Shown here in pieces: positions 1-64,000 of a stretch of DNA of 64,000 nucleotides. How positions within the stretch are numbered: position 1 is the first letter of the stretch; each line of letters starts with the position of its first letter. The position numbers and the translations under genes were made by a program. This DNA is from Candidatus Rifleibacteriota bacterium (GTDB taxonomy: Bacteria; Muiribacteriota; Ozemobacteria; Ozemobacterales; Ozemobacteraceae), in assembly GCA_012520995.1 (NCBI GenBank), contig JAAYNI010000043.1:1-64000 (forward strand), given 5' to 3'. Below the pieces are notes generated by a model. That model did no database searches. It was not told the origin of the DNA and saw only the letters and a program-made list of their open reading frames with translations.

Positions 1-17
1 TAGCATCGAACATCAGC

Positions 18-130
18 ATCTGTCCTTAATCAGAGGCTAGGGCAAAAATTGTGATTATGCGGTAGCAGAATGCAATTTTTGCCCAATTTTGCCCTCATCT
101 GTGTGAATCTGTGTCCATCTGTGGATAGTT
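18..130. repeat. Structured dispersed intergenic repeat, copy 1
   Basis: About 110 nt here match, in reverse complement and at roughly 90 percent identity by eye, the spacer at 14185-14300. The element holds a perfect 12-bp inverted repeat (GGGCAAAAATTG at 40-51 and its complement at 73-84, 21-nt loop). It ends in the ATCTGTG...CTGTGGATAG module found in many other spacers of the window. No gene is visible between position 1 and the first CDS. Confidence 0.8.
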
Positions 131-158
131 TCTGTATTTTCGATGCTTTTTCATTCTC

Positions 159-187
159 TTGTTCTAGAGTGGAATTTGTCGTAAAAT
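159..187 (+). promoter_or_regulatory. Possible sigma70-type promoter of the M16/macroglobulin operon
   Basis: TTGTTC at 159-164, a 17-nt spacer and TAAAAT at 182-187, about 40 nt upstream of the first ATG. The match is moderate and there is no other support. Confidence 0.35.
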
Positions 188-234
188 GTAGGAAATACAT
201 ACTAGAAAAATACAAATAACTGAATGGAGACATC

Positions 235-1785
235 ATGAATAAAACAAGAATGCAGCTTTTATACAGGCTGTTTCTAATCCTATTTTTTACAGTTTCTCTC
301 AGCGTCTCATTTGCCGCTGATTCGACTTCAGGCTTTGAAAAAATCAAAGATTCCATTGTTGAGACAACTCTTGAAAATGGTTTGAAACTTATTATTCTTC
401 CCAGAAGAGAGGCTCCTGCGGTTTCAATGGTCACTTGGGTAAACGTCGGCGGTTCAGATGATCCCAAAGAGGCTACGGGTATTGCTCATATGTTTGAGCA
501 CATGGCATTTAAGGGTACCGATGATATAGGCACCACTGATCCTGAAGCAGAAAAAGCCGCTATGAAAAAAGAAGACATTCTTTTTGACGCAATCAGAAGA
601 GAAAAGGCTAAGGGCAGAAAGGCTGATCCTAGAGTAATTGAAGACCTGGAAAAAAAATTCCAAAAAGCGGTTGACGAGGCCTTTTCTTATGTCATTCCTA
701 ACCGCTTTTCTAATATTCTTGAGGAAGAAGGAGCTGAAGGTCTTAATGCTTATACTTCAAGAGACCAGACAGCCTATATAATGAGCATGCCTTCAAATAA
801 ACTTGAACTCTGGATTGCTATGGAGTCTGAAAGATTTTATAGACCCCGTTTGAGAGATATGTACAGAGAAAAGGTTGTTGTTTCAGAAGAAAGGCGTATG
901 ACAGTTGAAAACCGTCCTACAGGACGTCTTTATGAAGAATTTTTAAGTGCCGCTTATAAAGCTCATCCATACGGTCAGCCGATTGTGGGGCACATGTCTG
1001 ATATAGAAAACTACAACAGACATGATTCAGAGGCTTTTTATCGCAAGTATTATACGCCTGCAAACATGACTGTGGTAATAGTCGGCGATGCAGAGCCTGA
1101 AAAAACGATTGAACTGGTAAAAAAATACTGGCTTAGAATTCCGGCTGGAGAGGCTGCTAGAAGAATTACAACAGTAGAGCCTCCACAAACTGCAGAGCGC
1201 ACAGTGACCCTATATGACAAATCACAGCCTTACTGTATGATAGGATGGCATATCCCGGAAGGAACTCATGAAGACATTCCAGCGCTTGAAGCTATGACGG
1301 CGATTTTAGGGCAGGGGAGAACCTCAAGGCTTTATAAAAAGCTTGTATTGCAAGAAAAAATAGCTGTAGCAGCAGGAGCTTTTGCAGGTTTTCCTGGAAC
1401 TAAGTATCCTTCGCTTGCCGTTTCTGCTTTCTATCCGGCGCCTGGCAAGACCAATGTCGAATGCAGAGAACTGCTTTATGCCGAGATTGAACGCATGAAG
1501 ACTGAACCTGTTACGCAGGAAGAATTAGATAAAGTCAAAACCCGAGCTTCTGTTTCTTTTTTACGAGGGATCGAAAACGATCTGGACTTTGCCGAAGCGC
1601 TGGCTTCTTATCAGCAGCTTTGGGGCGATTGGCGTGAACTCTTCAACGAAACAGCCAGAATTGAAGCTGTAACACAAGAAGATATAATGCGTGTGGCTAA
1701 TAAATACTTCACTAGAGACAACCGCACTGTTGCGAGTATAGAAACAGAAGTTGCTGAAGTTTCTGAAGAAGGAGAATCAAAATGA
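235..1785 (+). CDS. Periplasmic M16 zinc metallopeptidase (active subunit)
   Basis: Insulinase/pitrilysin-family zinc peptidase of 516 residues with an N-terminal signal peptide (hydrophobic stretch to about residue 27), so probably periplasmic. The inverted zinc motif HxxEH is intact as H85-M-F-E88-H89. The third zinc ligand is likely E218 in the VVVSEERR segment, displaced by a charged helical insertion at about residues 98-150 that is common in bacterial M16 proteins. A GGAG ribosome site precedes the ATG. The stop overlaps the next gene by 4 nt; that gene encodes the catalytically empty partner, the usual two-chain M16 arrangement. Substrate unknown; the family degrades oligopeptides or processes exported proteins. 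Confidence 0.93.
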   Translation: MNKTRMQLLYRLFLILFFTVSLSVSFAADSTSGFEKIKDSIVETTLENGLKLIILPRREAPAVSMVTWVNVGGSDDPKEATGIAHMFEHMAFKGTDDIGTTDPEAEKAAMKKEDILFDAIRREKAKGRKADPRVIEDLEKKFQKAVDEAFSYVIPNRFSNILEEEGAEGLNAYTSRDQTAYIMSMPSNKLELWIAMESERFYRPRLRDMYREKVVVSEERRMTVENRPTGRLYEEFLSAAYKAHPYGQPIVGHMSDIENYNRHDSEAFYRKYYTPANMTVVIVGDAEPEKTIELVKKYWLRIPAGEAARRITTVEPPQTAERTVTLYDKSQPYCMIGWHIPEGTHEDIPALEAMTAILGQGRTSRLYKKLVLQEKIAVAAGAFAGFPGTKYPSLAVSAFYPAPGKTNVECRELLYAEIERMKTEPVTQEELDKVKTRASVSFLRGIENDLDFAEALASYQQLWGDWRELFNETARIEAVTQEDIMRVANKYFTRDNRTVASIETEVAEVSEEGESK

Positions 1786-3209
1786 GAAAAATTTTGACTG
1801 CTATAATCGCAATATTGGCTTTTTCGGTTTTTCCTCTTCAAGTTTCCGCTTTGGATTTGTCGTCTATAAAATTTCCGGAGCTTAGAGACCCTCATGTGCC
1901 TGAAGTCGAGAAGGTTGTTCTTCCGAACGGTCTCAGACTCTATATATTAGAAGATCATACTTTGCCGCTTTTCAGAGCTTCTGTAAGAGTTAACGGAGGT
2001 TCTTATCTTGAGTCGCCTGAGCAAATAGGTCTTTCAGATATTACAGCTGACTTGTTGCGAGAAGGCGGCACGGAAAAATGGAGCCCGGATGAACTTGACG
2101 AGCTGATAGAAAGCTGTGGAGCAAATTTTGAAACCTATGGCGATGTGATTTCTTGCGGCCTAAGCGTGAATATGCTGAGCCGCCAGACAGAATTGGCGGT
2201 TGAGTTGATGGCTGAGGTTTTAAGAAGGCCAGCACTTGATGACTCGCGCTTTGAACAGCTGATGTTGTCCTATAAGGCATCTATTGACAGACGCAACGAC
2301 AGCCCTGACAGAATAGGCAGCAGAGAGTTTTCAAAGCTGATTTACGGAGCAGACTCTGTTTATGCAAGACATATAGAATATGCCACTTTGGCAAATATAA
2401 ATACAGAAGAAATCAAAAAGTTCCACGAATTGCTCTACAGACCGGAAAATACACAAATTTCTCTTTATGGCGATTTTGATTCCGCAGAAATCAAAAAGCT
2501 TATAGAAAAATACTTCGGCGACTGGGAAAAGGGTGAAAAGCCTTTGCCTCCATTCCCTGAAGTTAAATATAAAGATGCCAAAAGGCTTGTGTTGATAGAT
2601 GTGCCTGGAGCGCAACAAACAAGTATTTATCTGGGGCACTTAGGCGGACGAAGAATGGAGCCCGACTATCCTCACAAAATTATAATGAACAATATTTTGG
2701 GCGTAGGATTCTCCTCCAGACTTTTCAATGAGATTAGAACCAAATCGGGGCTATGCTATAGTGTTTATGGAGTTTATGGTTCGAATTTCACTTACCCTGG
2801 AATCTTCTACAACTATACAGGCACTAGACCTGAAACAACTATTAAGGCTATAACCAAGATAATTGAAGAAATCCGCAAGATGCAGACAGAAAAGCCTACT
2901 GAAGCTGAACTTGAAACAGCCAAAAAACGATACTTAAATTCTTTTGTTTTTTATTTTACAGACAAAAAAGATACACTTGGCAGAGTGTTGTCATATGACT
3001 TGTTCGGTGTGCCTGCCGATTTCTTGGAGCAGACTCGTAAAGCTATAGAAGCGACAACAGCCGAAGATGTCCAAAAGGCTGCTTTGAAAAGTTTGAATCC
3101 TGATATGCTTCGCATACTTGTAGTTGGCGATAAATCAAAATTCCCGCAACCGCTTGAGACTTTGAACTATGCGCCTGTTGAAGAGCTGGATGTTACTATA
3201 AAGAAGTAA
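1782..3209 (+). CDS. M16-family peptidase homologue lacking the zinc motif
   Basis: 475-residue secreted M16 protein (signal peptide about residues 1-23). The region equivalent to HxxEH reads GLSDITADLLREGG, so zinc ligands are absent. The C-terminal half keeps the substrate-binding Arg/Tyr block (GFSSRLFNEIRTKSGLCYSVYG region, starting near nt 2704), as in non-catalytic partner subunits. ATGA overlap with the upstream active M16 gene implies translational coupling and a heterodimer. The pairing follows family precedent; dimer formation is inference. Confidence 0.92.
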   Translation: MRKILTAIIAILAFSVFPLQVSALDLSSIKFPELRDPHVPEVEKVVLPNGLRLYILEDHTLPLFRASVRVNGGSYLESPEQIGLSDITADLLREGGTEKWSPDELDELIESCGANFETYGDVISCGLSVNMLSRQTELAVELMAEVLRRPALDDSRFEQLMLSYKASIDRRNDSPDRIGSREFSKLIYGADSVYARHIEYATLANINTEEIKKFHELLYRPENTQISLYGDFDSAEIKKLIEKYFGDWEKGEKPLPPFPEVKYKDAKRLVLIDVPGAQQTSIYLGHLGGRRMEPDYPHKIIMNNILGVGFSSRLFNEIRTKSGLCYSVYGVYGSNFTYPGIFYNYTGTRPETTIKAITKIIEEIRKMQTEKPTEAELETAKKRYLNSFVFYFTDKKDTLGRVLSYDLFGVPADFLEQTRKAIEATTAEDVQKAALKSLNPDMLRILVVGDKSKFPQPLETLNYAPVEELDVTIKK

Positions 3210-3234
3210 TGAAAAATAGAGGAGAGAGGCTTAT

Positions 3235-6200
3235 ATGCGTATGATGTTTCGTATATTTTTTGTTTTAATCTTGATTACGCTTTGTTTTAACGGCAAATCT
3301 TTTGCCGCGTCTAGAAGCGCGCTTTGGAAAGATGTGGACAAAGCGGAAAACGATCGCTTGCCAGCTACCGCTGTTAAACTGTTGGAGCAGATCCGACAAG
3401 ATGCTGTGAGAAACTCTAATCACAGTGAAGCCGCAGAAGCTTTGGTTAAAAAGATTGCAAAAGAATGCAAAATTGAAGGAAGCAAACCTGAAGAAGCTAT
3501 TTATCGCTTACAAAAGGCTATTCCTGAAGCATCCAAAGAACTTAAGCCTCTCTTGACACTGATTTTGGCAAAATGGTATCGCATGTTTTACTCGGCAAAT
3601 CAATACAGATTTTCCGGCAGAACAGCTACAGCTGATTTGGAAACTGATGACATCATGAGCTGGGATTTGCCGAAGCTCTTGGGGCATATAGCTTCGCTTT
3701 ATGACGGCTTGTTGACACATGAGAAATATTTGCGTTCTGTGCCTCTTTCTGAGTTTTCTAACTTTATAACAGAAGGCAATCAGCCAAAAGAGCTGGTTCC
3801 CAATCTCTATGAGTTTTTGATTGCTGATGCGTTGTCTTTTTATGAAATGCCTACATATGCTGTTTCGGAGGGACAAGATGCCTTTGAAATCGCAGCCTCT
3901 TCTCCAATACTTGATCCTTTAAACGCATTTCTTGCTTGGACACCCGAAACTACTGTTCCTGATTCTCCTCTTTACAAATCTCTTAAGCTTTATCAAAAGC
4001 TTTTGAAATGTAATATAGAAGACGGCAATGAAAAAGCGTTGGCTGAAAATGACCTGAAGCGTTTTGCTTTTGCGCAAAACAATGCCTCTGCAGAAAACTT
4101 GAAAGAGCGCTCGGTAGATTGGCTTAAGCAATACATGGAGTCTCAGTCAGATCGTAATTATAAAGCCAGAGGCGCTCTTGAACTTTCCAAATACTATAGA
4201 ACCGAGTTTCAAGACTTGGTTTCGGCATTAAAGTATGCTCAAATGGCTACAGACAATGCAACAGATTTCAATATTTTGTCTGAAGCTGCGAATATCAGAT
4301 CAGAGATTACTGCTCCTTCTTTCCGCATCACCACAGAAACTTCAGTTGTGTCTGGCATTTCTCAGATGCGTATTACCCATAAAAATATCAATAAGCTTTA
4401 TTTCAGAGTTATTCGCAGAGATTTCATGGAGCATGTGGAGTCCTCTTATTCTATTAACTCGGTTGACGACAGGACTGTAAAAGATCTGTTGGTCAGACAG
4501 GATTATTACAAATCTTGGAGCTTGAATTTGAAGGCTTCTGAAGATTACAAGGAACAAGATCTTTATCAGGAACTGCCGGAATTGCGCACTGGATTTTATT
4601 ATTTGATTGCCAGTCTCAAAGAAGACTTTTCTGAGAGAAATAATATAGTTTCAGCTGTTCCTGTGAATATCACAAATCTGATGATTTCTGTCGAATTTTT
4701 GGGGAATTCGCCTAAAATATTTGTTAATGATGCTATCTCCGGAAAGCCTCTGAAGGGTATTTCAATAAATTGTTATGAATATTCTCGCGGTTATGGTTCT
4801 TCTTCACCTCTGGGCTCCAGAGTGACAGTTTTAACCAACTCTGACGGATATAGCAATTTGCCTTCTAACTTGAGCGATTCCAAGCGATTTTTGCTTGTAG
4901 CTTCTTCCGGCAGTGATATGGCTTACTACAGTGATATCCATTATTCCAGCTATTATCGCGGAAGGGAAACATCTGAAGCTCATTTCTTTACTGACCGCTC
5001 TATTTATAGGCCATTGCAAGACGTTTTCTTTAAAGCTGTTTGTTCATACAGTGATCATGCGAACAGAAAATATGAAGTAATTCCTAATTTGCCTGTTACT
5101 GTTACTTTGAGAGATCCCAATGGAGAAGTTGTTTCCAGTATGGAGCTTAGAACTAACAGCTTCGGCTCTGTGAATGGCAAGTTTACTTTGCCTGCAGGCA
5201 GAATTACAGGCAGGTATTCACTGTGTCTGGAGGGGAAAGGCGACAGAATAAGGAGCAGAAAGTATTTCTCAGTTGAGGAATATAAGCGCCCCAAGTTCTA
5301 TGTTGAGCTTGATGAACCTGAGGGCTCTTGGGCTTTGGGTGATTGTTTGACAGTAAAAGGCAAGGCAGTTGCTTACTCAGGTTCTTTTGTATCTGATGCG
5401 ACAGTAGTCTACAGAGTGAAAAGAATCGCAAGGATGCCTTTCTGGTGCTGGTGGTTTATGCCTCCTGAAATAAAGGAAATTGCTCACGGAACAGCCAAAA
5501 CAGATAAAGACGGAAACTTCGAAGTAATCTTTACAGCTGTTCCTGACAAGCTTGTTCCTGAAGAATATGACCCGATTTTCCGATATGTTCTTGAGGCTGA
5601 TGTTTCTGACACTACAGGCGAAACTAGGAGTGACAGCATTTGTGTGCCAGTAGGCTATAAAAACGCTGAGATTGCGTTGAGCAAACCTTCGCAAATGGAA
5701 GCTCGCAAAGATATGTCCTTCGGAGTGAACCTTGCCAATCTTTCGGGCAAGTCCTTGACCGGACAAATTAAGGTAAAGGTTTTTTCGCTGTTGAAGCCAT
5801 CCAAGACACCGAGACAAAATCCGCTTTATACAAGAAGCCGATATTTTGCTCTTAAAGACCAAAAACTGCCTGATTTTTCATCTTATAATCCAGGCGAGAA
5901 GTATGCTGATTATGATTATGAAGCAGCTACAGACATCAGACAATGGAAAAACGGAGATTTAAAGCAAGAATTCAATCTGGAAGTTTCAGGGCAGGCAGAG
6001 TTTTTCAGACTTAACTTGCCTGAGGGAGCTTACAGAATAGTGGCTGAGTCTACTGATTCAGCTGGCAAACAGGTTTTACATGCCGAAGAGTTTGAGCTTG
6101 TGGATTCATCATCAGACAAATTTACCCTTGCTAAGCCTTTTGTCTTAGCACATTTGGATTTGCCTGCTCAGCCTGGTGATATTTATAGAGGCTATTGGGC

Positions 6201-9200
6201 TACCGGTTATGATTCGGGGCCTGCTTATATTACTATCACTCACCGCAACAAAATAGTGAAATCCTATTGGACTGATTCCAGCAAAAATAAGCATTTTATC
6301 ACTTTGCCGGTTACAGAAGATATGCGTGGCGGTTTTTATGTTTCGGCTTTCCAAGTAAAGGAAAACGTAGTTTATTCAGAAAACCTCTTTGTGCCTTTTT
6401 CCTGGACAAACAAAGATCTGTCGCTCAAGTTCATTACTATGAACTCAAAGTTGGAGCCTGCGCAAAAATATAAGTGGATTGTTGAAGTTAAAGGCGAAAA
6501 TGCGGCAGCAGTTGCAGCTGAAATGGTAGCCACTATGTATGACGCTTCCCTTGATGCTTTCGATACATCGGGCAAATACACTAAGATTTTCTACTTCCAG
6601 AGTGATGCTACCAGTTTGCGTCTTGGAAGTTCCTGCTCTTCGAATGATTTAAAAAACATAGTTTACTTGAGACCTGACAGGAAAAGTATTCTGAGCAGAG
6701 TTTTCCCTGCCTTTAAAGACGATGTCTTTGGAGGAATAGTTTATGGCTTTGGCGGAAGAAGATTGCAAAGAGGCATGGTTTATTCAAACGCTCCAAGAAT
6801 GGCGGTGAGCAAGTCTATGGAGCTGGATTCTATCGGTGATGACATGGTTATGTCAGAAATGGCTGCTGCGCCGATGTCTCTTAGATCTGGAGCCATGTTG
6901 GATTCAGGTTCCGATGAAAATGTCAAAGAAGCTGAATCAGAAGAAGCGACTGTTCCGGCAGCAGATTTGCAAAATATCCAAGCCAGAGGCGATCTCAAAG
7001 AGACGGCTTTCTTTAAGCCTGTATTGCTTACTGACAGAGAGGGCAAGATAACTATTGAGTTTGAAATGCCTGAAACTTTGACTCAGTGGAATTTCATGGG
7101 GTTTGCTCATACAGTTGACTTGCAATCAGGCAATTTGTTTGCTTCAGCCGTAAGCCAGAAGGATATAATGATAGAGCCTCTTACTCCTCGCTTTATGCGC
7201 GAAGGCGACAGACTCACTCTGACTGCGAAGGTTACTAACCTCACCTCGGAAACCCAGAACGGTTCTGCGATGCTTGATTTCTTTGACAGTGAAACAGATG
7301 CTTCTATCAACGGAGAATTTGGTCTTAAGAAGAATGTTATAAACTTTTCTTTGGAACCTTCCAGCTCAAAAACTGTTTCTTGGGATGTGAATATTTCGAG
7401 ACTTCCTTCGATTGTTAAATACAGATATGTTGCCGGCACTGGCGCAAAATCTGACGGTGAAGAAGGTTTAATCAATATACTTACTCCCAGAAAGTTGGTT
7501 ATTGAATCTTTGCCTCTCTATGTAAACAGCAAGAGCACCAAAAACTTCAACTTTGATAAGCTGGCTGCTTCGGCATCTTCAAAAACATTGAAAAACTTGA
7601 TGCTTACAGCGGAGATGTCTTCTAATCCGGCTTGGTATGCAGTTCAGGCTTTGCCTTCTATCGATGAATTGAGATATGAGACTTCCGATAGTCTTTTCAT
7701 CAAATATTACACTAACCTGTTGGCTGCCCATATAGTCAATTCTGACAGCCGTATTGAACAGGTTTTCAATAAGTGGAAACTGGAGGCTGAACAAGGCGGA
7801 ACTGCTTTGATGTCAGCTTTAGATAAAAATCCGCATCTCAAACTAAATGCTTTATCAGAAACTCCATGGGTGGCAGAAGCTAAGAGCGAAAGAGAGCAAA
7901 AGGCGAGAATAGCTGAACTCTTTGATAAGGTTAAAATTCAGGAAAGAACAGTATCTACGCTTGATGCTCTCAGAAAGCTTCAAGATTCCAGCGGCGCTTT
8001 CCCTTGGTGCCCATGCGGCAGACCTTCTTTCTTTATTTCCGCATATATCTTTGCCGGTTTTGCAAAGCTGGATTACTTAGGTATATCTGTGCCTAATGAT
8101 ATGGTTGTTAAACTGGCTTCTTATCTGGATAGCGAGATGGTGAAGTCGCATGAAGATTATTTGAAGCTGACTAAGGATGGAACTGAGCCGACAATATCCT
8201 TTATGCACGCTTTCTATCTCTACTCCAGAAGCCATCTTCTCAAGAAAGCGCCATTCGGAAACTCTGATAGCAGAAATGCTTACAATTATTTCTTTAATAA
8301 AGCCAAAGAAGAGTGGAAAAAACTTGGCTCCAGAATGTCGCAGGCTCACATAGCCTTGGCTATGGAGATTTCAGGTGAGCAGAGAATCGCTGAAAGTATA
8401 GCCAAAAGTCTTAAAGAAAGAAGTGTAACCAATGACGAAATGGGACGCTTCTGGCGAGATACAGAGCTTTCCTACTGGTGGTACAGAGCTCCAATAGAAA
8501 CTCAGGCTTTAATGATTGAAGTTTTCGCGAGAGTCACTAAGGACACTAAAGCTGTTGAGGAGTGCCAAGTTTGGCTTCTCAAACAAAAGCAGACCCAGAT
8601 GTGGTACAGCGGCAAGGCTACTGCTGACGCTGTTTATGCTTTCCTGCTCCAAGGAAATGATTGGCTTGTTTCTGACAATCTGACTGTTATGAAACTTGGA
8701 AATATGGATATAACTCCTGCAAAACATGAGGCAGAGTCAGGCACAGGCTATTACATGCAAGTATTCAGAACTTCAGAAATATCTCCTTCTATGGCTGAAA
8801 TAACTGTAACTAAGCCTGATAAAGGTATATCTTGGGGCGCTGTTCATTGGCAGTATCTTGAAGATATAGACAAGATAACTCCTCATAACACCGGTTTACA
8901 GCTGAAGAAGACTATCTATGTCAAGAAAGACACCAAAAAAGGTCAGGTATTGACTCCTTATCAGGGCAATTTATCAGTTGGCGATCTTTTAACGGTAAGA
9001 GTTGAGCTCAAAGCCGACCGCGACATGGAGTTTGTGTTGCTCAAAGACCAGCGCGGAAGCGGTTTGGAACCAGTCAGCGTGCTTTCGAGATATAAGTATC
9101 AGGACGGCCTTTTATATTATGAATCCGCTAAGGATACAGGCACTGATTTCTTTATAGAATACTTGCCCAAGGGCACTTATGTGTTCGAATATGATCTGCG

Positions 9201-9306
9201 TGTACAGCTTGCGGGTTCCTATCAGTCCGGCATAGCGGAAATACAGTGTATGTATGCTCCCGAGTTCAATGCTCATTCTGGCAGCGTGCTTCTGAAAGTT
9301 AAATAA
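3235..9306 (+). CDS. Bacterial alpha-2-macroglobulin family protein, thioester lost
   Basis: 2023-residue secreted protein (signal peptide about residues 1-25; GAGGAGAG ribosome site). Visible blocks: an alpha-helical N-terminal region, an MG2-like segment around residue 590 (HFFTDRSIYRPLQDVFFK), a bait-region-like Met/Ala/Ser-rich stretch near residues 1180-1250, the A2M block at about 1255-1340 (ETAFFKPVLLTDREGKITIE, LTQWNFMG), and a terpenoid-cyclase-like TED domain to about 1780. Where family members carry the C-x-E-Q thioester, this protein reads Y1481-E-T1483-S-D-S1486, so Cys and Gln are both gone while the flanking IKYYTN...AAHIVNSD block is conserved. No penicillin-binding protein 1C partner is near. 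It sits 25 nt after two M16 genes. Likely a periplasmic protease trap or surface protein working without covalent capture. Confidence 0.93.
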   Translation: MRMMFRIFFVLILITLCFNGKSFAASRSALWKDVDKAENDRLPATAVKLLEQIRQDAVRNSNHSEAAEALVKKIAKECKIEGSKPEEAIYRLQKAIPEASKELKPLLTLILAKWYRMFYSANQYRFSGRTATADLETDDIMSWDLPKLLGHIASLYDGLLTHEKYLRSVPLSEFSNFITEGNQPKELVPNLYEFLIADALSFYEMPTYAVSEGQDAFEIAASSPILDPLNAFLAWTPETTVPDSPLYKSLKLYQKLLKCNIEDGNEKALAENDLKRFAFAQNNASAENLKERSVDWLKQYMESQSDRNYKARGALELSKYYRTEFQDLVSALKYAQMATDNATDFNILSEAANIRSEITAPSFRITTETSVVSGISQMRITHKNINKLYFRVIRRDFMEHVESSYSINSVDDRTVKDLLVRQDYYKSWSLNLKASEDYKEQDLYQELPELRTGFYYLIASLKEDFSERNNIVSAVPVNITNLMISVEFLGNSPKIFVNDAISGKPLKGISINCYEYSRGYGSSSPLGSRVTVLTNSDGYSNLPSNLSDSKRFLLVASSGSDMAYYSDIHYSSYYRGRETSEAHFFTDRSIYRPLQDVFFKAVCSYSDHANRKYEVIPNLPVTVTLRDPNGEVVSSMELRTNSFGSVNGKFTLPAGRITGRYSLCLEGKGDRIRSRKYFSVEEYKRPKFYVELDEPEGSWALGDCLTVKGKAVAYSGSFVSDATVVYRVKRIARMPFWCWWFMPPEIKEIAHGTAKTDKDGNFEVIFTAVPDKLVPEEYDPIFRYVLEADVSDTTGETRSDSICVPVGYKNAEIALSKPSQMEARKDMSFGVNLANLSGKSLTGQIKVKVFSLLKPSKTPRQNPLYTRSRYFALKDQKLPDFSSYNPGEKYADYDYEAATDIRQWKNGDLKQEFNLEVSGQAEFFRLNLPEGAYRIVAESTDSAGKQVLHAEEFELVDSSSDKFTLAKPFVLAHLDLPAQPGDIYRGYWATGYDSGPAYITITHRNKIVKSYWTDSSKNKHFITLPVTEDMRGGFYVSAFQVKENVVYSENLFVPFSWTNKDLSLKFITMNSKLEPAQKYKWIVEVKGENAAAVAAEMVATMYDASLDAFDTSGKYTKIFYFQSDATSLRLGSSCSSNDLKNIVYLRPDRKSILSRVFPAFKDDVFGGIVYGFGGRRLQRGMVYSNAPRMAVSKSMELDSIGDDMVMSEMAAAPMSLRSGAMLDSGSDENVKEAESEEATVPAADLQNIQARGDLKETAFFKPVLLTDREGKITIEFEMPETLTQWNFMGFAHTVDLQSGNLFASAVSQKDIMIEPLTPRFMREGDRLTLTAKVTNLTSETQNGSAMLDFFDSETDASINGEFGLKKNVINFSLEPSSSKTVSWDVNISRLPSIVKYRYVAGTGAKSDGEEGLINILTPRKLVIESLPLYVNSKSTKNFNFDKLAASASSKTLKNLMLTAEMSSNPAWYAVQALPSIDELRYETSDSLFIKYYTNLLAAHIVNSDSRIEQVFNKWKLEAEQGGTALMSALDKNPHLKLNALSETPWVAEAKSEREQKARIAELFDKVKIQERTVSTLDALRKLQDSSGAFPWCPCGRPSFFISAYIFAGFAKLDYLGISVPNDMVVKLASYLDSEMVKSHEDYLKLTKDGTEPTISFMHAFYLYSRSHLLKKAPFGNSDSRNAYNYFFNKAKEEWKKLGSRMSQAHIALAMEISGEQRIAESIAKSLKERSVTNDEMGRFWRDTELSYWWYRAPIETQALMIEVFARVTKDTKAVEECQVWLLKQKQTQMWYSGKATADAVYAFLLQGNDWLVSDNLTVMKLGNMDITPAKHEAESGTGYYMQVFRTSEISPSMAEITVTKPDKGISWGAVHWQYLEDIDKITPHNTGLQLKKTIYVKKDTKKGQVLTPYQGNLSVGDLLTVRVELKADRDMEFVLLKDQRGSGLEPVSVLSRYKYQDGLLYYESAKDTGTDFFIEYLPKGTYVFEYDLRVQLAGSYQSGIAEIQCMYAPEFNAHSGSVLLKVK

Positions 9307-9637
9307 AAAAACAGTGGGTAGTGGTTGGTGGATCGTGGACAGTGGAATTGTTTAGAACTCAATTACTGAACTGGCAACTGCTTTGAGATGCTGTTAAACA
9401 GCCGAAACACTTGAATTTCAATAAGGGATAAAAATATATACTTGAAAGGCATAAACCGAAGAGAAAATCCCCTGGGAAAAATAAAGTTCTTGCCCTTTAT
9501 CGGTTTGTTTGTCCTTTCTATTCCCTACACCCTTGGAGTTTCGCTACTTGCCACACATCACTTGGCACTGATTTTTAAGCTAGCTTAAAAATCCTATCTG
9601 TGTAATCTGTGGATAGTATTTTTTTTGAGGAGGCAAA
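9307..9637. repeat. Repeat-bearing spacer upstream of the YjbQ gene
   Basis: 331 nt without a gene. It begins with a GTGGGTAGTGGTTGGTGG-type tract (9311-9343). It holds a small ATAAAG/CTTTAT hairpin near 9480-9502 and a perfect 24-nt palindrome at 9570-9593 (GATTTTTAAGCT plus its complement). It ends in the ATCTGTGTAATCTGTGGATA module (9596-9615), which lies within 25 nt of the next ribosome site. The middle part (9345-9540) shows nothing else I can name. Confidence 0.8.
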
Positions 9638-10033
9638 ATGATATTTGAATATTCAGTAAAAACAGACAGAGCTCAGCAGCTTGTGGATGTTACGGCTAAG
9701 GTTGCAGATGCTGTGAAAAAATCAGGAAAGAAAGAGGCTCACGTCTTGATTTCTGTGCCTCATACAACCTGTGCTATGACAATAAACGAAAACTGCGATC
9801 CTGCTGTGCCTTCGGATCTGCTAAGACGTCTGGAAAAGATTGTTCCTGTGCATGATCCTGAAGACAGACATGCTGAAGGCAACAGTGCTGCTCATCTTAA
9901 GTCGTCGCTAGTCGGTTTTTCGGTAATGATGCCTGTTAGCGATGGTGGTCTGTTGCTTGGAACTTGGCAGGGGATATATTTGTGCGAATTTGATGGTCCG
10001 CGTACCCGCCGGCTTGTTGTAAGCATAATTTAA
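9638..10033 (+). CDS. yjbQ: YjbQ-family protein (UPF0047)
   Basis: 131-residue single-domain cytoplasmic protein. Family motifs are VPHTTCAMTINEN near residues 46-58, the HDPEDRHAEGNSAAHLKSSL block near 77-96, and a C-terminal GTWQGIYLCEFDGPRTR segment. Length matches the family. YjbQ proteins are annotated as secondary thiamine-phosphate synthases because some rescue thiE mutants; the true cellular role is unsettled. A strong GAGGAGG ribosome site lies directly downstream of a dispersed repeat module. It is flanked by repeat spacers on both sides, so probably monocistronic. Confidence 0.93.
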   Translation: MIFEYSVKTDRAQQLVDVTAKVADAVKKSGKKEAHVLISVPHTTCAMTINENCDPAVPSDLLRRLEKIVPVHDPEDRHAEGNSAAHLKSSLVGFSVMMPVSDGGLLLGTWQGIYLCEFDGPRTRRLVVSII

Positions 10034-10036
10034 AAC

Positions 10037-10160
10037 AAACAGTGAACAGTGCTCGGTGGACAGTCATCTGCGGATGAAAAACATTTTGTCCTTTTTTCTG
10101 TGTATTCCGTGTGTTCTGTGGTTCAAGGTCTTTTTTCTTAATCTGTGGATAGTTTGTTCT
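10037..10160. repeat. Dispersed repeat modules downstream of yjbQ
   Basis: Contains, in order, an ACAGTGAACAGTGCTCGGTGG tract (a variant of the one at 9311), CATCTGCGGATGAA, the TGTATTCCGTGTGTTCTGTG module (10101-10120) and an AATCTGTGGATAGT module (about 10140). Each recurs in other spacers of the window. Confidence 0.8.
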
Positions 10161-10236
10161 TAGAGGTGTTTTTCCTCCGTCTTGCTAATAGTTGCTTATC
10201 CGGTGTATACTTCCACGGAAAAGTAGGAGGTTTTTT

Positions 10237-10749
10237 ATGAAATTTAAATCATTGATGCTGGTTTTGGCTGCTATAGCATGCGCTTTTCCGGCCTTTGCTG
10301 ATAAATATATGCCTCAGTTTCCTTCTCCTGCAGAGTTTTCTCTTAAAATGACAGGAAACAAAGGCAATCTCTACAATTTTGATGTTTTTTTCAAACCTGT
10401 GATTGGTTCAGCCAGAAACATTGTGTTGCACTTTAAGGTGCTTAGCCCCAAAAAAGCTCATCTTTCCGCAAATTCAGCGGTAATTATATCCTTGAAAGAA
10501 AAGGAAGTTTTTAACTATAAGTTTTCTGTTCTTCTTGAAAATGAACTTAAACGCGGTGAAAGAGTGAATGTTCAAGCGAGTGTCAAGTATTTGCCTGATT
10601 ATCAGGAGCTTATAAATTATGTTTTGGATGCTCCTGAAGACAAATACACAGTCATAGATAAAGACTATTTCATTGAACGCTACAAATCAGCTTTGAGACA
10701 CCCTGTTCGCACAGTTGATGCCGTAAGATGGATTTCTAAGAGCTTCTGA
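10237..10749 (+). CDS. Small secreted protein, function unknown
   Basis: 170 residues from the ATG preceded by AGGAGG at 10225-10230; a longer reading to 10192 lacks a ribosome site and would bury the signal peptide. Residues 1-21 form a signal peptide ending AFA. The rest is beta-rich with no cysteine and looks like one compact periplasmic domain; I recognise no family. The next gene (transketolase) starts 1 nt after the stop, so this is probably the first gene of a four-gene operon with transketolase, the anchored nuclease and dCTP deaminase. Confidence 0.85.
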   Translation: MKFKSLMLVLAAIACAFPAFADKYMPQFPSPAEFSLKMTGNKGNLYNFDVFFKPVIGSARNIVLHFKVLSPKKAHLSANSAVIISLKEKEVFNYKFSVLLENELKRGERVNVQASVKYLPDYQELINYVLDAPEDKYTVIDKDYFIERYKSALRHPVRTVDAVRWISKSF

Positions 10750-10750
10750 T

Positions 10751-12652
10751 ATGGCAACAGTTCTTCGTCCTTTTTTTGTAGATTACGATAATCTTGTTGC
10801 TATAGAAGATCCCCAGATCTTGGCTCATGCCTGCAGAATAAATTGTCTTGCAGGAATATTGGTCGCGAGACACGGTTGGATTGGCGGATGCTTCTCGGTT
10901 ATGGAGATCTTGGTTTCCATATACTTGGATTTTGTTAAAGATCCTTCTCTTCCTATTTCAGAGCGACCTGCTGTTTTCCTTTCCAAAGGACATGCCGCTG
11001 CCGCTCAATATGCAGTGCTTTCAGCATTAGGCACTATACCTGTTGAAAGCCTATGGCAATTCAAGGAAATAGGCGGTTTGCCCGCTCATTGCGATCGCCG
11101 GATACCAGGAGTCGATTCTGACAGCGGTTCACTGGGAATGGGACTTTCAAAGGGCGTTGGTATGGCTATCAGCCGCAAGGTTTCAGGCAATGAACAACCT
11201 GTTTTTGTAATATTGGGAGACGGTGAGCTGCAAGAAGGACAGCTTTTTGAAGCTTTTCTTACTTACAAGAGATATGCGCCTCTTAATCTTGTTGTGATAG
11301 TTGACAGAAACCGTTTTCAGACGGACAGCAAAACATCCGAAATCAAAGATGCCGACAATTGGGAGAAAGTTTTCGAAGGCATAGGTCTGAAAACTTATTC
11401 AGTAAACGGTCATGACATTAAGACTATTACAGATACGGCAAATAAAATTCTGGAATCTAAGAAACCTTCAGTGATAATAGCCAATACAACCAAGGGATAC
11501 GGTTCTTTAATTACAGCTATGCCTGCTACAACGCCTAGAAGACATGCTATTTGGCATTCTCAAGTGCCGACATATGATGAATATTCTTCTATATTGAAAG
11601 AGCTGGTCGGCAAAATTGATATAGACAGTATAACTGAGCCTTATCATAACTATAATGCTGTTATGCGGAACTATGATAAGCCGCCTAAACCTGAATATCA
11701 GGATCTTTCAACGGGCAGAGCTTTTACCAATTATTTGCTGGATGTAAAGAACGATACCAATATATTCGTTTTGGATGCAGATCTTGAAAAGTCATGTAAA
11801 TTAGTAGAGGTGGCTCAAGCCTACGAAGAACGTTATGTGGAAGTAGGTATAAGTGAGCAGGATATGTGCTCTATTGCATCTGGCATAGCTCTTGAAGGTA
11901 AAATAGCAGTGGTTAATACTTATGCGTCTTTTTACAAAAGGGCAATAGATCAAATCTTTGCTGCAGCTGAAGAAGGATTGCCAGTAATATTTGCAGGACA
12001 TTATGCCGGTTTGGATTATTATACTGACGGTAAAACCCATCAGTCTTTAAACGATATAGGTCTAATAAGATCGCTTGGAGACACTATAGATGTCTATGAG
12101 CCTATTGACACTGTTTCTACAAGGGTTCTTTTGGAAAAGACAATAAGTTCGATGAAAAGAGAATTTGCTGCTTCAGGCAGAGCGCGACCTGCTTATTTTC
12201 GCTTGCATCGTATGTTCTCCAAGAACTTTTACGGCAACTGCTGGTATGAAGGCAAAGACTTTGTGCACGAGTCAGCCTCCCGTGCAGAAGAACGCGCGCT
12301 GATGTTTGTGTCGGGCCCCCATATGACATCTATTGCCTATGATGTGTCAGAAAAGCTTGCAAAAGAAGATATAGCATTAGACGTAATACCTGTTGCTCAT
12401 TTTCTGCCAGGCGATGAAGGCTTCAGACATATAGAAAGCAATTATAAGAAGTTATTTACTCTTGAAGACGGTTTGCTTGATACAGGCTTCGGCAGTTATA
12501 TGGCTTCGATTCTTTCAACTTCGCCTGTAAGAATAGGTGCTTTGAACTATACACAGTCAGCCAGAAGCTTTGAAGATCATCTTGAAGTTCACTCCTTGCA
12601 AACTCACAAGGTTCTTGAAACTGTCAAAGCAGCTTTGACAGGCGATGAATAA
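10751..12652 (+). CDS. tkt: Transketolase
   Basis: Full-length 633-residue thiamine-diphosphate enzyme that moves two-carbon ketol units between sugar phosphates in the pentose phosphate pathway. Visible motifs are SKGHAAAAQYA (about residues 77-87), the GSLGMGLSKG block (about 126-135), the ThDP/Mg site GDGELQEGQ (about 156-164) closed by an Asn in DRNRFQT, and the catalytic-Glu region VGISEQDMCSIASGIA (about 364-379). N- and C-terminal halves are fused in one chain. The last 8 nt overlap the next gene. The context does not explain why it is co-transcribed with a secreted nuclease. Confidence 0.95.
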   Translation: MATVLRPFFVDYDNLVAIEDPQILAHACRINCLAGILVARHGWIGGCFSVMEILVSIYLDFVKDPSLPISERPAVFLSKGHAAAAQYAVLSALGTIPVESLWQFKEIGGLPAHCDRRIPGVDSDSGSLGMGLSKGVGMAISRKVSGNEQPVFVILGDGELQEGQLFEAFLTYKRYAPLNLVVIVDRNRFQTDSKTSEIKDADNWEKVFEGIGLKTYSVNGHDIKTITDTANKILESKKPSVIIANTTKGYGSLITAMPATTPRRHAIWHSQVPTYDEYSSILKELVGKIDIDSITEPYHNYNAVMRNYDKPPKPEYQDLSTGRAFTNYLLDVKNDTNIFVLDADLEKSCKLVEVAQAYEERYVEVGISEQDMCSIASGIALEGKIAVVNTYASFYKRAIDQIFAAAEEGLPVIFAGHYAGLDYYTDGKTHQSLNDIGLIRSLGDTIDVYEPIDTVSTRVLLEKTISSMKREFAASGRARPAYFRLHRMFSKNFYGNCWYEGKDFVHESASRAEERALMFVSGPHMTSIAYDVSEKLAKEDIALDVIPVAHFLPGDEGFRHIESNYKKLFTLEDGLLDTGFGSYMASILSTSPVRIGALNYTQSARSFEDHLEVHSLQTHKVLETVKAALTGDE

Positions 12653-13640
12653 ACAAATAAAAAGAACACAGCCAGCTGCAACACAAGCTAATCAAAGACC
12701 TAAAAAGAACGGGTTGCTTAAGATATTGCTTCTCGTTCTTTTTCTTTCTTTGCTGGTCATTATGCTTTATGTTGTGGTCGCAGAGATTAAAAGACGTAAA
12801 AGTCCAGTCGTAAAGCCGCCTTATGAAGTGACTGTAGAAGAACCCGAACCTGCGGAATTGGAAACTGAGCAGGAAGAAGAGCTTCAGCCTGAACCTGGCT
12901 TTTATTTTGCCAATGCAGCACTGATTGAAGCTACTAAAAATTTTGCGGATCTGGTTTATGGTGGCGCACCTAAGCCAGGGAAGAAAAGCGATTATAGCAC
13001 CTTGAGCAACACTTCCTATTATTCAGGCTATTCTGCGGAAAGAGGCAACCCGCTTTGGGTGGGTTACAGGTTGGATGCTGTTAATACACAAAAAAGAAAG
13101 AATAAGCGTCCGTCTTTCAGAGACGACAGCCGTATCTCTCTCAGCGGTCTGCCTTCCGTTTATACAAAGTCAGGTTATGACCGAGGGCATTTGGCTCCTA
13201 ACGCTCCAATTTTACATAGATACGGAGTAGATGGGCAGAGAGAGACATTTCTGATGAGTAACATAATTCCGCAAACTCCGACTCTTAACAGGCGAATATG
13301 GGTTAAAACAGAGCGCTTGGAAGAGCAGTATTCAGAGGAGTTTGGTAAAGTATACGTCTTTGCGGGACCAGTCTTCGGGCAAAATCCGCTTTATTTGCAA
13401 AATAAGGTGGAGATCCCGGAGGCCAGTTATAAAATTATAATAAATGAATCAAAAGACGGCGGAAGTTTCAGAGTTCTGCCGATGCTTATACCGCAAACTG
13501 TTTCAGGTCTTGAGAAGCCCGAGACTTTTTTAACCAGCATTGATGCTATAGAGAAGGCTACTGGACTAAATTTCTTTGAGCCTATGCTTGACCATTATGA
13601 AGACAAGCTTGAAGCAGAAGTGCATGAACAACTTTGGTAG
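12645..13640 (+). CDS. Membrane-anchored DNA/RNA non-specific endonuclease (DRGH type)
   Basis: 331 residues. A basic N-terminus precedes one transmembrane helix (about 27-47), then an acidic Glu/Pro linker (about 60-85) and a NUC1/Serratia-type nuclease domain. The catalytic motif is D179-R-G-H182 with His as general base; the metal-binding Asn lies in SNIIPQTPTLNRRIW about 30 residues later. The anchor places the domain on the periplasmic or outer face, which suits nucleotide scavenging or destruction of incoming nucleic acid. Overlaps transketolase by 8 nt and is followed 8 nt later by dcd. Neither an inhibitor gene nor a separate signal peptide is visible. Confidence 0.92.
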   Translation: MNKQIKRTQPAATQANQRPKKNGLLKILLLVLFLSLLVIMLYVVVAEIKRRKSPVVKPPYEVTVEEPEPAELETEQEEELQPEPGFYFANAALIEATKNFADLVYGGAPKPGKKSDYSTLSNTSYYSGYSAERGNPLWVGYRLDAVNTQKRKNKRPSFRDDSRISLSGLPSVYTKSGYDRGHLAPNAPILHRYGVDGQRETFLMSNIIPQTPTLNRRIWVKTERLEEQYSEEFGKVYVFAGPVFGQNPLYLQNKVEIPEASYKIIINESKDGGSFRVLPMLIPQTVSGLEKPETFLTSIDAIEKATGLNFFEPMLDHYEDKLEAEVHEQLW

Positions 13641-13648
13641 GAGGTAAT

Positions 13649-14182
13649 ATGGCTATTCTTGGAAGAGATCAGATATTGGAAGAAATTAAAAAAGGAAATA
13701 TAGAGATAGACCCTTTTAATCCTTCAATGGTTGGGCCTGCAAGTATAGACTTGCATCTGTCGAATGCTTTTAGGGTATTTGTTCACTTGCCGAATCCCAT
13801 AGAAATTGAGACGGATCTGGATTTTAAAGCGGCTACTAAAGGAATCTTAATTCCTGAAGGCGAATCTATAACTTTGCTTCCTGGGCAGACCATGCTTGGT
13901 ATAACCAAGGAAAGAGTGGCGATAAGAAATGGACTTGCAGGCTGGCTTGAAGGCAGAAGCCGTTTTGCGAGAGTAGGTTTGCTGATTCATATTTCGGCTT
14001 CATTTATGCAGCCTGGAATTAATAACCATCAAGTTTTGGAAATATCAAACTTCGGACCGATTCCCTTGAAACTCGTGCCAGGGACAGCTGTTTGTCAAAT
14101 GATATTCCAGAGGTGTGAAGAGCCTGGAGTTTATCAAGGCGTTTTCGCGGAACAAAATCCTGACACCTTCTGGCAAGGCTAA
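13649..14182 (+). CDS. dcd: dCTP deaminase
   Basis: 177 residues from the ATG at 13649, which has an AGGAGGT ribosome site 4 nt upstream; a TTG at 13634 in frame is less likely. It converts dCTP to dUTP for dTMP synthesis. Trimeric dUTPase-like fold motifs are visible: MVGPASIDLHL near the N-terminus, GWLEGRSRFARVGLLIH with the catalytic Arg/Glu region, then QPGINNHQVLEISNFGPIPL and PGTAVCQMIFQR. The dUTPase gene that would use its product lies 1.1 kb away on the opposite strand. Whether it is mono- or bifunctional cannot be told here. Confidence 0.9.
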   Translation: MAILGRDQILEEIKKGNIEIDPFNPSMVGPASIDLHLSNAFRVFVHLPNPIEIETDLDFKAATKGILIPEGESITLLPGQTMLGITKERVAIRNGLAGWLEGRSRFARVGLLIHISASFMQPGINNHQVLEISNFGPIPLKLVPGTAVCQMIFQRCEEPGVYQGVFAEQNPDTFWQG

Positions 14183-14531
14183 CTTTTTATCCACAGATGG
14201 ACACAGATTTACACAGATGAGGGCAAAAATGGTCGAAAATTGCATTCTGCTGCCGCATCATCACAATTTTTGTCCTAGCCTCTGATTAGGGACAGATTGA
14301 AGTGGTAGCGTTGTGAGACCGATGCAAGAGGGGAGCTAAACAATCGACTGCTATTAGCTGCTAATAAATCATCGTTTAAAAGAAAGCAAGTTAAGCAAAA
14401 ATATTTAATTTTTGCGGAGTCGTTAATTAAAGCTGACAGAGTAAATTCATGTAATCTGTGGATAAATATCTTCTGGATGCTTCTCTCTCTCGCCACTCGC
14501 CACTCGTCACCACTTAAACTTTATGCGAAGC
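14183..14531. repeat. Convergent spacer with structured repeat copy 2
   Basis: 349 nt between the ends of dcd and dapB. 14185-14300 is the reverse-complement copy of the 115-nt repeat at the left edge of the window. A further CATGTAATCTGTGGATA module lies at 14450-14466, then GCCACTCGCCACTCGTCACC (14490-14510). An imperfect palindrome, CTTAAACTTT and complement (14514-14544), overlaps the dapB stop and may end its transcript. No coding sequence is credible. Confidence 0.8.
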
Positions 14532-15266
14532 TTAAAGTTTAAGGCCTGTGGAGAGGCCTTTTAGATTCTGGATTTGTTCAATGGCAATTCTTATGCCTGG
14601 CATAAAAGAATTTCTGTCATATGAGTCGTGCCTGATGGTGAGTGTTTGCCCGAGAGCTCCCAGAATTACTTCTTGGTGTGCTACCAGTCCTGGAAGTCTT
14701 ACTGAATGTATAGGTATGATTGAGTTGTCACTTTGTTGGCTTTCTTTGCCCAAAGCTTTTAAAATACCTTTTCTGGTTTCAATGGAAGTTCCGGAAGGCT
14801 TGTCTTTTTTAGCATCATGATGCAGCTCGATTATTTCGCAAGCTTGCATGTATTTTGCAGCCTTGGCAGCCAGCTCAGCCATGAGGATGGCTCCTATTGC
14901 AAAGTTTGGTACAATTAGCACAGGTGTGCCGTTCTCTTGAGCGTTTTGAGCCAAAATTTCTTTTTGCGCGTCTTTTAAGCCTGTGGTTCCTACTATGATA
15001 GGAGTCTTGTTTTCAATGGCAGTCAGAATATTGTCAAAAACACTTTTGGGTTCTGTGAAATCTATAATAACATCGATTTGGTTCTCAGAAAGAGCTTGCT
15101 TCAGGTCATTATAAATTTTATAGCCGCCTTCAAAAAGCGCACCTGTTTCCTTGGAAGCTTTGTCTACACCTGCAACAAGTTCATAGTCGGGTTGAGCTTT
15201 TATGTAGTCACAGAGGGTTTTTCCCATTTTGCCTAAAGAACCGGAAACCAAAATTTTTCTTTTCAT
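14532..15266 (-). CDS. dapB: 4-hydroxy-tetrahydrodipicolinate reductase
   Basis: 244 residues from ATG at 15266 (AGGGAG ribosome site); an upstream in-frame start would run through the end of dut and adds a non-family N-terminus. It reduces the dipicolinate precursor with NAD(P)H in lysine/diaminopimelate synthesis. Motifs: Rossmann start SGSLGKMG, DVIIDFTEP, GTTGL, NFAIGAILM, and the catalytic signature ELHHDAKKDKPSGTS with the His and Lys pair. It begins 1 nt after the dut stop, so the two form an operon. Other dap genes are not in the window. Confidence 0.96.
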   Translation of the reverse strand: MKRKILVSGSLGKMGKTLCDYIKAQPDYELVAGVDKASKETGALFEGGYKIYNDLKQALSENQIDVIIDFTEPKSVFDNILTAIENKTPIIVGTTGLKDAQKEILAQNAQENGTPVLIVPNFAIGAILMAELAAKAAKYMQACEIIELHHDAKKDKPSGTSIETRKGILKALGKESQQSDNSIIPIHSVRLPGLVAHQEVILGALGQTLTIRHDSYDRNSFMPGIRIAIEQIQNLKGLSTGLKL

Positions 15267-15267
15267 T

Positions 15268-15711
15268 TTATTTACTCCCTGTAGAACCGAACCCGCTGCT
15301 GCCGCGCATAGTTTCATCGAGTGAGTCGCTTAAAATAAATTCAGCTTCCAGGACTTCGGCAAAAACCATTTGGGCAATTCTCATGCCTTTTTCAATATGG
15401 AAATCCTCTTCGCTGTGGTTTATCAAAATAACTCCTATTTCACCGCGATAATCGCTGTCTATAGTGCCAGGAGAGTTAAGAACTGTTATGCCGTGCTTTA
15501 TTGCAAGACCGGAACGTGGTCTTATTTGGGCTTCAAAACCTTTAGGAATTGAGAGTTTTATTCCAGTGGGCACTGTCAGGCGGCCGCCTTTTTTGAGAAG
15601 ATAATCAGCTTTTGCTCTCAAATCATAACCGGAAGCTCCAGCACTGCCCTTTGTGGGAATTAATGAGGAGTTCTCAGCAGTTATGTCTATTTGAATATTT
15701 TTGTTATTCAT
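15268..15711 (-). CDS. dut: dUTP diphosphatase
   Basis: 147 residues, the normal length for trimeric dUTPase. All five motifs are present in order: [39 protein letters not shown] (with the catalytic Asp), RIAQMVFA and the C-terminal arm [10 protein letters not shown]. It hydrolyses dUTP to dUMP and keeps uracil out of DNA. AAGGAG ribosome site. First gene of the dut-dapB operon, divergent from a lipoprotein gene with 67 nt between starts; a TCGG/CCGA mini-hairpin lies in that gap. Confidence 0.97.
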
Positions 15712-15778
15712 TTATTAAAGTCTCCTTGAACAAATTCTTCTCAATTTTTAGTCGGATAAGTCCGAAATATAGGCTGTG

Positions 15779-17800
15779 ATGAAAAAAAATCAGACAAAGG
15801 CAATTATAGCGCTTTTTTTACTTTCTATTCTTCTTATTTCCGGCGGTTGCATCGGAAAATCCGAAAGCACGCAGGAAGGCTCGATTACTGGCGTTGTCCG
15901 AGATAGTTCAGGCAATCCTTTGAGCGGAGCCAAAGTAAGAATCGGTCCCCGTATGGAAGTTTCAGATATTTACGGTCTATGGGCAATGGAAAATATCAGA
16001 GCTGAAATAGTGGAGATTGTGGTTTCTAAAACAGGATATCAGACGCAATCCAGAAAAGTAGAAATAAAAGGCGGAACAACCTTAGAGAGAGTAGCTTTCT
16101 TCTTGCCCGCCGCAGGAGAGTTGCAGGATGTGAGTGTTACAGCTTTGACACCGACTTCCTGTACTATTACTTATCAAACAGATTATAAGGCGGACGTGGT
16201 TTTAAAATATGGTCAGAACATGCTGTTTGACTATCAAGTCTCAAAGTCTGATTTACGTGCTTATACCCACGTTTTTGAAGTTGAAAACTTGAAACCGGCT
16301 ACAACCTATATGTTCAAATGTGTCGGAAAAGATGAGCATGACAGGAATTTGGAGTCTGCTGTTTTAGAAGTGACGACACCCGAAAGCGAAATTCCTCAAA
16401 TACCTGAAGGTTTGAAAGCCAGCTATATGAAAGCTGCTTATGCTTGTTTGCTTGAGTGGGATTTGCCTCCGGGAAGGCTCATGAAATATAACCTGTACAA
16501 ATCTGATAGCAAAAATGGTGTTTTCGATAAGATAAATGAAAAGCCATTTTCCGGGAATAACTATCTGGACAATGAAGCTCTTCCTGGACAAAAAAACTAT
16601 TACAGGTTGTCAGCAGTAAGTCCTGACGGAGTTGAATCTCAGCAAACTCCTCCGATTTCTTTTGTTCTGCCTGGGAGATTGGATAAGAACATAATTTGGA
16701 CGAAGAGCGAATCGCCTTACAAAGTTCCTGGCGATCTTATAATTCCCGAAGGCAAAAGCCTTGTTATAGACAAGGGTGTGCTGGTTATGTTTCCAAAACC
16801 GACGACAGGCGAAAGTGAAGATGCTCTTTACGGAATAGATGTGTATGGTACTCTCATTATAAGAGGAACCCTGGATGAAAAGGTTCTCTTTACCTCTTCG
16901 GAAGTTATAAAGAGGGCAGGGGACTATCGCGGAATAAACTTTTACGAATCAGGAGATATTTCCGCATCGACAGTTGCAGGTTTAGAGCTTGATTCAGCAG
17001 TTACAGGCATTAAAGCTGCTAACGGCGGTTTGCCCAGAGTTACGGACTCTGTGTTCTCCAATTGTTCAAACAGTTGCATTTATATAGACGGTTTACGCGA
17101 GGAAACTGAACTGGAAAGGCTCACTGTGACAAACTCTTGGAACGGCATAGTAGTCAAAAACTGTGAACAAAAAGTCAGAATTGCTGAAAATCTTTTTATG
17201 GACTGTGCAAATTCAATAGTTTGTGAAAAAAACAGCCACATTTTGGTTGAGGAAAATAAGATTGTGCGTTCAGGTTCAGTAGGAATAGCCTTAAACAATC
17301 TTAACAGCAATTCCAAGGCCATTAAAAATATTGTCGGATGGAACTCGAATGGAATAGGTATTAAGACCTCGGGAGCTGATGAAGTCAGACGAAATACTTT
17401 GCATACTTCTGGAACCTGCATAGTAGTTGAAGACTCTTCAACTTCAGCAATCAGAAGCAATTTGCTTTTGGCTGACAGAACTAAAAACATTACAGGTCTG
17501 TTTTACAGTTCTTCTTCAGGTCCTTATTCAGACACTTCTCCTAACAGAATTTTAATACAGAATAATGCTGTTTGGAACCAGATAGAAGCGGTCAAGAAAT
17601 ATTCCAATACAGATGGAACGCCTCTGACTGTTTTTGGAGACTTAGTCTTCACTTCAGGGGGACCAGCCTTCATTTCAGGCGATCCTTTTGTCGGTATAGT
17701 ACCTGATGACTTTACTTATAAGCCTGCACATACAAGTCAGCTTAAGTCGGCAGGCTACAACTTTGAAGACGCGGGAGCTTATGATGTCCCGGTTATTTAA
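15779..17800 (+). CDS. Lipoprotein with CarbD-like, FnIII-like and beta-helix domains (paralogue 1 of 3)
   Basis: 673-residue predicted lipoprotein (signal peptide ending ISGGC near residue 25, start at ATG 15779). Order: carboxypeptidase-regulatory-like beta-sandwich (about 35-105, SITGVVRDSSGNPLSGAKVR), two fibronectin-III-like domains (about 115-300, TPTSCTITYQTDYKADVVL; SYMKAAYACLLEWDLPPGR), then an IIWTKSESPYKVPGDLII junction leading into a right-handed parallel beta-helix (about 320-640). No catalytic residues recognised; beta-helices of this kind bind or cleave polysaccharide or act as adhesins. Its last 17 nt overlap the next paralogue. Confidence 0.88.
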   Translation: MKKNQTKAIIALFLLSILLISGGCIGKSESTQEGSITGVVRDSSGNPLSGAKVRIGPRMEVSDIYGLWAMENIRAEIVEIVVSKTGYQTQSRKVEIKGGTTLERVAFFLPAAGELQDVSVTALTPTSCTITYQTDYKADVVLKYGQNMLFDYQVSKSDLRAYTHVFEVENLKPATTYMFKCVGKDEHDRNLESAVLEVTTPESEIPQIPEGLKASYMKAAYACLLEWDLPPGRLMKYNLYKSDSKNGVFDKINEKPFSGNNYLDNEALPGQKNYYRLSAVSPDGVESQQTPPISFVLPGRLDKNIIWTKSESPYKVPGDLIIPEGKSLVIDKGVLVMFPKPTTGESEDALYGIDVYGTLIIRGTLDEKVLFTSSEVIKRAGDYRGINFYESGDISASTVAGLELDSAVTGIKAANGGLPRVTDSVFSNCSNSCIYIDGLREETELERLTVTNSWNGIVVKNCEQKVRIAENLFMDCANSIVCEKNSHILVEENKIVRSGSVGIALNNLNSNSKAIKNIVGWNSNGIGIKTSGADEVRRNTLHTSGTCIVVEDSSTSAIRSNLLLADRTKNITGLFYSSSSGPYSDTSPNRILIQNNAVWNQIEAVKKYSNTDGTPLTVFGDLVFTSGGPAFISGDPFVGIVPDDFTYKPAHTSQLKSAGYNFEDAGAYDVPVI

Positions 17801-19760
17801 AACATCCTATTCAAAGCTTCTTCTGATAGCTTTCGCGGTGCTTCTTGTGAGTATGACAGGTTGCGGCTTACGAGAGTCAAGAACTGGCGGGATTAAGGGC
17901 TATCTGGTTGACAGACAGGGCGATGCTGTTGTTGGAGCCAGAGTTTTGTCTATCTTTGAATATACCAAAGAAGCATATTCCGGTCTTGACGGTTCTTTCT
18001 ATTTGGAAGAAGTGCCTGAAGGCAAAAACACTCTCTATATAGAACATAGGAATTTTCAGAAAATGGAATATTCCGTCCTAGTGGAAGGTTCTAAGCTTAC
18101 ATTAGTTGAAGAGATAGTTTTAGCTCCTTTCGACAGCAACGCTCAAATAGACAAGGTTGAGAAGCCTCAAGTTACTTCTGATTCTGCAATAATCAGATGG
18201 ACTACGTTTAATGAGATTCTGTGCTGGCTGGAATATTCCGAAGATCAGAGTTACAGCGAAAGCATTATGGAAATGCGTCCTTCGAAGACCCATGAAATTA
18301 AAATTAGCGGATTGAAGCCTGAAACCTATTATAACTACATCATAAGGTGCGAAGCTCCTGATGGCTCTGTGCTTTCTTCTTTTGCCTACTCATTTTTTAC
18401 AGCTGAGGGCTTGAGACCTTATCCGCCCAAGAATCTGGAAGTGACAGGCTTTGAAGGAGTGAAAAATGCTGTTTTCTCTTGGGAAGCTCCAGAAAAGAAA
18501 AGAGCTGTTGCTGGTTATAATATTTATAGGCAGGAAAAGGGGGAGGATTGGCTTAAAGTAAATTCTCAACCTGTAGATTCAACTCAAACGAACTATGCCG
18601 ATACTTCCTTGACTCCTGGAACTTTTTGCCGCTATGGGCTTGTTTCTGTGAACGCTAAAGGCATTGAATCGGAAAAAATTCTTACTCCTTATATTTTTGT
18701 GCCTGGTTACTTAAATAAAGACTTGCATATTGCTGAAGCGGATTCACCAGTAAAGATTTACGGTGACATTATAGTCAATCCGTCTGTCAATTTGTCCATA
18801 GAAGCCGGCACAGAGCTTTTGATAGCTGGTTCAGACGCGGTGAAAAGCGGCAGCGATATAGATAAAACCGAGATTTTGGTCTATGGCCGAATGGAAGCTT
18901 TGGGCACTGCGGAAAAACCGATAGTTTTTGCTCCTCTGGACGCGGTTTATAAGCGCGAACATTGGGGCGGAATAACCATTTTTTCAGTAAACTCTTTGCC
19001 TTCTGCTCTTAGTCACATACATATTTCTGGAACAGCTAGTCACGCTATTTTGGCGACTGCTCCCTCTATAAGGCTTGAAAACATACATTTGAGATATTCT
19101 GGTGCAGGCTTGAAATTTAAAAACGTTATAGAAGTTTTTTTGAACGACTCTGCTATAGAGGATTTGGAAGGAACGGCTATAGAAATAGAAAATTGCGGCC
19201 GTTCATATCTGAAGGGTCTCAAAATTAAAGATGTTGAGCAGGGTCTTGAAGTTTCCAGCAACGAAAAAAATCAATATTTTGAAATGTCGGATACAGATAT
19301 TTATGCAGAACAGGTTGCAGTGAAAGGAGTTTTTGGAAGAAGCAAAATATTTAATGTTTTGGCAGTTTCTGACAGGGGAACAGGCTTTGAATATCTGGAT
19401 TCTCTTTCAGGAAATAAATCGAACTTCTTGGATCACGTTACTGTCGATGCCCTAAGAGGGGTGGTAATAAGAAAAGGCGAGGTGTCCATTGCTAACAATA
19501 TTTTCGTTAATCGCTTTATGCAGGGCTTGGTGGGGATAACCTACGAGAGCTCTCTTGGCGAACCTGAGTATGGATTCAACTGTGTTTACGGTTTCGACGA
19601 ACTTTATAGAGGCTGTCACGCGGGTGGGGGAGCGACTAGCGCAGATCCCCGCTTCGAGTGGACAGGAGAAGAGCCCTATAGGCTTAAATATGACTCTGGT
19701 GCCCGCTTTGCTGACCAGTATGCCATGGAAGCAGGCAGATACGGACTTTCTAAGCTATGA
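17784..19760 (+). CDS. Lipoprotein with CarbD-like, FnIII-like and beta-helix domains (paralogue 2 of 3)
   Basis: 658 residues from ATG 17784 (GGGAG site inside the upstream gene). The lipobox is SMTGC. Same architecture as the preceding gene: GIKGYLVDRQGDAVVGARV sandwich, FnIII-like pair (SDSAIIRWTTFNEILCWLEY; VTGFEGVKNAVFSWEAP), the LNKDLHIAEADSPVKIYGDI junction and a beta-helix with terminal YGLSKL. Divergence from the neighbours is large, so the duplication is old. Starts inside paralogue 1 and ends with a 4-nt overlap into paralogue 3, pointing to coupled translation at fixed ratio. Confidence 0.88.
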   Translation: MSRLFKTSYSKLLLIAFAVLLVSMTGCGLRESRTGGIKGYLVDRQGDAVVGARVLSIFEYTKEAYSGLDGSFYLEEVPEGKNTLYIEHRNFQKMEYSVLVEGSKLTLVEEIVLAPFDSNAQIDKVEKPQVTSDSAIIRWTTFNEILCWLEYSEDQSYSESIMEMRPSKTHEIKISGLKPETYYNYIIRCEAPDGSVLSSFAYSFFTAEGLRPYPPKNLEVTGFEGVKNAVFSWEAPEKKRAVAGYNIYRQEKGEDWLKVNSQPVDSTQTNYADTSLTPGTFCRYGLVSVNAKGIESEKILTPYIFVPGYLNKDLHIAEADSPVKIYGDIIVNPSVNLSIEAGTELLIAGSDAVKSGSDIDKTEILVYGRMEALGTAEKPIVFAPLDAVYKREHWGGITIFSVNSLPSALSHIHISGTASHAILATAPSIRLENIHLRYSGAGLKFKNVIEVFLNDSAIEDLEGTAIEIENCGRSYLKGLKIKDVEQGLEVSSNEKNQYFEMSDTDIYAEQVAVKGVFGRSKIFNVLAVSDRGTGFEYLDSLSGNKSNFLDHVTVDALRGVVIRKGEVSIANNIFVNRFMQGLVGITYESSLGEPEYGFNCVYGFDELYRGCHAGGGATSADPRFEWTGEEPYRLKYDSGARFADQYAMEAGRYGLSKL

Positions 19761-21718
19761 ATAAGAATAAAGCAAAACAACCTGATAGCAGTTTTATTGA
19801 TAAAGCCCTTTTTGTGATTGTAATTCTCTTTATCTTGCTGCTTATGGTAGGTTGCGGCGGCGACACGATGCAAATACAGCGAGGAGCAGTTTCAGGGATA
19901 GTCACTGACTATCACAATCGTCCATTGCAGGGCGTTAAAATTACCTCTAATCGCTCTCTGTACAGCTCAGTTACTGATGAATTCGGACGCTATGAATTCA
20001 CTTCTTTGGATGTGGGTTCACACAGGCTGAAAGCCGAAAAAGAAGGTTTTTACTTGGCAGAGAAAACAATAGAGTTGGAATATGGCCAAGTTATGAGCGA
20101 TGTTAACTTTTCCGTAAGTGTCGAAGATTCAGTGCTTTTTTCCGAAGTTAACGCTGTTTATACAAATATGGCGATTATAAAGGTCTCTGCGGACTTTCCG
20201 GTCTCAGTGGTTTGTACCCTTTTTCAGGACGGTGTTTTGATTACCAGGAAGACTTTTCCTGAGAAAAAACTGCAGCATGAGATAATTTTGGATAATCTTT
20301 TTTCTTTTCAGAATTATTCCTTTAGGATTGAAGCTGAAAAAGCAGACAAAAGTATTTATACACTTGAGAGACAGTATTTTAAAACTCTTCATCCTCTGGC
20401 TTTTCTAGGAGCTCCAGAGCCTTTGAGATATATAAAGGCTGCACAAGAATATTCCAAAATCAATATCACATGGTCTTATGAGGAAGACAGCCGCATATCA
20501 GGCTTCAGACTCTATAGGAGTGTAAATGGTGAGCCTATGGAGCTTTATAAAGATGAAAAAGAACTTTTTCCTGTTTCGGAAAATTTCGTTGATTACGATG
20601 TTTTGCCTGGTAACCGCTATTCCTATGCTATGGCTGCTTTAAGCCTTGATAATGAAGAGCTGGAACTTTCAAAGATTGAGCATGTAACACTTTCTGGTGT
20701 GATAAAAGAAGACATTTATTGGAAAAAGTCCTTCAACCCTATCGATTTAGCTGGCTCTGTTTATATAGATCCTGAAGCCAAGCTTACTATTGAACCCGGA
20801 ACTATCATTCGCTTTCAAAAAGGTGATACAGATGCGGATTTGCCTATATTGATGGTTGAAGGTCTTTTACTTGCGGAAGGCACAGCTGAAGAGCCGATAG
20901 TTTTCACATCCAAAGGGTCTTTGCCTTCAAAAGGTGATTGGAAAGGAATAAAAATAGCTTCTGGAAATGCCTATGAAAAAAGCACGATAAACAATGTACA
21001 GATATCATCCGCTTTGGTAGGATTAGAGGCTTCATATAATAACGTCATAGCAGAGAATGTCATGGTTGCATTTTGTGAAACCGGCTTTAGGTTCGATAAC
21101 TTTTATAAACATGAGTTTAAGAATCTCAAAACCGATGAATGTTCAATCGGCTTGAGAGCAAGCTTGAGCAAAGACTTTGAAATAAGCGGATTTGAAGCTT
21201 TTAAGTGCGATACGGCTGTTGATTTAAGCGCAAATTATGAAATAACATTCAAGCATTTTGATATAAGAGCTTCAAAGAACTTCGGTTTTGAAATTAGCGG
21301 TTCGGGAAATGTCATCATGCGCAATGGTGTAATTGAATCAAGAAAAATAGGTATAGAATCTTCTTCAGAAAATCTGGATTTTCAATATATTACTATAAGA
21401 GCCTATGACTATGGAATAACAACATCAGGGCTGGGTACGAGAATAATCAAAAATAACATCATATACAATAGCGGTCCTAAGGCAGGGATTGGCATAGAAG
21501 ACTTTGGAAAAAATAATGCTTATCCTTACAACAATATATTCGGATTTCAGATTGCAACTTACAATTGTACTCAGTCCGGAGCTAGTGTGTTAAATGTGGA
21601 TCCGCAGTTTGTAGGGGAAAAGCCTGACGGTTCTTTTGATTATCATCTCCTTCAATCTTCGCCCTTGAGGTTTTACTCTGAAATAGGTTCTGAAATAGGA
21701 GCTTACGGAGGCTTCTAA
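19757..21718 (+). CDS. Lipoprotein with CarbD-like, FnIII-like and beta-helix domains (paralogue 3 of 3)
   Basis: 653 residues with lipobox LLMVGC near residue 33 after an unusually long polar n-region. Domains repeat the scheme of the two upstream genes: AVSGIVTDYHNRPLQGVKI sandwich, FnIII-like part (INITWSYEEDSRISGFRLYR), IKEDIYWKKSFNPIDLAGSV junction, a beta-helix with many Asn/Gly turns, and a short C-terminus ending SEIGAYGGF. ATGA overlap with paralogue 2. Probably surface or periplasmic; the three may assemble. Function unknown. Confidence 0.88.
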   Translation: MNKNKAKQPDSSFIDKALFVIVILFILLLMVGCGGDTMQIQRGAVSGIVTDYHNRPLQGVKITSNRSLYSSVTDEFGRYEFTSLDVGSHRLKAEKEGFYLAEKTIELEYGQVMSDVNFSVSVEDSVLFSEVNAVYTNMAIIKVSADFPVSVVCTLFQDGVLITRKTFPEKKLQHEIILDNLFSFQNYSFRIEAEKADKSIYTLERQYFKTLHPLAFLGAPEPLRYIKAAQEYSKINITWSYEEDSRISGFRLYRSVNGEPMELYKDEKELFPVSENFVDYDVLPGNRYSYAMAALSLDNEELELSKIEHVTLSGVIKEDIYWKKSFNPIDLAGSVYIDPEAKLTIEPGTIIRFQKGDTDADLPILMVEGLLLAEGTAEEPIVFTSKGSLPSKGDWKGIKIASGNAYEKSTINNVQISSALVGLEASYNNVIAENVMVAFCETGFRFDNFYKHEFKNLKTDECSIGLRASLSKDFEISGFEAFKCDTAVDLSANYEITFKHFDIRASKNFGFEISGSGNVIMRNGVIESRKIGIESSSENLDFQYITIRAYDYGITTSGLGTRIIKNNIIYNSGPKAGIGIEDFGKNNAYPYNNIFGFQIATYNCTQSGASVLNVDPQFVGEKPDGSFDYHLLQSSPLRFYSEIGSEIGAYGGF

Positions 21719-21786
21719 AATAATACTGGATTTCTTTTATAGTTTGCCGATATAATTTTCAGGTCGAAAAATCGGAGGCTTTTATT

Positions 21787-22227
21787 GTGGAAAGATTTAT
21801 TAAAGTTTGTACAGTGACATTTCTGATAATTTTTGCATCAGCTTTGTCTCTACAAAATCTATATGCGGCTTCTCCGAAGTCTGTGGCTCCTTCGAAGCAG
21901 GTACAGCAGGCAGCGGTTGAAACAAAAAAAACTGAAGTTTCAACGACATCTGAAATTCTCGTTAAGCCTCCCGCATTGGTAAAACCAGAAGTTAAAAATC
22001 TACAAACTGAACCGGATAAAACACCTGCGTCTGTAACAGCAGTTATTTCTGAACAACCTGTTTCTTCTCAGCAACTTTCTGCTCAAGAAACTGAACTGGC
22101 TAAATATATTGATGCCAGAAAGTTTGAAATAGAAATCCTAGAGAAACAGCTGCCCGAAATTGAACAAAACCGCCAAGCTGCGCTTATACCACTATTTGAA
22201 AACGGAATGGTAGTAGCTGGTCGCTGA
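21787..22227 (+). CDS. Small secreted low-complexity protein
   Basis: 146 residues starting at GTG with GGAGG 8 nt upstream; a TATAAT at 21751-21756 may be its -10 box. Signal peptide to about residue 28, then a Lys/Val/Pro/Thr/Ser-rich stretch (about 35-95) without predicted fold, then a charged helix (about 100-135, ETELAKYIDARKFEIEILEK). No family recognised. Composition suggests a flexible periplasmic linker or adaptor. It lies between the lipoprotein trio and the S9 protease. Confidence 0.75.
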   Translation: MERFIKVCTVTFLIIFASALSLQNLYAASPKSVAPSKQVQQAAVETKKTEVSTTSEILVKPPALVKPEVKNLQTEPDKTPASVTAVISEQPVSSQQLSAQETELAKYIDARKFEIEILEKQLPEIEQNRQAALIPLFENGMVVAGR

Positions 22228-22297
22228 CAGCTTTAGATTGCTTGTTTTTTAGCTTCCTTTCTTTTAGAATGTCTTATAAGGAAAGGGGGAACTAGCC

Positions 22298-24727
22298 ATT
22301 AAAAGATTTATAGCCGTAATTTTTGTCTTATTCTTTACACTTAGTTCTATACAAGCTCAAAATATGAAAAAAACTGGATATAAACAGCCAAAACAGCACA
22401 TTATTGACATTTTAGATACACCTAATACTCCCCAGCTTTCTGTATCGCCAACAGGCGATTTTGCTTTATTGGTGGAATATACGAGCATGCTTACTCTCGA
22501 AGACTTGGCAGAGCCTATGGCTAAGTTGGCAGGGATGAGGATACTTACTCGTTTTAATATAAAAACTAGAAGATATTTTGTTAAGGCATTGTCTTTTATA
22601 GACCTTAAATCTGGTGAAATCAAAAAACTCTCTCTTCCCTATGATACACGCTTCGGATTTCCTATATGGGCTCCTAATGGCAAGTTTTTTGCAGCTGCGG
22701 CTTATACGCCAAAAGGTTCAAGCGTATGGTTTTTCGATCCTCATGAAAACACCTCGAAAAAAATAACTCCCGATCGGTTAAATTCTGTGCTCATAGGGCC
22801 TTTCTGGTGGAGCATGGACAGCCAGTATATTTTTGCTCCTCTGTGGCATGAAAACAGAGGCGAACCTCCAATCAAGCCGATTATTCCTGAGATACCTGAG
22901 ATTTCTGAGTCCTTGGGCAAAGTTTCACAGGTCCGCACATATCAGGATTTGCTTCAGACAGATTATGACGATAAACTCTTTGAATATTATGCGGCTTCTC
23001 AGCTCTATAAAATTGATGTTACAACTACTGCCTCCAAAAAGTTTGGTTCGCCAGGTTTGCTCAGATATGTTTCAACTTCGCCTGACGGAAAATACACAGT
23101 CGCTAAAATTTTAGAGACTCCATTTTCCAGAACGGTTCCTCATCATTACTTTGCGCACAGATACGAACTTTGGGATGAAACAGGCAAGCTAATAAAGGTG
23201 CTGGCTCATATTCCTGTCGGAGAAGAAATACCGATTGAAGGTGTGAGCGAAGGCATGCGCGGCCTTTTCTGGCAATCCCTTAAACCATCGACTCTTTGCT
23301 GGGTGGAAGCCTTGGATGGCGGCGACCCTTCTAAGCCCGCAGAATTTCGTGACTGCATGTATTCTTGGGAAGCTCCTTTTGATAAAGAACCCCGAGAAGT
23401 CATAAAGCTGCCTTTCAGGTATGCCGGAACTGATTTGCTTAATAAAGAAAATATGGGCATCATCTGGGACTATGATCGCGATACCAAATGGATTCAAGGC
23501 AGGATTTTTGATTTCGCCAAGACCAATAGAGCTGACGAATGCAAAAAGCTTTTTGGCCGCAATACAAACGATACATATGGCGATCCTGGAGATATACTTT
23601 ATCGTTATAATGACTCTGGTGAAACTTTGGGCATCTTAGAAGAAGGCAAATACATATATATGGAAGGACGCGGAGCTACACCTGAAGGCTTTAGGCCGTT
23701 TTTGCGCAAATATAACCTTGAAACCGAAGAAACTACAGATCTCTTTGTGTCAGGTTCTGAGTATTATGAGTCTTTCTTCGGATTTGCAAATTCTGATCTG
23801 ACAAAAATAGTTGTTTCTCGGGAAAATACAGAAACTTCGCCTAACTATTTCTTAACTGATATTTGCGGCGGAGCTTCTTCCGGCACCGAAAGAAAACAGC
23901 TGACTTTTTATGAGGCTCCGACCAAAGAACTCTCAAGGGTGAAAAAGGAACTTATCAAATACGAAAGATTTGATGGTGTTCCTTTAAGCGGAATGCTTTA
24001 TTATCCGGTCGATTATGTGCCAGGCAAGCGTTATCCGGCTGTAATTTGGGCTTATCCGCGTGAATATACTGATGTTAAAACAGCGGGGCAGGTAAGAACT
24101 TCCGGAAACCGCTATACCAGAATAGGCGGCTCTTCTGTTCTGTTCTTTTTGCTTAACGGTTACATAGTATTGAACAATGCAGAAATTCCAGTTGTTGGTA
24201 ATCCTCTGACAGCCAATGACACCTTTGTTTCGCAAATAACGGCAGGTGCAGAAGCGGCAGTCGAAAAACTTGTGGAGCTGGGCGTTGCCGACAGAGACAG
24301 AATAGGAGTTGCAGGTCATTCTTATGGCGCTTTCATGGTGGCAAACCTGCTTGCCCATACAGACCTTTTTGCAGCCGGTATAGCCAGAAGCGGAGCTTAT
24401 AACAGAACTTTGACTCCTTTCGGTTTCCAAGGCGAGAGAAGGACTTACTGGGAGGCAAAAGATATCTATCATGAAATGTCTCCTTTCACTTATGCTGACA
24501 AGATAAAAGAGCCTATTCTTATAATTCACGGCGGAGAAGATCAGAATCCGGGAACTTATACAGACCAAAGCCGCCGTCTCTATGCAGCGATAAAAGGTAA
24601 CGGCGGGAATGCCAGACTTGTTATTTTGCCGCACGAATCTCACGGTTATGAGGCCAGAGAGTCTATAATGCATGTATTGCAGGAGCAGTTCGACTGGTTT
24701 GATAAATATGTTAAACAAGAACCGTAA
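22298..24727 (+). CDS. Secreted S9 peptidase, glutamyl-endopeptidase-like, apparent AUU start
   Basis: Prolyl-oligopeptidase-fold serine protease of 809 residues if translation starts at ATT 22298. The first in-frame ATG (22364) lies after a complete signal peptide (MKRFIAVIFVLFFTLSSIQA when AUU is read as Met). An AAGGGGG ribosome site sits about 9 nt before the ATT, and no ATG/GTG/TTG lies between the upstream in-frame stop (22277) and ATT. N-terminal beta-propeller to about residue 480, then the hydrolase domain. Catalytic triad: S675 in GHSYGAF, D748 in GGEDQNPGT, H782 in HESHGYEARES. The block GIARSGAYNRTLTPFGFQ resembles chloroplast glutamyl endopeptidases, so cleavage after Glu is plausible. 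The end overlaps the next lipoprotein gene. Confidence 0.9.
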   Translation: MKRFIAVIFVLFFTLSSIQAQNMKKTGYKQPKQHIIDILDTPNTPQLSVSPTGDFALLVEYTSMLTLEDLAEPMAKLAGMRILTRFNIKTRRYFVKALSFIDLKSGEIKKLSLPYDTRFGFPIWAPNGKFFAAAAYTPKGSSVWFFDPHENTSKKITPDRLNSVLIGPFWWSMDSQYIFAPLWHENRGEPPIKPIIPEIPEISESLGKVSQVRTYQDLLQTDYDDKLFEYYAASQLYKIDVTTTASKKFGSPGLLRYVSTSPDGKYTVAKILETPFSRTVPHHYFAHRYELWDETGKLIKVLAHIPVGEEIPIEGVSEGMRGLFWQSLKPSTLCWVEALDGGDPSKPAEFRDCMYSWEAPFDKEPREVIKLPFRYAGTDLLNKENMGIIWDYDRDTKWIQGRIFDFAKTNRADECKKLFGRNTNDTYGDPGDILYRYNDSGETLGILEEGKYIYMEGRGATPEGFRPFLRKYNLETEETTDLFVSGSEYYESFFGFANSDLTKIVVSRENTETSPNYFLTDICGGASSGTERKQLTFYEAPTKELSRVKKELIKYERFDGVPLSGMLYYPVDYVPGKRYPAVIWAYPREYTDVKTAGQVRTSGNRYTRIGGSSVLFFLLNGYIVLNNAEIPVVGNPLTANDTFVSQITAGAEAAVEKLVELGVADRDRIGVAGHSYGAFMVANLLAHTDLFAAGIARSGAYNRTLTPFGFQGERRTYWEAKDIYHEMSPFTYADKIKEPILIIHGGEDQNPGTYTDQSRRLYAAIKGNGGNARLVILPHESHGYEARESIMHVLQEQFDWFDKYVKQEP

Positions 24728-26417
24728 GAAATATTTCTTTCTATTAGCCTGTCTTTTTTGCTCTTTCTTTGCTACCGGCTGCTTTTTGGATATTGATGAC
24801 GATTTGCGGGAAAAAATCGAATACAAGGTTAATGAAAATGTAAAAAATGAAAATCCGGATAAAAGATTTGTTCTGGAGAATATTGAAGATCCGCATATTG
24901 CAGTTGTAATGCCGCCTTCTGACAAGCCTACAAAATGGCTTGTTAAGGTTGATGCAAGCGGGGCTACAACTATTAAGATGCCCTTAAACTATCATGCTGA
25001 CAGCTATGCTTCTTCACTAAAAGCTGTTTCTGCTTTTCCTGCTGAGCATTTGCGAAATCAGAAGATTTTTAATGCTCATTCTTCAATAAGACGCAAACTT
25101 TCAGACCCTGTGCGCTTGGCTAAACTAAGGGCTGCCAAAGCTTCTCAAAGAGCATCTGTAAGAGCTTCAATCATGTCTTCTGAGGAGCTGGGAAAACGTT
25201 ATAGGCTAAATGCTTCCGTTAATTATGAAATACTCCCAAGAACTGAATGTAAGCTGGTATACAAATCTGCTAATTTGAAGATTTTTGTGGATAAAGAGAG
25301 TTATTCCGGTTATGAACCTTTGCCTGACAGTTTGGAGTCGTTTGTAAAAAATGTTCTTGGACCTGAATATGATGCTTATATGTATCCTATTTTGGAAAAA
25401 TATGGCAAAATTTTTGACGCAGATAATGACGGCAAGCTTTCTGTTCTGATTACCCCTTCAATATTTAGTTATGGCTCTGATCTGGTGGGACTTTTTGACC
25501 CTTCATTATTGTCATCGGACTATAATTCTGAGCCATGTGACATTGTTTTTTTGTCGCCTCCGATTTCGATTGTCTCAGGAGATAACTGGAAACCTCCGAT
25601 TTCGATTGTCTCAGGAGATAACTGGAAACAATATGCTCTTGTAACTTTGATTCATGAATGCCAGCATGCTGTACATTTCTCTAATAAGGGATGCGTAGGC
25701 GGCATATATGGCACGGGCTTTAATAAAACTTATTACGACCAAGAAATATGGCTGGATGAAGGCATGTCTGTCGCCATAGAAGCACGTTACAGACAAATGC
25801 GCGGAAAAGCCGGTCTGCCGCCTTATTCCGATATGCAGGGCCTGGGACACTCTCTTGATTACTCGGGCAATAATCCACACGTTATAGGATGGGTTGATAA
25901 CCCAGCTGGCAGTGTCTACTCTTTTCAGGAGACAAGCAGTGACTATGGCAGGTGCGGTCTGTTTTTATCCTATATTTATGACCGTTTGGGTGAGGAAGCT
26001 ATAAGCAAAATAGCTAAAATGCCCTATATGGGAACAGATGCAGCTTCTTATGAAATAGCGGCAATGTTTGGCAAATCAAATTATACGCCGGAAACTCTTG
26101 AGCAAGATTTCTTCACGGCTGTTGCCGTAGAGTGTACGCCCGAGCTTATTGATAACAAAGCAAAGCTTCCGCAAGCTCTGAAAGACTTGTGTTTCAACAA
26201 TATTGATGATCTGTATTTGGATTGGCTGCAATCTGTGAATAAATATTCGTCATTCTCTGAATCCGCATTGTTTTATGTTGTTTTGCCTGCTTATGAAGAA
26301 CCTGTTTCTTTGGAAGAAGGAGAATCTCCTCCTTTGCCCCCTGATTTGAAATTCACTATAGAAAACGCAAGTTCTGTAAATCCTGCTAAAATCACTTTCT
26401 TGAGAATTACACCTTGA
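24708..26417 (+). CDS. Lipoprotein metallopeptidase candidate, M30/hyicolysin-like (paralogue 1)
   Basis: 569 residues from ATG 24708, inside the protease gene; lipobox FATGC near residue 23. Zinc site H316-E-C-Q-H320 with a downstream WLDEGMS Glu (E351) as probable third ligand, the gluzincin pattern seen in the M30 family. An EF-hand/dockerin-like calcium loop DADNDGKLSVLI lies at about 240-252, as in many members. Directly before the zinc helix a 36-nt sequence is perfectly duplicated, repeating PPISIVSGDNWK. A second lipoprotein of the same design follows with a TTGA overlap. Likely a surface protease; substrate unknown. Confidence 0.87.
   Translation: MLNKNRKKYFFLLACLFCSFFATGCFLDIDDDLREKIEYKVNENVKNENPDKRFVLENIEDPHIAVVMPPSDKPTKWLVKVDASGATTIKMPLNYHADSYASSLKAVSAFPAEHLRNQKIFNAHSSIRRKLSDPVRLAKLRAAKASQRASVRASIMSSEELGKRYRLNASVNYEILPRTECKLVYKSANLKIFVDKESYSGYEPLPDSLESFVKNVLGPEYDAYMYPILEKYGKIFDADNDGKLSVLITPSIFSYGSDLVGLFDPSLLSSDYNSEPCDIVFLSPPISIVSGDNWKPPISIVSGDNWKQYALVTLIHECQHAVHFSNKGCVGGIYGTGFNKTYYDQEIWLDEGMSVAIEARYRQMRGKAGLPPYSDMQGLGHSLDYSGNNPHVIGWVDNPAGSVYSFQETSSDYGRCGLFLSYIYDRLGEEAISKIAKMPYMGTDAASYEIAAMFGKSNYTPETLEQDFFTAVAVECTPELIDNKAKLPQALKDLCFNNIDDLYLDWLQSVNKYSSFSESALFYVVLPAYEEPVSLEEGESPPLPPDLKFTIENASSVNPAKITFLRITP
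25557..25628 (+). repeat. Perfect 36-bp in-frame tandem duplication
   Basis: Copies at 25557-25592 and 25593-25628 are identical in all 36 bases and encode PPISIVSGDNWK twice, about 9 residues before the HECQH zinc motif. The paralogue at 26414 has only a single, different sequence at this place, so the duplication is recent and lineage-specific. Confidence 0.97.
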
Positions 26418-28075
26418 ATAAAAAACACCTTCTTTTAAGCCTGCTTTTGCCTCTTGTCTTTCTTTCTGCTTGCGTCTTTTCCAAAAAAAACTCGAACAGC
26501 TATGACGAGATAGAGCCAGGTTTTCTCTATTCAAAGTCATTGTCTAATATGACTAAGCAGTTTGCAAGAGCGGGTCTTGAAAGCGGTTTTGAGCAAATAG
26601 TTTTTACAGATTTGCCAGCTGAAGAAGGCGAAAAAAATTATTATGCTCTCCAAGTAACTAATGCTTCCCCAGGTTCTAATAACTTTAATATCAGTTTGCC
26701 AGGTGAAGAAAAGGATAATGAAGAACCAGAGCCTTCTTTCTTGAAAGTATTAAACAATACTGGCAATAAGGAAGCTTTCAAACGTTTGAGTCAGGTGATT
26801 TCAAGCGATATGCCGATCAGAAAATGCGGTTTGCCGAATCTGGAAGACATTGAAAACCTATATGTCAGAGCAAATCTTAGAGCAAACAAGATACCTGTTC
26901 CTGTTTATAACCATGCTGATGAAATAGAAGGAGAAGAATATTTTGTTCCTGTTTTGGGCAAGTCAGTAAAGGTTACCCTCGCAAAAGTGACAGAGAATGC
27001 TAAGTTCTTTGTGGACTATAACAGCTATAAAGGTGCTGGAGGCGAACTATTTGTACATAACACGGACCCTGTTGTTTTAGAAGCATTGGCTAAAGAGTTT
27101 GAAACATATATTTATCCTTTTATGACGGAAAATTATGGCAAGGTTCATGATGTTGACAAAGACGGCAAGCTTTCTATCTTGTTGTCTCCTTATTACAGCT
27201 CTTTAGGATATGCCGGACTTTTTTATTATTATGACCTTCTTTCTGCAGAAAACCCGCGAGATCTGATAGGAATCGGCACAAGAATAGATAGAATCAGTTT
27301 GCCTATTTGGCTGCGGGATGCTCGGGAAACCATAGTTCATGAAATGCAGCATGCCATTAACTATTCGTCAAAGTTGAAAGTTGATGCTTCAGGCAAGGTC
27401 TTGGGTGCCAGACAGGAAGATTTGGCTATTGACGAAGGCTTGTCAGTTTGTGCAGAAGGACGATACAGACAATACAGAGGCCAGCATGATGAATATACCG
27501 TTGTCTATGAGGCTGGCACGGAAAGAGCAAGAGTTGATTCTATAGCTAATGACCCCCGTTTTGCCAATTGGATTTCTACAGGAGTCTTAGACCTGGATCT
27601 TTTTTATTTTTCGAAGAAACTGGCTGATTATGGGCAAAAAGGCTTGTTTTACATATATCTATACGAGAGATTCGGAAAAGACTTTATGAAAGCTCTGACC
27701 GCCGCAAGTGAGTCAGGAGCGTCAAAAATAGAGCAGCTCAGCGGCTATACGAAAGACGCGCTTTTCACGGATTGGAATTATGCTCTTCTGGTTGAACTGA
27801 CTCAAGGTTTTGCTCCCGAGATTAAAGAAGCTGTACAAAAAGGCGACTTGAATGGAGCAGTGAGATACAGCTACAAGGAAAATATGCGATTGCCCTCTTA
27901 TATACATTACATTGAAATGGGCATTCTTACCGATGCCCGCAATTTAGGCGTCAATTCAAACGCTTCCTTCCTGTGCCTTGTTGAACAGCCGCCTGAATTG
28001 GCGAGCGCTACAAGTTTTTATTTTTCATCTAAAAAACCAGGTCTGAGAGTCAATATTATGAGGTTGACTGAGTGA
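26414..28075 (+). CDS. Lipoprotein metallopeptidase candidate, M30/hyicolysin-like (paralogue 2)
   Basis: 553 residues from a TTG that overlaps the upstream stop (TTGA); lipobox FLSAC near residue 20. Zinc motif H309-E-M-Q-H313 and the second Glu E341 in AIDEGLSV match the upstream paralogue, as does the calcium-loop-like VHDVDKDGKLSILL (about 240-253). The N-terminal 150 residues are charged and poorly ordered in appearance. Similar overall length and motif order show tandem duplication, with extensive divergence since. GTGA overlap links it to the ABC exporter genes, which could export or support these envelope enzymes. Confidence 0.87.
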   Translation: MNKKHLLLSLLLPLVFLSACVFSKKNSNSYDEIEPGFLYSKSLSNMTKQFARAGLESGFEQIVFTDLPAEEGEKNYYALQVTNASPGSNNFNISLPGEEKDNEEPEPSFLKVLNNTGNKEAFKRLSQVISSDMPIRKCGLPNLEDIENLYVRANLRANKIPVPVYNHADEIEGEEYFVPVLGKSVKVTLAKVTENAKFFVDYNSYKGAGGELFVHNTDPVVLEALAKEFETYIYPFMTENYGKVHDVDKDGKLSILLSPYYSSLGYAGLFYYYDLLSAENPRDLIGIGTRIDRISLPIWLRDARETIVHEMQHAINYSSKLKVDASGKVLGARQEDLAIDEGLSVCAEGRYRQYRGQHDEYTVVYEAGTERARVDSIANDPRFANWISTGVLDLDLFYFSKKLADYGQKGLFYIYLYERFGKDFMKALTAASESGASKIEQLSGYTKDALFTDWNYALLVELTQGFAPEIKEAVQKGDLNGAVRYSYKENMRLPSYIHYIEMGILTDARNLGVNSNASFLCLVEQPPELASATSFYFSSKKPGLRVNIMRLTE

Positions 28076-29844
28076 CTTCTGCTGAAATAAAAGAGAAAAA
28101 ACTGTCTCCTTTGTTTTTCTTTTTCAGCTTGCTTAAACCCTATAAAAAATATCTTTTGATAGGTTTTTTAGCACTTTTCATTACAAATCTGGCGCAGATT
28201 TTTCCGCCGATGTTTCTGAACTACCTTATAGACAAGCTGACAGGCAAAGAAGAAATCTCTGTCGCTGCTATAACTTGGTCTGCTTTCGCGATCTTTGCGC
28301 TTTCAGCAATTAAGGGAATAGGCAGATTCGCTTGGCGTTATCATTTGGGGATCGCTGGACATAATGCAGTATTTGACTTAAGAACTATGCTTTTTATTCA
28401 TCTGATGAGATTGCCGTCAAAATATTTTAAAAAAGCCCGTTTAGGCGATTTGATGTCTGTAATGACAAACGATATTCAGCAAGTAGTCTATGCTATGTCT
28501 ATAGGTTTTGTAATGTTTTACGATGCGCTTTTCTTTTTAACTATTTTGCCGCTGATTATGATATGGATGTCTCCGAAGCTTGCTTTAGTCATGCTTTTGC
28601 CTTTTGTCTTGCTTTCTCTCAGCCAGTATTTGCTTAGAAAACTTTTTTTTGACCGGGCTTATGAGGTAAGAAAACGTTTGGCTGACTTGACTGTCAAGGC
28701 AGAGGAAAATCTCTCTGGAATCCGTATTGTTAAAGGTTACTGCTTAGAAAACAGTGAAATAGCTTCTTTTGAAGATTATACAAAAAGATATAAGAAAGCT
28801 TCTGTTAGATCGGTTCGCCTTGCAGCATTGCGGGAAGCCATTTTTGATATGCCTTCCGATCTCGCCCTTTTCCTGTTGATGTTCCTCGGGGGAACGCTTG
28901 TGCTGAAAGGCGAGATAACCATAGGCGTTTTCGTAGCTTTCCAAAGCTACATGATTATGCTTCGCTGGCCTATGACTGCAGTAAGTATACTCATTCAGAT
29001 GTTTCAGGAGACCAAGGCGGCTTTGTTCAGGTGCATAACAATCTTGGAGGAGGAACCTGTCTATGAACATAATGACAAACTTTTGCCTCCCGCTGTCGAA
29101 AAGGACTTCGCAATGACAGTTAAAGCCCTCTGTTTTGCTTATCCGGAAGGGACTGCCGGCGCTCTTTCCAATGTGAGCTTCACCTTGAAATCCGGTGAAA
29201 CCTTAGGTATCACAGGGCCTGTCGGCTCTTTTAAGAGCACCCTTCTGAAGGCTTTAATGCGTATATATGAACCTCAAGGCGGAGAAGTTCTGTTTAATGA
29301 TTCTGTTTCTTCAAAGGACTTGGAGTTGCAAGAATTTCAGAACTATTTTGCATTCGTGCCTCAAGAATCCTTCCTGTTTTCAGAAAGCATACAGAAAAAT
29401 ATCCTTTTTGCTTGTGAAGATCAGGAAAATAAAGAAAAAGCAGAGCATTATGCAATTTTGGCTGGACTTAAAAAGGATTTGGATAGCTTTCCTGACGGTT
29501 TGCAGACCTTGCTTGGCGAGCGCGGAGTTAATCTCTCAGGGGGACAAAAACAGCGCGTTTCCTTAGCCAGAGCTTTGGCCTCTGAAAGGCCTGTGCTGCT
29601 TTTGGACGATTTTACGAGCGCTGTGGATGTGGCAACTGAAAATCAGATTATTGCCGCAGTTAAAGAAAATACGCCCGATATTATAAAGGTAATAGTTTCT
29701 CACAGAATAAAGAGTATAGCCGATGCTGACCATATAATTTGTCTCTCGGAGGATGGCAAAATCTCTCAAGAGGGCACTCATGAAGAGCTTTTAAAGACAA
29801 ATGGTCTTTATGCCTCACTTTGGGAACGGCAAAAGGAATTTTGA
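28072..29844 (+). CDS. ABC exporter half-transporter, degenerate-site subunit
   Basis: 590-residue type IV (B-family) exporter: about six transmembrane helices (residues 15-310) then an ATPase domain. The signature is canonical (L488-S-G-G-Q492), but Walker A reads G382-PVGS-F387-K-S-T with Phe for the last Gly, and the catalytic Glu after Walker B is Asp (D512-D513). This is the degenerate half expected in heterodimeric exporters such as TM287/288 or BmrCD. GTG start overlapping the M30-like lipoprotein stop. The partner follows 4 nt later. Substrate cannot be read from sequence; lipid, drug or peptide are all possible. Confidence 0.93.
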   Translation: MTSAEIKEKKLSPLFFFFSLLKPYKKYLLIGFLALFITNLAQIFPPMFLNYLIDKLTGKEEISVAAITWSAFAIFALSAIKGIGRFAWRYHLGIAGHNAVFDLRTMLFIHLMRLPSKYFKKARLGDLMSVMTNDIQQVVYAMSIGFVMFYDALFFLTILPLIMIWMSPKLALVMLLPFVLLSLSQYLLRKLFFDRAYEVRKRLADLTVKAEENLSGIRIVKGYCLENSEIASFEDYTKRYKKASVRSVRLAALREAIFDMPSDLALFLLMFLGGTLVLKGEITIGVFVAFQSYMIMLRWPMTAVSILIQMFQETKAALFRCITILEEEPVYEHNDKLLPPAVEKDFAMTVKALCFAYPEGTAGALSNVSFTLKSGETLGITGPVGSFKSTLLKALMRIYEPQGGEVLFNDSVSSKDLELQEFQNYFAFVPQESFLFSESIQKNILFACEDQENKEKAEHYAILAGLKKDLDSFPDGLQTLLGERGVNLSGGQKQRVSLARALASERPVLLLDDFTSAVDVATENQIIAAVKENTPDIIKVIVSHRIKSIADADHIICLSEDGKISQEGTHEELLKTNGLYASLWERQKEF

Positions 29845-29848
29845 TAGA

Positions 29849-31543
29849 ATGTCGGAAAAGAAAACTTACTTTGAAAAAGAATATATAGAAAAACAGCAGC
29901 AGGATGCGAGCTTGCTTTTAAAGTTTTGGCCATACTTGAAACCTTGGACGGGTTATATCCTTCTGATAGCTGTTCTTTTGATTCTTAGAGCTCTGGTATA
30001 TGTTGCAACTCCGGCAGTTTTGGGCAAACTGGTTGACGAAGCTCTAAAGCCTGGCTTGAAAGAACCGCTTAAGCCTCTTTCCTTCACTTTTCTTGGGCTT
30101 GTTATCCTGAAGGCTTTTTTAACCTTCTGGCTCAGAAATTTGGGTTCTCAATACGTGGGTGAGAATCTTCTTTATAAGCTTAGGGTGGATTTGTTTTCCA
30201 AGTTCCAGAGAATGCCGATGAAATTCTTTGATAAAAATCCGGTCGGACGTTTAGTTGTACGTTTGACAAGCGATGTTGAGAACCTCAGGTGTTTTTTTGA
30301 AAGCGAAATCATTTATATGCTGGGCGATTTTTTGATGGTTATAGCCATGTTTTTGGTTATGCTTTATAAGAGCTGGCAGCTTACCCTGTTGGTGTTTGCG
30401 GTGGTTCCGCTTCTTGTGTATGCTATAATTTTGATAAAAGATAAACTTCGCGAGTCTTATGGGCTTGCAAAACAGCAACTTGCAATTTTGAACACCGCTT
30501 TATCAGAAAATATTTCGGGAATAGATATTGTTGGCGTTTTTGGAAAACAGTCTGAAAGGATTGAAAATTTTAAGGCTTTAAGTTCTTCTTACAGAGATAT
30601 ATCAATTAGCTCTCTTATCTACAGAGGTCTTTTTGACCCTGTACATCTTACATGCAATGCTCTTTCTAATGCGTTATTGATAGGTTTTGGCGGATATTTA
30701 GTAAAAAACGGAGCCATAACAGTAGGCGTTTTGGTAGCTTTTCTGGGTTATCTCGATGGAATTTTCCACCCTATAATGCGTCTCAGCGAGCAGTTGATTA
30801 TTTTACAAAACGGATTTGCCTCTGCTGAACGGGTTTTTGGTTATTTTGCGAGAGAAGATGATATAGACCTGGATGAGGGTGTTGACCTTAAGGAGTTTAA
30901 AGACAAGATTGAGTTCAAAAATCTGACTTTTTCTTACGACGAAGACAAAACGGTCATAAAAGATTTCAATTATACAATAGAAAAGGGCGATAAAGTTGCG
31001 ATTATTGGCAGGACTGGAGCAGGAAAGACTACATTGGCTTCGTTGCTGAAACGCTTCTATGACTATTCAGAAGGCGAAATACTCATTGATGACACAGACT
31101 TGCGTGAATATTCTCTTCATTCCATTAGAAAAGCTATAGGCCTTGTACAGCAAGATGTGACAATATTTTCAGGAACTGTCGAGGACAATATATTTCTGGA
31201 CCCGGCAAAAAAAGATCCTGAAAAACTTCAAAGAATCATTAAAGATGCTGGATTAGAGCAGTTTGTTGAAACTCTTCCGGAAGGCTTGAATACCAAAATA
31301 TATGAAAAAGGCTCAAATCTTTCTGCCGGAGAACGCCAGCTTATCTCTTTTGCGAGAGCTTTGGTGGATGACCCTCAGATATTGATTCTGGATGAGGCCA
31401 CTTCGGCGATGGATTCCAGAACAGAAGAAATTATCCAACAGGTGGTTGAAAAAGTCACCAAAGATCGGACTGCCATAATCATTGCCCATAGAATGTCGAC
31501 TATAAAAGGCTGTAACAAGGTATTGGAACTAAATCTGCAATAA
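29849..31543 (+). CDS. ABC exporter half-transporter, consensus-site subunit
   Basis: 564 residues from ATG 29849 (AAGGAA site across the upstream stop). Six-helix membrane domain (about 25-310), then an ATPase with intact Walker A (G387-RTGAGKT394) and Walker B plus catalytic Glu (ILILDE516). Its signature is degenerate: L491-S-A-G-E495. Combined with the upstream subunit this gives one fully active ATP site (this Walker A/B with the partner LSGGQ) and one dead site. Last gene of the run that starts with the lipoproteins; no clear terminator follows, only repeats. Confidence 0.94.
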   Translation: MSEKKTYFEKEYIEKQQQDASLLLKFWPYLKPWTGYILLIAVLLILRALVYVATPAVLGKLVDEALKPGLKEPLKPLSFTFLGLVILKAFLTFWLRNLGSQYVGENLLYKLRVDLFSKFQRMPMKFFDKNPVGRLVVRLTSDVENLRCFFESEIIYMLGDFLMVIAMFLVMLYKSWQLTLLVFAVVPLLVYAIILIKDKLRESYGLAKQQLAILNTALSENISGIDIVGVFGKQSERIENFKALSSSYRDISISSLIYRGLFDPVHLTCNALSNALLIGFGGYLVKNGAITVGVLVAFLGYLDGIFHPIMRLSEQLIILQNGFASAERVFGYFAREDDIDLDEGVDLKEFKDKIEFKNLTFSYDEDKTVIKDFNYTIEKGDKVAIIGRTGAGKTTLASLLKRFYDYSEGEILIDDTDLREYSLHSIRKAIGLVQQDVTIFSGTVEDNIFLDPAKKDPEKLQRIIKDAGLEQFVETLPEGLNTKIYEKGSNLSAGERQLISFARALVDDPQILILDEATSAMDSRTEEIIQQVVEKVTKDRTAIIIAHRMSTIKGCNKVLELNLQ

Positions 31544-31971
31544 CTAGTGCTGTGTTGCAGCTAAAACCTCTCTATTCAATGACAAGCCTTTCCTCCTTTC
31601 CAACTCTATGATGTTTCTTGGCAAAAAATCGACACAAATTGCAATTCTATGGCAATAGAATACAATTTAGGTCGACTCTCGGATAAATACAGAGATTTTT
31701 AAGTTTACTTGTAAAATCAATGGTTTAAGGCGAGAGTGAGAAAAAGCAGATAGGCTTTTTTGATATTTTTTTTTTCGCTGGAGCCTTTTTCTGTGTATTC
31801 CGTGTGTTCTGTGGTTTAAAGAGTTTTGGTTCTTATCTTTGTTATTTGTGTAATCTGTAGATAGATCGGATGCTATGCCTAGCATCGTTCTTGGAGTTTG
31901 TTCGTGATTTTCGTGTATTTCGTGGTTCAATATGTTATAATATGCCTCAAATTAACAAAGGGATGGGTGCC
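31544..31971. repeat. Spacer upstream of phosphofructokinase with repeats and a -10 box
   Basis: 428 nt without a gene. It opens with CTAGTGCTGTG, resembling the end of the MITE-like element at 36537. It carries the TGTATTCCGTGTGTTCTGTG module (31794-31813), a TGTGTAATCTGTAGATAG module (31848-31866) and a related TCGTGTATTTCGTGGTTCAA (31911-31930). TATAAT at 31936-31941 would give a transcription start near 31948. The remainder (31560-31790) is A/T-rich with nothing recognisable. Confidence 0.7.
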
Positions 31972-33303
31972 ATGACACTTACACATAATGATTTTGCTGT
32001 TCAAACTCTAGGTGAATGTACTGTTCCTTCTCCGCTTAACCTTTCAACTGTTTATGGCGACTATCTGACAAACTACATAGACGAAAATGAGCGTATTCTT
32101 TACTCTAATCGTCTGAGTGCTATAAAACAATATATAGAGAATGGTGAAGAACCTCTTTCATTTGAAAAAGCTGGTCCCAGAGAAAAGATTTTTTTTGAAC
32201 CTGGTGCCGTAAGAGCTGGTATTGTAACATGCGGCGGTCTTTGTCCAGGGATTAACGATGTTATACGTTCTTTGGTTATGCAGCTGCATTTCCTTTATAA
32301 GGCTCAGAGTATTTACGGTTTCAGATACGGTTATTGGGGAATGATAAAAGAATCCGGTTTGCAGCCGATTGTTTTGTCGCCTGACAAAGTTTCCGATATT
32401 CATGAGTTGGGCGGTTCAATTCTGGGCTCATCTAGAGGAAATCAGAATGTTGCCAAAATGGTTGATCGCCTTATGGATTATAAGATCAACATGCTATTCT
32501 GTGTCGGGGGTGATGGCACTTTGCGCGGCGCTTCTGAGATAACCGATGAGGTGAACAGACGCGGATTGCCTATTTCAATCATAGGTATCCCAAAAACAAT
32601 AGATAACGATATCCCTTTCATAGACAAGACTTTCGGTTTCGAAACAGCTTGTACCCATGCTGTGGCCTCTATCAGATCAGCTCACGTAGAAGCAAAGGGC
32701 TATCAGAACTGCATAGGTCTCGTTAAACTTATGGGCAGAAATTCAGGGTATATTTCTGCAAGCGCTTCAATAGCTTCTCAAGAAGTGAACTTCTGTCTTA
32801 TCCCGGAAGTTCCGTTTGAGTTGGAAGGCCCCAACGGATTTTACTCTCATCTTCTTAAGAGACTTAAACGCAAATCTCACGCTTTGATAGTAGTTGCCGA
32901 AGGAGTCGGCGCTTATCTTTGCGCAAAAGACGAATACGATGCTTCCGGCAACCGCAAGTTCGGCGATGTGGGAATCTTCTTGCGTGATGGAATCAAAAAG
33001 TTTTTTGATGAACAGGGAATGCATGTAAATGTAAAATACATAGATCCCAGCTACATGATCAGAAGCTCCAGACCTATTCCTTCTGACAGCAGATACTGCA
33101 TTCAGCTTGCTCAGAATGCTGTGCATGCGGCTATGTCCGGGAAAACAGGCATGATAGTCGGCAGATGGAACAATTCTTTCACTTATGTGCCTATGAAAAT
33201 GGTTACAAGAGAGAACAAGGTTATAGATCCTGAAAGCACTTTCTGGCTCAATGTTCTTGAAGCTACAGGTCAGCCTAAGAGCATGAGAAACACCAAACCC
33301 TGA
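31972..33303 (+). CDS. 6-phosphofructokinase (ATP-type, plant-like clade)
   Basis: 443 residues from ATG 31972; upstream in-frame ATGs (31942, 31963) lie at or just after the probable transcription start, and AAGGGA sits 9 nt before 31972. Glycolytic phosphorylation of fructose 6-phosphate. GGLCPGIND opens the nucleotide site. GGDGT (about 178-182) carries the Gly typical of ATP users rather than GGDDT of PPi enzymes, while PKTIDND (about 206) has the Lys shared by PPi enzymes and by plant/trypanosome ATP enzymes. MGRNSGYIS and a long N-terminal extension also fit that clade. ATP use is inferred from these residues. Confidence 0.9.
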   Translation: MTLTHNDFAVQTLGECTVPSPLNLSTVYGDYLTNYIDENERILYSNRLSAIKQYIENGEEPLSFEKAGPREKIFFEPGAVRAGIVTCGGLCPGINDVIRSLVMQLHFLYKAQSIYGFRYGYWGMIKESGLQPIVLSPDKVSDIHELGGSILGSSRGNQNVAKMVDRLMDYKINMLFCVGGDGTLRGASEITDEVNRRGLPISIIGIPKTIDNDIPFIDKTFGFETACTHAVASIRSAHVEAKGYQNCIGLVKLMGRNSGYISASASIASQEVNFCLIPEVPFELEGPNGFYSHLLKRLKRKSHALIVVAEGVGAYLCAKDEYDASGNRKFGDVGIFLRDGIKKFFDEQGMHVNVKYIDPSYMIRSSRPIPSDSRYCIQLAQNAVHAAMSGKTGMIVGRWNNSFTYVPMKMVTRENKVIDPESTFWLNVLEATGQPKSMRNTKP

Positions 33304-33573
33304 AAAAACAGTGGCAAGGACTAGTGCGACATCTAAAAGTTGCTTATCATATTCTCCAATTTAATAAACTAAACTTCATCTGTGTCTATCTGCGTAATCT
33401 GCGGATGAATATTTTGTCCTTGTATTCCGTGTGTTCTGTGGTTTATAAAAGGTTTTGGATAAGGGGTTTGTTGGGTATTTGCTTCTTACTACCCTCTACG
33501 CCTATACCATACTCCCTGATTTTAAGCTATGCTTAAAATCCTATCTGTATAAATCTGTGGATAAAACTTAACT
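33304..33573. repeat. Repeat-packed spacer with half MITE-like element
   Basis: 33320-33374 matches the left half of the MITE-like element at 36537 (CTAGTGCG, then ATCTAAAAGTTGCTTAT, then ATTCTCCAATTTAATAAACT). Next come CATCTGTGTCTATCTGCG (33378), TGTATTCCGTGTGTTCTGTG (33421-33440), a CATACTCCCT block, a 23-nt palindrome (33518-33540, arms GATTTTAAGC) and CTATCTGTATAAATCTGTGG, which ends just before the methyltransferase start. Confidence 0.85.
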
Positions 33574-34179
33574 ATGGGAAATTTAAAAGATCATTACGAA
33601 AAATTTGCTGAAGAAGTTTTAAAGCCTATTTTCCCTTGGCTTGTCAGGGATCTCATGAACAGAGGCGGCTTTTCTATTAAAGGTAAAAGGGTTTTAGATC
33701 TGGGATGCGGTCCTGGTCACATATCTGAAGCTCTTTTGCGACATGATCCTGAGCTTGTGGTGGGCTTGGATATTTCTGAAGATATGCTGCAAAGAGCTGC
33801 CAAAAGAGCCAAAGGAGCTATTATGATAGAAGGCGATGCTTGCTCTTTGCCTTTTATAGCCGAAACCTTTGATGCTGTCATCAGCCGCGGCTCTTTGTTC
33901 TTTTGGGCTGACTTGGAAGCAGCCTTGAAAGGTGTTTTTAAAGCACTTAAACCAGGCGGTATTGCTTTTATGGGCGGCGGCTATGGTCTTAGCACCCCTG
34001 ATTCGGTAATCCAAGAAATTGAAAGACGTTTTGGCCTTAATCAGAAGAAAGACATTCCAAAAGTTTCTCCTGAAGAACTTAAAAAGCTGGCTCAAAAAAT
34101 ATCCGGCACAAATGGAGAAGCTGATATAGCTTCAGCCAAAGGTCGTGGTTTCTGGCTCGTCTGGAAAAAGTTCAAATAG
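33574..34179 (+). CDS. Class I SAM-dependent methyltransferase
   Basis: 201-residue soluble protein with a UbiE/Methyltransf_11-like Rossmann domain. SAM motif VLDLGCGPGHISEALL (about 40-55), acidic loop GLDISEDML, motif FDAVISRGSLFFW (about 104-116) and the LKPGGIAFMGGGYG strand-loop. Substrate unknown; small-molecule methylation is likeliest. There is no strong ribosome site: the ATG follows directly on a dispersed ATCTGTGGATAAAA module, which therefore forms its leader. Solitary gene between repeat spacers. Confidence 0.88.
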   Translation: MGNLKDHYEKFAEEVLKPIFPWLVRDLMNRGGFSIKGKRVLDLGCGPGHISEALLRHDPELVVGLDISEDMLQRAAKRAKGAIMIEGDACSLPFIAETFDAVISRGSLFFWADLEAALKGVFKALKPGGIAFMGGGYGLSTPDSVIQEIERRFGLNQKKDIPKVSPEELKKLAQKISGTNGEADIASAKGRGFWLVWKKFK

Positions 34180-34476
34180 TGTAAAATATAAAGATTAACT
34201 ACCAGTCTGTTTTTTCTAAATGTTTATTATCGGGTACAATTTTTTCTATCCACAGATGGACACAGATGAGATTTTTAAGCTAGCTTAAAAATCAGTGATG
34301 AGTGGCGAGTAAGAACCAACATCCATAACAGCCGATCTATCCGAAAACAAAAGCAGATGACTTTTCCGAGATTTTTGGTATGAGGTCTTTTTCCGTGTAT
34401 TCCGTGTGTTCTGTGGTTAAAAAAAAGTTTTGTTTTTTTTTCTGCGGTCATTTGCGTAATCTGTGGATAGATTATA
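34180..34476. repeat. Repeat spacer with perfect 24-nt palindrome
   Basis: Contains TATCCACAGATGGACACAG (34231-34262), a perfect 24-nt palindrome identical to the one at 9570 (34270-34293), GATGAGTGGCGAGTAAG (34297-34313), TGTATTCCGTGTGTTCTGTG (34396-34415) and GCGTAATCTGTGGATAG (34453-34469). The modules before the palindrome are in reverse orientation relative to those at 9570. No gene. Confidence 0.85.
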
Positions 34477-35271
34477 TTAGACGAAAATTATCTTCTCTAT
34501 CGCCGTTTCGTGTAAAAGACCGTTTGTGGCGAGAATTTCTTTGCTGTCAGGATATGCGATTGAACCGTCAAACTTGCTTATTTTACCGCCAGCTTCTTCT
34601 ACAATAAGCATTCCGGCTGCTACATCCCAAGGCATGAGGCTGTCTTCCCAATAAACTCCGTAAATGCCTCTTGCGACAAAACATAGATCAAGAGCTGCTG
34701 AACCGAGCCTTCGCAAGTCGTGGGCAGCGGCAAGAGCATTTTTGACTCTGGAAGTTATTAAATCCAAATTGCTTCGGCGATTATATGGAAATCCTGTGGC
34801 CGCAAGCGTATCGTTTAAGTCGGTTTTATCATTGACGTTAAGAGGCTTGCCGTTCAAAAAAGCTCCAGCTCCTTTAACAGCTGTATAAACTTCATTGGTC
34901 AGAGGCTGATGTATAACACCTATGATTGGAAGTCCTTTGTCACAGAGGGCTATGGAAACGCAAAAGTGGGGCAGGCCTTTTGCAAAGTTGCTCGTGCCAT
35001 CTAAAGGATCTGCAACCCATGTTGGAGTTTCCTTCCATCCTGAGCCGCCGCCTTCTTCACCGTAGAAGTTGATTTCTGGAGTTTCAGCTAAGAGTATTTC
35101 TTTTATTGCTTTTTCTGCCGCCAAATCCGTCTCTGTGACAAGGTTAATGTCGCCTTTTTTTTCGACATGAAATAAGCCGCCAAAAGAGGATGAGATTTCC
35201 TTTCCTGCTGCAGATGCGGCTTTTATGGCACTTTGAAGATATTTTTGTAGTTGTTGCTGTGAAAATCGCAT
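34477..35271 (-). CDS. Inositol-monophosphatase-family phosphatase
   Basis: 264 residues from ATG 35271, chosen because GGAGG lies 7 nt upstream (the outer ATG at 35283 has no site). Metal and substrate motifs: E70-region GEEGGGSG, WVADPLDGTSNFAKGLPHFCVSIAL with the DPLDGT signature, and the C-terminal WEDSLMPWDVAAGMLIVEEAGG. The family (IMPase, SuhB, 3'-phosphoadenosine phosphatase, FBPase class IV) removes phosphates from small molecules in a magnesium-dependent way; the exact substrate cannot be chosen. Convergent with the upstream methyltransferase, flanked by repeats. Confidence 0.92.
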   Translation of the reverse strand: MRFSQQQLQKYLQSAIKAASAAGKEISSSFGGLFHVEKKGDINLVTETDLAAEKAIKEILLAETPEINFYGEEGGGSGWKETPTWVADPLDGTSNFAKGLPHFCVSIALCDKGLPIIGVIHQPLTNEVYTAVKGAGAFLNGKPLNVNDKTDLNDTLAATGFPYNRRSNLDLITSRVKNALAAAHDLRRLGSAALDLCFVARGIYGVYWEDSLMPWDVAAGMLIVEEAGGKISKFDGSIAYPDSKEILATNGLLHETAIEKIIFV

Positions 35272-35627
35272 TGAAACCTCCATTGCTTGAATTTTATCAC
35301 AGATGGAGGAGGCATGTTAGCATTTTAATAGTACAAGTTAAATGCACTGATTTCTCTAAAAATATTCAACTCATAATAGAATTGGATAAATGAGCAATTT
35401 AATATCAAAACCTTAGAGAAAAAAAGCTTAAGGATGATTCCATTCTCTATGTACAGAAGCACTGATTGGCGCTTCTTAGTCAGCGTATTCCGTGTCTTCT
35501 CTGTTAGAGAAAAGGTTTTGAAGTTTTTTTCGTGCCTTTCGTGTATTTCGTGGTTGGAAATTCTTAAGTGGTTTTCATAAATGAAAACATGCTAATATAT
35601 GTGCCTTGAGCTTAAGGAGAGCTGGTG
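35272..35627. repeat. Divergent spacer with degenerate repeat modules
   Basis: 356 nt between the divergent phosphatase and secreted-protein genes. CAGCGTATTCCGTGTCTTCT (35481-35500) and CGTGCCTTTCGTGTATTTCG (35531-35550) are diverged members of the TGTATTCCGTGTGTTCTGTG family. The part from 35290 to 35470 shows no gene and nothing I can name. AAGGAG precedes the right-hand gene. Confidence 0.7.
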
Positions 35628-36533
35628 ATGAAAAAAACTCTTATTATATTGTTAGCCTTGATTTTTCTTCCAGGCAAAGTTGCTTTTGCAGGCAAACAGA
35701 GCTTAAATACTGGAGAAGTGATTCATACTGATTTTCTGGATCCTTTGGAAGCCTTAGAAGCAGAGCTTGAAAAAGGTGATAAAGACTTTGAAGCTCTTTT
35801 AAATGAATTTGATGAGAAATCGGAAGAATATGGCTTGGCTCCAAAAGAAGAAATTGTTGAACCAGTCTTGGAAGAACCTTTGATTCCGCTGGAACCAGTT
35901 ATTCCTTCTGACCCGTCTTTGCAGACAGACTTTTCAAACCCCTCTGAACCCTCTGTGCCTGAGTTTTCAGCTCCTCAAATAGATTCTCCGGCAAACTCCG
36001 ATTCAGAGTTTCATGTTACGGAACCTTTTGTGCAAGAGGTGTCATCTTATACTCAAAAAGTTGCCGAACCAGTTCTGCCTGTTGTTTCAGAAACAAATCT
36101 CTCCTCTGCGGAAATAGAAAAGCCTGCTGAAACAGTCAAACCTTTAAAGCCTGAATCTCCAGAGCTTGCTTTACAAAATGATTTTTCAGAGCAACAAAGT
36201 ATTGAGAACCCGCTTTCTTCAGAAGAAGATGGTTCGCAGCTGGAAATCTCAGGTTTCTTGATTCCGCAAAAAAAGGCTATTTCCAGACGCAGATATTATT
36301 ATGCTTGGTATTTGAAAAAAGATGATGGGCAGCTAATAGCTCTTAAACCCAATCTTGTTTTGATGAGCACGGTCAAAGCAAGGGTTCTTTTAGACTCGCG
36401 TGTTAAGATAGCGGGTGATTTTGCTGATAAAACAGAGAAAGATACAGAAGCCTATTTTATAGCAAAAGAAATCAGAGCCGATATAAAAGCAGCACAGTTT
36501 TCAGGAGAGTCTGCTGCCGACTCAGAGGAATAA
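35628..36533 (+). CDS. Secreted Pro/Glu-rich protein with C-terminal OB-like domain
   Basis: 301 residues from ATG 35628 (AAGGAGAGC site; a GTG directly before it is in frame). Signal peptide about 1-22. Residues 25-65 are acidic and helical. Residues 75-205 are a low-complexity Pro/Glu/Ser/Val stretch (many EPxxP), likely an extended linker. Residues 210-290 form a small beta-rich domain (SGFLIPQKKAISRRRYYYAW ... ARVLLDSRVKIAGDF) that resembles an OB fold. The shape suggests a spacer reaching across the periplasm or cell wall. Function unknown. It ends 3 nt before the MITE-like element. Confidence 0.8.
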   Translation: MKKTLIILLALIFLPGKVAFAGKQSLNTGEVIHTDFLDPLEALEAELEKGDKDFEALLNEFDEKSEEYGLAPKEEIVEPVLEEPLIPLEPVIPSDPSLQTDFSNPSEPSVPEFSAPQIDSPANSDSEFHVTEPFVQEVSSYTQKVAEPVLPVVSETNLSSAEIEKPAETVKPLKPESPELALQNDFSEQQSIENPLSSEEDGSQLEISGFLIPQKKAISRRRYYYAWYLKKDDGQLIALKPNLVLMSTVKARVLLDSRVKIAGDFADKTEKDTEAYFIAKEIRADIKAAQFSGESAADSEE

Positions 36534-36536
36534 GAC

Positions 36537-36628
36537 CTCTAGTGCGGCGTAATATCTAAAAGTTGCTTATTATATTCTCCAATTTAATAAACTAAATGTT
36601 GCATGACAGATTTGCCGCCGCACTAGAG
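36537..36628. mobile_element. MITE-like element with 13-bp perfect terminal inverted repeats
   Basis: 92 bp bounded by CTCTAGTGCGGCG (36537-36549) and its exact reverse complement (36616-36628). The interior is A/T-rich, starting AATATCTAAAAGTTGCTTAT. A copy of the left half lies at 33320-33374, and CTAGTGCGGTGGC at 59488-59500 resembles the terminus. No transposase is encoded. The inserted unit follows the stop of the secreted-protein gene by 3 nt, and flanking target duplications are not obvious. Confidence 0.75.
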
Positions 36629-36693
36629 TGGATAGTGATTGGTGGATAGTGGATAATGAAATTCTAAAAGAAATATTGAGCTGAAATAAAGCA

Positions 36694-38505
36694 ATGAGCA
36701 AGTATTTAGAAGAAAAACTGGCTAAACTTCCTTTATCTCCTGGCGTTTATATAATGAAAGATGCCAAAAAGGAGATTATATATATAGGAAAATCCAGGAG
36801 CCTGAAGAAGAGGGTTTCCTCTTACTTTGCCCGTTCTCATTCAAATTTGCGAACCAAGATAATGGTTTCCAAAATTGCTGATTTTGAATATATAGTGACG
36901 GCTAACGAGGTCGAGGCGCTTATACTCGAGAATAATCTCATAAAGAAATACAGGCCTCACTATAATGTGCTCTTGAAGGATAACAAGACTTATCCTTATA
37001 TAATGATAACTTTGAGTGAACCTATTCCAAGAATTAAAAAGGCTCGCAAAGTAAATTTTAAAGATGGAAATCTCTACTTTGGTCCTTATCCGAGCGCATT
37101 TGAGCTGACAAGGGTAATAGACTATTTGTCTGTACATTTTAAACTCTGTACATCAAAACAGAAGAATCTTGTTCCATCAGATAGGCGTAAGCCCTGCCTT
37201 AGATATCATCTTGATTATTGTGATGGGCTTTGTGCCAATCTTATTGCCAGAGAAACCTACTTGGAGTCTCTGAATAAAGCGATAGATATTATATCAGGGA
37301 AAGAGCGCTTTGATTTTTCTGCTTTAAAAGCAGAGATTGGAGAAAAGGCTGCTGAATTTCGATATGAAGAGGCTGCTGAATTAAGAGATCTGCTGGAAGG
37401 CTTGACAAACTTTTTCGAATCTCAGATTGTTGAATTTTTAAAACCTCTCGATCTTGATTTCTGGGGTGTAGCTTCGGCCAATGGCAAAACAGCTTTTTCT
37501 ATACTTTTGATAAGGGGCGGGAAGCTTCTCGGAAAAAGAGCGGTAATGGCAAGCGGACAAGAAGAGACAATTTCGGAATCTTTGTCAGCGGTTATGCGCC
37601 GTTTTTATGATTCAAATCTTGTGCCTCGAGCTATATTTGTTTCAGAGCCTCCTGAAGATGCTGAAGCTTTGGCTCAGATGTTTACCGAAGTAAGCGGATA
37701 CAAAACTGAAATACGTATTCCAAAGAGGGGTAAATATAAAAAACTCATGACAACGGCAGATGAGAATGCCTTGGAAACCTTGCAGCATATAGCTTCTGCA
37801 CAGACTGGAAGAATAGACGATGCTGTCGTGGATTTGCAAAGTCGTCTTAATTTGCCTGTTATGCCTATTGTCATAGAGTGTATTGATATTTCTCATATTC
37901 AGGGAGTCGATCCTGTTGCGGCTTTGGTTGTAATGGAAAATGCTCAGCTTAAAAAGAAGGAATATAGAAAATATCATATTAAAACTGCTAAGGGAGGGGA
38001 TGATCCGGCTTCTATAGCAGAGGTGACAAGGAGACGTTTTGAGCGTCTGATTGCCGAAGATTACAGATTGCCTGATCTGTTCTTGGTAGATGGGGGAATA
38101 ACTCAGGTTAGAGCAGCTCTAAGAGAAGTGGAAAAACTAGGCTTGGCTGTGAAAGTTTTGGGACTTGCAGAGAGAAACGAACTATTCGTTGACGAAGCAG
38201 GGAATGAAATAAAAATTCCTTTTTCTTCTCCTGGAATGCGCAAAATCATATTGTTGCGAAATGAAGCGCATCGTTTTGCCAATACTTTCCAAAATAAAAC
38301 TCATACGAAACGTACACTTGGATCTTCATTGTTAAAATTACCTGGGGTGGGGCCGATTACTTTTAAGAAGCTTATGGCGGCTTTCGGTTCTATTTCGGCT
38401 ATAGCAAAGGCTGATGCGGAGGAGATCGCTGCAAGAGCTTCAATTCCCAGAAAAACGGCTGAATTGGTTTCCGAGGCTTTAAAGTCATCTGAAACCTTGC
38501 CGTAA
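36694..38505 (+). CDS. uvrC: Excinuclease ABC subunit C
   Basis: 603-residue nucleotide-excision-repair nuclease that makes the 3' and 5' incisions at UvrAB-marked lesions. Domains in order: GIY-YIG nuclease (about 12-95, PLSPGVYIMKDAKKEIIYIG), UvrB-interaction UVR motif (about 205-235), UvrC homology/RNase H-like nuclease (about 255-530, with IECIDISHIQG and PDLFLVDGGITQ holding catalytic acids), and tandem helix-hairpin-helix (about 545-600, KLPGVGPITFKKL). Cys residues near 150-170 may hold the UvrC cluster. Ten nucleotides separate it from the trmH-like gene. No strong ribosome site is evident. Confidence 0.97.
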   Translation: MSKYLEEKLAKLPLSPGVYIMKDAKKEIIYIGKSRSLKKRVSSYFARSHSNLRTKIMVSKIADFEYIVTANEVEALILENNLIKKYRPHYNVLLKDNKTYPYIMITLSEPIPRIKKARKVNFKDGNLYFGPYPSAFELTRVIDYLSVHFKLCTSKQKNLVPSDRRKPCLRYHLDYCDGLCANLIARETYLESLNKAIDIISGKERFDFSALKAEIGEKAAEFRYEEAAELRDLLEGLTNFFESQIVEFLKPLDLDFWGVASANGKTAFSILLIRGGKLLGKRAVMASGQEETISESLSAVMRRFYDSNLVPRAIFVSEPPEDAEALAQMFTEVSGYKTEIRIPKRGKYKKLMTTADENALETLQHIASAQTGRIDDAVVDLQSRLNLPVMPIVIECIDISHIQGVDPVAALVVMENAQLKKKEYRKYHIKTAKGGDDPASIAEVTRRRFERLIAEDYRLPDLFLVDGGITQVRAALREVEKLGLAVKVLGLAERNELFVDEAGNEIKIPFSSPGMRKIILLRNEAHRFANTFQNKTHTKRTLGSSLLKLPGVGPITFKKLMAAFGSISAIAKADAEEIAARASIPRKTAELVSEALKSSETLP

Positions 38506-38515
38506 AGGACAAAAA

Positions 38516-39223
38516 ATGGCAACCGAAAGACGACTCCAAAAACTCCGCCAGGTTCTTCACAGAAGACAAAGCGATTTAGTGCTGGCTCTGGAATATGTAC
38601 ATGACCCTCATAATATGGCGGCTGTAGTCAGAACTGCTGACGCAGTTGGGATAAGCAAGGTTTTATGGCTTCCCGATTACGCCAGTGAAGGAAAAATAAA
38701 CACGGCGGTTTCTAAGGGAACTGAAAAATGGGTCGAAGTTGTACGTCTAAAAGAAAGCTTGTCAGATGAGCTTTTGAAATATCGGGAAAAAGGGTATGGA
38801 ATAGCAGTCACCCACATGGCAAAAGAATCAGTTGATTTTAGAACTCCTGATTGGACAAAGCCTTGGGTAATAGTTTTCGGCAACGAACATAGAGGCTGTT
38901 CCGACGAGATTGCAGAGATGGCAGATGTGAATATATATCTGCCTATGGCTGGCTTTGTACAGAGCCTCAATATTTCGGTGGCTGCTGCCGTGACAATGTA
39001 CGAAATTCAAAGACAGCGTTTTGAGGCGGGGATGTACAGTCTTGCTAAGAGCAAAGAAGAAACAACCTTGTACTATGACAAATGGAAACTTGAGGATATG
39101 GGGATAGAGCTTGGGGAAGTACTCGAACCTTTTCATGGACTTCCGGATGCTTTGGATTCTGAACATCAGGATGGCAGAAGCAACAAAACCTCTGTTGAAG
39201 CTCTTTTGAAAAAACAAAAATAA
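38516..39223 (+). CDS. trmH: TrmH-like SPOUT 2'-O-ribose methyltransferase
   Basis: 235 residues. SpoU/TrmH knot motifs: motif 1 HDPHNMAAVVRTADAVGI (Asn and Arg, about 28-45), motif 2 PWVIVFGNEHRGCSDEI (about 117-133), motif 3 IYLPMAGFVQSLNISVAAAV (about 139-158). The N-terminal ATERRLQKLRQVLHRRQSDL and the C-terminal extension match TrmH, which methylates G18 of tRNA, better than RlmB, which has an L30e-like N-domain. A preceding GGACAAAA gives a weak ribosome site. Likely operon with uvrC. Confidence 0.88.
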   Translation: MATERRLQKLRQVLHRRQSDLVLALEYVHDPHNMAAVVRTADAVGISKVLWLPDYASEGKINTAVSKGTEKWVEVVRLKESLSDELLKYREKGYGIAVTHMAKESVDFRTPDWTKPWVIVFGNEHRGCSDEIAEMADVNIYLPMAGFVQSLNISVAAAVTMYEIQRQRFEAGMYSLAKSKEETTLYYDKWKLEDMGIELGEVLEPFHGLPDALDSEHQDGRSNKTSVEALLKKQK

Positions 39224-39284
39224 AAAAACTGATTATGGTTACAAATACCATAGACTTATCCGAAAATCCTCTTATCAGATAAAC

Positions 39285-39839
39285 ATGAAGAACAATATAG
39301 GGAATTGGGAATTTTCTTCAAAGGGTACATCCGCAATGAACTGGTTTAAAGACTTTTTTAAAGCATTTTTCGTATTCTTGTTGCTGCAGATCTTCGTTAT
39401 ACAGGGATTTGTAATAGAGGGTTCCTGCATGGAGCCAGAGTTGCATTCTGAGGAAAAAATTATAGTCAATAAGATGATTTATAAACTGAGGGAACCAAAG
39501 CACGGCGAAGTTGTCGTTTTTAAATACCCTCTGGAACCAGAAAAGGATTTCATCAAGCGTGTCGTTGGTTTGCCTGGAGACGAGATTTCCATTAAAAACG
39601 GATCATTATATAGAAACCAAGAGAAGCTTGACGAAGATTATGTTAAGGAATATGTTTTCGGTAACTATGGACCAGTAATGGTACCGCAAGGACAGCTTTG
39701 TGTGATGGGTGATAATCGTAATAATTCCCATGACAGCAGGACTTGGGGAATGCTCGATGAAAGCTTGCTGAAAGGACGTGCTGAACTTACTTTTTGGCCT
39801 CCGAAAGCTTTCGGGTTGGTACATAATTCTAAGGAATAA
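39285..39839 (+). CDS. lepB: Signal peptidase I
   Basis: 184-residue type I signal peptidase, short like Gram-positive and many deep-branching versions. One transmembrane helix (about 23-42). The catalytic Ser lies in EGSCMEPEL and the general-base Lys in DFIKRVVGLPGDEI; box E is GDNRNNSHDSRTWG. It cleaves exported preproteins at the outer face of the inner membrane. The first in-frame ATG (39285) has no clear ribosome site; ATG 39336, just before the helix, follows AAAGGG and is an alternative. The secreted proteins in this window are likely clients. Confidence 0.94.
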   Translation: MKNNIGNWEFSSKGTSAMNWFKDFFKAFFVFLLLQIFVIQGFVIEGSCMEPELHSEEKIIVNKMIYKLREPKHGEVVVFKYPLEPEKDFIKRVVGLPGDEISIKNGSLYRNQEKLDEDYVKEYVFGNYGPVMVPQGQLCVMGDNRNNSHDSRTWGMLDESLLKGRAELTFWPPKAFGLVHNSKE

Positions 39840-39871
39840 GTTTCCAGATAAATGGAGAATGGCGGCACAAT

Positions 39872-40522
39872 TTGACTACTTTAACCACTGAACATTATGT
39901 TTGTCCTTCATGCGGCAATGAGTTTGACGAAAAGATAGTGGTTTCCTTTATGCACAAGGGACAGGACTCTGATTTTTATCCCCATTATTTAGGGCTAAAC
40001 CCTTTGCCATACTATTTAGTTCAATGCTCCAAGTGCTCTTTTACAGCTTATCCTGAAGACTATTCCGAAGGGCAGGCGGAAAAATTTAAGATTAAAGCAG
40101 ATAAAATTAAAAAAATTCAATCCTTGCCATTGGCTAAGAAATTGCCTGAAAATGCTCTTAAATTTTTTATAACCGCAAAAATATATGAAGAAGTTCAGGT
40201 GAATCCTTATAAAATAGGCAATCTCTATTTGAGGGCTTCTTGGTGTTGCAGAGCCAGTGAAAACAGAAAAGCCGAAATAGAGATGCAGCAGCTTTCAATC
40301 AAGTTTTTTAAAGAAGCTGTCGAAAAAACGACTATTTCAAATCCGGATAATGCCTTGGTAGTAAGCTATCTTGTCGGAGAGCTCTATAGACGTCTTGAAG
40401 ACAGAAAGTTGGCCAGGGAATGGTTTGAGAATGTTATCGAATCCATCATAGATCCGGAACAGCAATGGTTGCTTGAGTTAGCGAAAAAACAGGCTGAACT
40501 CAACGAATACTTGCTGAATTGA
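39872..40522 (+). CDS. DUF2225-family protein
   Basis: 216 residues beginning at TTG; two ATGs just upstream are out of frame. The N-terminal zinc-ribbon-like part has CPSCGNEF (about 10-17) and CSKCSFTAYPEDY (about 53-65), the hallmark of DUF2225, followed by TPR-like helices (about 85-210). Proteins of this family occur in Firmicutes and Spirochaetes; the role is not established. Closely follows lepB (32 nt), so likely co-transcribed. A strong terminator lies 70 nt downstream. Confidence 0.85.
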   Translation: MTTLTTEHYVCPSCGNEFDEKIVVSFMHKGQDSDFYPHYLGLNPLPYYLVQCSKCSFTAYPEDYSEGQAEKFKIKADKIKKIQSLPLAKKLPENALKFFITAKIYEEVQVNPYKIGNLYLRASWCCRASENRKAEIEMQQLSIKFFKEAVEKTTISNPDNALVVSYLVGELYRRLEDRKLAREWFENVIESIIDPEQQWLLELAKKQAELNEYLLN

Positions 40523-40591
40523 CTCATTGATAGGGAGTAGGGATTTGTTGTAAGGCGCCCAAAATTAGAATTGCGCTTTATATCTTCCCGT

Positions 40592-40638
40592 AACGGCGAA
40601 AGATTAGTTATTTACTGTCTTTCGCCGTTTTCTTTTTT
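40592..40638 (+). terminator. Intrinsic terminator after the uvrC-DUF2225 cluster
   Basis: AACGGCGAAAGA (40592-40603) pairs perfectly with its complement at 40618-40629 over a 14-nt loop, followed by TTCTTTTTTT. It closes the plus-strand cluster just before the next gene. Confidence 0.92.
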
Positions 40639-40662
40639 TAGCTTTTATGCTACTATAAAAAT

Positions 40663-41121
40663 ATGAAGGTTATAGCATCTGAAACAAAATCTATCGTAGA
40701 CAACGAAGGAACTGTCACTCTCAGGCTTGAATACATAGAGCCGCGAGAGATGATTCTTTCTGTTATGTATTATGGCTATCTGAACAACGAAGGCCCTGTT
40801 AATTTCTATATAGACTTTAATGGCCAGCGTCGTGAATTTATGACTATGAAAACTTTTTTTGAAGATAGACGCCAGTTGCTCAAGATTATATCCTTCAACC
40901 CTCTTAAAATAGGTAAGAATGGCGTTCCTGTTCCTATAGACTTGCCTGATTCTGTTCAGCTTGATCATCTGCTTTTCAACAATGCCTATTTTGCTAATGA
41001 AAGCGGTATCAATAAAATAGAAATCAAGTTTTTTGCCAATTCCAAATGGGATGGCGATGGCAACAGAGACAATGCGAACTATGAATTTTATTTTGCTTGT
41101 CCTTGTTCTCATACATCATAA
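40663..41121 (+). CDS. Hypothetical protein, possible CBM-like beta sandwich
   Basis: 152 residues, no signal peptide or membrane segment. Sequence is beta-rich; the end (FFANSKWDGDGNRDNANYEF) has the W-D/N-G-N-Y pattern of CBM25/53-type starch-binding modules, but this is only a resemblance. No ribosome site is present: a TACTAT box at 40651-40656 would place the transcript start at or next to the ATG, so the mRNA may be leaderless. Isolated between a terminator and a repeat spacer. Confidence 0.72.
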   Translation: MKVIASETKSIVDNEGTVTLRLEYIEPREMILSVMYYGYLNNEGPVNFYIDFNGQRREFMTMKTFFEDRRQLLKIISFNPLKIGKNGVPVPIDLPDSVQLDHLLFNNAYFANESGINKIEIKFFANSKWDGDGNRDNANYEFYFACPCSHTS

Positions 41122-41611
41122 AAAACAGGGATTAGGGAGTAGGTGTTAGGGCGTAGCAAGAATCCAAAAACTCAACCGAGTTTTATTACCTTGTTTTTTG
41201 CTTCATAATAAATATTTGTAGGTATTTTTATAAGGAATATGCTGTCCCATAATTTTTTGTCTCTTTGATTTTCTGTTTGCTTTACGATATCTAATTTTTA
41301 TCAGCTTATAACCTTTTTGTATTCAAAGCTTCATACGGCTATCAGCAGGTTAAAATAGTTATTAATTTCAGTAATTGAGTCTAGAAACAATTTCACTACC
41401 CGCCACGCACCACTCATCACTGGTTTTTAGGCTACTCCCTAACCCCTACTCCCTGATTTAAAGCTGTGCTTAAAATCCCATCTATGTAATCTGTGGATAA
41501 AAAGTTTTAAACAAAACACAGGCTAGCATTTTCCCCTAAAGTAAATAAAGCCTTTCTTTTTGCCGATGTCAGATACAACAAGCATTTCGACGAAAAGGAA
41601 GTATTCTCACA
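41122..41611. repeat. 490-nt spacer with composite repeat
   Basis: 41128-41158 is a GGGAGTAGGTGTTAGGGCG tract. 41400-41500 is a full composite repeat: GCCACGCACCACTCATCAC, then ACTCCCTAACCCCTACTCCC, a 23-nt palindrome at 41455-41477, then CCATCTATGTAATCTGTGG. The palindrome and flanks recur as exact or near reverse complement at 62911-62990. 41180-41390 is A/T-rich with nothing recognisable. Confidence 0.82.
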
Positions 41612-42493
41612 ATGCCATTTATGCGAAAAAAAATCTTTTTCTTTTTGGTTATTCTCGCAATTTCTTTTGGAGTTTTTACTGCGACAGGCTGCCGGGAAGA
41701 TGATGACACCCTTACAATAAAAGATATTGCTTTTGAGGATAGGCTTAAAACCATAAATGAAGGTGCGGAAGGAACCAAAGATGTCACAGGTGTAGTGCTT
41801 AAAGACTCGAAGCCTGTTGCCAATGCGGAGGTTTACTTAAATTATTCTGGCCGTCTTGTAAGCAAAACTCAAACCACAGCAGATGGAGTCTTCTTTTTCA
41901 GAGGATTGGCAGAAGGAGCTCAATATGAGTTAATTGCTGTAAAAGGGACTTGGGCAAGTGACAGCTACTTGCTTCACATTGTTCCAGGCGGTTCCACTAT
42001 TCCTTCCGATATTAAGATCGAGTTTGTGGAGTCGGCTGCAGTAGAATTGTCTCCAGGCAAATGTCTAATTTATGGGCAGGTTATGGATCCTCAATATTAT
42101 TTAGAGCCTCAAACTAGTCTTTATATAATGCTTTTCAAGGCTATTGAAGCAAAACAAAGTGTTATGGTGGGAAATGACAAGGTTGAAGAGAGCTATTATA
42201 ATATAGCTAAGATCCCTGAAGCGGTAAGAAAAACCTTCACTAAAGATATTCCTGCTCCAGATGGTTCTTATAGCAGCAAAGGTCACTATATTTTTGAAAA
42301 TCTTGAGCCAGGAACATATATGTTGCTGATTTCTAAGACAGATGAATTGCCTGAATTTGAATCTATCTCTTATTCAAATTCTATGATTACATGGCAGACA
42401 GTCAAATCAAGATACCCGGAGACTAATCGTGACTTAAGCCCTGTCCTTAAAGTTCTGGAGGGTGAAAAACGCGAGTGGACTAATAGACCTTGA
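41612..42493 (+). CDS. Lipoprotein with CarbD-like domain
   Basis: 293 residues; lipobox TATGC near residue 27, followed by an acidic +2 region (REDDD). Residues 50-135 form a carboxypeptidase-regulatory-like sandwich (DVTGVVLKDSKPVANAEVYL, FFRGLAEGAQYELIAVKG). A second similar beta domain spans about 145-255 (LIYGQVMDPQYYLEP, YIFENLEPGTYMLLIS). An in-frame ATG 9 nt later is an alternative start. TTGA overlap with the beta-barrel candidate suggests the two proteins act together at the outer membrane. Confidence 0.85.
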   Translation: MPFMRKKIFFFLVILAISFGVFTATGCREDDDTLTIKDIAFEDRLKTINEGAEGTKDVTGVVLKDSKPVANAEVYLNYSGRLVSKTQTTADGVFFFRGLAEGAQYELIAVKGTWASDSYLLHIVPGGSTIPSDIKIEFVESAAVELSPGKCLIYGQVMDPQYYLEPQTSLYIMLFKAIEAKQSVMVGNDKVEESYYNIAKIPEAVRKTFTKDIPAPDGSYSSKGHYIFENLEPGTYMLLISKTDELPEFESISYSNSMITWQTVKSRYPETNRDLSPVLKVLEGEKREWTNRP

Positions 42494-43431
42494 AGCCAAA
42501 TATGAAGTTCACAGCTAAAGTTTTCCCTCTCTTTTTGTTTCTTTTCTTGCTGGTGTTATACCCTGATTGCTTGCTGGGGCAAGTTCTTGTTGAGTTGCCT
42601 GATGTTCAAGAAACCAATCTGGAGAGAAGTTCATCGGAACTTAAAAAATCTAATAAAGCTCTTGGAAACAATGGTGTTACCTTGGGAGGACAGACAGGTC
42701 TTTTGACTTTTCCTGTACCTTCTGTTATGCCAAAGGGTACTCTGAAAGCTTCTTATGCGCATTCTGTCGCAAAGCAAGACAAAAACTATTCTTCAGGTTC
42801 TTATAATATGGAGAAGGAAGAGTCTTTCTACAGTTTGCGTTATCATATAAGACCAGGAGTAGAGTTTAACTGGTCTTATCTAGATTATGAAAGAAAGTCT
42901 TTTCCTTTTAACCAGGCTCTCTCGGGGGATAGGGATTTGCATGCTTTTGGAATGATGTTTAGCGGAACCGATGAAGAACAAGATTTTTGCCTTGGCTTTA
43001 ACTTTGCTCCAATGAGTTCAAAAGATATGAATTTTTTTGAAATGAAATACATAGAGACGGGACGCAATATTTTCTTTACTTTGAAAGATAGGGTATCGCA
43101 AAAGCTAGACGGATATGCAAATATATCATATGCTTTTACAAAGGAACAAAAGATAGATTTAGGCGGCGGTTCAACAATTGAAATAGAAAAAGAAGGCGTT
43201 TTATACGGCGGAATAGGTTTTGAATATCGGTTCTCAGACCTTATATCATGTATTGCTGAAGCTAAAGTCTCTGATTACAAAGACTTTCAGTATTTCGATG
43301 ATGATAATTTGTCCTATAGTTTTAATGCAGGCTTGAAGTTCTCTTTAGAATCTATTTCTGTATATGTTTCCGCTTATAATCTGTCGTCTGAAAAACCTCA
43401 TGTCCTTTTTGGCACTCAGTTGGCCTTTTAA
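42490..43431 (+). CDS. Outer-membrane beta-barrel candidate (YjbH/porin-like)
   Basis: 313 residues; TTG start in a TTGA overlap (an ATG at 42502 is in frame). Signal peptide ending CLLG/QVL near residue 31. The segment GGQTGLLTFPVPSVMPKGTL and the following alternating strands with aromatic ends (YSLRYHIRPGVEFNWSYLDY, YANISYAFTKEQKIDLG) resemble YjbH-like and Gram-negative barrels. The last residue is Phe (LFGTQLAF), the C-terminal signature recognised by the BAM machinery. This is strong evidence for an outer membrane. Cargo unknown. Confidence 0.8.
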   Translation: MKPNMKFTAKVFPLFLFLFLLVLYPDCLLGQVLVELPDVQETNLERSSSELKKSNKALGNNGVTLGGQTGLLTFPVPSVMPKGTLKASYAHSVAKQDKNYSSGSYNMEKEESFYSLRYHIRPGVEFNWSYLDYERKSFPFNQALSGDRDLHAFGMMFSGTDEEQDFCLGFNFAPMSSKDMNFFEMKYIETGRNIFFTLKDRVSQKLDGYANISYAFTKEQKIDLGGGSTIEIEKEGVLYGGIGFEYRFSDLISCIAEAKVSDYKDFQYFDDDNLSYSFNAGLKFSLESISVYVSAYNLSSEKPHVLFGTQLAF

Positions 43432-43456
43432 TATATAAAATAAAGGATTGCACTGT

Positions 43457-45577
43457 TTGGCTAAGCATTCTGGGAAACTTCCTATAAGCGACTTGGTTAT
43501 GAATCTGCAATATGAGAGCAATATTGCAGCTTTGGATATCCTGGATAAATTCGACAAAGCTCCTGAGCCTGCAGAAAACGATTTGGCGGCATTAAAAAAT
43601 CTTTTTGCCAGAGAAAAAAATCTAGTTATGGCCTTTCAGTTGAAGAAATCGTTCAGATATGGTTACTTCAAAAGAAAGGGAGCTAAGATTCTTGTTAACT
43701 CGGATAATCTCAAAAAGTTGTTAGGCAATCCAGCTCGAATAGATGATCTTGCTCTTCTTCTTTTAAGCATGAATCCTGCAGAAGCCTTTATGAATATTGA
43801 CTTGATAAGAGCTTCCAGTTGGGAAAATTTTGCAAGTAGAATTTTGCCTAACTTTTGTAAATTTTTTAATCAATATGGTTCAGTTGAAGACGAGAAAAGT
43901 TTCTTGGCTTTGACTAGACATCCCGAGCCTGTGGTTATGGCAGTAGCTCTCTCAGCTTTGCCAAAGTTCGATCCTGTGGGTTCTCAGGCAGTAATAGAAC
44001 CTCTTTTAAACTCGCCATTACCGTTAGTGCGTGCAGAAGCTATTCAGGCGATGTACCCTGTGAATAAATCGTTAGCTCTGAATCACTTTTCCGAGCTTAT
44101 TCGCTCTCCTGAAAAATCAAATATGCTGGTTGCTTTGAATAAGGTTAATTTTTTCCCTTATGTGGAGATGGAGCCTTATCTGTTAAGGCTTATGGTTAGT
44201 ACAGGGGATAAGGAGATTTTAAGAAAAATTGGCAGAATTTTCTGCAAGAATGCCTACCCGGAACTGCCTTTGAAGATCTTGAAAAATAATAAAAATCTGG
44301 ATTCTGCACATAAGCTTCATGTTAACGGCATTTTGGTTGCAGTTGCCAAAACTCTTTCCCTTTCAGGAGCTATAGAAGAAGATTATCAAGATTATATAAC
44401 GGGATTGCTTCGCGAGCAGCAAATCACTACAAAGAATACGGTGGAAAATCTTGTTTATTCCGAAGAGAAAAGTGCTTCGGCAAAAGCTTCTGATACATTT
44501 GAAGATAAGGGTGAGAGTGAACTTAAGAAAACTGAAGAGTCGGAAGAAATTGAGGAGGCTTCTCAGGAGGAGTCAACCCCTAGTATACGAACAAAATCCA
44601 GACGGAAAAGAAAGAAAATATCTTTGGATGTGGATTCCATAGATTTTCCAGCTTATAAACAGCTTTCTTTGGATGAACGCCTCTTTTTCTTAATGAAAGC
44701 CCCAGAAAGCTTTTTCTTGGAGAACAGGACTGCTTTGAAAGAACGTTTTCAATCTTCAACAGCGAAAGAGCAGGGGAATATTATAAAGCTGTTCGGCAAA
44801 TATGGTGATAAGAGCGATGCGGCTTCTTTGAAGAAGTTTTTGCATACAACTGATGATGAAGACCTTGTCTCAGCTGCAATCAAAGCTTTTGCTGAACTGG
44901 ATGTTGACTATTTGCTTTTGTATTTGCCTACCTTTATGCAGTCGGAGAACACCAAAATTAGAATGACAGCTATGCAGGTTTTTTCAAGCATAGACCGAGA
45001 CAGTATTGCCAGCCTTGTTATAGGGCTTTTGTCATCACAAAATAGAGAGCATAAGATCTTGGCTGTGAATTCAATCGTCACCTTGGATTTTGAAATTGTT
45101 AGAAAACCTTTGATAGAAGCTTTTTCAAATGAGCTTTCTGGAAGCCTTGCGGATAAGTTAGGACTTACTCTTTTAGCTAATGTTGACAGAGATTTGCTGC
45201 TGGATATGTGCAGATTGGGCTATTCTGAATCTCCAAATGCTTTCAGAGGCAGAAACCTTGCTAAAAGCATGAGCGTTAAACTCTCTGAACTCCTTGGCGG
45301 CATAAGCTCTCCAGAAGAACTTCTGGAAGAGGCAAAAAAAATAAGTAAGGAAGAAAAAGAAGAACGCTTGGCTTCAATGACTTTGGAAGAAAAGGCAGAG
45401 TTTGCCCCTCAAGCTAAAGCTCAGCTTGCTGAACAGATTAGGCAGGAAAATACTTTGTGGGGTATTTTTAAGCGCTGTGATCTTCCATTGAAGCTTGTTA
45501 TCATATCTCTTATCTTTTTGCTGATCAGCGGCGCAATCTTGATTACCTTGGCAATGTTACGTCTTTTAGGCTATTAA
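43457..45577 (+). CDS. HEAT-repeat protein with C-terminal membrane anchor
   Basis: 706 residues from TTG 43457, which has AAAGGA 9 nt upstream; the TTG at 43448 would touch that site. Alpha-helical repeats fill most of the chain: HEAT-like units at about 130-320 and 430-600 (e.g. EPVVMAVALSALPKFDPVGS), split by an acidic/basic low-complexity linker (about 335-395, many Glu/Lys). A transmembrane helix at about 675-700 (LKLVIISLIFLLISGAILI) precedes a short tail. There is no signal peptide, so the repeats are probably cytoplasmic. It follows the lipoprotein/barrel pair and may link them to inner-membrane or cytoplasmic partners. Confidence 0.82.
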   Translation: MAKHSGKLPISDLVMNLQYESNIAALDILDKFDKAPEPAENDLAALKNLFAREKNLVMAFQLKKSFRYGYFKRKGAKILVNSDNLKKLLGNPARIDDLALLLLSMNPAEAFMNIDLIRASSWENFASRILPNFCKFFNQYGSVEDEKSFLALTRHPEPVVMAVALSALPKFDPVGSQAVIEPLLNSPLPLVRAEAIQAMYPVNKSLALNHFSELIRSPEKSNMLVALNKVNFFPYVEMEPYLLRLMVSTGDKEILRKIGRIFCKNAYPELPLKILKNNKNLDSAHKLHVNGILVAVAKTLSLSGAIEEDYQDYITGLLREQQITTKNTVENLVYSEEKSASAKASDTFEDKGESELKKTEESEEIEEASQEESTPSIRTKSRRKRKKISLDVDSIDFPAYKQLSLDERLFFLMKAPESFFLENRTALKERFQSSTAKEQGNIIKLFGKYGDKSDAASLKKFLHTTDDEDLVSAAIKAFAELDVDYLLLYLPTFMQSENTKIRMTAMQVFSSIDRDSIASLVIGLLSSQNREHKILAVNSIVTLDFEIVRKPLIEAFSNELSGSLADKLGLTLLANVDRDLLLDMCRLGYSESPNAFRGRNLAKSMSVKLSELLGGISSPEELLEEAKKISKEEKEERLASMTLEEKAEFAPQAKAQLAEQIRQENTLWGIFKRCDLPLKLVIISLIFLLISGAILITLAMLRLLGY

Positions 45578-45610
45578 TGCTATTTTTATGATGTAAAAAT
45601 CAAAATTCAC

Positions 45611-45639
45611 TTGACATTGAGCACCGCAAACATTACAAT
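45611..45639 (+). promoter_or_regulatory. Sigma70-type promoter of the HU gene
   Basis: TTGACA (45611-45616), a 17-nt spacer and TACAAT (45634-45639): perfect -35, near-perfect -10, ideal spacing. The start falls about 30 nt before the HU ATG. Confidence 0.92.
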
Positions 45640-45677
45640 CGCAGAACAATTTTACATCTCATATGGAGGAACACAGG

Positions 45678-45959
45678 ATGAACAAAGCTGATTTGGTAAA
45701 AGAAATCGCTCAAAAGGCAGACATAAATCAGGCAACAGCTCAGAAAGCTCTGGAAGCAATGTTGGAAACCTTTAAGGATACCCTTAAAAAAGGTGACAAG
45801 ATCCAGCTTATCGGATTCGGTTCTTTTGAAGTAGCAAAAAGAGCTGCTTGCAAAGGCGTCAATCCCCAGACCAAGAAAACCATTAACATACCTGCTAAGA
45901 AGGTTGTTAAGTTCAGAGCTGGCAAAGACCTCAAAGACACAGTCGCAAAAGCCAAATAA
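45678..45959 (+). CDS. hup: DNA-binding protein HU
   Basis: 93 residues from ATG 45678 (GGAGGA 7 nt upstream; an in-frame ATG at 45663 overlaps that site and is unlikely). Histone-like HU/IHF fold: MNKADLVKEIAQKADINQ, GFGSFEVAKRAACKGVNPQTKKTINIPAKKVVKFRAGKDL with the GFGSF core and beta-arm. The Gln/Thr arm and lack of IHF-specific residues favour HU, but HU and IHF cannot be fully separated here. Own strong promoter and terminator show a monocistronic, highly expressed gene. Confidence 0.96.
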   Translation: MNKADLVKEIAQKADINQATAQKALEAMLETFKDTLKKGDKIQLIGFGSFEVAKRAACKGVNPQTKKTINIPAKKVVKFRAGKDLKDTVAKAK

Positions 45960-45979
45960 CTTATTAGTTTATTTGAAAA

Positions 45980-46014
45980 CTCCAGTCTTCTCCTAGAAGC
46001 TGGGGTTTTTTTTT
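45980..46014 (+). terminator. Intrinsic terminator of the HU gene
   Basis: CTCCAG, a bulged T, CTTCT, loop, AGAAG, CTGGGG (45980-46005) form an 11-bp stem, followed by nine T (46006-46014). Confidence 0.93.
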
Positions 46015-46138
46015 ATGCTTAAAATTAAAAGCTTGATTTTTTAAAAGAAGAAAGTTAGACCACTCAAACATTGATTTGGTGTAAACACATCAGGCGGAAG
46101 CCTGAGTTTGCGGAATCACTATATCTCCTTAATAGAAA

Positions 46139-46172
46139 ACCGTCGCTATGAATAGCGACGGTATTTTTTTTT
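46139..46172 (+). terminator. Second plus-strand terminator between HU and metK
   Basis: ACCGTCGCTAT/ATAGCGACGGT stem (46139-46162) followed by A and nine T on the plus strand. On the minus strand only a short GTTTTC follows, so it may serve metK weakly. On the plus strand it ends a 125-nt stretch with no gene that contains a TCAGGC-GGAA-GCCTGA hairpin (46090-46105). Confidence 0.88.
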
Positions 46173-46193
46173 CAGTTGCTTTTGGTCTATGGT

Positions 46194-47387
46194 TTATTGC
46201 GGAAGGCCAAAAGCTTTTTTTACATCTTCTACTCTATCCAGCTTTTCCCAAGGCAAATCAAGATCATTTCTGCCAAAGTGTCCGTAAGAAGCAGTCTGTC
46301 TGTAAATAGGCCTTCTCAAGTTAAGGTTCTTAATAATAGCTCCAGGACGCAGGTCAAAGAGGTCTAAAATACGGCTTTCGATTTCTTCATTGGTAAATTT
46401 GCTGGAGCTCCAAGTTTCAACATGGACTGAAATAGGTCGGGAAACTCCGATTGCATAGGCCAGCTGGAGTTCAAGCCTGTCAGCAACTCCTGCTGCAACG
46501 AGGTTCTTGGCTACATATCTGCCCATATAAGCAGCGGAACGGTCAGCTTTTGTGGGATCTTTTCCTGAGAAAGCTCCTCCGCCATGAGCAGCCATGCCGC
46601 CATAAGTGTCTACTATGATTTTTCTGCCTGTAAGGCCAGTGTCGCCTTGTGGCCCGCCGACTACGAATCTGCCTGTTGGATTGACCAGAATAGCGGTTTT
46701 TTCGTCAATGAGATTAGCTGGTATTGCTTCTCTTATGACTATATCTATAAGATCTTTTCTCAGCTGTTCATGTGTGACTTCAGGTGAATGCTGAGCGGAT
46801 AAGATAATAGAGCTGATTCTTTTTACCTCTCCATTACGGTATTCGGCAGTTACTTGGCCTTTTCCGTCAGGGCGCAGATAGTCTACAAGTTTTTCTTTTC
46901 TGACGTCTGCAAGGCGTTTGCACATTTTGTGAGCATAATGTATTGGAGCTGGCATATAATCGGGTGTTTCAGTGCAGGCAAAGCCAACAACCATGCCCTG
47001 ATCTCCTGCTCCCATTTTAAGTTCAGGATCTTCTTCGCCGCAAGCAGCGTCTTGGGCTTGATTAACACCCATGGCTATGTCTGGGGATTGCTCGTCAAGA
47101 CTTACCATTACGCCGCAGTTTTTGCCGTCTATTCCAAAATCAGAGTTTGTGTACCCTATTTCTGTTAAAACCTGTCTGGCTATTGAATTTACATCTGCAT
47201 AGGCTGTGGTCGTAATTTCTCCCATTATGATTGCAAGGCCTGTAGTAACTGCGCATTCGCAGGCAACTCTTGCTTTGGGATCGGAGGCGATTATTGAATC
47301 CAGAATGGCATCTACGATTTGATCCGCGACTTTGTCAGGATGACCTTCTGTGACTGATTCTGAAGTGAAAAAATATTTTTTGTCCAT
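46194..47387 (-). CDS. metK: S-adenosylmethionine synthetase
   Basis: 397 residues from ATG 47387, where family proteins begin ([18 protein letters not shown]). It makes SAM from methionine and ATP. Motifs: [36 protein letters not shown]. The nearest ribosome-site match, AAAGG, is 13 nt from the ATG and can pair with a segment 30 nt further upstream, so translation may be controlled by leader structure. It supplies SAM for the several methyltransferases in the window. Convergent with HU. Confidence 0.97.
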
Positions 47388-47400
47388 TATGGAAAAGTCG

Positions 47401-47443
47401 ACCTTTCTGTTGTGATGCTTGATTTTATTCTTTAACAGAAGGT
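47401..47443 (-). promoter_or_regulatory. Possible SD-sequestering hairpin in the metK leader
   Basis: In minus-strand sense ACCTTCTGTT (47443-47434) pairs with AACAGAAAGGT (47411-47401) with one bulge, over a 22-nt loop. The 3' arm contains AAAGG, the only ribosome-site candidate of metK. The ACCTT arm could alternatively pair with AAGG at about 47450-47453. The layout resembles a translational switch, but no known SAM-riboswitch consensus was recognised. Confidence 0.4.
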
Positions 47444-47466
47444 TAGTCAATCCTTAGATTTTCAGT

Positions 47467-47661
47467 TTATCTATAAATTTGAGGTCTCATATCTTCGGGG
47501 AGGCAAGAAAGGCTTGAAATGCTCTGTGTTTCTGTCATTACAGAAGTCTCTTCTGTTTCTGGAGCGAAAAACTGAGAAAATTTGTCATATCCTAACTGGT
47601 ACCCTGCGAAAAAACCTAAGAAAGCCAAGACAATAGCAGCGATAATTGTGAGAGTTTTCAT
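47467..47661 (-). CDS. Small single-pass membrane protein
   Basis: 64 residues from ATG with AAGGAG 10 nt upstream. One transmembrane helix near the N-terminus (about 3-22, LTIIAAIVLAFLGFFAGYQLG with a Gly-rich face), then a Ser/Thr/Glu-rich tail holding a single Cys. No family recognised. It ends 80 nt upstream of the metK start on the same strand, so metK could be co-transcribed with it. Confidence 0.7.
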   Translation of the reverse strand: MKTLTIIAAIVLAFLGFFAGYQLGYDKFSQFFAPETEETSVMTETQSISSLSCLPEDMRPQIYR

Positions 47662-47754
47662 ATCTAGCTTCTCCTTTTTATTTTGATCGGCATAAAGCAG
47701 CTTTTTTTGAATTCAACAAAGCGCTATAATTTAGGAAATATTGGAGCAATAAAA

Positions 47755-48393
47755 TTGAACGATATAGCTAGTTTTTTATTTGCGTCTTTAACAGGCGGCT
47801 TTATTGGTTATATAACCAATTGGCTGGCGATTGCTGCTATTTTCCATCCTGAGAAGCCTTTTAAGTTCTTAGGAGTTGAGTTTCAGGGACTTTTGCCGAA
47901 AAGGCGAAGAGAATTGGCTGCAAATCTAGGGAAAGTAGTTGAGGGAGAATTAATAAACGTCAAAGAACTAGTCGATAAAATAACTCCGGAAGATATAAAC
48001 CCCTTGGTCGATGAATTTTCGAAAAACAGCAGAATTACTTTGGAGTTCAAAATCAAAGGTTATGTCGCTAATGTATCTGAAAAAATCCCATTTTTTAATC
48101 TGTCAGCTAATACCTTGATAGAAAGTACTATGGACAAACTTGAGAAAGAAGTTTCTCAAGAGCTGAAGAGACAGCTGCCTGAGGTTTTGAGCAAAGCAGG
48201 GGAGAAGCTTGTAGACAAAATTTCAGTTGAATCCATAGTTGAGGAAAAAGTTAATGCTATGCGATTGGAAAAGCTGGAAGAAATACTTAACAAAGTTGCA
48301 GACAAAGAAATGAAAATGATTGTCTGGCTGGGCGGTTTTTTTGGAGTAGCTATTTCTGCTGTGCAATGGATTATTAACAGATTTGTATTTTAG
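47755..48393 (+). CDS. DUF445-family membrane protein (YheB-like)
   Basis: 212 residues from TTG 47755 with GGAG 8 nt upstream; a TATAAT at 47725-47730 puts the transcript start near 47737, which rules out the in-frame ATG at 47683. Two terminal transmembrane helices (about 5-25 with LTGGFIGYITNWLAIAAIF, and about 188-208) flank a charged helical middle. GGxxGxxTNxxA is the DUF445 signature. The family is uncharacterised; YheB in Bacillus is sporulation-associated. Ends in a strong terminator. Confidence 0.88.
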   Translation: MNDIASFLFASLTGGFIGYITNWLAIAAIFHPEKPFKFLGVEFQGLLPKRRRELAANLGKVVEGELINVKELVDKITPEDINPLVDEFSKNSRITLEFKIKGYVANVSEKIPFFNLSANTLIESTMDKLEKEVSQELKRQLPEVLSKAGEKLVDKISVESIVEEKVNAMRLEKLEEILNKVADKEMKMIVWLGGFFGVAISAVQWIINRFVF

Positions 48394-48408
48394 TCTTCTA
48401 AAAAGAAA

Positions 48409-48439
48409 ATCCCCGATGCTTTTGCATCGGGGATTTTTA
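48409..48439 (+). terminator. Intrinsic terminator after the DUF445 gene
   Basis: ATCCCCGATGC, TTTT loop, then the exact complement (48409-48434) and a run of T (48435-48439). The A-rich left side would also let it stop minus-strand transcripts from the convergent gene. Confidence 0.93.
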
Positions 48440-48545
48440 TTGTTTTGTTTTATCTTGCTCTGATCTCTTTCAGTTTTCTGTAGATAAATTGTTCTAAAGC
48501 ATTTTCACTATCCACAGGCCACTGAGCACTGTCCACTGTTTTTAA

Positions 48546-49451
48546 TTAGTAGCCTCTTAATTGTATGAAGGCATTATGAGCTTCTGTGTATTCTTTATAA
48601 GTAGTTTTCGCAAGTTCTTTGTTTCCGCTTGAAGCCGCTTGCGTGTAAGCTTTATAAGCAGCTTGGTATCTTGCAAAAGCAGCCGAAGCCTCAGGTGAAA
48701 GATTTGATTTTACGCTGGCGGGAGGAGTATAGGTCGAAGCGGAAGGATTGTATGAACGTGCGGCTGTACCAGATGAGTAGGACTGTCCTGAAGAGGTCGA
48801 AACAGAACCTTGTGAAGCATAGCCGGATGCAGAACTTGGGGATGAGACAGATGTTGACCTCGAGTTTGAAGCAGCTGATGCTTGGGTTCCTGAAGGAGCT
48901 CCGCCTGTCATCATATCAAGGAAGTTCTGGCGTTCTTGCTGTGCTTCTTGCTTAACTTCAGAGGGAGGCATGAATTGTCTGTTTTGTACTACAACCTGTT
49001 TCTTTTTGCCGAAAATTTTCTTGCTTAGGCTGCTGATAACTCTAGGAAGCAAAGCGCCGCCAACAATGCCTATTGCCATCATGGGAACGCCCATGCCGGC
49101 TGTAAGAACGCCGCCTGCTATGGCACCTGCTACGGTTGCAAAATTGGTGAAGCTTGATGTGGACCAATTAAGAGCTTTTTTGCCGAGAACATAGCCGCCA
49201 AGAGCGCCTATGCCCATGCCCAGAGGACCGCCGCCTACAGCTGCGCCCAATGCGCCGCCTACAGCTCCGGCTGCAAGGCTTCCAGCTGTTACAAATATGC
49301 CTTTGCCGAGCTTGCCGACGGTTTTCAAAGCGCCGCTTAAAATACCTGCTTCAGCTGTGGGCTGAAAGGCGGGTACAGTCATTACAATTAGCATGGAAAA
49401 GAGCAGAAGCCACGAAATATTCAGGTTTATGGTTCGGGTGAAGACAGACAT
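48546..49451 (-). CDS. Secreted glycine-zipper protein
   Basis: 301 residues; GAGGGA ribosome site. Signal peptide or signal anchor (about 12-36). Two glycine-zipper membrane segments follow (about 40-95, AAGAVGGALGAAVGGGPLG and similar; about 110-140). A basic patch (KKIFGKKKQ) comes next, then a Ser/Gln/Ala low-complexity tail (about 180-255) and a final amphipathic helix with Tyr/Lys repeats (AFARYQAAYKAYTQAA). Glycine zippers of this sort line channels or oligomers in envelope proteins. No function assigned. Convergent with the DUF445 gene across the terminator. Confidence 0.78.
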   Translation of the reverse strand: MSVFTRTINLNISWLLLFSMLIVMTVPAFQPTAEAGILSGALKTVGKLGKGIFVTAGSLAAGAVGGALGAAVGGGPLGMGIGALGGYVLGKKALNWSTSSFTNFATVAGAIAGGVLTAGMGVPMMAIGIVGGALLPRVISSLSKKIFGKKKQVVVQNRQFMPPSEVKQEAQQERQNFLDMMTGGAPSGTQASAASNSRSTSVSSPSSASGYASQGSVSTSSGQSYSSGTAARSYNPSASTYTPPASVKSNLSPEASAAFARYQAAYKAYTQAASSGNKELAKTTYKEYTEAHNAFIQLRGY

Positions 49452-49544
49452 GTGTTTTCCCTCGCTTTTCTTATAAAGTTATCTAAAATGCTTATGTTTC
49501 TTTGATTATAATGATGAAAAAGGTGAGCCGCAAGAGGCAATCTG

Positions 49545-50495
49545 TCAATTGCGCAGTATAAATTTCTTTATATGGCCAAGTGTGTCGTTGACTTCCGATG
49601 TGTACAGAGACTTATTGAACATGGAACGAATAATTTCCATGCCTTTGTTTTGCATTCCGAGAGTCCACAGATCGCTTTTAAATTTTTCTGATGAGAGTGC
49701 CATTACCCCCTCGTACAAAGCTAAGTCTATTTTTTTTACAAGGCTTGCTACTACTTTTCCAGGAGCTGTTCTGGATTGATCGGAGTCAACACCTATGACA
49801 AGAAAGTTGCCGCGTCTTGCCGCTTTAATTATACCTAAGCCGCTTTTGCCGGAAGCATGGAAGATTATGTCTGCGCCCTTGTCGGCCATGCTCATTGCTT
49901 CGTCGAAAGCTTTGTCTTGATTGTTGAAAGCTTCAGGAGTGTCACCCAAAAAGCTGCTCATTACCTCAATGGTGGAGTCTATGAAGAAAACACCGTTTTT
50001 AAATCCTCTTTCGTATGTTTCTATTGGCTTGGATCTCATTCCGCCTATAAAACCGATTTTTTTGCTTTTGCTCAATGCCGCCGCATAAGTGCCAGCACAA
50101 AAAGCTCCTTGCTCTTCATCAAAGATAATGGAAAGTACATTGGGCTTTTTAACTTGAGCGTCTATAATTATAAATTTTTGCTTAGGATAGTCATCTGCTG
50201 CTTTGGCGATTGGTTCAGCTGCAAATACTCCCACGCTGCAAATTATATCGAAGCCCCTTGAAGCAAAATATCTTATTCCAGGCTCAATTCCGTCAACTGT
50301 TCCCGGGTCTATGGTTTCTGCTTGGATGCCTGGTTGCTGTCGGATTCGCATGACGCCAGCATAAGCGGAATCATTGAAAGATTCATCGCCGAGGCCGCCT
50401 GTTGAAAGGACTATGCCGACTCTCAATGGGTTGGCTGCAAAAAGCGGCATAAGTGTTAGCTGCATTATTAAAAGCATTAATATAATTCTTTTCAT
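49545..50495 (-). CDS. BMP/PnrA-family solute-binding protein
   Basis: 316 residues; GGAGG ribosome site. Periplasmic binding protein of the basic-membrane-protein family (nucleoside or simple-sugar ligands). Features: LRVGIVLSTGGLGDESFNDSAY start, GFDIICSVG, KIGFIGGMRSKPIETYERGFKNG, HASGKSGLGIIKAARRGNF, GVDSDQS. Unlike most relatives it has no lipobox cysteine; its signal peptide ends LFA-ANP, so it appears soluble. No ABC permease or ATPase gene is adjacent. It could feed a transporter elsewhere or act as a sensor. Confidence 0.9.
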   Translation of the reverse strand: MKRIILMLLIMQLTLMPLFAANPLRVGIVLSTGGLGDESFNDSAYAGVMRIRQQPGIQAETIDPGTVDGIEPGIRYFASRGFDIICSVGVFAAEPIAKAADDYPKQKFIIIDAQVKKPNVLSIIFDEEQGAFCAGTYAAALSKSKKIGFIGGMRSKPIETYERGFKNGVFFIDSTIEVMSSFLGDTPEAFNNQDKAFDEAMSMADKGADIIFHASGKSGLGIIKAARRGNFLVIGVDSDQSRTAPGKVVASLVKKIDLALYEGVMALSSEKFKSDLWTLGMQNKGMEIIRSMFNKSLYTSEVNDTLGHIKKFILRN

Positions 50496-50564
50496 CTTTT
50501 TCCTCCGAAAACATATCCTTAATTGCTAAATATCTCACTGCAATTCTATATAGAGTATAACAAA

Positions 50565-50593
50565 TTGAAGGAGACTGGCAAAACTGTTATAAT
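50565..50593 (+). promoter_or_regulatory. Promoter of the tubulin-like/TPR unit
   Basis: TTGAAG (50565-50570), a 17-nt spacer and a perfect TATAAT (50588-50593), with AAGGAA ribosome site and ATG 35 nt beyond. A good sigma70-type match that defines the two-gene transcript. Confidence 0.82.
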
Positions 50594-50627
50594 ACTAGAA
50601 CATATTCTTTAAGAAGGAAATTAAAAA

Positions 50628-53600
50628 ATGACTGCAAATTTTGAAAACAGATTGGCTCTAAATCCAGCTTTAATTGTAGGGCTGGGCGGAACAGGGAAAA
50701 AGACAATTATAAATTTTAAAGAAACCTTTTTAAAGAGTCCTCAGATTAAAGAAGCTTTTGCAAAATATGATAAAGGCGAGCCGCACTTGCCTGATTTCAT
50801 TGATATGCTTTGTATAGATACAGACGTTTTTGACGAGAATAAACCCGAAGAAACGGAACATCATATCAGACTTTCAGAAGAAGAATACCATCGGATTGCT
50901 ATCAGCAACACAGGACAAATAGCGGACAACCTTGACAGCGATACATATTCTTATCTTTATGAATGGTTTCCCAGAAGCCTGCGCCATCATGTGGGGCAAA
51001 TTAGCCAGGGTGCTCACCAGTTTAGATTTACTGGAAGATTTGGTCTTTTTGTTGATATTCAGCCGATTTTTCAAAAACTAAAGAGCAAAATCAGCAAAAT
51101 TATTGCAAGAAGCAACGTCAACCAAGATGATATTATTGTTCCTCTTACAGATGTTCAAGGCCGCATAGCTACTCCTGAATTCTATGTGGTGGGTTCTATG
51201 TGCGGCGGTTCAGGAGCAGGCATGTTCTTGGATGTCGCTTACTTGCTGAAAATGGCTTATTACCAACTTTCCGGAGGCAAGGGATCTCCTCATATAACAG
51301 CTATACAGTTGACTCCCGAAGCTTTCACGCAAATAGCTATAGATCCGAACATTAACTCTACCGGCCGGATTGAGGCTAACGGATACGCCTCTTTGGCAGA
51401 GGTCTTTTACTTCATGAGCAAGGAAAAATTTCCGCCTGCTAAATCCGCGAAGGAAGTAATAGCTCAAGACCGAAGAAATAAATTTATAGTTAACTATGGC
51501 CCTCTCGGTAAAACCTCAGACCAGACTACTTTTGGCAGCATAGCCGATGAGCTTCCCTTTGACAACTGCTACTTGCTTGGCACCTCAAACATGGACGATG
51601 CTCCGACTTATTACGCCATAGCTTCTGATTTTATTTACACTAAGTTGGCTACTCCTTTGCGTAAAGCTCAAAACTCAATGCTGGATAATGCCTCTCAAAT
51701 TTTGGGACAGCTTTCTTCGGATTTGGAAGGCAAACAGCTTAAGTGTTTCAGTTCGGCAGGCTTTAAAAGCTTTTACTACCCCGTGGATGTGGTTCAGGAC
51801 TTGTATACCAACAAGCTTGCGATGGATTTGACCTACTGGCTCAAAACTTCTAAGGACAAAATAGTTATAAACGCTATGGTTGACGAGTTTTGCCGGAGCA
51901 ATCCTACTGTCTTGGACTTCGATCCTGACGCAATGATGATAAGGCTTAAAAATTTGGTAACCCGCAAGGAATATTGGGACAATCCCAGATATCATACCAA
52001 GTTTTTTTCAGGAGCTCAAAAGGAAGGCGAAAGCACAGCTGATTACATTTTGAGATTTATTTCTGAAAATGCTTCAAAAAAGGTTAAGACTGCCGAGATA
52101 CGCAACAGAAGCCAAGTAAGGCTGGAAGAAGATGCCATAGCTTTAAGAGAGCATATCAAAAAGAAAGTTATTGAGATTATCAACGATCCTGATTTGGGCG
52201 CACAAGTTGCATCTGACTTCTTGGATAATTTTGATAAATTTATAAAACGCTACGCATCTGATGAAATGCAACGCAAGAAAAATGAAATACGCATGCTTCA
52301 GACCAGAGAGCGCATGGAATACACTAAGCTTGCCACAGAACTTAATGATAAGCTTACAGGTGTCAGCGGCACCTTCTATCAAGTTATATCAGTTTTCAGC
52401 TCCTCCGCTTTGGAAAAACAAAAAGCTGAGTTGATTGAAAAACAAAAAAAAGTTACAGACTTGGAATATGATCTCTTTATTGCAGATTCAGTTGACGATT
52501 TCCTTAAGATTCTGGGCGTAGAAACTCAGGAGTTGAAAAAACAGGTCGAAGTCATTGTTTACAAGCTTGGGCAGATAAGCAAAGCCGGATTCATAGAACG
52601 CCAATATTATAAATACCTTGACGCTCTTATGCCTTATTCGCCAGTTCAGAACTTTATTAGAACCTGTATCTTTGAAGAACGCGACGTAGAGCCTTTTTAT
52701 AAATATATTTTGGGCGAAATGAGCAATAATGATATAGAAGCCGATTTCCTGCTTCAGATTAAGCTGCACGAAGAATGGGATAAATATACCAATCCGCATG
52801 CTGATGCCTTGCAAAACGATATTATCGCTTATTGCGAAAAGATTGTTAAAGATCGCATTTTTGATAATATAGAAGAGTTTGTCCATTGGAAAGACTCTTA
52901 TAGACGCGGCTATAAGCAGAGTCTCTTTACAAGCTTGATGAATCAGTCTGCGCCTCTGATAACTATAAACGACAGGGGCAACAACCAGCCTCAGAGAATG
53001 AATATAATAACTTTGGGCATAGCTGAAGAAAATTCAACTTTGGCAGAAGAAATTAAACAAGAAATGAGGAAAAGCGGTGTGGGTTTGACTGTGGCTCCTA
53101 CCATGAACCGCTATGAAATAAGTCTTCTGCAAACTTTGCATGGCATAGCTCCCTACAATATCAGTTCTATAGCTCAATGGCAGAAAAAATACAGAGACAA
53201 TAATTCCAAGATCAATTGTCACGCTATAATGGCTAATGACGCTTATCCTGTTTTGTGGGCAAGTTATGGGCTTATTCCTCCCAAAAAGCTGGAAGAATAC
53301 TACATGATTTATCTGCTTTTGCGTTACGACATCATAGTAGACCAAGAAAGAGGCTTGCACGGAATAGAATATAACAATGAACTGGTGCAATATGAGCTTC
53401 ATTACCAACAGGATAGGCCTTTGCCTATAGGAAGAACGCTGCTTGAAATGTTTGAATATCTCAAAAATACCACTATGGGTACCTATCTGATTCAGACTGT
53501 ATTCAAAGACTATTGGCAGTCCAAACCCTTCCCCGAACAACATGAGCTTGTGAAGACCTATTTGCCTCTCATGAAAGGAAAAGTTGAAAGTCTCGAAGAG

Positions 53601-53750
53601 CGCATAGAAAAAGAAATCAAGCAGAGCCGTGAGGTTTCTTATGAGCATGATGAGCTGTTGTCTATCTTCAGGGGAATCTATGGAATTCTAAAAGACTATG
53701 ACGAGAACTTCACCAAGATTGTCAATATGAGACCTAAGGCAACAAATTAA
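50628..53750 (+). CDS. Tubulin-like protein (Tubulin_2 type)
   Basis: 1040 residues, no signal peptide. The N-terminal part has two nucleotide-loop signatures of the tubulin/FtsZ superfamily: ALIVGLGGTGKKTI (about 15-28, T1-like) and VVGSMCGGSGAGMFLDV (about 187-203, T4-like, GGSGAGM for GGGTGSG). This fits the bacterial Tubulin_2 family, far larger than FtsZ. The middle (about 500-680) is charged and coiled-coil rich; the C-terminal 350 residues are alpha-helical. Such proteins are predicted GTP-dependent filament or scaffold formers; no member has a settled role that I know. Twenty-four nt separate it from the secreted TPR gene. Confidence 0.85.
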   Translation: MTANFENRLALNPALIVGLGGTGKKTIINFKETFLKSPQIKEAFAKYDKGEPHLPDFIDMLCIDTDVFDENKPEETEHHIRLSEEEYHRIAISNTGQIADNLDSDTYSYLYEWFPRSLRHHVGQISQGAHQFRFTGRFGLFVDIQPIFQKLKSKISKIIARSNVNQDDIIVPLTDVQGRIATPEFYVVGSMCGGSGAGMFLDVAYLLKMAYYQLSGGKGSPHITAIQLTPEAFTQIAIDPNINSTGRIEANGYASLAEVFYFMSKEKFPPAKSAKEVIAQDRRNKFIVNYGPLGKTSDQTTFGSIADELPFDNCYLLGTSNMDDAPTYYAIASDFIYTKLATPLRKAQNSMLDNASQILGQLSSDLEGKQLKCFSSAGFKSFYYPVDVVQDLYTNKLAMDLTYWLKTSKDKIVINAMVDEFCRSNPTVLDFDPDAMMIRLKNLVTRKEYWDNPRYHTKFFSGAQKEGESTADYILRFISENASKKVKTAEIRNRSQVRLEEDAIALREHIKKKVIEIINDPDLGAQVASDFLDNFDKFIKRYASDEMQRKKNEIRMLQTRERMEYTKLATELNDKLTGVSGTFYQVISVFSSSALEKQKAELIEKQKKVTDLEYDLFIADSVDDFLKILGVETQELKKQVEVIVYKLGQISKAGFIERQYYKYLDALMPYSPVQNFIRTCIFEERDVEPFYKYILGEMSNNDIEADFLLQIKLHEEWDKYTNPHADALQNDIIAYCEKIVKDRIFDNIEEFVHWKDSYRRGYKQSLFTSLMNQSAPLITINDRGNNQPQRMNIITLGIAEENSTLAEEIKQEMRKSGVGLTVAPTMNRYEISLLQTLHGIAPYNISSIAQWQKKYRDNNSKINCHAIMANDAYPVLWASYGLIPPKKLEEYYMIYLLLRYDIIVDQERGLHGIEYNNELVQYELHYQQDRPLPIGRTLLEMFEYLKNTTMGTYLIQTVFKDYWQSKPFPEQHELVKTYLPLMKGKVESLEERIEKEIKQSREVSYEHDELLSIFRGIYGILKDYDENFTKIVNMRPKATN

Positions 53751-53774
53751 AGACTTTGTCAGGGGGAACCTTGG

Positions 53775-56729
53775 ATGTTCAAAAAGACCTTTGCCCTTAT
53801 CGCGGCAGTATTTTTACTGATAATAAGCGTACCTTTTCAGCTTGAGGCGCGCATTGATTTTGGTCTGACTATATTTGGGATAGAAGAGATAAAATTCAAT
53901 GTCACGAAAGATGCGGATCTGAACTTTCATCTGCTGAAAAAATATCTCGGAGAACAAGAAAATTCCGTTTATCCGCAATTGCAGGCTGTTGAAAGATGGT
54001 TTGAGCTGGTACGTATGTCGGATTTGCCCAGACAAGAACAGCTGATTGAATCCGCTGCTTCTTTCTTTAAGCCTGAAGAAAAAACGCCCGACAATACAAG
54101 GCTTGCAATGCTTTATTTTCATGGGCTTTTACTCACTCAGGATATCGCCGATGATGTTGCAAAAGATGAGGCTTTCGAAGAAATGCTTTTCTCCATGGAA
54201 GACTCATTTTCAGAAAACTTTGATTATTGGCTGATTAAAGGTCTGCTCTTTACCTTCCTAAAGGATAGAAATACAGGCTATTGGAAAAACTTTAAGCCTC
54301 AAACAGATCTTTCTCGCGCTATGGATCTTTTGCCTGAAAATGCGCATTCGGCTTTTGTTTTAGCTGAAGCTTTCCGTTCACTTGATCATTCCGAAGCTAA
54401 TCTCTTTGTTTCTGTTGCTACATATGAGAAAGCGGCTCAGTTAGACTCGCCTAATAAAAAGTTGCAGAACTATATTTTCGGCGTCTACATGGGCATACAT
54501 GATGACTATGCAAAGCAAAATAAAAGAAAACCTTTCTGGCTAGAGGAAGCTGTTTATAAAAAGATTTTGCTTCTAATGCCTGATAATGCGAATGCTCTTA
54601 ACAACTTGGGCTATCTTTACGCGGAATATTCTATAAATCGAAAAGAAGCTCAGGCGTTATGCGAAAGAGCGGTTGCTCTTGCTCCCAACAACCCTAGTTA
54701 TCTGGACAGTTTGGGATGGGCGTCTTATAAAAACGGCAACTATACTCTGGCGGAAAAATCGCTTCTGGCTTCTTTAAGAATAAAAGAAAAAAGCTATGAA
54801 GCCAACTATCATCTTGCAACTCTTTACTACAGCATGCGTCGATATAACGATGCTATGAACTATTATCTTAGGGCTCTCGAACTTAAGCCTGGCGCTCCTG
54901 AATCTCTAAATAACTTGGCTTATTTGTATCTGGAAGTAGGAACTTCTGAAAAAGATGCTTTGGAAATGGCTCAGGATGCAGTTAAGCAAGAGCCTGGCAA
55001 TCCTTCTTATCTGGATACTTTGGGCTGGGCTTATTTCAAAAATGGTATTCTGGACAAAGCCGAGTTTTATTTGAAAAAAGCTATAAATTTAATACCTAAT
55101 GAGCCTGAAATATTGCTTCACATGGCTCACGTGAATCTTGAGAAAAAAGATTTTGATGCTGCTTTAAGTTATGCGAAAGAAGCCTATAAAAACAATCCGG
55201 CTATGAAAGATCCTGAGAACACCCTCTATATGGCTGTTCAGCTTAAGGCTCTTTATACAGCTTTGGCTGATTATCATGGCATAATGGGCAAGCAGGCAGA
55301 TCTTTCCAAGGTTCTGAAAATAATGAACGCAATAGCCGCCTTGTATCAAGAAGAAGGCAAGTATGCAAAGGTTGCGGAAATCAATAATATATGCTCCGAT
55401 TTGCGCAGCGGTAAAATATCTTTGGAAGAACCTATATTTACTACATATATGTTGGCTTCGCCTCCTAAGATAGGTTTGAAAGAAGAATCCCAAAAAGTTC
55501 CTTTGCCACAGGAGACCAAAGAGCAGCCAGCTGTTGAACAACAAGTTCCTGCAAAACAAGAATCTTTTAAGCCTGCGGGAAAAAGAGAACGCTCTGACTT
55601 TTATAAGTCTGTGCCAGAAAATGACTATTCAATGTCAGCGTCTTTTGGCCCCTCTTTTTTCATATGGCTTAGCCAATTTGGGGAGTTTGCGGAAAACTTT
55701 CAAGACAAAAAGCTTTCTTTGATTGTGAAAAATCAGAAACTTTCTCCAAAAGCTCTTATTGTCAAGCTTGAATCGCAAGAAGAGCCAGGAATAAAGCTTT
55801 TGCAAATGTTCTACGCTTCTTTTAATACTATGAATGCAAATGTAGATTGGAAAGACGGACAATTTAAGCTTGCTCTTAAAAACTCTGAGACGGTTTACTT
55901 TCAGGCCAGCAAAGCCTCTGTTTATTACAATGCAGAGGGTTTTTTGAGCCGTGAAGAACTTGATAGATTGGATTCTTTTCTTTCTCCTTTCAATGAAGAT
56001 TTTCTTGAAATGACTTTTAATAGAGAAGCTTTTCTTAATTCTTTGCCAGTATTTTTACGAATTTGTGTAGAGCCTTTTCTCACCTTCCGTGAAGTTTATA
56101 TGGATGCCGCATTTCTAGGGGATACCTTCAAAGCTTTTATAATTGCTGAAGCTGAAAATGAACAAAGCTTGGAGCAGCAGAGAACTGAGCTTCAAAAGGA
56201 TTTAATGAACTCCAAACTGATTTGGCAAAAAAGAGGAATTGATATGTCGGTTATTATGGAGAAAGGGGAGGGGGATAGAGCTAATCATGCTTATTTAACC
56301 TTGCTTTTCCATAATCTTCCGGAAGCCTTTAAAGATATTTTTGATAGCGACAGTTACTTGAATAAAGTTCTCAAATGGATTCTAAATCTGAGAATATGTG
56401 AGCTGAATCGCTTTTTTTCAGCAAGTCATATAGATGACTTTTGTCCCGAAAATGGCTTGGTGCAGATAAATCCGATGACTTGTGAAATAAAATGCTCAAT
56501 CCACGGTGGACTTGTCGTTCCTCTGATATTGAATTCTGCTACTATGTGCAATTTTCATAGATACAGACTGTCTCTGATGCTTAAGCTTTCCAATCAAAAC
56601 TTGCCAAAAGCTGATGAAGAACGCTTTGTAAAAGAGCTCGCTGAAAAGTTTAACTTGGCTCCATGTCCCGATGGAGGTTCTTGGTATTTGAAAGACGGAA
56701 CTGTTCGTTGCACAAAGCATGAAAATTAA
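53775..56729 (+). CDS. Secreted TPR protein with C-terminal Cys-rich motifs
   Basis: 984 residues with signal peptide (about 1-26); GGGGGA ribosome site. TPR repeats from about 190 to 490 (e.g. ANALNNLGYLYAEYSINRKE, PSYLDSLGWASYKNGNYTLA, repeated twice as NLGYLY/LDSLGWA pairs). A Pro/Gln/Glu linker spans about 575-610. A beta-rich DUF3352-like region (about 620-870) follows. The end has two C-P-x-x-G...C-x-x-H motifs (CPENG...CSIHGG near 895-915; CPDGGSWYLKDGTVRCTKH at the terminus). These Cys/His pairs resemble small modules seen at the ends of pseudopilin-like proteins. Operon partner of the cytoplasmic tubulin-like protein. Confidence 0.86.
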   Translation: MFKKTFALIAAVFLLIISVPFQLEARIDFGLTIFGIEEIKFNVTKDADLNFHLLKKYLGEQENSVYPQLQAVERWFELVRMSDLPRQEQLIESAASFFKPEEKTPDNTRLAMLYFHGLLLTQDIADDVAKDEAFEEMLFSMEDSFSENFDYWLIKGLLFTFLKDRNTGYWKNFKPQTDLSRAMDLLPENAHSAFVLAEAFRSLDHSEANLFVSVATYEKAAQLDSPNKKLQNYIFGVYMGIHDDYAKQNKRKPFWLEEAVYKKILLLMPDNANALNNLGYLYAEYSINRKEAQALCERAVALAPNNPSYLDSLGWASYKNGNYTLAEKSLLASLRIKEKSYEANYHLATLYYSMRRYNDAMNYYLRALELKPGAPESLNNLAYLYLEVGTSEKDALEMAQDAVKQEPGNPSYLDTLGWAYFKNGILDKAEFYLKKAINLIPNEPEILLHMAHVNLEKKDFDAALSYAKEAYKNNPAMKDPENTLYMAVQLKALYTALADYHGIMGKQADLSKVLKIMNAIAALYQEEGKYAKVAEINNICSDLRSGKISLEEPIFTTYMLASPPKIGLKEESQKVPLPQETKEQPAVEQQVPAKQESFKPAGKRERSDFYKSVPENDYSMSASFGPSFFIWLSQFGEFAENFQDKKLSLIVKNQKLSPKALIVKLESQEEPGIKLLQMFYASFNTMNANVDWKDGQFKLALKNSETVYFQASKASVYYNAEGFLSREELDRLDSFLSPFNEDFLEMTFNREAFLNSLPVFLRICVEPFLTFREVYMDAAFLGDTFKAFIIAEAENEQSLEQQRTELQKDLMNSKLIWQKRGIDMSVIMEKGEGDRANHAYLTLLFHNLPEAFKDIFDSDSYLNKVLKWILNLRICELNRFFSASHIDDFCPENGLVQINPMTCEIKCSIHGGLVVPLILNSATMCNFHRYRLSLMLKLSNQNLPKADEERFVKELAEKFNLAPCPDGGSWYLKDGTVRCTKHEN

Positions 56730-56787
56730 GTTGATTTTTTCTGGCAAATAGTTTATTACATGAAGTAGAATATATGGGGGTTCCAGT

Positions 56788-57006
56788 ATGGCCGTTAATG
56801 TACAAGATACGATACTTCAAGATCTTAAAGATACAAAAACACAAGTTAAGATCTTTTTAATGAAGGGTTTTCAGATTCAGGGCACAGTTCAAGGTTTTGA
56901 TACCTTTGTTATACTTCTTGAATCCGAAGGCAGATTGCAGCTTATATACAAGCATGCTATATCTACACTTCAGCTGCCCGATGACTATGTAATTCCGCAG
57001 TCCTGA
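56788..57006 (+). CDS. hfq: RNA chaperone Hfq
   Basis: 72 residues, Sm fold. Sm1 (VQDTILQDLKDTKTQVKIFLMKGFQIQGTVQGFDTFVILL) and Sm2 (LIYKHAISTLQLP with the conserved YKHA) are complete; the C-terminal tail is minimal. Proximal-face Gln8-like residue and distal Tyr/Phe are in place. It hexamerises to pair small RNAs with mRNAs. GGGGG ribosome site. A 19-bp hairpin terminator follows. Its presence supports small-RNA regulation in this organism. Confidence 0.97.
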   Translation: MAVNVQDTILQDLKDTKTQVKIFLMKGFQIQGTVQGFDTFVILLESEGRLQLIYKHAISTLQLPDDYVIPQS

Positions 57007-57028
57007 AAACAAAAAAGTCTAAATAACT

Positions 57029-57075
57029 AAAATCGCAAATGCCCGAGTTGAGCAATCTCGGGCATTTGCGATTTT
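57029..57075. terminator. Perfect 19-bp hairpin after hfq
   Basis: AAAATCGCAAATGCCCGAG (57029-57047) pairs without mismatch with 57057-57075 over a 9-nt loop. A at one end and T at the other allow use in both directions; the T run after the stem is only TTTT. Confidence 0.88.
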
Positions 57076-57275
57076 AGGCTGACTTATTTTTCGTCTAGTA
57101 GTTTGTAATATCTAAATCTTTGTTTTCAGTTTTTCAGAAAATTATAATGGCTTAAATAAAAAGTTAAAGTAATAGGTATTTATGCAAGTCAGCAAAGCTG
57201 TTATCGCCACAAATATTGAATCTAAGCAATCATTTCTAATTTATACTTTATAATTTTGCTCTATTGAAGCCATCC

Positions 57276-57581
57276 TTATATTTTACTTCCTAATGTGTTA
57301 CGAAGAGTTTCTTCATTTACGCCTTTTAGCAACAGGTCTTTTTGTCGAGATGTGCTTCCTCTGATTATGGTGATATCAGATTTGCGCATATTGATTTCTG
57401 CGGCTAAAAGTTTTATTACCTCTTTATTCGCAGCTCCTTCCACAGGTGGAGCATGAACCTTAAGTTTAAGGCGGTCGCCTTGCAAACCGGCTATTTCCGA
57501 CCTTGATGAACGGGGTAAAAGAAGGATTCTGAGTATAAACTCGTCTTCAGCCTGTTTTGTGAGAAAGACCGGCAGTGTCAA
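57276..57581 (-). CDS. yggU: YggU/DUF167-family protein
   Basis: 101 residues, the usual length. Motifs FILRILLLPRSSRSEIAGLQGDRLKLKVHAPPVEGAANKEVIKLLA match the DUF167 fold (alpha/beta, RNA- or nucleotide-binding suggested, unproven). TTG start in a TTGA overlap with the DivIVA gene, so translation is coupled. YggU homologues often sit next to YggT/DivIVA/SepF-type division genes, as here. Confidence 0.92.
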   Translation of the reverse strand: MTLPVFLTKQAEDEFILRILLLPRSSRSEIAGLQGDRLKLKVHAPPVEGAANKEVIKLLAAEINMRKSDITIIRGSTSRQKDLLLKGVNEETLRNTLGSKI

Positions 57582-58063
57582 GCTGCTTTGTCCTTAGAGG
57601 GCAACGCTCGCAGAACAGGAGATTCTTCGTTAATCATTGCCAAATAAGATTCCAGAACGGTTCTGAGTTCAACCTTCAGCATTCTTCTCTGACGTTTCAG
57701 ATCTCTGATTTCCTTGCTGATAGCTTCGGCTTCAGTTCTGGCTTCGTCTAGAATGCGTTCTGACTGGAGTTCAGCTTCTTTTATAATTATTTCTGCTTCC
57801 TTTTCAGCATTGTCTTTCATATCTCCGGAAGTCTTTTGAGCTGAAATAAGGGTTTGCTTGAGAGTCTTTTCAAGTTCCAGATAGTCTTCCATCTGGCCGC
57901 TGAGTTTCTGCGACTGTTCAGTCAGAGTCTTATTTTCAGCGTAGAGGCTTTCGTATTCTCTGCCGACCTTTTTTAGGAAATTGTAAACTTCATTTTCATC
58001 AAGCCCGCCTATGTTTTTGCGGGAAAATTCTCTCTGATATATATCTAAAGGTGTAAGTCGCAT
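57578..58063 (-). CDS. DivIVA-domain coiled-coil protein
   Basis: 161 residues from ATG 58063, which has AAGGAGG upstream and starts with the DivIVA N-domain MRLTPLDIYQREFSRKN...LDENEVYNFLKKVGREYE. A long coiled coil (about 45-140) rich in Glu/Lys/Arg follows. The family senses negative membrane curvature and recruits division, growth or chromosome partners. An initial Phe/Arg pair for membrane insertion, as in B. subtilis DivIVA, is partly kept. It starts 14 nt downstream of the MTase stop and overlaps yggU. Confidence 0.9.
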   Translation of the reverse strand: MRLTPLDIYQREFSRKNIGGLDENEVYNFLKKVGREYESLYAENKTLTEQSQKLSGQMEDYLELEKTLKQTLISAQKTSGDMKDNAEKEAEIIIKEAELQSERILDEARTEAEAISKEIRDLKRQRRMLKVELRTVLESYLAMINEESPVLRALPSKDKAA

Positions 58064-58076
58064 GGTTTCCTCCTTA

Positions 58077-59270
58077 TTAAATTTTTTCCATGAGAACAAT
58101 TCTGTTTGTGTTAGTTCCCTTTTTGTTGTTAGCGACGTTGAAACAGTTTGCCAATTTTGTGAAATTCTGACTCTGTACGTAAATTTCTCTCGTTCTGAAA
58201 TGTTTCATGTTGTATTGCCTTGAACATGTCAGGCTAAGTAAAATTTCGTCCAGATTCAAAATCATGTTTTGATATTTGACCTCTCCGACCTCCATGGCTA
58301 CTAAACCGCCTTTTTTTAGAACTCTGTGCAATTCGGTCAAAGTGTCGGAAATGAATTCTTTCCAAATATTTAAGTCAGGAGTTTGAACTATTTTGTCCTT
58401 CAAATCATCCTTAGTGATGCCGCAGAACCAATTTTCAATCCAGTTGTCCTGAACATAGTCGACTTGGCTCAAGAAAGGAGGCGAAGTTACCACCATGTCT
58501 ACGCTTTCGCTTTTCCAGTCTTTCAAGTCACGAGAGTCGCCAGTGGTTATGAGATGCTGTTTTCCTGTTTTTCTCAATTCCGCAATTTTGCCGCTTTTCA
58601 GTGAAACCTTGGCTTTACGTAAAATTCTGGATTTGATTTCTCTGTAGTCAGGTTCCACTCCTCTGCTTTGATTGATTTTTTCTTGATTGCTTTTAGGAAT
58701 TGAAATTTGAGGAAATGAATAAGCCGAGAAAAAACCGTTTGAGTGTCCATGTAGTCTTGAGATGGCTGTCATTTCTATGAATCTGTCTACATCATCTCTG
58801 TTGTTTTTCAGATAGTTTCTCAGGTTTATAAGTTCTTTGAAAGTGTCTGCGTGATAGAACATGCTCATGTCTTCTTCAGCGTCAAAGTCTATATCAGCAG
58901 AAAGATCCAGTTCGCAGAGTCTGCGTTCAATTTCCTGAACAGTCACAGGGTTTACTTTCGGATAAGCAAGTCTTTCAGAAAGAGGATTGGCGTCATTTGA
59001 TATGCCTATGCGGCCTGTCAGGGCGGCTTGAAGAAGAGTAGTGCCTCTTCCTCCGAAAGGATCCGCTACAACATCGCCTTTGTTAGTGAAGTTTTGTATG
59101 AAAAAGTTTGGTAACTCGGGTTTAAATGAGGCTCTATAAGAGTTTGAATAGTGCAGCGAGTGCATTTGGCGCTGCTTTGCTGTCCAAAACTCTCCAATAT
59201 GTCTCTGAATGCCGCCAGCTGGGGTCGACAATAATTCTGTTTCTACTGTTGCAAGTTCAAGAGCCGTCAT
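58077..59270 (-). CDS. Site-specific DNA methyltransferase (amino-methyl class), orphan
   Basis: 397 residues; GGAGG ribosome site 5 nt before ATG. The SAM-binding motif DVVADPFGGRGTTLLQAALTG (about 62-82) precedes the catalytic motif SVDMVVTSPPFLSQVDYVQDNW (about 255-276), with TSPPF as the N4-cytosine/N6-adenine variant of DPPY. FxGxG-before-PPF order fits alpha or gamma classes. No restriction endonuclease gene is adjacent; upstream is a repeat spacer, downstream are DivIVA and YggU. Target sequence and modification type are unknown. Confidence 0.9.
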   Translation of the reverse strand: MTALELATVETELLSTPAGGIQRHIGEFWTAKQRQMHSLHYSNSYRASFKPELPNFFIQNFTNKGDVVADPFGGRGTTLLQAALTGRIGISNDANPLSERLAYPKVNPVTVQEIERRLCELDLSADIDFDAEEDMSMFYHADTFKELINLRNYLKNNRDDVDRFIEMTAISRLHGHSNGFFSAYSFPQISIPKSNQEKINQSRGVEPDYREIKSRILRKAKVSLKSGKIAELRKTGKQHLITTGDSRDLKDWKSESVDMVVTSPPFLSQVDYVQDNWIENWFCGITKDDLKDKIVQTPDLNIWKEFISDTLTELHRVLKKGGLVAMEVGEVKYQNMILNLDEILLSLTCSRQYNMKHFRTREIYVQSQNFTKLANCFNVANNKKGTNTNRIVLMEKI

Positions 59271-59622
59271 TAGTGCCTCCGAGAAATTTGTTATCTTTTA
59301 TGGAAAGCATATCGGCTTTTGTCCGGGAAAAATTAAGTTTTAAATTTCATGCAAGCAGCTGGATTTTTAACCAGAGTAAAATCTAAGAGATTTCACCTGT
59401 TTATTAGCATCTCAAATCAGTTATTGCCTGTAATGCTAAGTTGCTAAACAATTCCACTCTCTACACTTCACTTAGCACTTTCCACTGCTAGTGCGGTGGC
59501 ATTATGTATAAGAAGCTATTGCCTTGTGAATTTGGAAAGGCGGCAGGAAAGTTTTAGAGAAAACAAAGCAGCAGTATTGTGTTAGAATATTCTCAGTTGA
59601 TAAAATGTATTTGGAGGTTTCC
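59271..59622. repeat. Divergent spacer with element terminus and weak promoter
   Basis: 352 nt between MTase and XdhC-like starts. CACTCTCTACACTTCACTTA (59454-59473) belongs to the skewed-block family. CTAGTGCGGTGGC (59488-59500) resembles the MITE-like terminus. TTGTGT (about 59577), an 18-nt spacer and TAAAAT (about 59601) form a plausible promoter for the right-hand gene. 59290-59440 shows nothing I can name. Confidence 0.7.
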
Positions 59623-60417
59623 ATGCTATTGTTGCAATCGGATTTTTACAGCATTTTGAAAGAAACTATAGGAACTGACGAACCTTTTGTTCTTTGCACT
59701 GTAATAGAAACCGAAGGAAGCAGTCCTGGCAAGCCGGGGCAAAAAATGATTGTTTTTAAAGACGGTTCTGCCAAAGGAACTGTAGGCGGCGGCCCAAATG
59801 AGCTTATGGTTATAAAAATGGCTTTGGAGCAGTTTGATAAACAAAAGCCTGTTACTATTGATTTTGATATGTCAGGTGACAAGGAAGAGCTGGGCATCTG
59901 CGGCGGAAAATGCAAAATATTTTTGGAGCTGATCTCGCCTGCTCTGCGCTTCTTTGTTTTTGGTGCCGGTCATGTGGGGAAAAACTTTGCTGAGTTCGCT
60001 TCTCTTTATGGTTTTAATGTCACTGTTATAGATAATCGCGATGAATTTTTGAAGGATTTTTCTCCTAAAATAAATACCCTGCATTCTGAATTTGAAGATG
60101 CCGCTTCAAAGCTTGATATCAGACAAGAAGATTATGCTTTGGTTGTGACTCCGGAACATTCAAAAGACTATGAGACAGTAGCAAGCTTAATGCCATTTAA
60201 GCCTAAATATCTTGGTTTGGTCGGTTCAGCTCGCAAAAAGGCCAGTTTCGAATCCAAATTGCAGGAGGACGGTTTTGCCCAAGATGATATAGCAAAACTT
60301 CACGTGCCGGCTGGTATATATCTGGGCGGTAAAACTCCGGCAGACATTGCTATAGAGATAATGGCTCAAATTGTTGCTTTTAAAAACGGAAAGTTGATTT
60401 CCTATAACAAAAATTGA
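59623..60417 (+). CDS. XdhC/CoxI-family protein
   Basis: 264 residues from ATG 59623 (GGAGG 5 nt upstream). The N-terminal XdhC/CoxI domain has TEGSSPGKPGQKM (about 25-37), GTVGGGPNE and GICGGKCKIFLE; the C-terminal Rossmann domain has FVFGAGHVGKNFAEFAS (about 112-128), VIDNR and DYALVVTPEHSKDYE. Such proteins insert or sulfurate the molybdenum cofactor of xanthine dehydrogenase-type enzymes. No molybdenum hydroxylase or cofactor gene is in the window, so its client lies elsewhere. A GCACATTG/CAATGTGC hairpin follows. Confidence 0.92.
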   Translation: MLLLQSDFYSILKETIGTDEPFVLCTVIETEGSSPGKPGQKMIVFKDGSAKGTVGGGPNELMVIKMALEQFDKQKPVTIDFDMSGDKEELGICGGKCKIFLELISPALRFFVFGAGHVGKNFAEFASLYGFNVTVIDNRDEFLKDFSPKINTLHSEFEDAASKLDIRQEDYALVVTPEHSKDYETVASLMPFKPKYLGLVGSARKKASFESKLQEDGFAQDDIAKLHVPAGIYLGGKTPADIAIEIMAQIVAFKNGKLISYNKN

Positions 60418-60500
60418 CTTTTAATTTTTGCGGCGTTAAACTTGCACATTGCTTGCCAATGTGCCTGCAGCAATTTGCAGACACTCGGGCAGCAATTTGT

Positions 60501-60573
60501 GGGGCCGTAGCGCAGTTGGGAGCGCGTCTGATTCGCATTCAGAAGGTCGCCGGTTCGACTCCGGTCGGCTCCA
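60501..60573 (+). tRNA. tRNA-Ala(CGC)
   Basis: 73-nt cloverleaf. The acceptor pairs GGGGCCG with CGGCTCC and carries the G3:U70 wobble that marks alanine tRNA. The D arm is closed by GCGC/GCGC. Anticodon stem TCTGA/TCAGA with loop TTCGCAT gives anticodon CGC. T arm GCCGG-TTCGACT-CCGGT, discriminator A. The 3' CCA is not encoded. A T-run follows directly. Confidence 0.96.
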
Positions 60574-60637
60574 GTTTTTATCCGAAACTAATGTTTTGGA
60601 TTTTTTGTTTTTAGATTAGCTTAATTTCTGTCGTTTT

Positions 60638-61576
60638 CTATTTAACCGTTCTTACAATTCTGAAGCCATATTGCCAACGGCGTTTGAGGTTTGGATATTG
60701 GAATTCGCATTTACTTTGATGAATGCCATATTCGATTTCGCCGAGAGGCGCTCTTACAGAGACATACTCTTGATTTGTATCGCCTTGGGGATCCATATAA
60801 ACACCATTTTTTATGACTTCGCCGCGTGCTTTGCTGCCTGGATCCCAACACCATTCTAAGGCATTTCCTACCATATCGTAGAGTCCAAGGCTGTTGGGCA
60901 ATTTTTGTCCCACTTCCATGTAGACTGTTGTGGAAGGAATATCTCCATAATCTGCTTCCACTGCATATCTGCTGTCCATCTCATCGCCCCAGTAATACTT
61001 TGTTCTGCATGTTTTGCCGCCGCCTGCTGCGTATTCCCATTCAGCGATAGTCGGAAGTCTGAAACCGTCTGCTTCAGTATCCCATTCCAGTTCATCGGTA
61101 TATTCATTCCATGAGTAGCATGGCTTTAATCCCATATGTTTGCTCAGCATGTTGCAAAAATCTGCTGCTTCGTCGAATTTTATAAAATAAATGGGAAATT
61201 TGTCGCCAATTCCCATCATTTGAGGAGAAAATTTGTGCGGTTCTTCGCCAACCCAGTAGGTGGGAGCATAGATATTATTAGGTGATAAATATTTTTGAAT
61301 CGGCCAACGATTTTTCATTACAGCTAGCCACTGTTCTTGAGTAATTTCATAAGTGCTTATATAAAAGTCATGTGTGATTCTTATTTTATCCCAAGGGCTG
61401 GTTGAGGGGGAATGTATTTGAGGCGATTCAAAAGTGCCTGCAGGAACTCTTGTCATTTCGATAAAAATGTCATCGCTGATTTTGACGTATTCTTTTGAAG
61501 CCTTCGCTGTGTGGATAGGAAATATAATGAAAGCTGTACAGATAATTAATAGAAATAAGTTGCGAAAATTATTCAT
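60638..61576 (-). CDS. Secreted FGE/SUMF1-domain protein
   Basis: 312 residues; signal peptide about 1-24. The rest is one formylglycine-generating-enzyme-like domain: MTRVPAGTFESP, FYISTYEITQEQWLAVM, RLPTIAEWEYAAGGGKT, YYWGDE, LGLYDMVGNALEWCWDPG and the terminal GFRIVR. A single Cys in the EWCWD motif does not by itself make the two-Cys active site of true FGE, so a binding or lectin-like role is as likely. The ribosome site is poor, while AGGAGG 70 nt upstream serves a 15-codon reading frame. No sulfatase gene is nearby. Confidence 0.9.
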   Translation of the reverse strand: MNNFRNLFLLIICTAFIIFPIHTAKASKEYVKISDDIFIEMTRVPAGTFESPQIHSPSTSPWDKIRITHDFYISTYEITQEQWLAVMKNRWPIQKYLSPNNIYAPTYWVGEEPHKFSPQMMGIGDKFPIYFIKFDEAADFCNMLSKHMGLKPCYSWNEYTDELEWDTEADGFRLPTIAEWEYAAGGGKTCRTKYYWGDEMDSRYAVEADYGDIPSTTVYMEVGQKLPNSLGLYDMVGNALEWCWDPGSKARGEVIKNGVYMDPQGDTNQEYVSVRAPLGEIEYGIHQSKCEFQYPNLKRRWQYGFRIVRTVK

Positions 61577-61984
61577 ATTGCAAACTCTGAATGCTATTTT
61601 TTTGTCTTTTTCCCAAGTAGCAGCAGTCTGATTTTTGTCACATAAACCTCCTAGTTTATTATATAAAAGAAAAGGATTAGAGAGATCAGCTTTATTTTTG
61701 AATTATACATTATTTTAATAAAAAGAGGATAAGCCTTAGATTTCTCTAATTCGCAATAGAACTATTAATTTCATTTAAGAAAATGAGAATTTATAATCTG
61801 CAGATGATATAGATAGGCTTTATAAGCTTTTCTTAAAAATCAGAAAGCAAGGCGGAAGGGGAGGGTGCTAAAAGTTATCTGATAGTCTTTAATTTTAATG
61901 TTGCAAATAAACCAGTGGACAAATGACAGCAATTTGCTAAAATTTATTATCTACAATACTTCTTGTTTGCGGAGGTTAGAACTC
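61577..61984. other. Divergent spacer with short leader ORF candidate
   Basis: 408 nt between FGE-domain and HAD genes. On the minus strand AGGAGG (61652-61647) precedes GTG (61641), which opens a 15-codon frame (MTKIRLLLLGKKTKK) ending at 61594, 18 nt before the FGE start. On the plus strand TGGACA (61916-61921), a 16-nt spacer and TAAAAT (61938-61943) may drive the HAD gene. A degenerate palindrome (TAAGCTTTTCTTAAAAATC) lies near 61824. The rest is A/T-rich without visible content. Confidence 0.55.
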
Positions 61985-62899
61985 ATGACTAATAATATCG
62001 TAATGATGTGGGACTTTGACTCGACTCTGACTTCCGAGGATTCTAGTTCCATAACCATCAACATCATTTCCAAGCTTACACAAAAGAATTTTCCTGGATT
62101 TGCCAGGCATTTCTGGGAATCGGTTGAAAAGTTTTGTGCAATACAGGATCCTGAGAAAAAGTGGGAAAGCGTAAAATCTATGCACGCTCCTGTTTGGATG
62201 TTCAACTTGGCAAGACTTGCAAATGAAGCTGGTATAGTATTGGATAAAAAGTTTTTTAAAGAACAGGTTGTTGAAGAAGTAAGAAAAGTTCTTAGACCGA
62301 ATGTCTCTGAGTTTTTGCGTAAAATAAAGGATTTGCAGAACGATCCTCTGTTTTCACGCAACAAGATACAAATTCATCATTTCATAGTTTCAGCAGGGTT
62401 AAAAGATCTTATACAAGAAGTTTTTGAGCCAGACTTGATTTCAGCTGTTTATGGCTGTCGTTTTTCATTGGCAGACTATAAAGACATCGAAGACGGAGTT
62501 AGCCAAAGTATACAAAATGTTCCTGTTTACTGCATGGACGAAACAAGCAAGACTAGAGCTGTCTTTGAGATTTCTAAGGGTTCTTTTTTGACAGAGAAGC
62601 CGGATGTAAATCAGAGAACGACAGAAAAATGGGCGGACTTTCCTAATGTGATGTATATAGGAGACGGCTTTACAGATGTGCCAGCACTTTCTGTGGTCAG
62701 AGAACGTGGCGGTATTGGAATAATCATATATGATGAAGACAGGAAGCGTGAGGAGTTGAACGATATTAAGGCTATTAGCAGAGATAAACGTGCTGATTTT
62801 ATAACTCCGGCTGATTTCTCCCTTGAAGGCGAACTTTTTAAATATATGAAAGCCCGCTGTACACAAATTAGACAGCGAATTGAAGCTGAAAACTTCTAG
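61985..62899 (+). CDS. HAD-superfamily phosphatase
   Basis: 304 residues from ATG 61985 (GGAGG 9 nt upstream); a longer in-frame reading to 61898 would include the promoter. HAD motifs: I MWDFDSTLTSEDSS (nucleophile Asp and acid Asp, about 7-20), II HHFIVSAGLKDLI, III Lys in SKTRAVFEISKGS, IV VMYIGDGFTDVPALSVV. A C1-type helical cap lies between I and II. The layout resembles phosphoserine-phosphatase-like HADs; substrate unknown. Followed by a full composite repeat. Confidence 0.92.
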   Translation: MTNNIVMMWDFDSTLTSEDSSSITINIISKLTQKNFPGFARHFWESVEKFCAIQDPEKKWESVKSMHAPVWMFNLARLANEAGIVLDKKFFKEQVVEEVRKVLRPNVSEFLRKIKDLQNDPLFSRNKIQIHHFIVSAGLKDLIQEVFEPDLISAVYGCRFSLADYKDIEDGVSQSIQNVPVYCMDETSKTRAVFEISKGSFLTEKPDVNQRTTEKWADFPNVMYIGDGFTDVPALSVVRERGGIGIIIYDEDRKREELNDIKAISRDKRADFITPADFSLEGELFKYMKARCTQIRQRIEAENF

Positions 62900-62910
62900 C
62901 GTTTTTCTAT

Positions 62911-62990
62911 CTACAGATTACACAGATGGGATTTTAAGCACAGCTTTAAATCAGGGAGTAGGGGTTAGGGCGCAGGGAGTAGCAAAAAAA
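62911..62990. repeat. Composite repeat, reverse copy
   Basis: CTACAGATTACACAGATGG, a 23-nt palindrome (62931-62953) that is the exact reverse complement of that at 41455-41477, then AGGGAGTAGGGGTTAGGGCG and GCAGGGAGTAGC. The same three blocks in the same order occur on the opposite strand at 41433-41500. Confidence 0.9.
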
Positions 62991-63030
62991 ACAAAACAAA
63001 GCACTAGACAAATTGAAGTGATAAGCGGCG

Positions 63031-64000
63031 ATGAATAAAAAAAATATAATTTTAATTTCGCTTTTATTTGCTGTTTTTTTATCGGAAGCTCTTGCTTATA
63101 AGCCAGGGCCAGACCCATATGAAGAATGCCGAAAACTTCTTCATTCTTTGATTGATTATATTTATATGACTCAGGAAGAAAATGCAAAATTTCCTCCTGA
63201 TTTCTTAGGATGTGAATTCGATCTAGAATGTGAATTAGATGGCAGAATACCCATGAGGGTTTTTGTAGAACAAGCTTTGGTTAGCGACTATAATTCACTT
63301 CCAAGCTGTTGCCGAAGGGATTGCGACTTTTTTGTGGCGCCTTGGGCTCTTTCAGGAAATGGGATTCCAGAAGATATATATTGCTCAAAACACGGTTTTT
63401 TAAGTTCTGTTCAGGTTGATTCTGACGGTAGCTTTATTGAAGCGGCTGAATATATGAAAAAAAGATGCCAAGAAGCAGGAATAGACCCGTTTATTGCCGA
63501 TGAAGCTTCAGCCAGGTTTAATCCGAATTATGCTAATTATGGTTATACTAATTCGCTTCAAAGCAGTTTTTCGAGTTTTTATTACTCAATAGGCTCCTTT
63601 GGGACTCTGATTTTGCATCTTTTGCTAACAATTCTGGTGTATTTTATATTTTACCATTGGAAACTTATGAAAGGATTCTCCGTTAGTAGATTCATAATTG
63701 TTTTCTCAGGTATTTTTCTTGCTCTTGAAGCAATATATCTTTTTATTTATGCTGATCCTGCTATTCTTGATAGCCCTTTAAGTAAGTTTCCAGATAACTT
63801 GCTCAAGTTGTTTCGCATATCTCACCTGCTACTTGTGTTAATATCCTTGGCGCTTGCGATAAAATATTCCTTATTCAAAAAACAATTTAAAGCTGTTGAA
63901 CTATTGGTGGCAGCTTCAATTCTAGGTGTTTTTGCTATCAACTTTATGAGTTGCATAATAGGCTTTTTGGTTTCAATAGTAGCAGTTATCAAGAATGACA
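63031..64000 (+). CDS. Secreted/membrane protein with Cys-rich domain and four TM helices (3' end beyond window)
   Basis: Open frame of at least 323 codons running off the right edge without a stop, from ATG 63031. Signal peptide (about 1-22, LLFAVFLSEALA). Extracytoplasmic Cys-rich domain (about 30-155) with CCRRDCD, YCSKHG and KKRC; the CxxHG pair recalls the terminal modules of the TPR protein at 53775. About four transmembrane helices follow (near 191-209, 218-237, 262-282 and 290-320). No SD better than AAGTG is seen. No family recognised. Confidence 0.8.
   Translation, partial: MNKKNIILISLLFAVFLSEALAYKPGPDPYEECRKLLHSLIDYIYMTQEENAKFPPDFLGCEFDLECELDGRIPMRVFVEQALVSDYNSLPSCCRRDCDFFVAPWALSGNGIPEDIYCSKHGFLSSVQVDSDGSFIEAAEYMKKRCQEAGIDPFIADEASARFNPNYANYGYTNSLQSSFSSFYYSIGSFGTLILHLLLTILVYFIFYHWKLMKGFSVSRFIIVFSGIFLALEAIYLFIYADPAILDSPLSKFPDNLLKLFRISHLLLVLISLALAIKYSLFKKQFKAVELLVAASILGVFAINFMSCIIGFLVSIVAVIKND

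Follow-up and report, generated by a model that had tools for sequence, protein, structure and literature searches.

We consider it fairly probable that the window, the 64,000-nt stretch of DNA that was analysed as a whole, carries a shortened FtsZl1 locus standing beside an older TPR–hfq pair, and we infer that its tubulin-like protein serves a membrane-associated, GTP-dependent scaffold. The observations behind this reading are the family membership of the tubulin-like protein, the gene orders of related loci, the placement of the window in gene trees, the absence of the usual partner genes and the retention of the nucleotide loops. The genome from which the window comes, as contig 1, measures 2.84 Mb, is 96% complete and has Candidatus Ozemobacter among its nearest named relatives. 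The locus, in which the tubulin-like protein and its gene are both called tub here, contains the following features:

50565..50593, + strand: sigma-70 promoter, TTGAAG-17-TATAAT with an extended -10 element (TGT), from a site scan and comparison of relatives
50628..53750, + strand: tub, FtsZl1/Tubulin_2 protein of 1040 aa (Pfam 191.5 bits, alignment of 26, AF2)
50679..50699, + strand: T1 nucleotide loop, GLGGTGK, residues 18–24
51204..51224, + strand: T4 nucleotide loop, GGSGAGM, residues 193–199, aligned to GGGTGTG of FtsZ
52089..52580, + strand: long helical/coiled-coil segment, residues 488–651 (AF2 model)
53751..53774, + strand: spacer of 24 nt from tub to the TPR gene
53775..56729, + strand: gene for the exported TPR protein, 984 aa (Pfam TPR, AF2, alignment of 19)
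56442..56504, + strand: Cys/His module 1, CPENG...CSIH, residues 890–910
56664..56720, + strand: Cys/His module 2, CPDGG...CTKH, residues 964–982
56788..57006, + strand: hfq, 72 aa, third gene of the unit (Pfam Hfq, 2.9e-25; NCBIfam TIGR02383, 84.4 bits, above cut-off)
57027..57077, no strand assigned: perfect inverted repeat of 21 bp with a 9-nt loop (-36.2 kcal/mol, z -9.0)

Sequence comparison supports the assignment of tub to the FtsZl1/Tubulin_2 family of the tubulin superfamily. The Pfam Tubulin_2 profile covered residues 15–401 with 191.5 bits (cut-off 27), and the protein is composed of a tubulin/FtsZ-like N-domain (∼15–401), a coiled coil (∼488–651) and a mostly helical C-terminal part. 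The earlier note had described two tubulin-like nucleotide loops, and both are present: the T1 loop (GLGGTG), D64xD66 and the T4 glycines are invariant or nearly so in an alignment of 26 relatives, down to 18% identity. In a profile alignment over residues 1–425, for which the same phylum's FtsZ served with a full-length master, these elements were colinear with those of FtsZ (score 26.5, against at most 19.8 for 30 column shuffles); with a truncated FtsZ master, hhalign aligned T4 alone, and the two proteins are alignable over short N-domain blocks only. A PDB sequence search with the N-domain returned no relative of note, and the matches of the whole profile (apolipoproteins, designed helical proteins and keratin) were coiled-coil-like.

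The AF2 model of tub (pLDDT 69, pTM 0.45) shows an alpha/beta N-domain, long helices at residues 488–518, 524–577 and 592–651, and a helical tail with a small strand region at 791–838, which bears out the long helical extension noted earlier. When this model, of low-to-middling quality, was compared with known structures, Foldseek placed TubZ first (2xka, probability 1.00, E 9.5e-3); FtsZ and CetZ also ranked high, and every E-value was 0.001 or higher. The result is consistent with a tubulin fold but not strong. The modelling proposed in the earlier note as a check does not refute the tubulin-superfamily call, which the Pfam match and the colinear loops support; TubZ, FtsZ and CetZ lead the matches, but no match had an E-value below 0.001.

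tub shares T1 and T4 loops with FtsZ, TubZ and CetZ, and its predicted fold may resemble theirs; it differs from all three in its long coiled-coil extension and in that no T7 catalytic signature was found. The NxDxxD/E motif of FtsZ was not found when residues 340–360, an approximate placement of T7, were examined; Asn354 is invariant there, with no conserved acidic pair. The same genome also encodes a canonical FtsZ (G000:C36:9728-10207, 181.6 bits) with the T7 sequence NIDFND. Since no T7 signature was found in tub, its GTP turnover may be weak or absent. We infer GTP binding, polymerisation and membrane localisation for tub, in which no transmembrane segment was found (maximum mean hydropathy 1.14).

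A clear promoter and a two-gene unit had been reported for this locus. Taken alone, the promoter match does not exceed chance, as the region contained 17 consensus matches compared with 16.7 expected, but the site is kept among relatives: when 16 loci including the window were tested against dinucleotide shuffles, a sigma-70 site was found 30–43 nt 5′ of the tub start codon in 13 (p<0.05), these 13 being related and hence not independent. The commonest form was TTGACA-17/18-TATACT. Since a site at the same distance beats shuffled sequences in most of the compared loci, the tub promoter of the window is probably real. Open reading frames and Pfam agree on a 1040-residue Tubulin_2 gene followed, after 24 nt, by a gene for an exported TPR protein of 984 aa, so both genes are as described, but the unit does not end with them. 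hfq starts 58 nt after the TPR gene, and the 21-bp inverted repeat lies 3′ of hfq between convergent genes, where it is likely to act as a bidirectional terminator. It is likely that tub, the TPR gene and hfq form a single three-gene transcription unit.

The N-terminus of the TPR protein carries a hydrophobic signal with no lipobox. The signal peptide is followed by a TPR solenoid (∼47–545), a disordered linker (564–610), an alpha/beta domain (∼618–850) that matched no Pfam family, and the Cys/His modules, in agreement with the signal-bearing TPR protein with terminal Cys/His modules of the earlier description. Both C-terminal modules fit the pattern CPxxGx(n)CxxH, which is kept in most relatives in an alignment of 19 and is missing from genus g11. 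Its AF2 model reached a pLDDT of 82.5, and Foldseek returned generic TPR solenoids only.

The 24-nt spacer between tub and the TPR gene corresponds to the site at which relatives carry a vWA gene and, in some, also two GTPase genes. Directly 3′ of tub, Ozemobacteraceae normally encode a vWA protein of 343–351 aa that has a single transmembrane segment at its N-terminus and whose DxSxS MIDAS motif is intact; its vWA domain is probably periplasmic, the charge bias being slight. Full-length vWA orthologues (480–615 bits) were detected in 16 of the 24 family genomes, each time together with tub, and in none of the 24 without it (Fisher p 0.007 for the co-occurrence, with kinship of the genomes ignored). 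A tub gene without vWA was found in four genomes, that of the window and G014, G018 and G020 of genus g11, all three of which share the vWA-less junction of the window. A GTPase of ∼620–650 aa is encoded in nine genomes, usually beside a second GTPase of ∼550–700 aa; representatives matched MMR_HSR1/Dynamin_N weakly and DO-GTPase not at all. The full order tub–vWA–GTPase–GTPase–TPR–hfq was observed on single contigs in four loci (L072, L073, L074 and L099) and occurs in the deepest branches of the family. With the relatives as positive controls, searches of the window's genome detected neither a vWA nor a GTPase orthologue; the three vWA matches that it does contain are on contigs 69 and 87, and a vWA copy away from tub could be hidden in the sequence that this 96%-complete MAG lacks. 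Outside the phylum, matches to Tubulin_2 are rare (found in 14 of roughly 360 genomes), and a vWA gene lies directly 5′ of tub in seven of 12 loci (L188, L189, L191–L193, L196 and L197), the call in L189 being made from a local vWA profile and an upstream gene that resembles the one in L188.

In contrast to this grouping, the TPR gene keeps company with hfq. The two genes stand side by side in 27 of the 28 loci that could be tested, the exception being that of G018 (L070), and the adjacency persists in G005, G012 and G019, in which no tub was found, as well as in family f3 (no Tubulin_2 found) and family f7 (tub located elsewhere). Moreover, in G006 and G013, tub–vWA–GTPase–GTPase and TPR–hfq lie on different contigs, each amid other genes. 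Since the TPR–hfq pair is kept without tub and is unlinked from it in these two genomes, tub belongs with vWA and the GTPases, and the TPR gene with hfq. TPR–hfq is a separate and older pair, and an ancient conserved tub–TPR pair was rejected because TPR–hfq exists without tub. We conclude that tub and the TPR gene became neighbours through the loss of the genes that once lay between them.

These observations bear on the proposal of a direct functional partnership between a tub filament and the exported TPR protein in a trans-envelope or positioning system. The conserved adjacency that had been suggested as a check does recur, the two genes being directly adjacent in G014, G018 and G020 as in the window, and they probably share one transcript from a conserved promoter. 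In addition, the Tubulin_2 gene of family f5 abuts a gene for an exported or membrane-anchored TPR protein (4-nt overlap in L092, L093 and L096, 2-nt gap in L095), and a similar abutment is seen in L194, from another phylum. TPR-like stretches are so abundant, however (47–147 first-look candidates per genome in the phylum), that a few tub–TPR adjacencies are expected anyway; TPR–hfq is retained in genera that have no tub; and tub has no transmembrane segment, with no membrane link remaining in the locus. We therefore regard a direct partnership as unlikely. The cytoplasmic filament with a periplasmic scaffold envisaged in the earlier note is not supported: the conserved partner of tub is a membrane vWA protein, with GTPases, and that of the TPR protein is hfq; with vWA gone, no membrane-spanning connection between tub and the TPR protein is known. 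The two genes are probably transcribed together, but a functional pairing of their products is improbable. A related possibility, that the locus is a rewired tubulin system in which FtsZl1, deprived of its ancestral vWA membrane adaptor and GTPases, is held under FtsZ-like constraint by working now with the co-transcribed TPR protein through a putative membrane link, seems to us quite unlikely.

The shortened locus that we favour can be placed in the history of the family. The genome of the window groups with the vWA-less genus g11 in the FtsZ tree (100/99) and in the tub tree (85/86), and the TPR tree places the window with g11, with g6 inside the group (94/94). Since all three trees group the window with g11, one event suffices, and a single loss of vWA in the common stem of the window and g11, its sister genus, would explain both. 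tub appears to have been lost later in g6. On a TPR tree rooted with a distant outgroup, the simpler reading is that the GTPases were lost, not gained, across the clade of g4, g9, g1, g6 and g11.

The end branches of the window are long for tub (0.58), TPR (1.71) and FtsZ (0.64). Since the FtsZ branch of this genome is long as well, the fast evolution is at least partly genome-wide, and rapid evolution specific to this locus was rejected on the same comparison. Identity to genus g4 is 62.9% for tub and 60.2% for FtsZ, so tub is about as constrained as FtsZ. A further possibility is that tub is a relic losing its function after the loss of its partners. The partners are indeed gone in the window, tub was not found in g6 and G019, and its end branch in the window is long; on the other hand, the open frame is full-length, the invariant loop residues and the promoter are kept, and FtsZ of the same genome evolves equally fast. 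A relic is accordingly very improbable in our view. Among other origins considered, a viral source of tub was rejected, as an IMG/VR scan with two short peptide patterns yielded one weak relative; PHROGs contained no match for tub.

The family itself has been described before, so that the locus is not the undescribed system for which it had been taken. FtsZl1 was published in 2010 by Makarova and Koonin as a protein with an FtsZ-like domain, a coiled coil and a helical C-terminus, partnered by vWA and GTPase proteins, and the system was predicted from genome context to remodel membranes (PMC2875224); Tubulin_2 (PF13809) was equated with FtsZl1 in PMC9871819. The window's protein resembles FtsZl1 in its FtsZ-like N-domain, long coiled coil and helical C-terminus, its genome likewise has a canonical FtsZ, and its relatives carry the vWA and GTPase partners. 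Unlike the published system, however, the locus in the window is without vWA and GTPases and has an exported TPR protein and hfq as neighbours, the GTPases of its relatives form a tandem pair matching MMR_HSR1/Dynamin_N, and no kinase or OmpA gene was found in the neighbourhood.

A GTPase, a tubulin and a vWA protein also occur together in the conflict or defence systems that Kaur et al. 2020 (PMC7159879) predicted. The component types are alike: the DO-GTPase/GAP1-N2 systems have a tubulin-family protein with a coiled coil or helical tail, as does the window, and a membrane vWA protein with GTPases, as do the window's relatives. Furthermore, vWA genes occur at Tubulin_2 loci L188 and L189, and a GTPase of L188 matches DO-GTPase2. 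Nevertheless, tub of Ozemobacteraceae is single-copy, sits in a stable locus and is vertically inherited with the genome; no variable effectors, GAP1 component or DO-GTPase match were recognised; PADLOC was empty for tub and vWA and gave weak LeoA/LeoBC matches for the GTPases and a TPR-type match for the TPR protein; and the vWA-less clade, including the partnerless window, retains no GTPase orthologue at the locus. A conflict system of this kind has, in our judgement, scarcely any likelihood, and a defence system was rejected on the absence of PADLOC and PHROGs matches for tub.

The only disruption phenotype for a Tubulin_2 protein in the literature searched is that of Synechocystis Sll0445 (PMC9880817), which raises the possibility that tub acts as a scaffold for positioning or serving type IV pilus-like machines of the envelope. 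Pilus assembly proteins co-fractionate with Sll0445, and cells in which it is disrupted show impaired phototaxis and altered photosynthetic electron transport (PMC9880817). Like tub, it is encoded in a small gene cluster, Sll0445–Sll0447, the likeness being one of family membership; unlike those of tub, its partners are annotated as FtsA-like and DivIC-like, and neither TPR nor hfq is mentioned (PMC9880817). Prepilin-like genes lie near TPR–hfq in six loci (L066, L069, L071, L083, L084 and L202), near tub in L091, near the GTPase pair in L204 and, with a PilT-like ATPase, near tub in L190. Prepilin motifs are, however, very abundant in the phylum, and since each genome contains 25–100 matches this proximity is near background; a link by synteny was rejected because the density is too high for closeness to count. 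In the window itself, the scan for prepilin motifs gave no match. A pilus role may serve as a lead, and as an account of the locus it is decidedly unlikely.

Under the favoured reading of a shortened FtsZl1 locus, the ancestor of Ozemobacteraceae would have had a sigma-70 promoter followed by tub, a membrane-anchored vWA gene, two tandem TRAFAC-type GTPase genes, the TPR gene and hfq. The GTPases would have been lost from one large clade and vWA from the lineage shared by the window and g11, which would have left tub–TPR–hfq as one likely transcription unit. The N-domain of tub is predicted to bind GTP, and tub may form oligomers or filaments beneath the inner membrane by means of a tubulin-like face and its coiled coil. 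In the ancestral system, the vWA membrane protein would have anchored tub and acted as a transmembrane signal relay, and membrane remodelling or gating may have been the task of the GTPases. In the lineage of the window, the scaffold would work without vWA and GTPases, through some other anchor, and the TPR protein would be an independent envelope protein whose co-transcription with tub is inherited.

The locus in the window is thus a shortened form of a system that is already known but whose function is unproven. Few members of the tubulin superfamily are as poorly understood as FtsZl1 proteins, and the idea that they remodel membranes has been based on gene neighbourhoods since 2010. Adjacency alone can mislead, as tub and the TPR gene are neighbours through the loss of what separated them. 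Ozemobacteraceae, with six-gene, GTPase-less, vWA-less and tub-less loci, provide a natural deletion series that shows which parts are dispensable, and since tub is conserved in it without its usual vWA partner, the dependence of tub on that partner is testable.

The likely transcription unit formed in the window by the Tubulin_2 gene, the exported TPR gene and hfq is bounded at its 3' end by a symmetrical element lying between hfq and the gene that converges on it:

57027-57077, perfect inverted repeat of 21 bp with a 9-nt loop, between the converging 3' ends of hfq and the downstream gene

The inverted repeat is likely to act as a bidirectional terminator.

A second Tubulin_2–TPR neighbourhood, different in kind, is found in family f5 (loci L092, L093, L095 and L096). 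There, the Tubulin_2 gene is shorter (about 820 aa); it lies directly against, or overlaps, a gene for an exported TPR protein and has further TPR genes on its flanks. At three other f5 loci (L091, L094 and L097), the genes that come after another Tubulin_2 paralogue encode a membrane protein that belongs to no Pfam family and a protein resembling CHASE2-type adenylate cyclases. In other phyla, Tubulin_2 genes at L187, L196 and further loci are adjoined by genes for large proteins with at least two predicted transmembrane segments, for which no Pfam family was found. At L194, also from another phylum, a membrane-anchored TPR gene lies immediately 3' of Tubulin_2, and a caspase-like gene (Peptidase_C14) is located two genes 5' of it.

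Pilin-like genes were seen near some of the compared loci. A cluster of minor-pilin-like genes is situated near, or convergent with, the TPR–hfq end in L066, L069, L071, L083, L084 and L202, a distribution that spans several genera and one f3 genome; in the window, no such cluster was found beside hfq. Prepilin-like genes adjoin the tandem GTPase gene pair at L204 of genome G007. This genome is 64% complete, and neither the Tubulin_2 gene nor an orthologue of the membrane-anchored vWA protein gene was found in it.

In families f3 and f7, hfq adjoins the gene for a large exported TPR protein at five loci (L198-L199 and L201-L203). The two genes seem to form a pair throughout the phylum.
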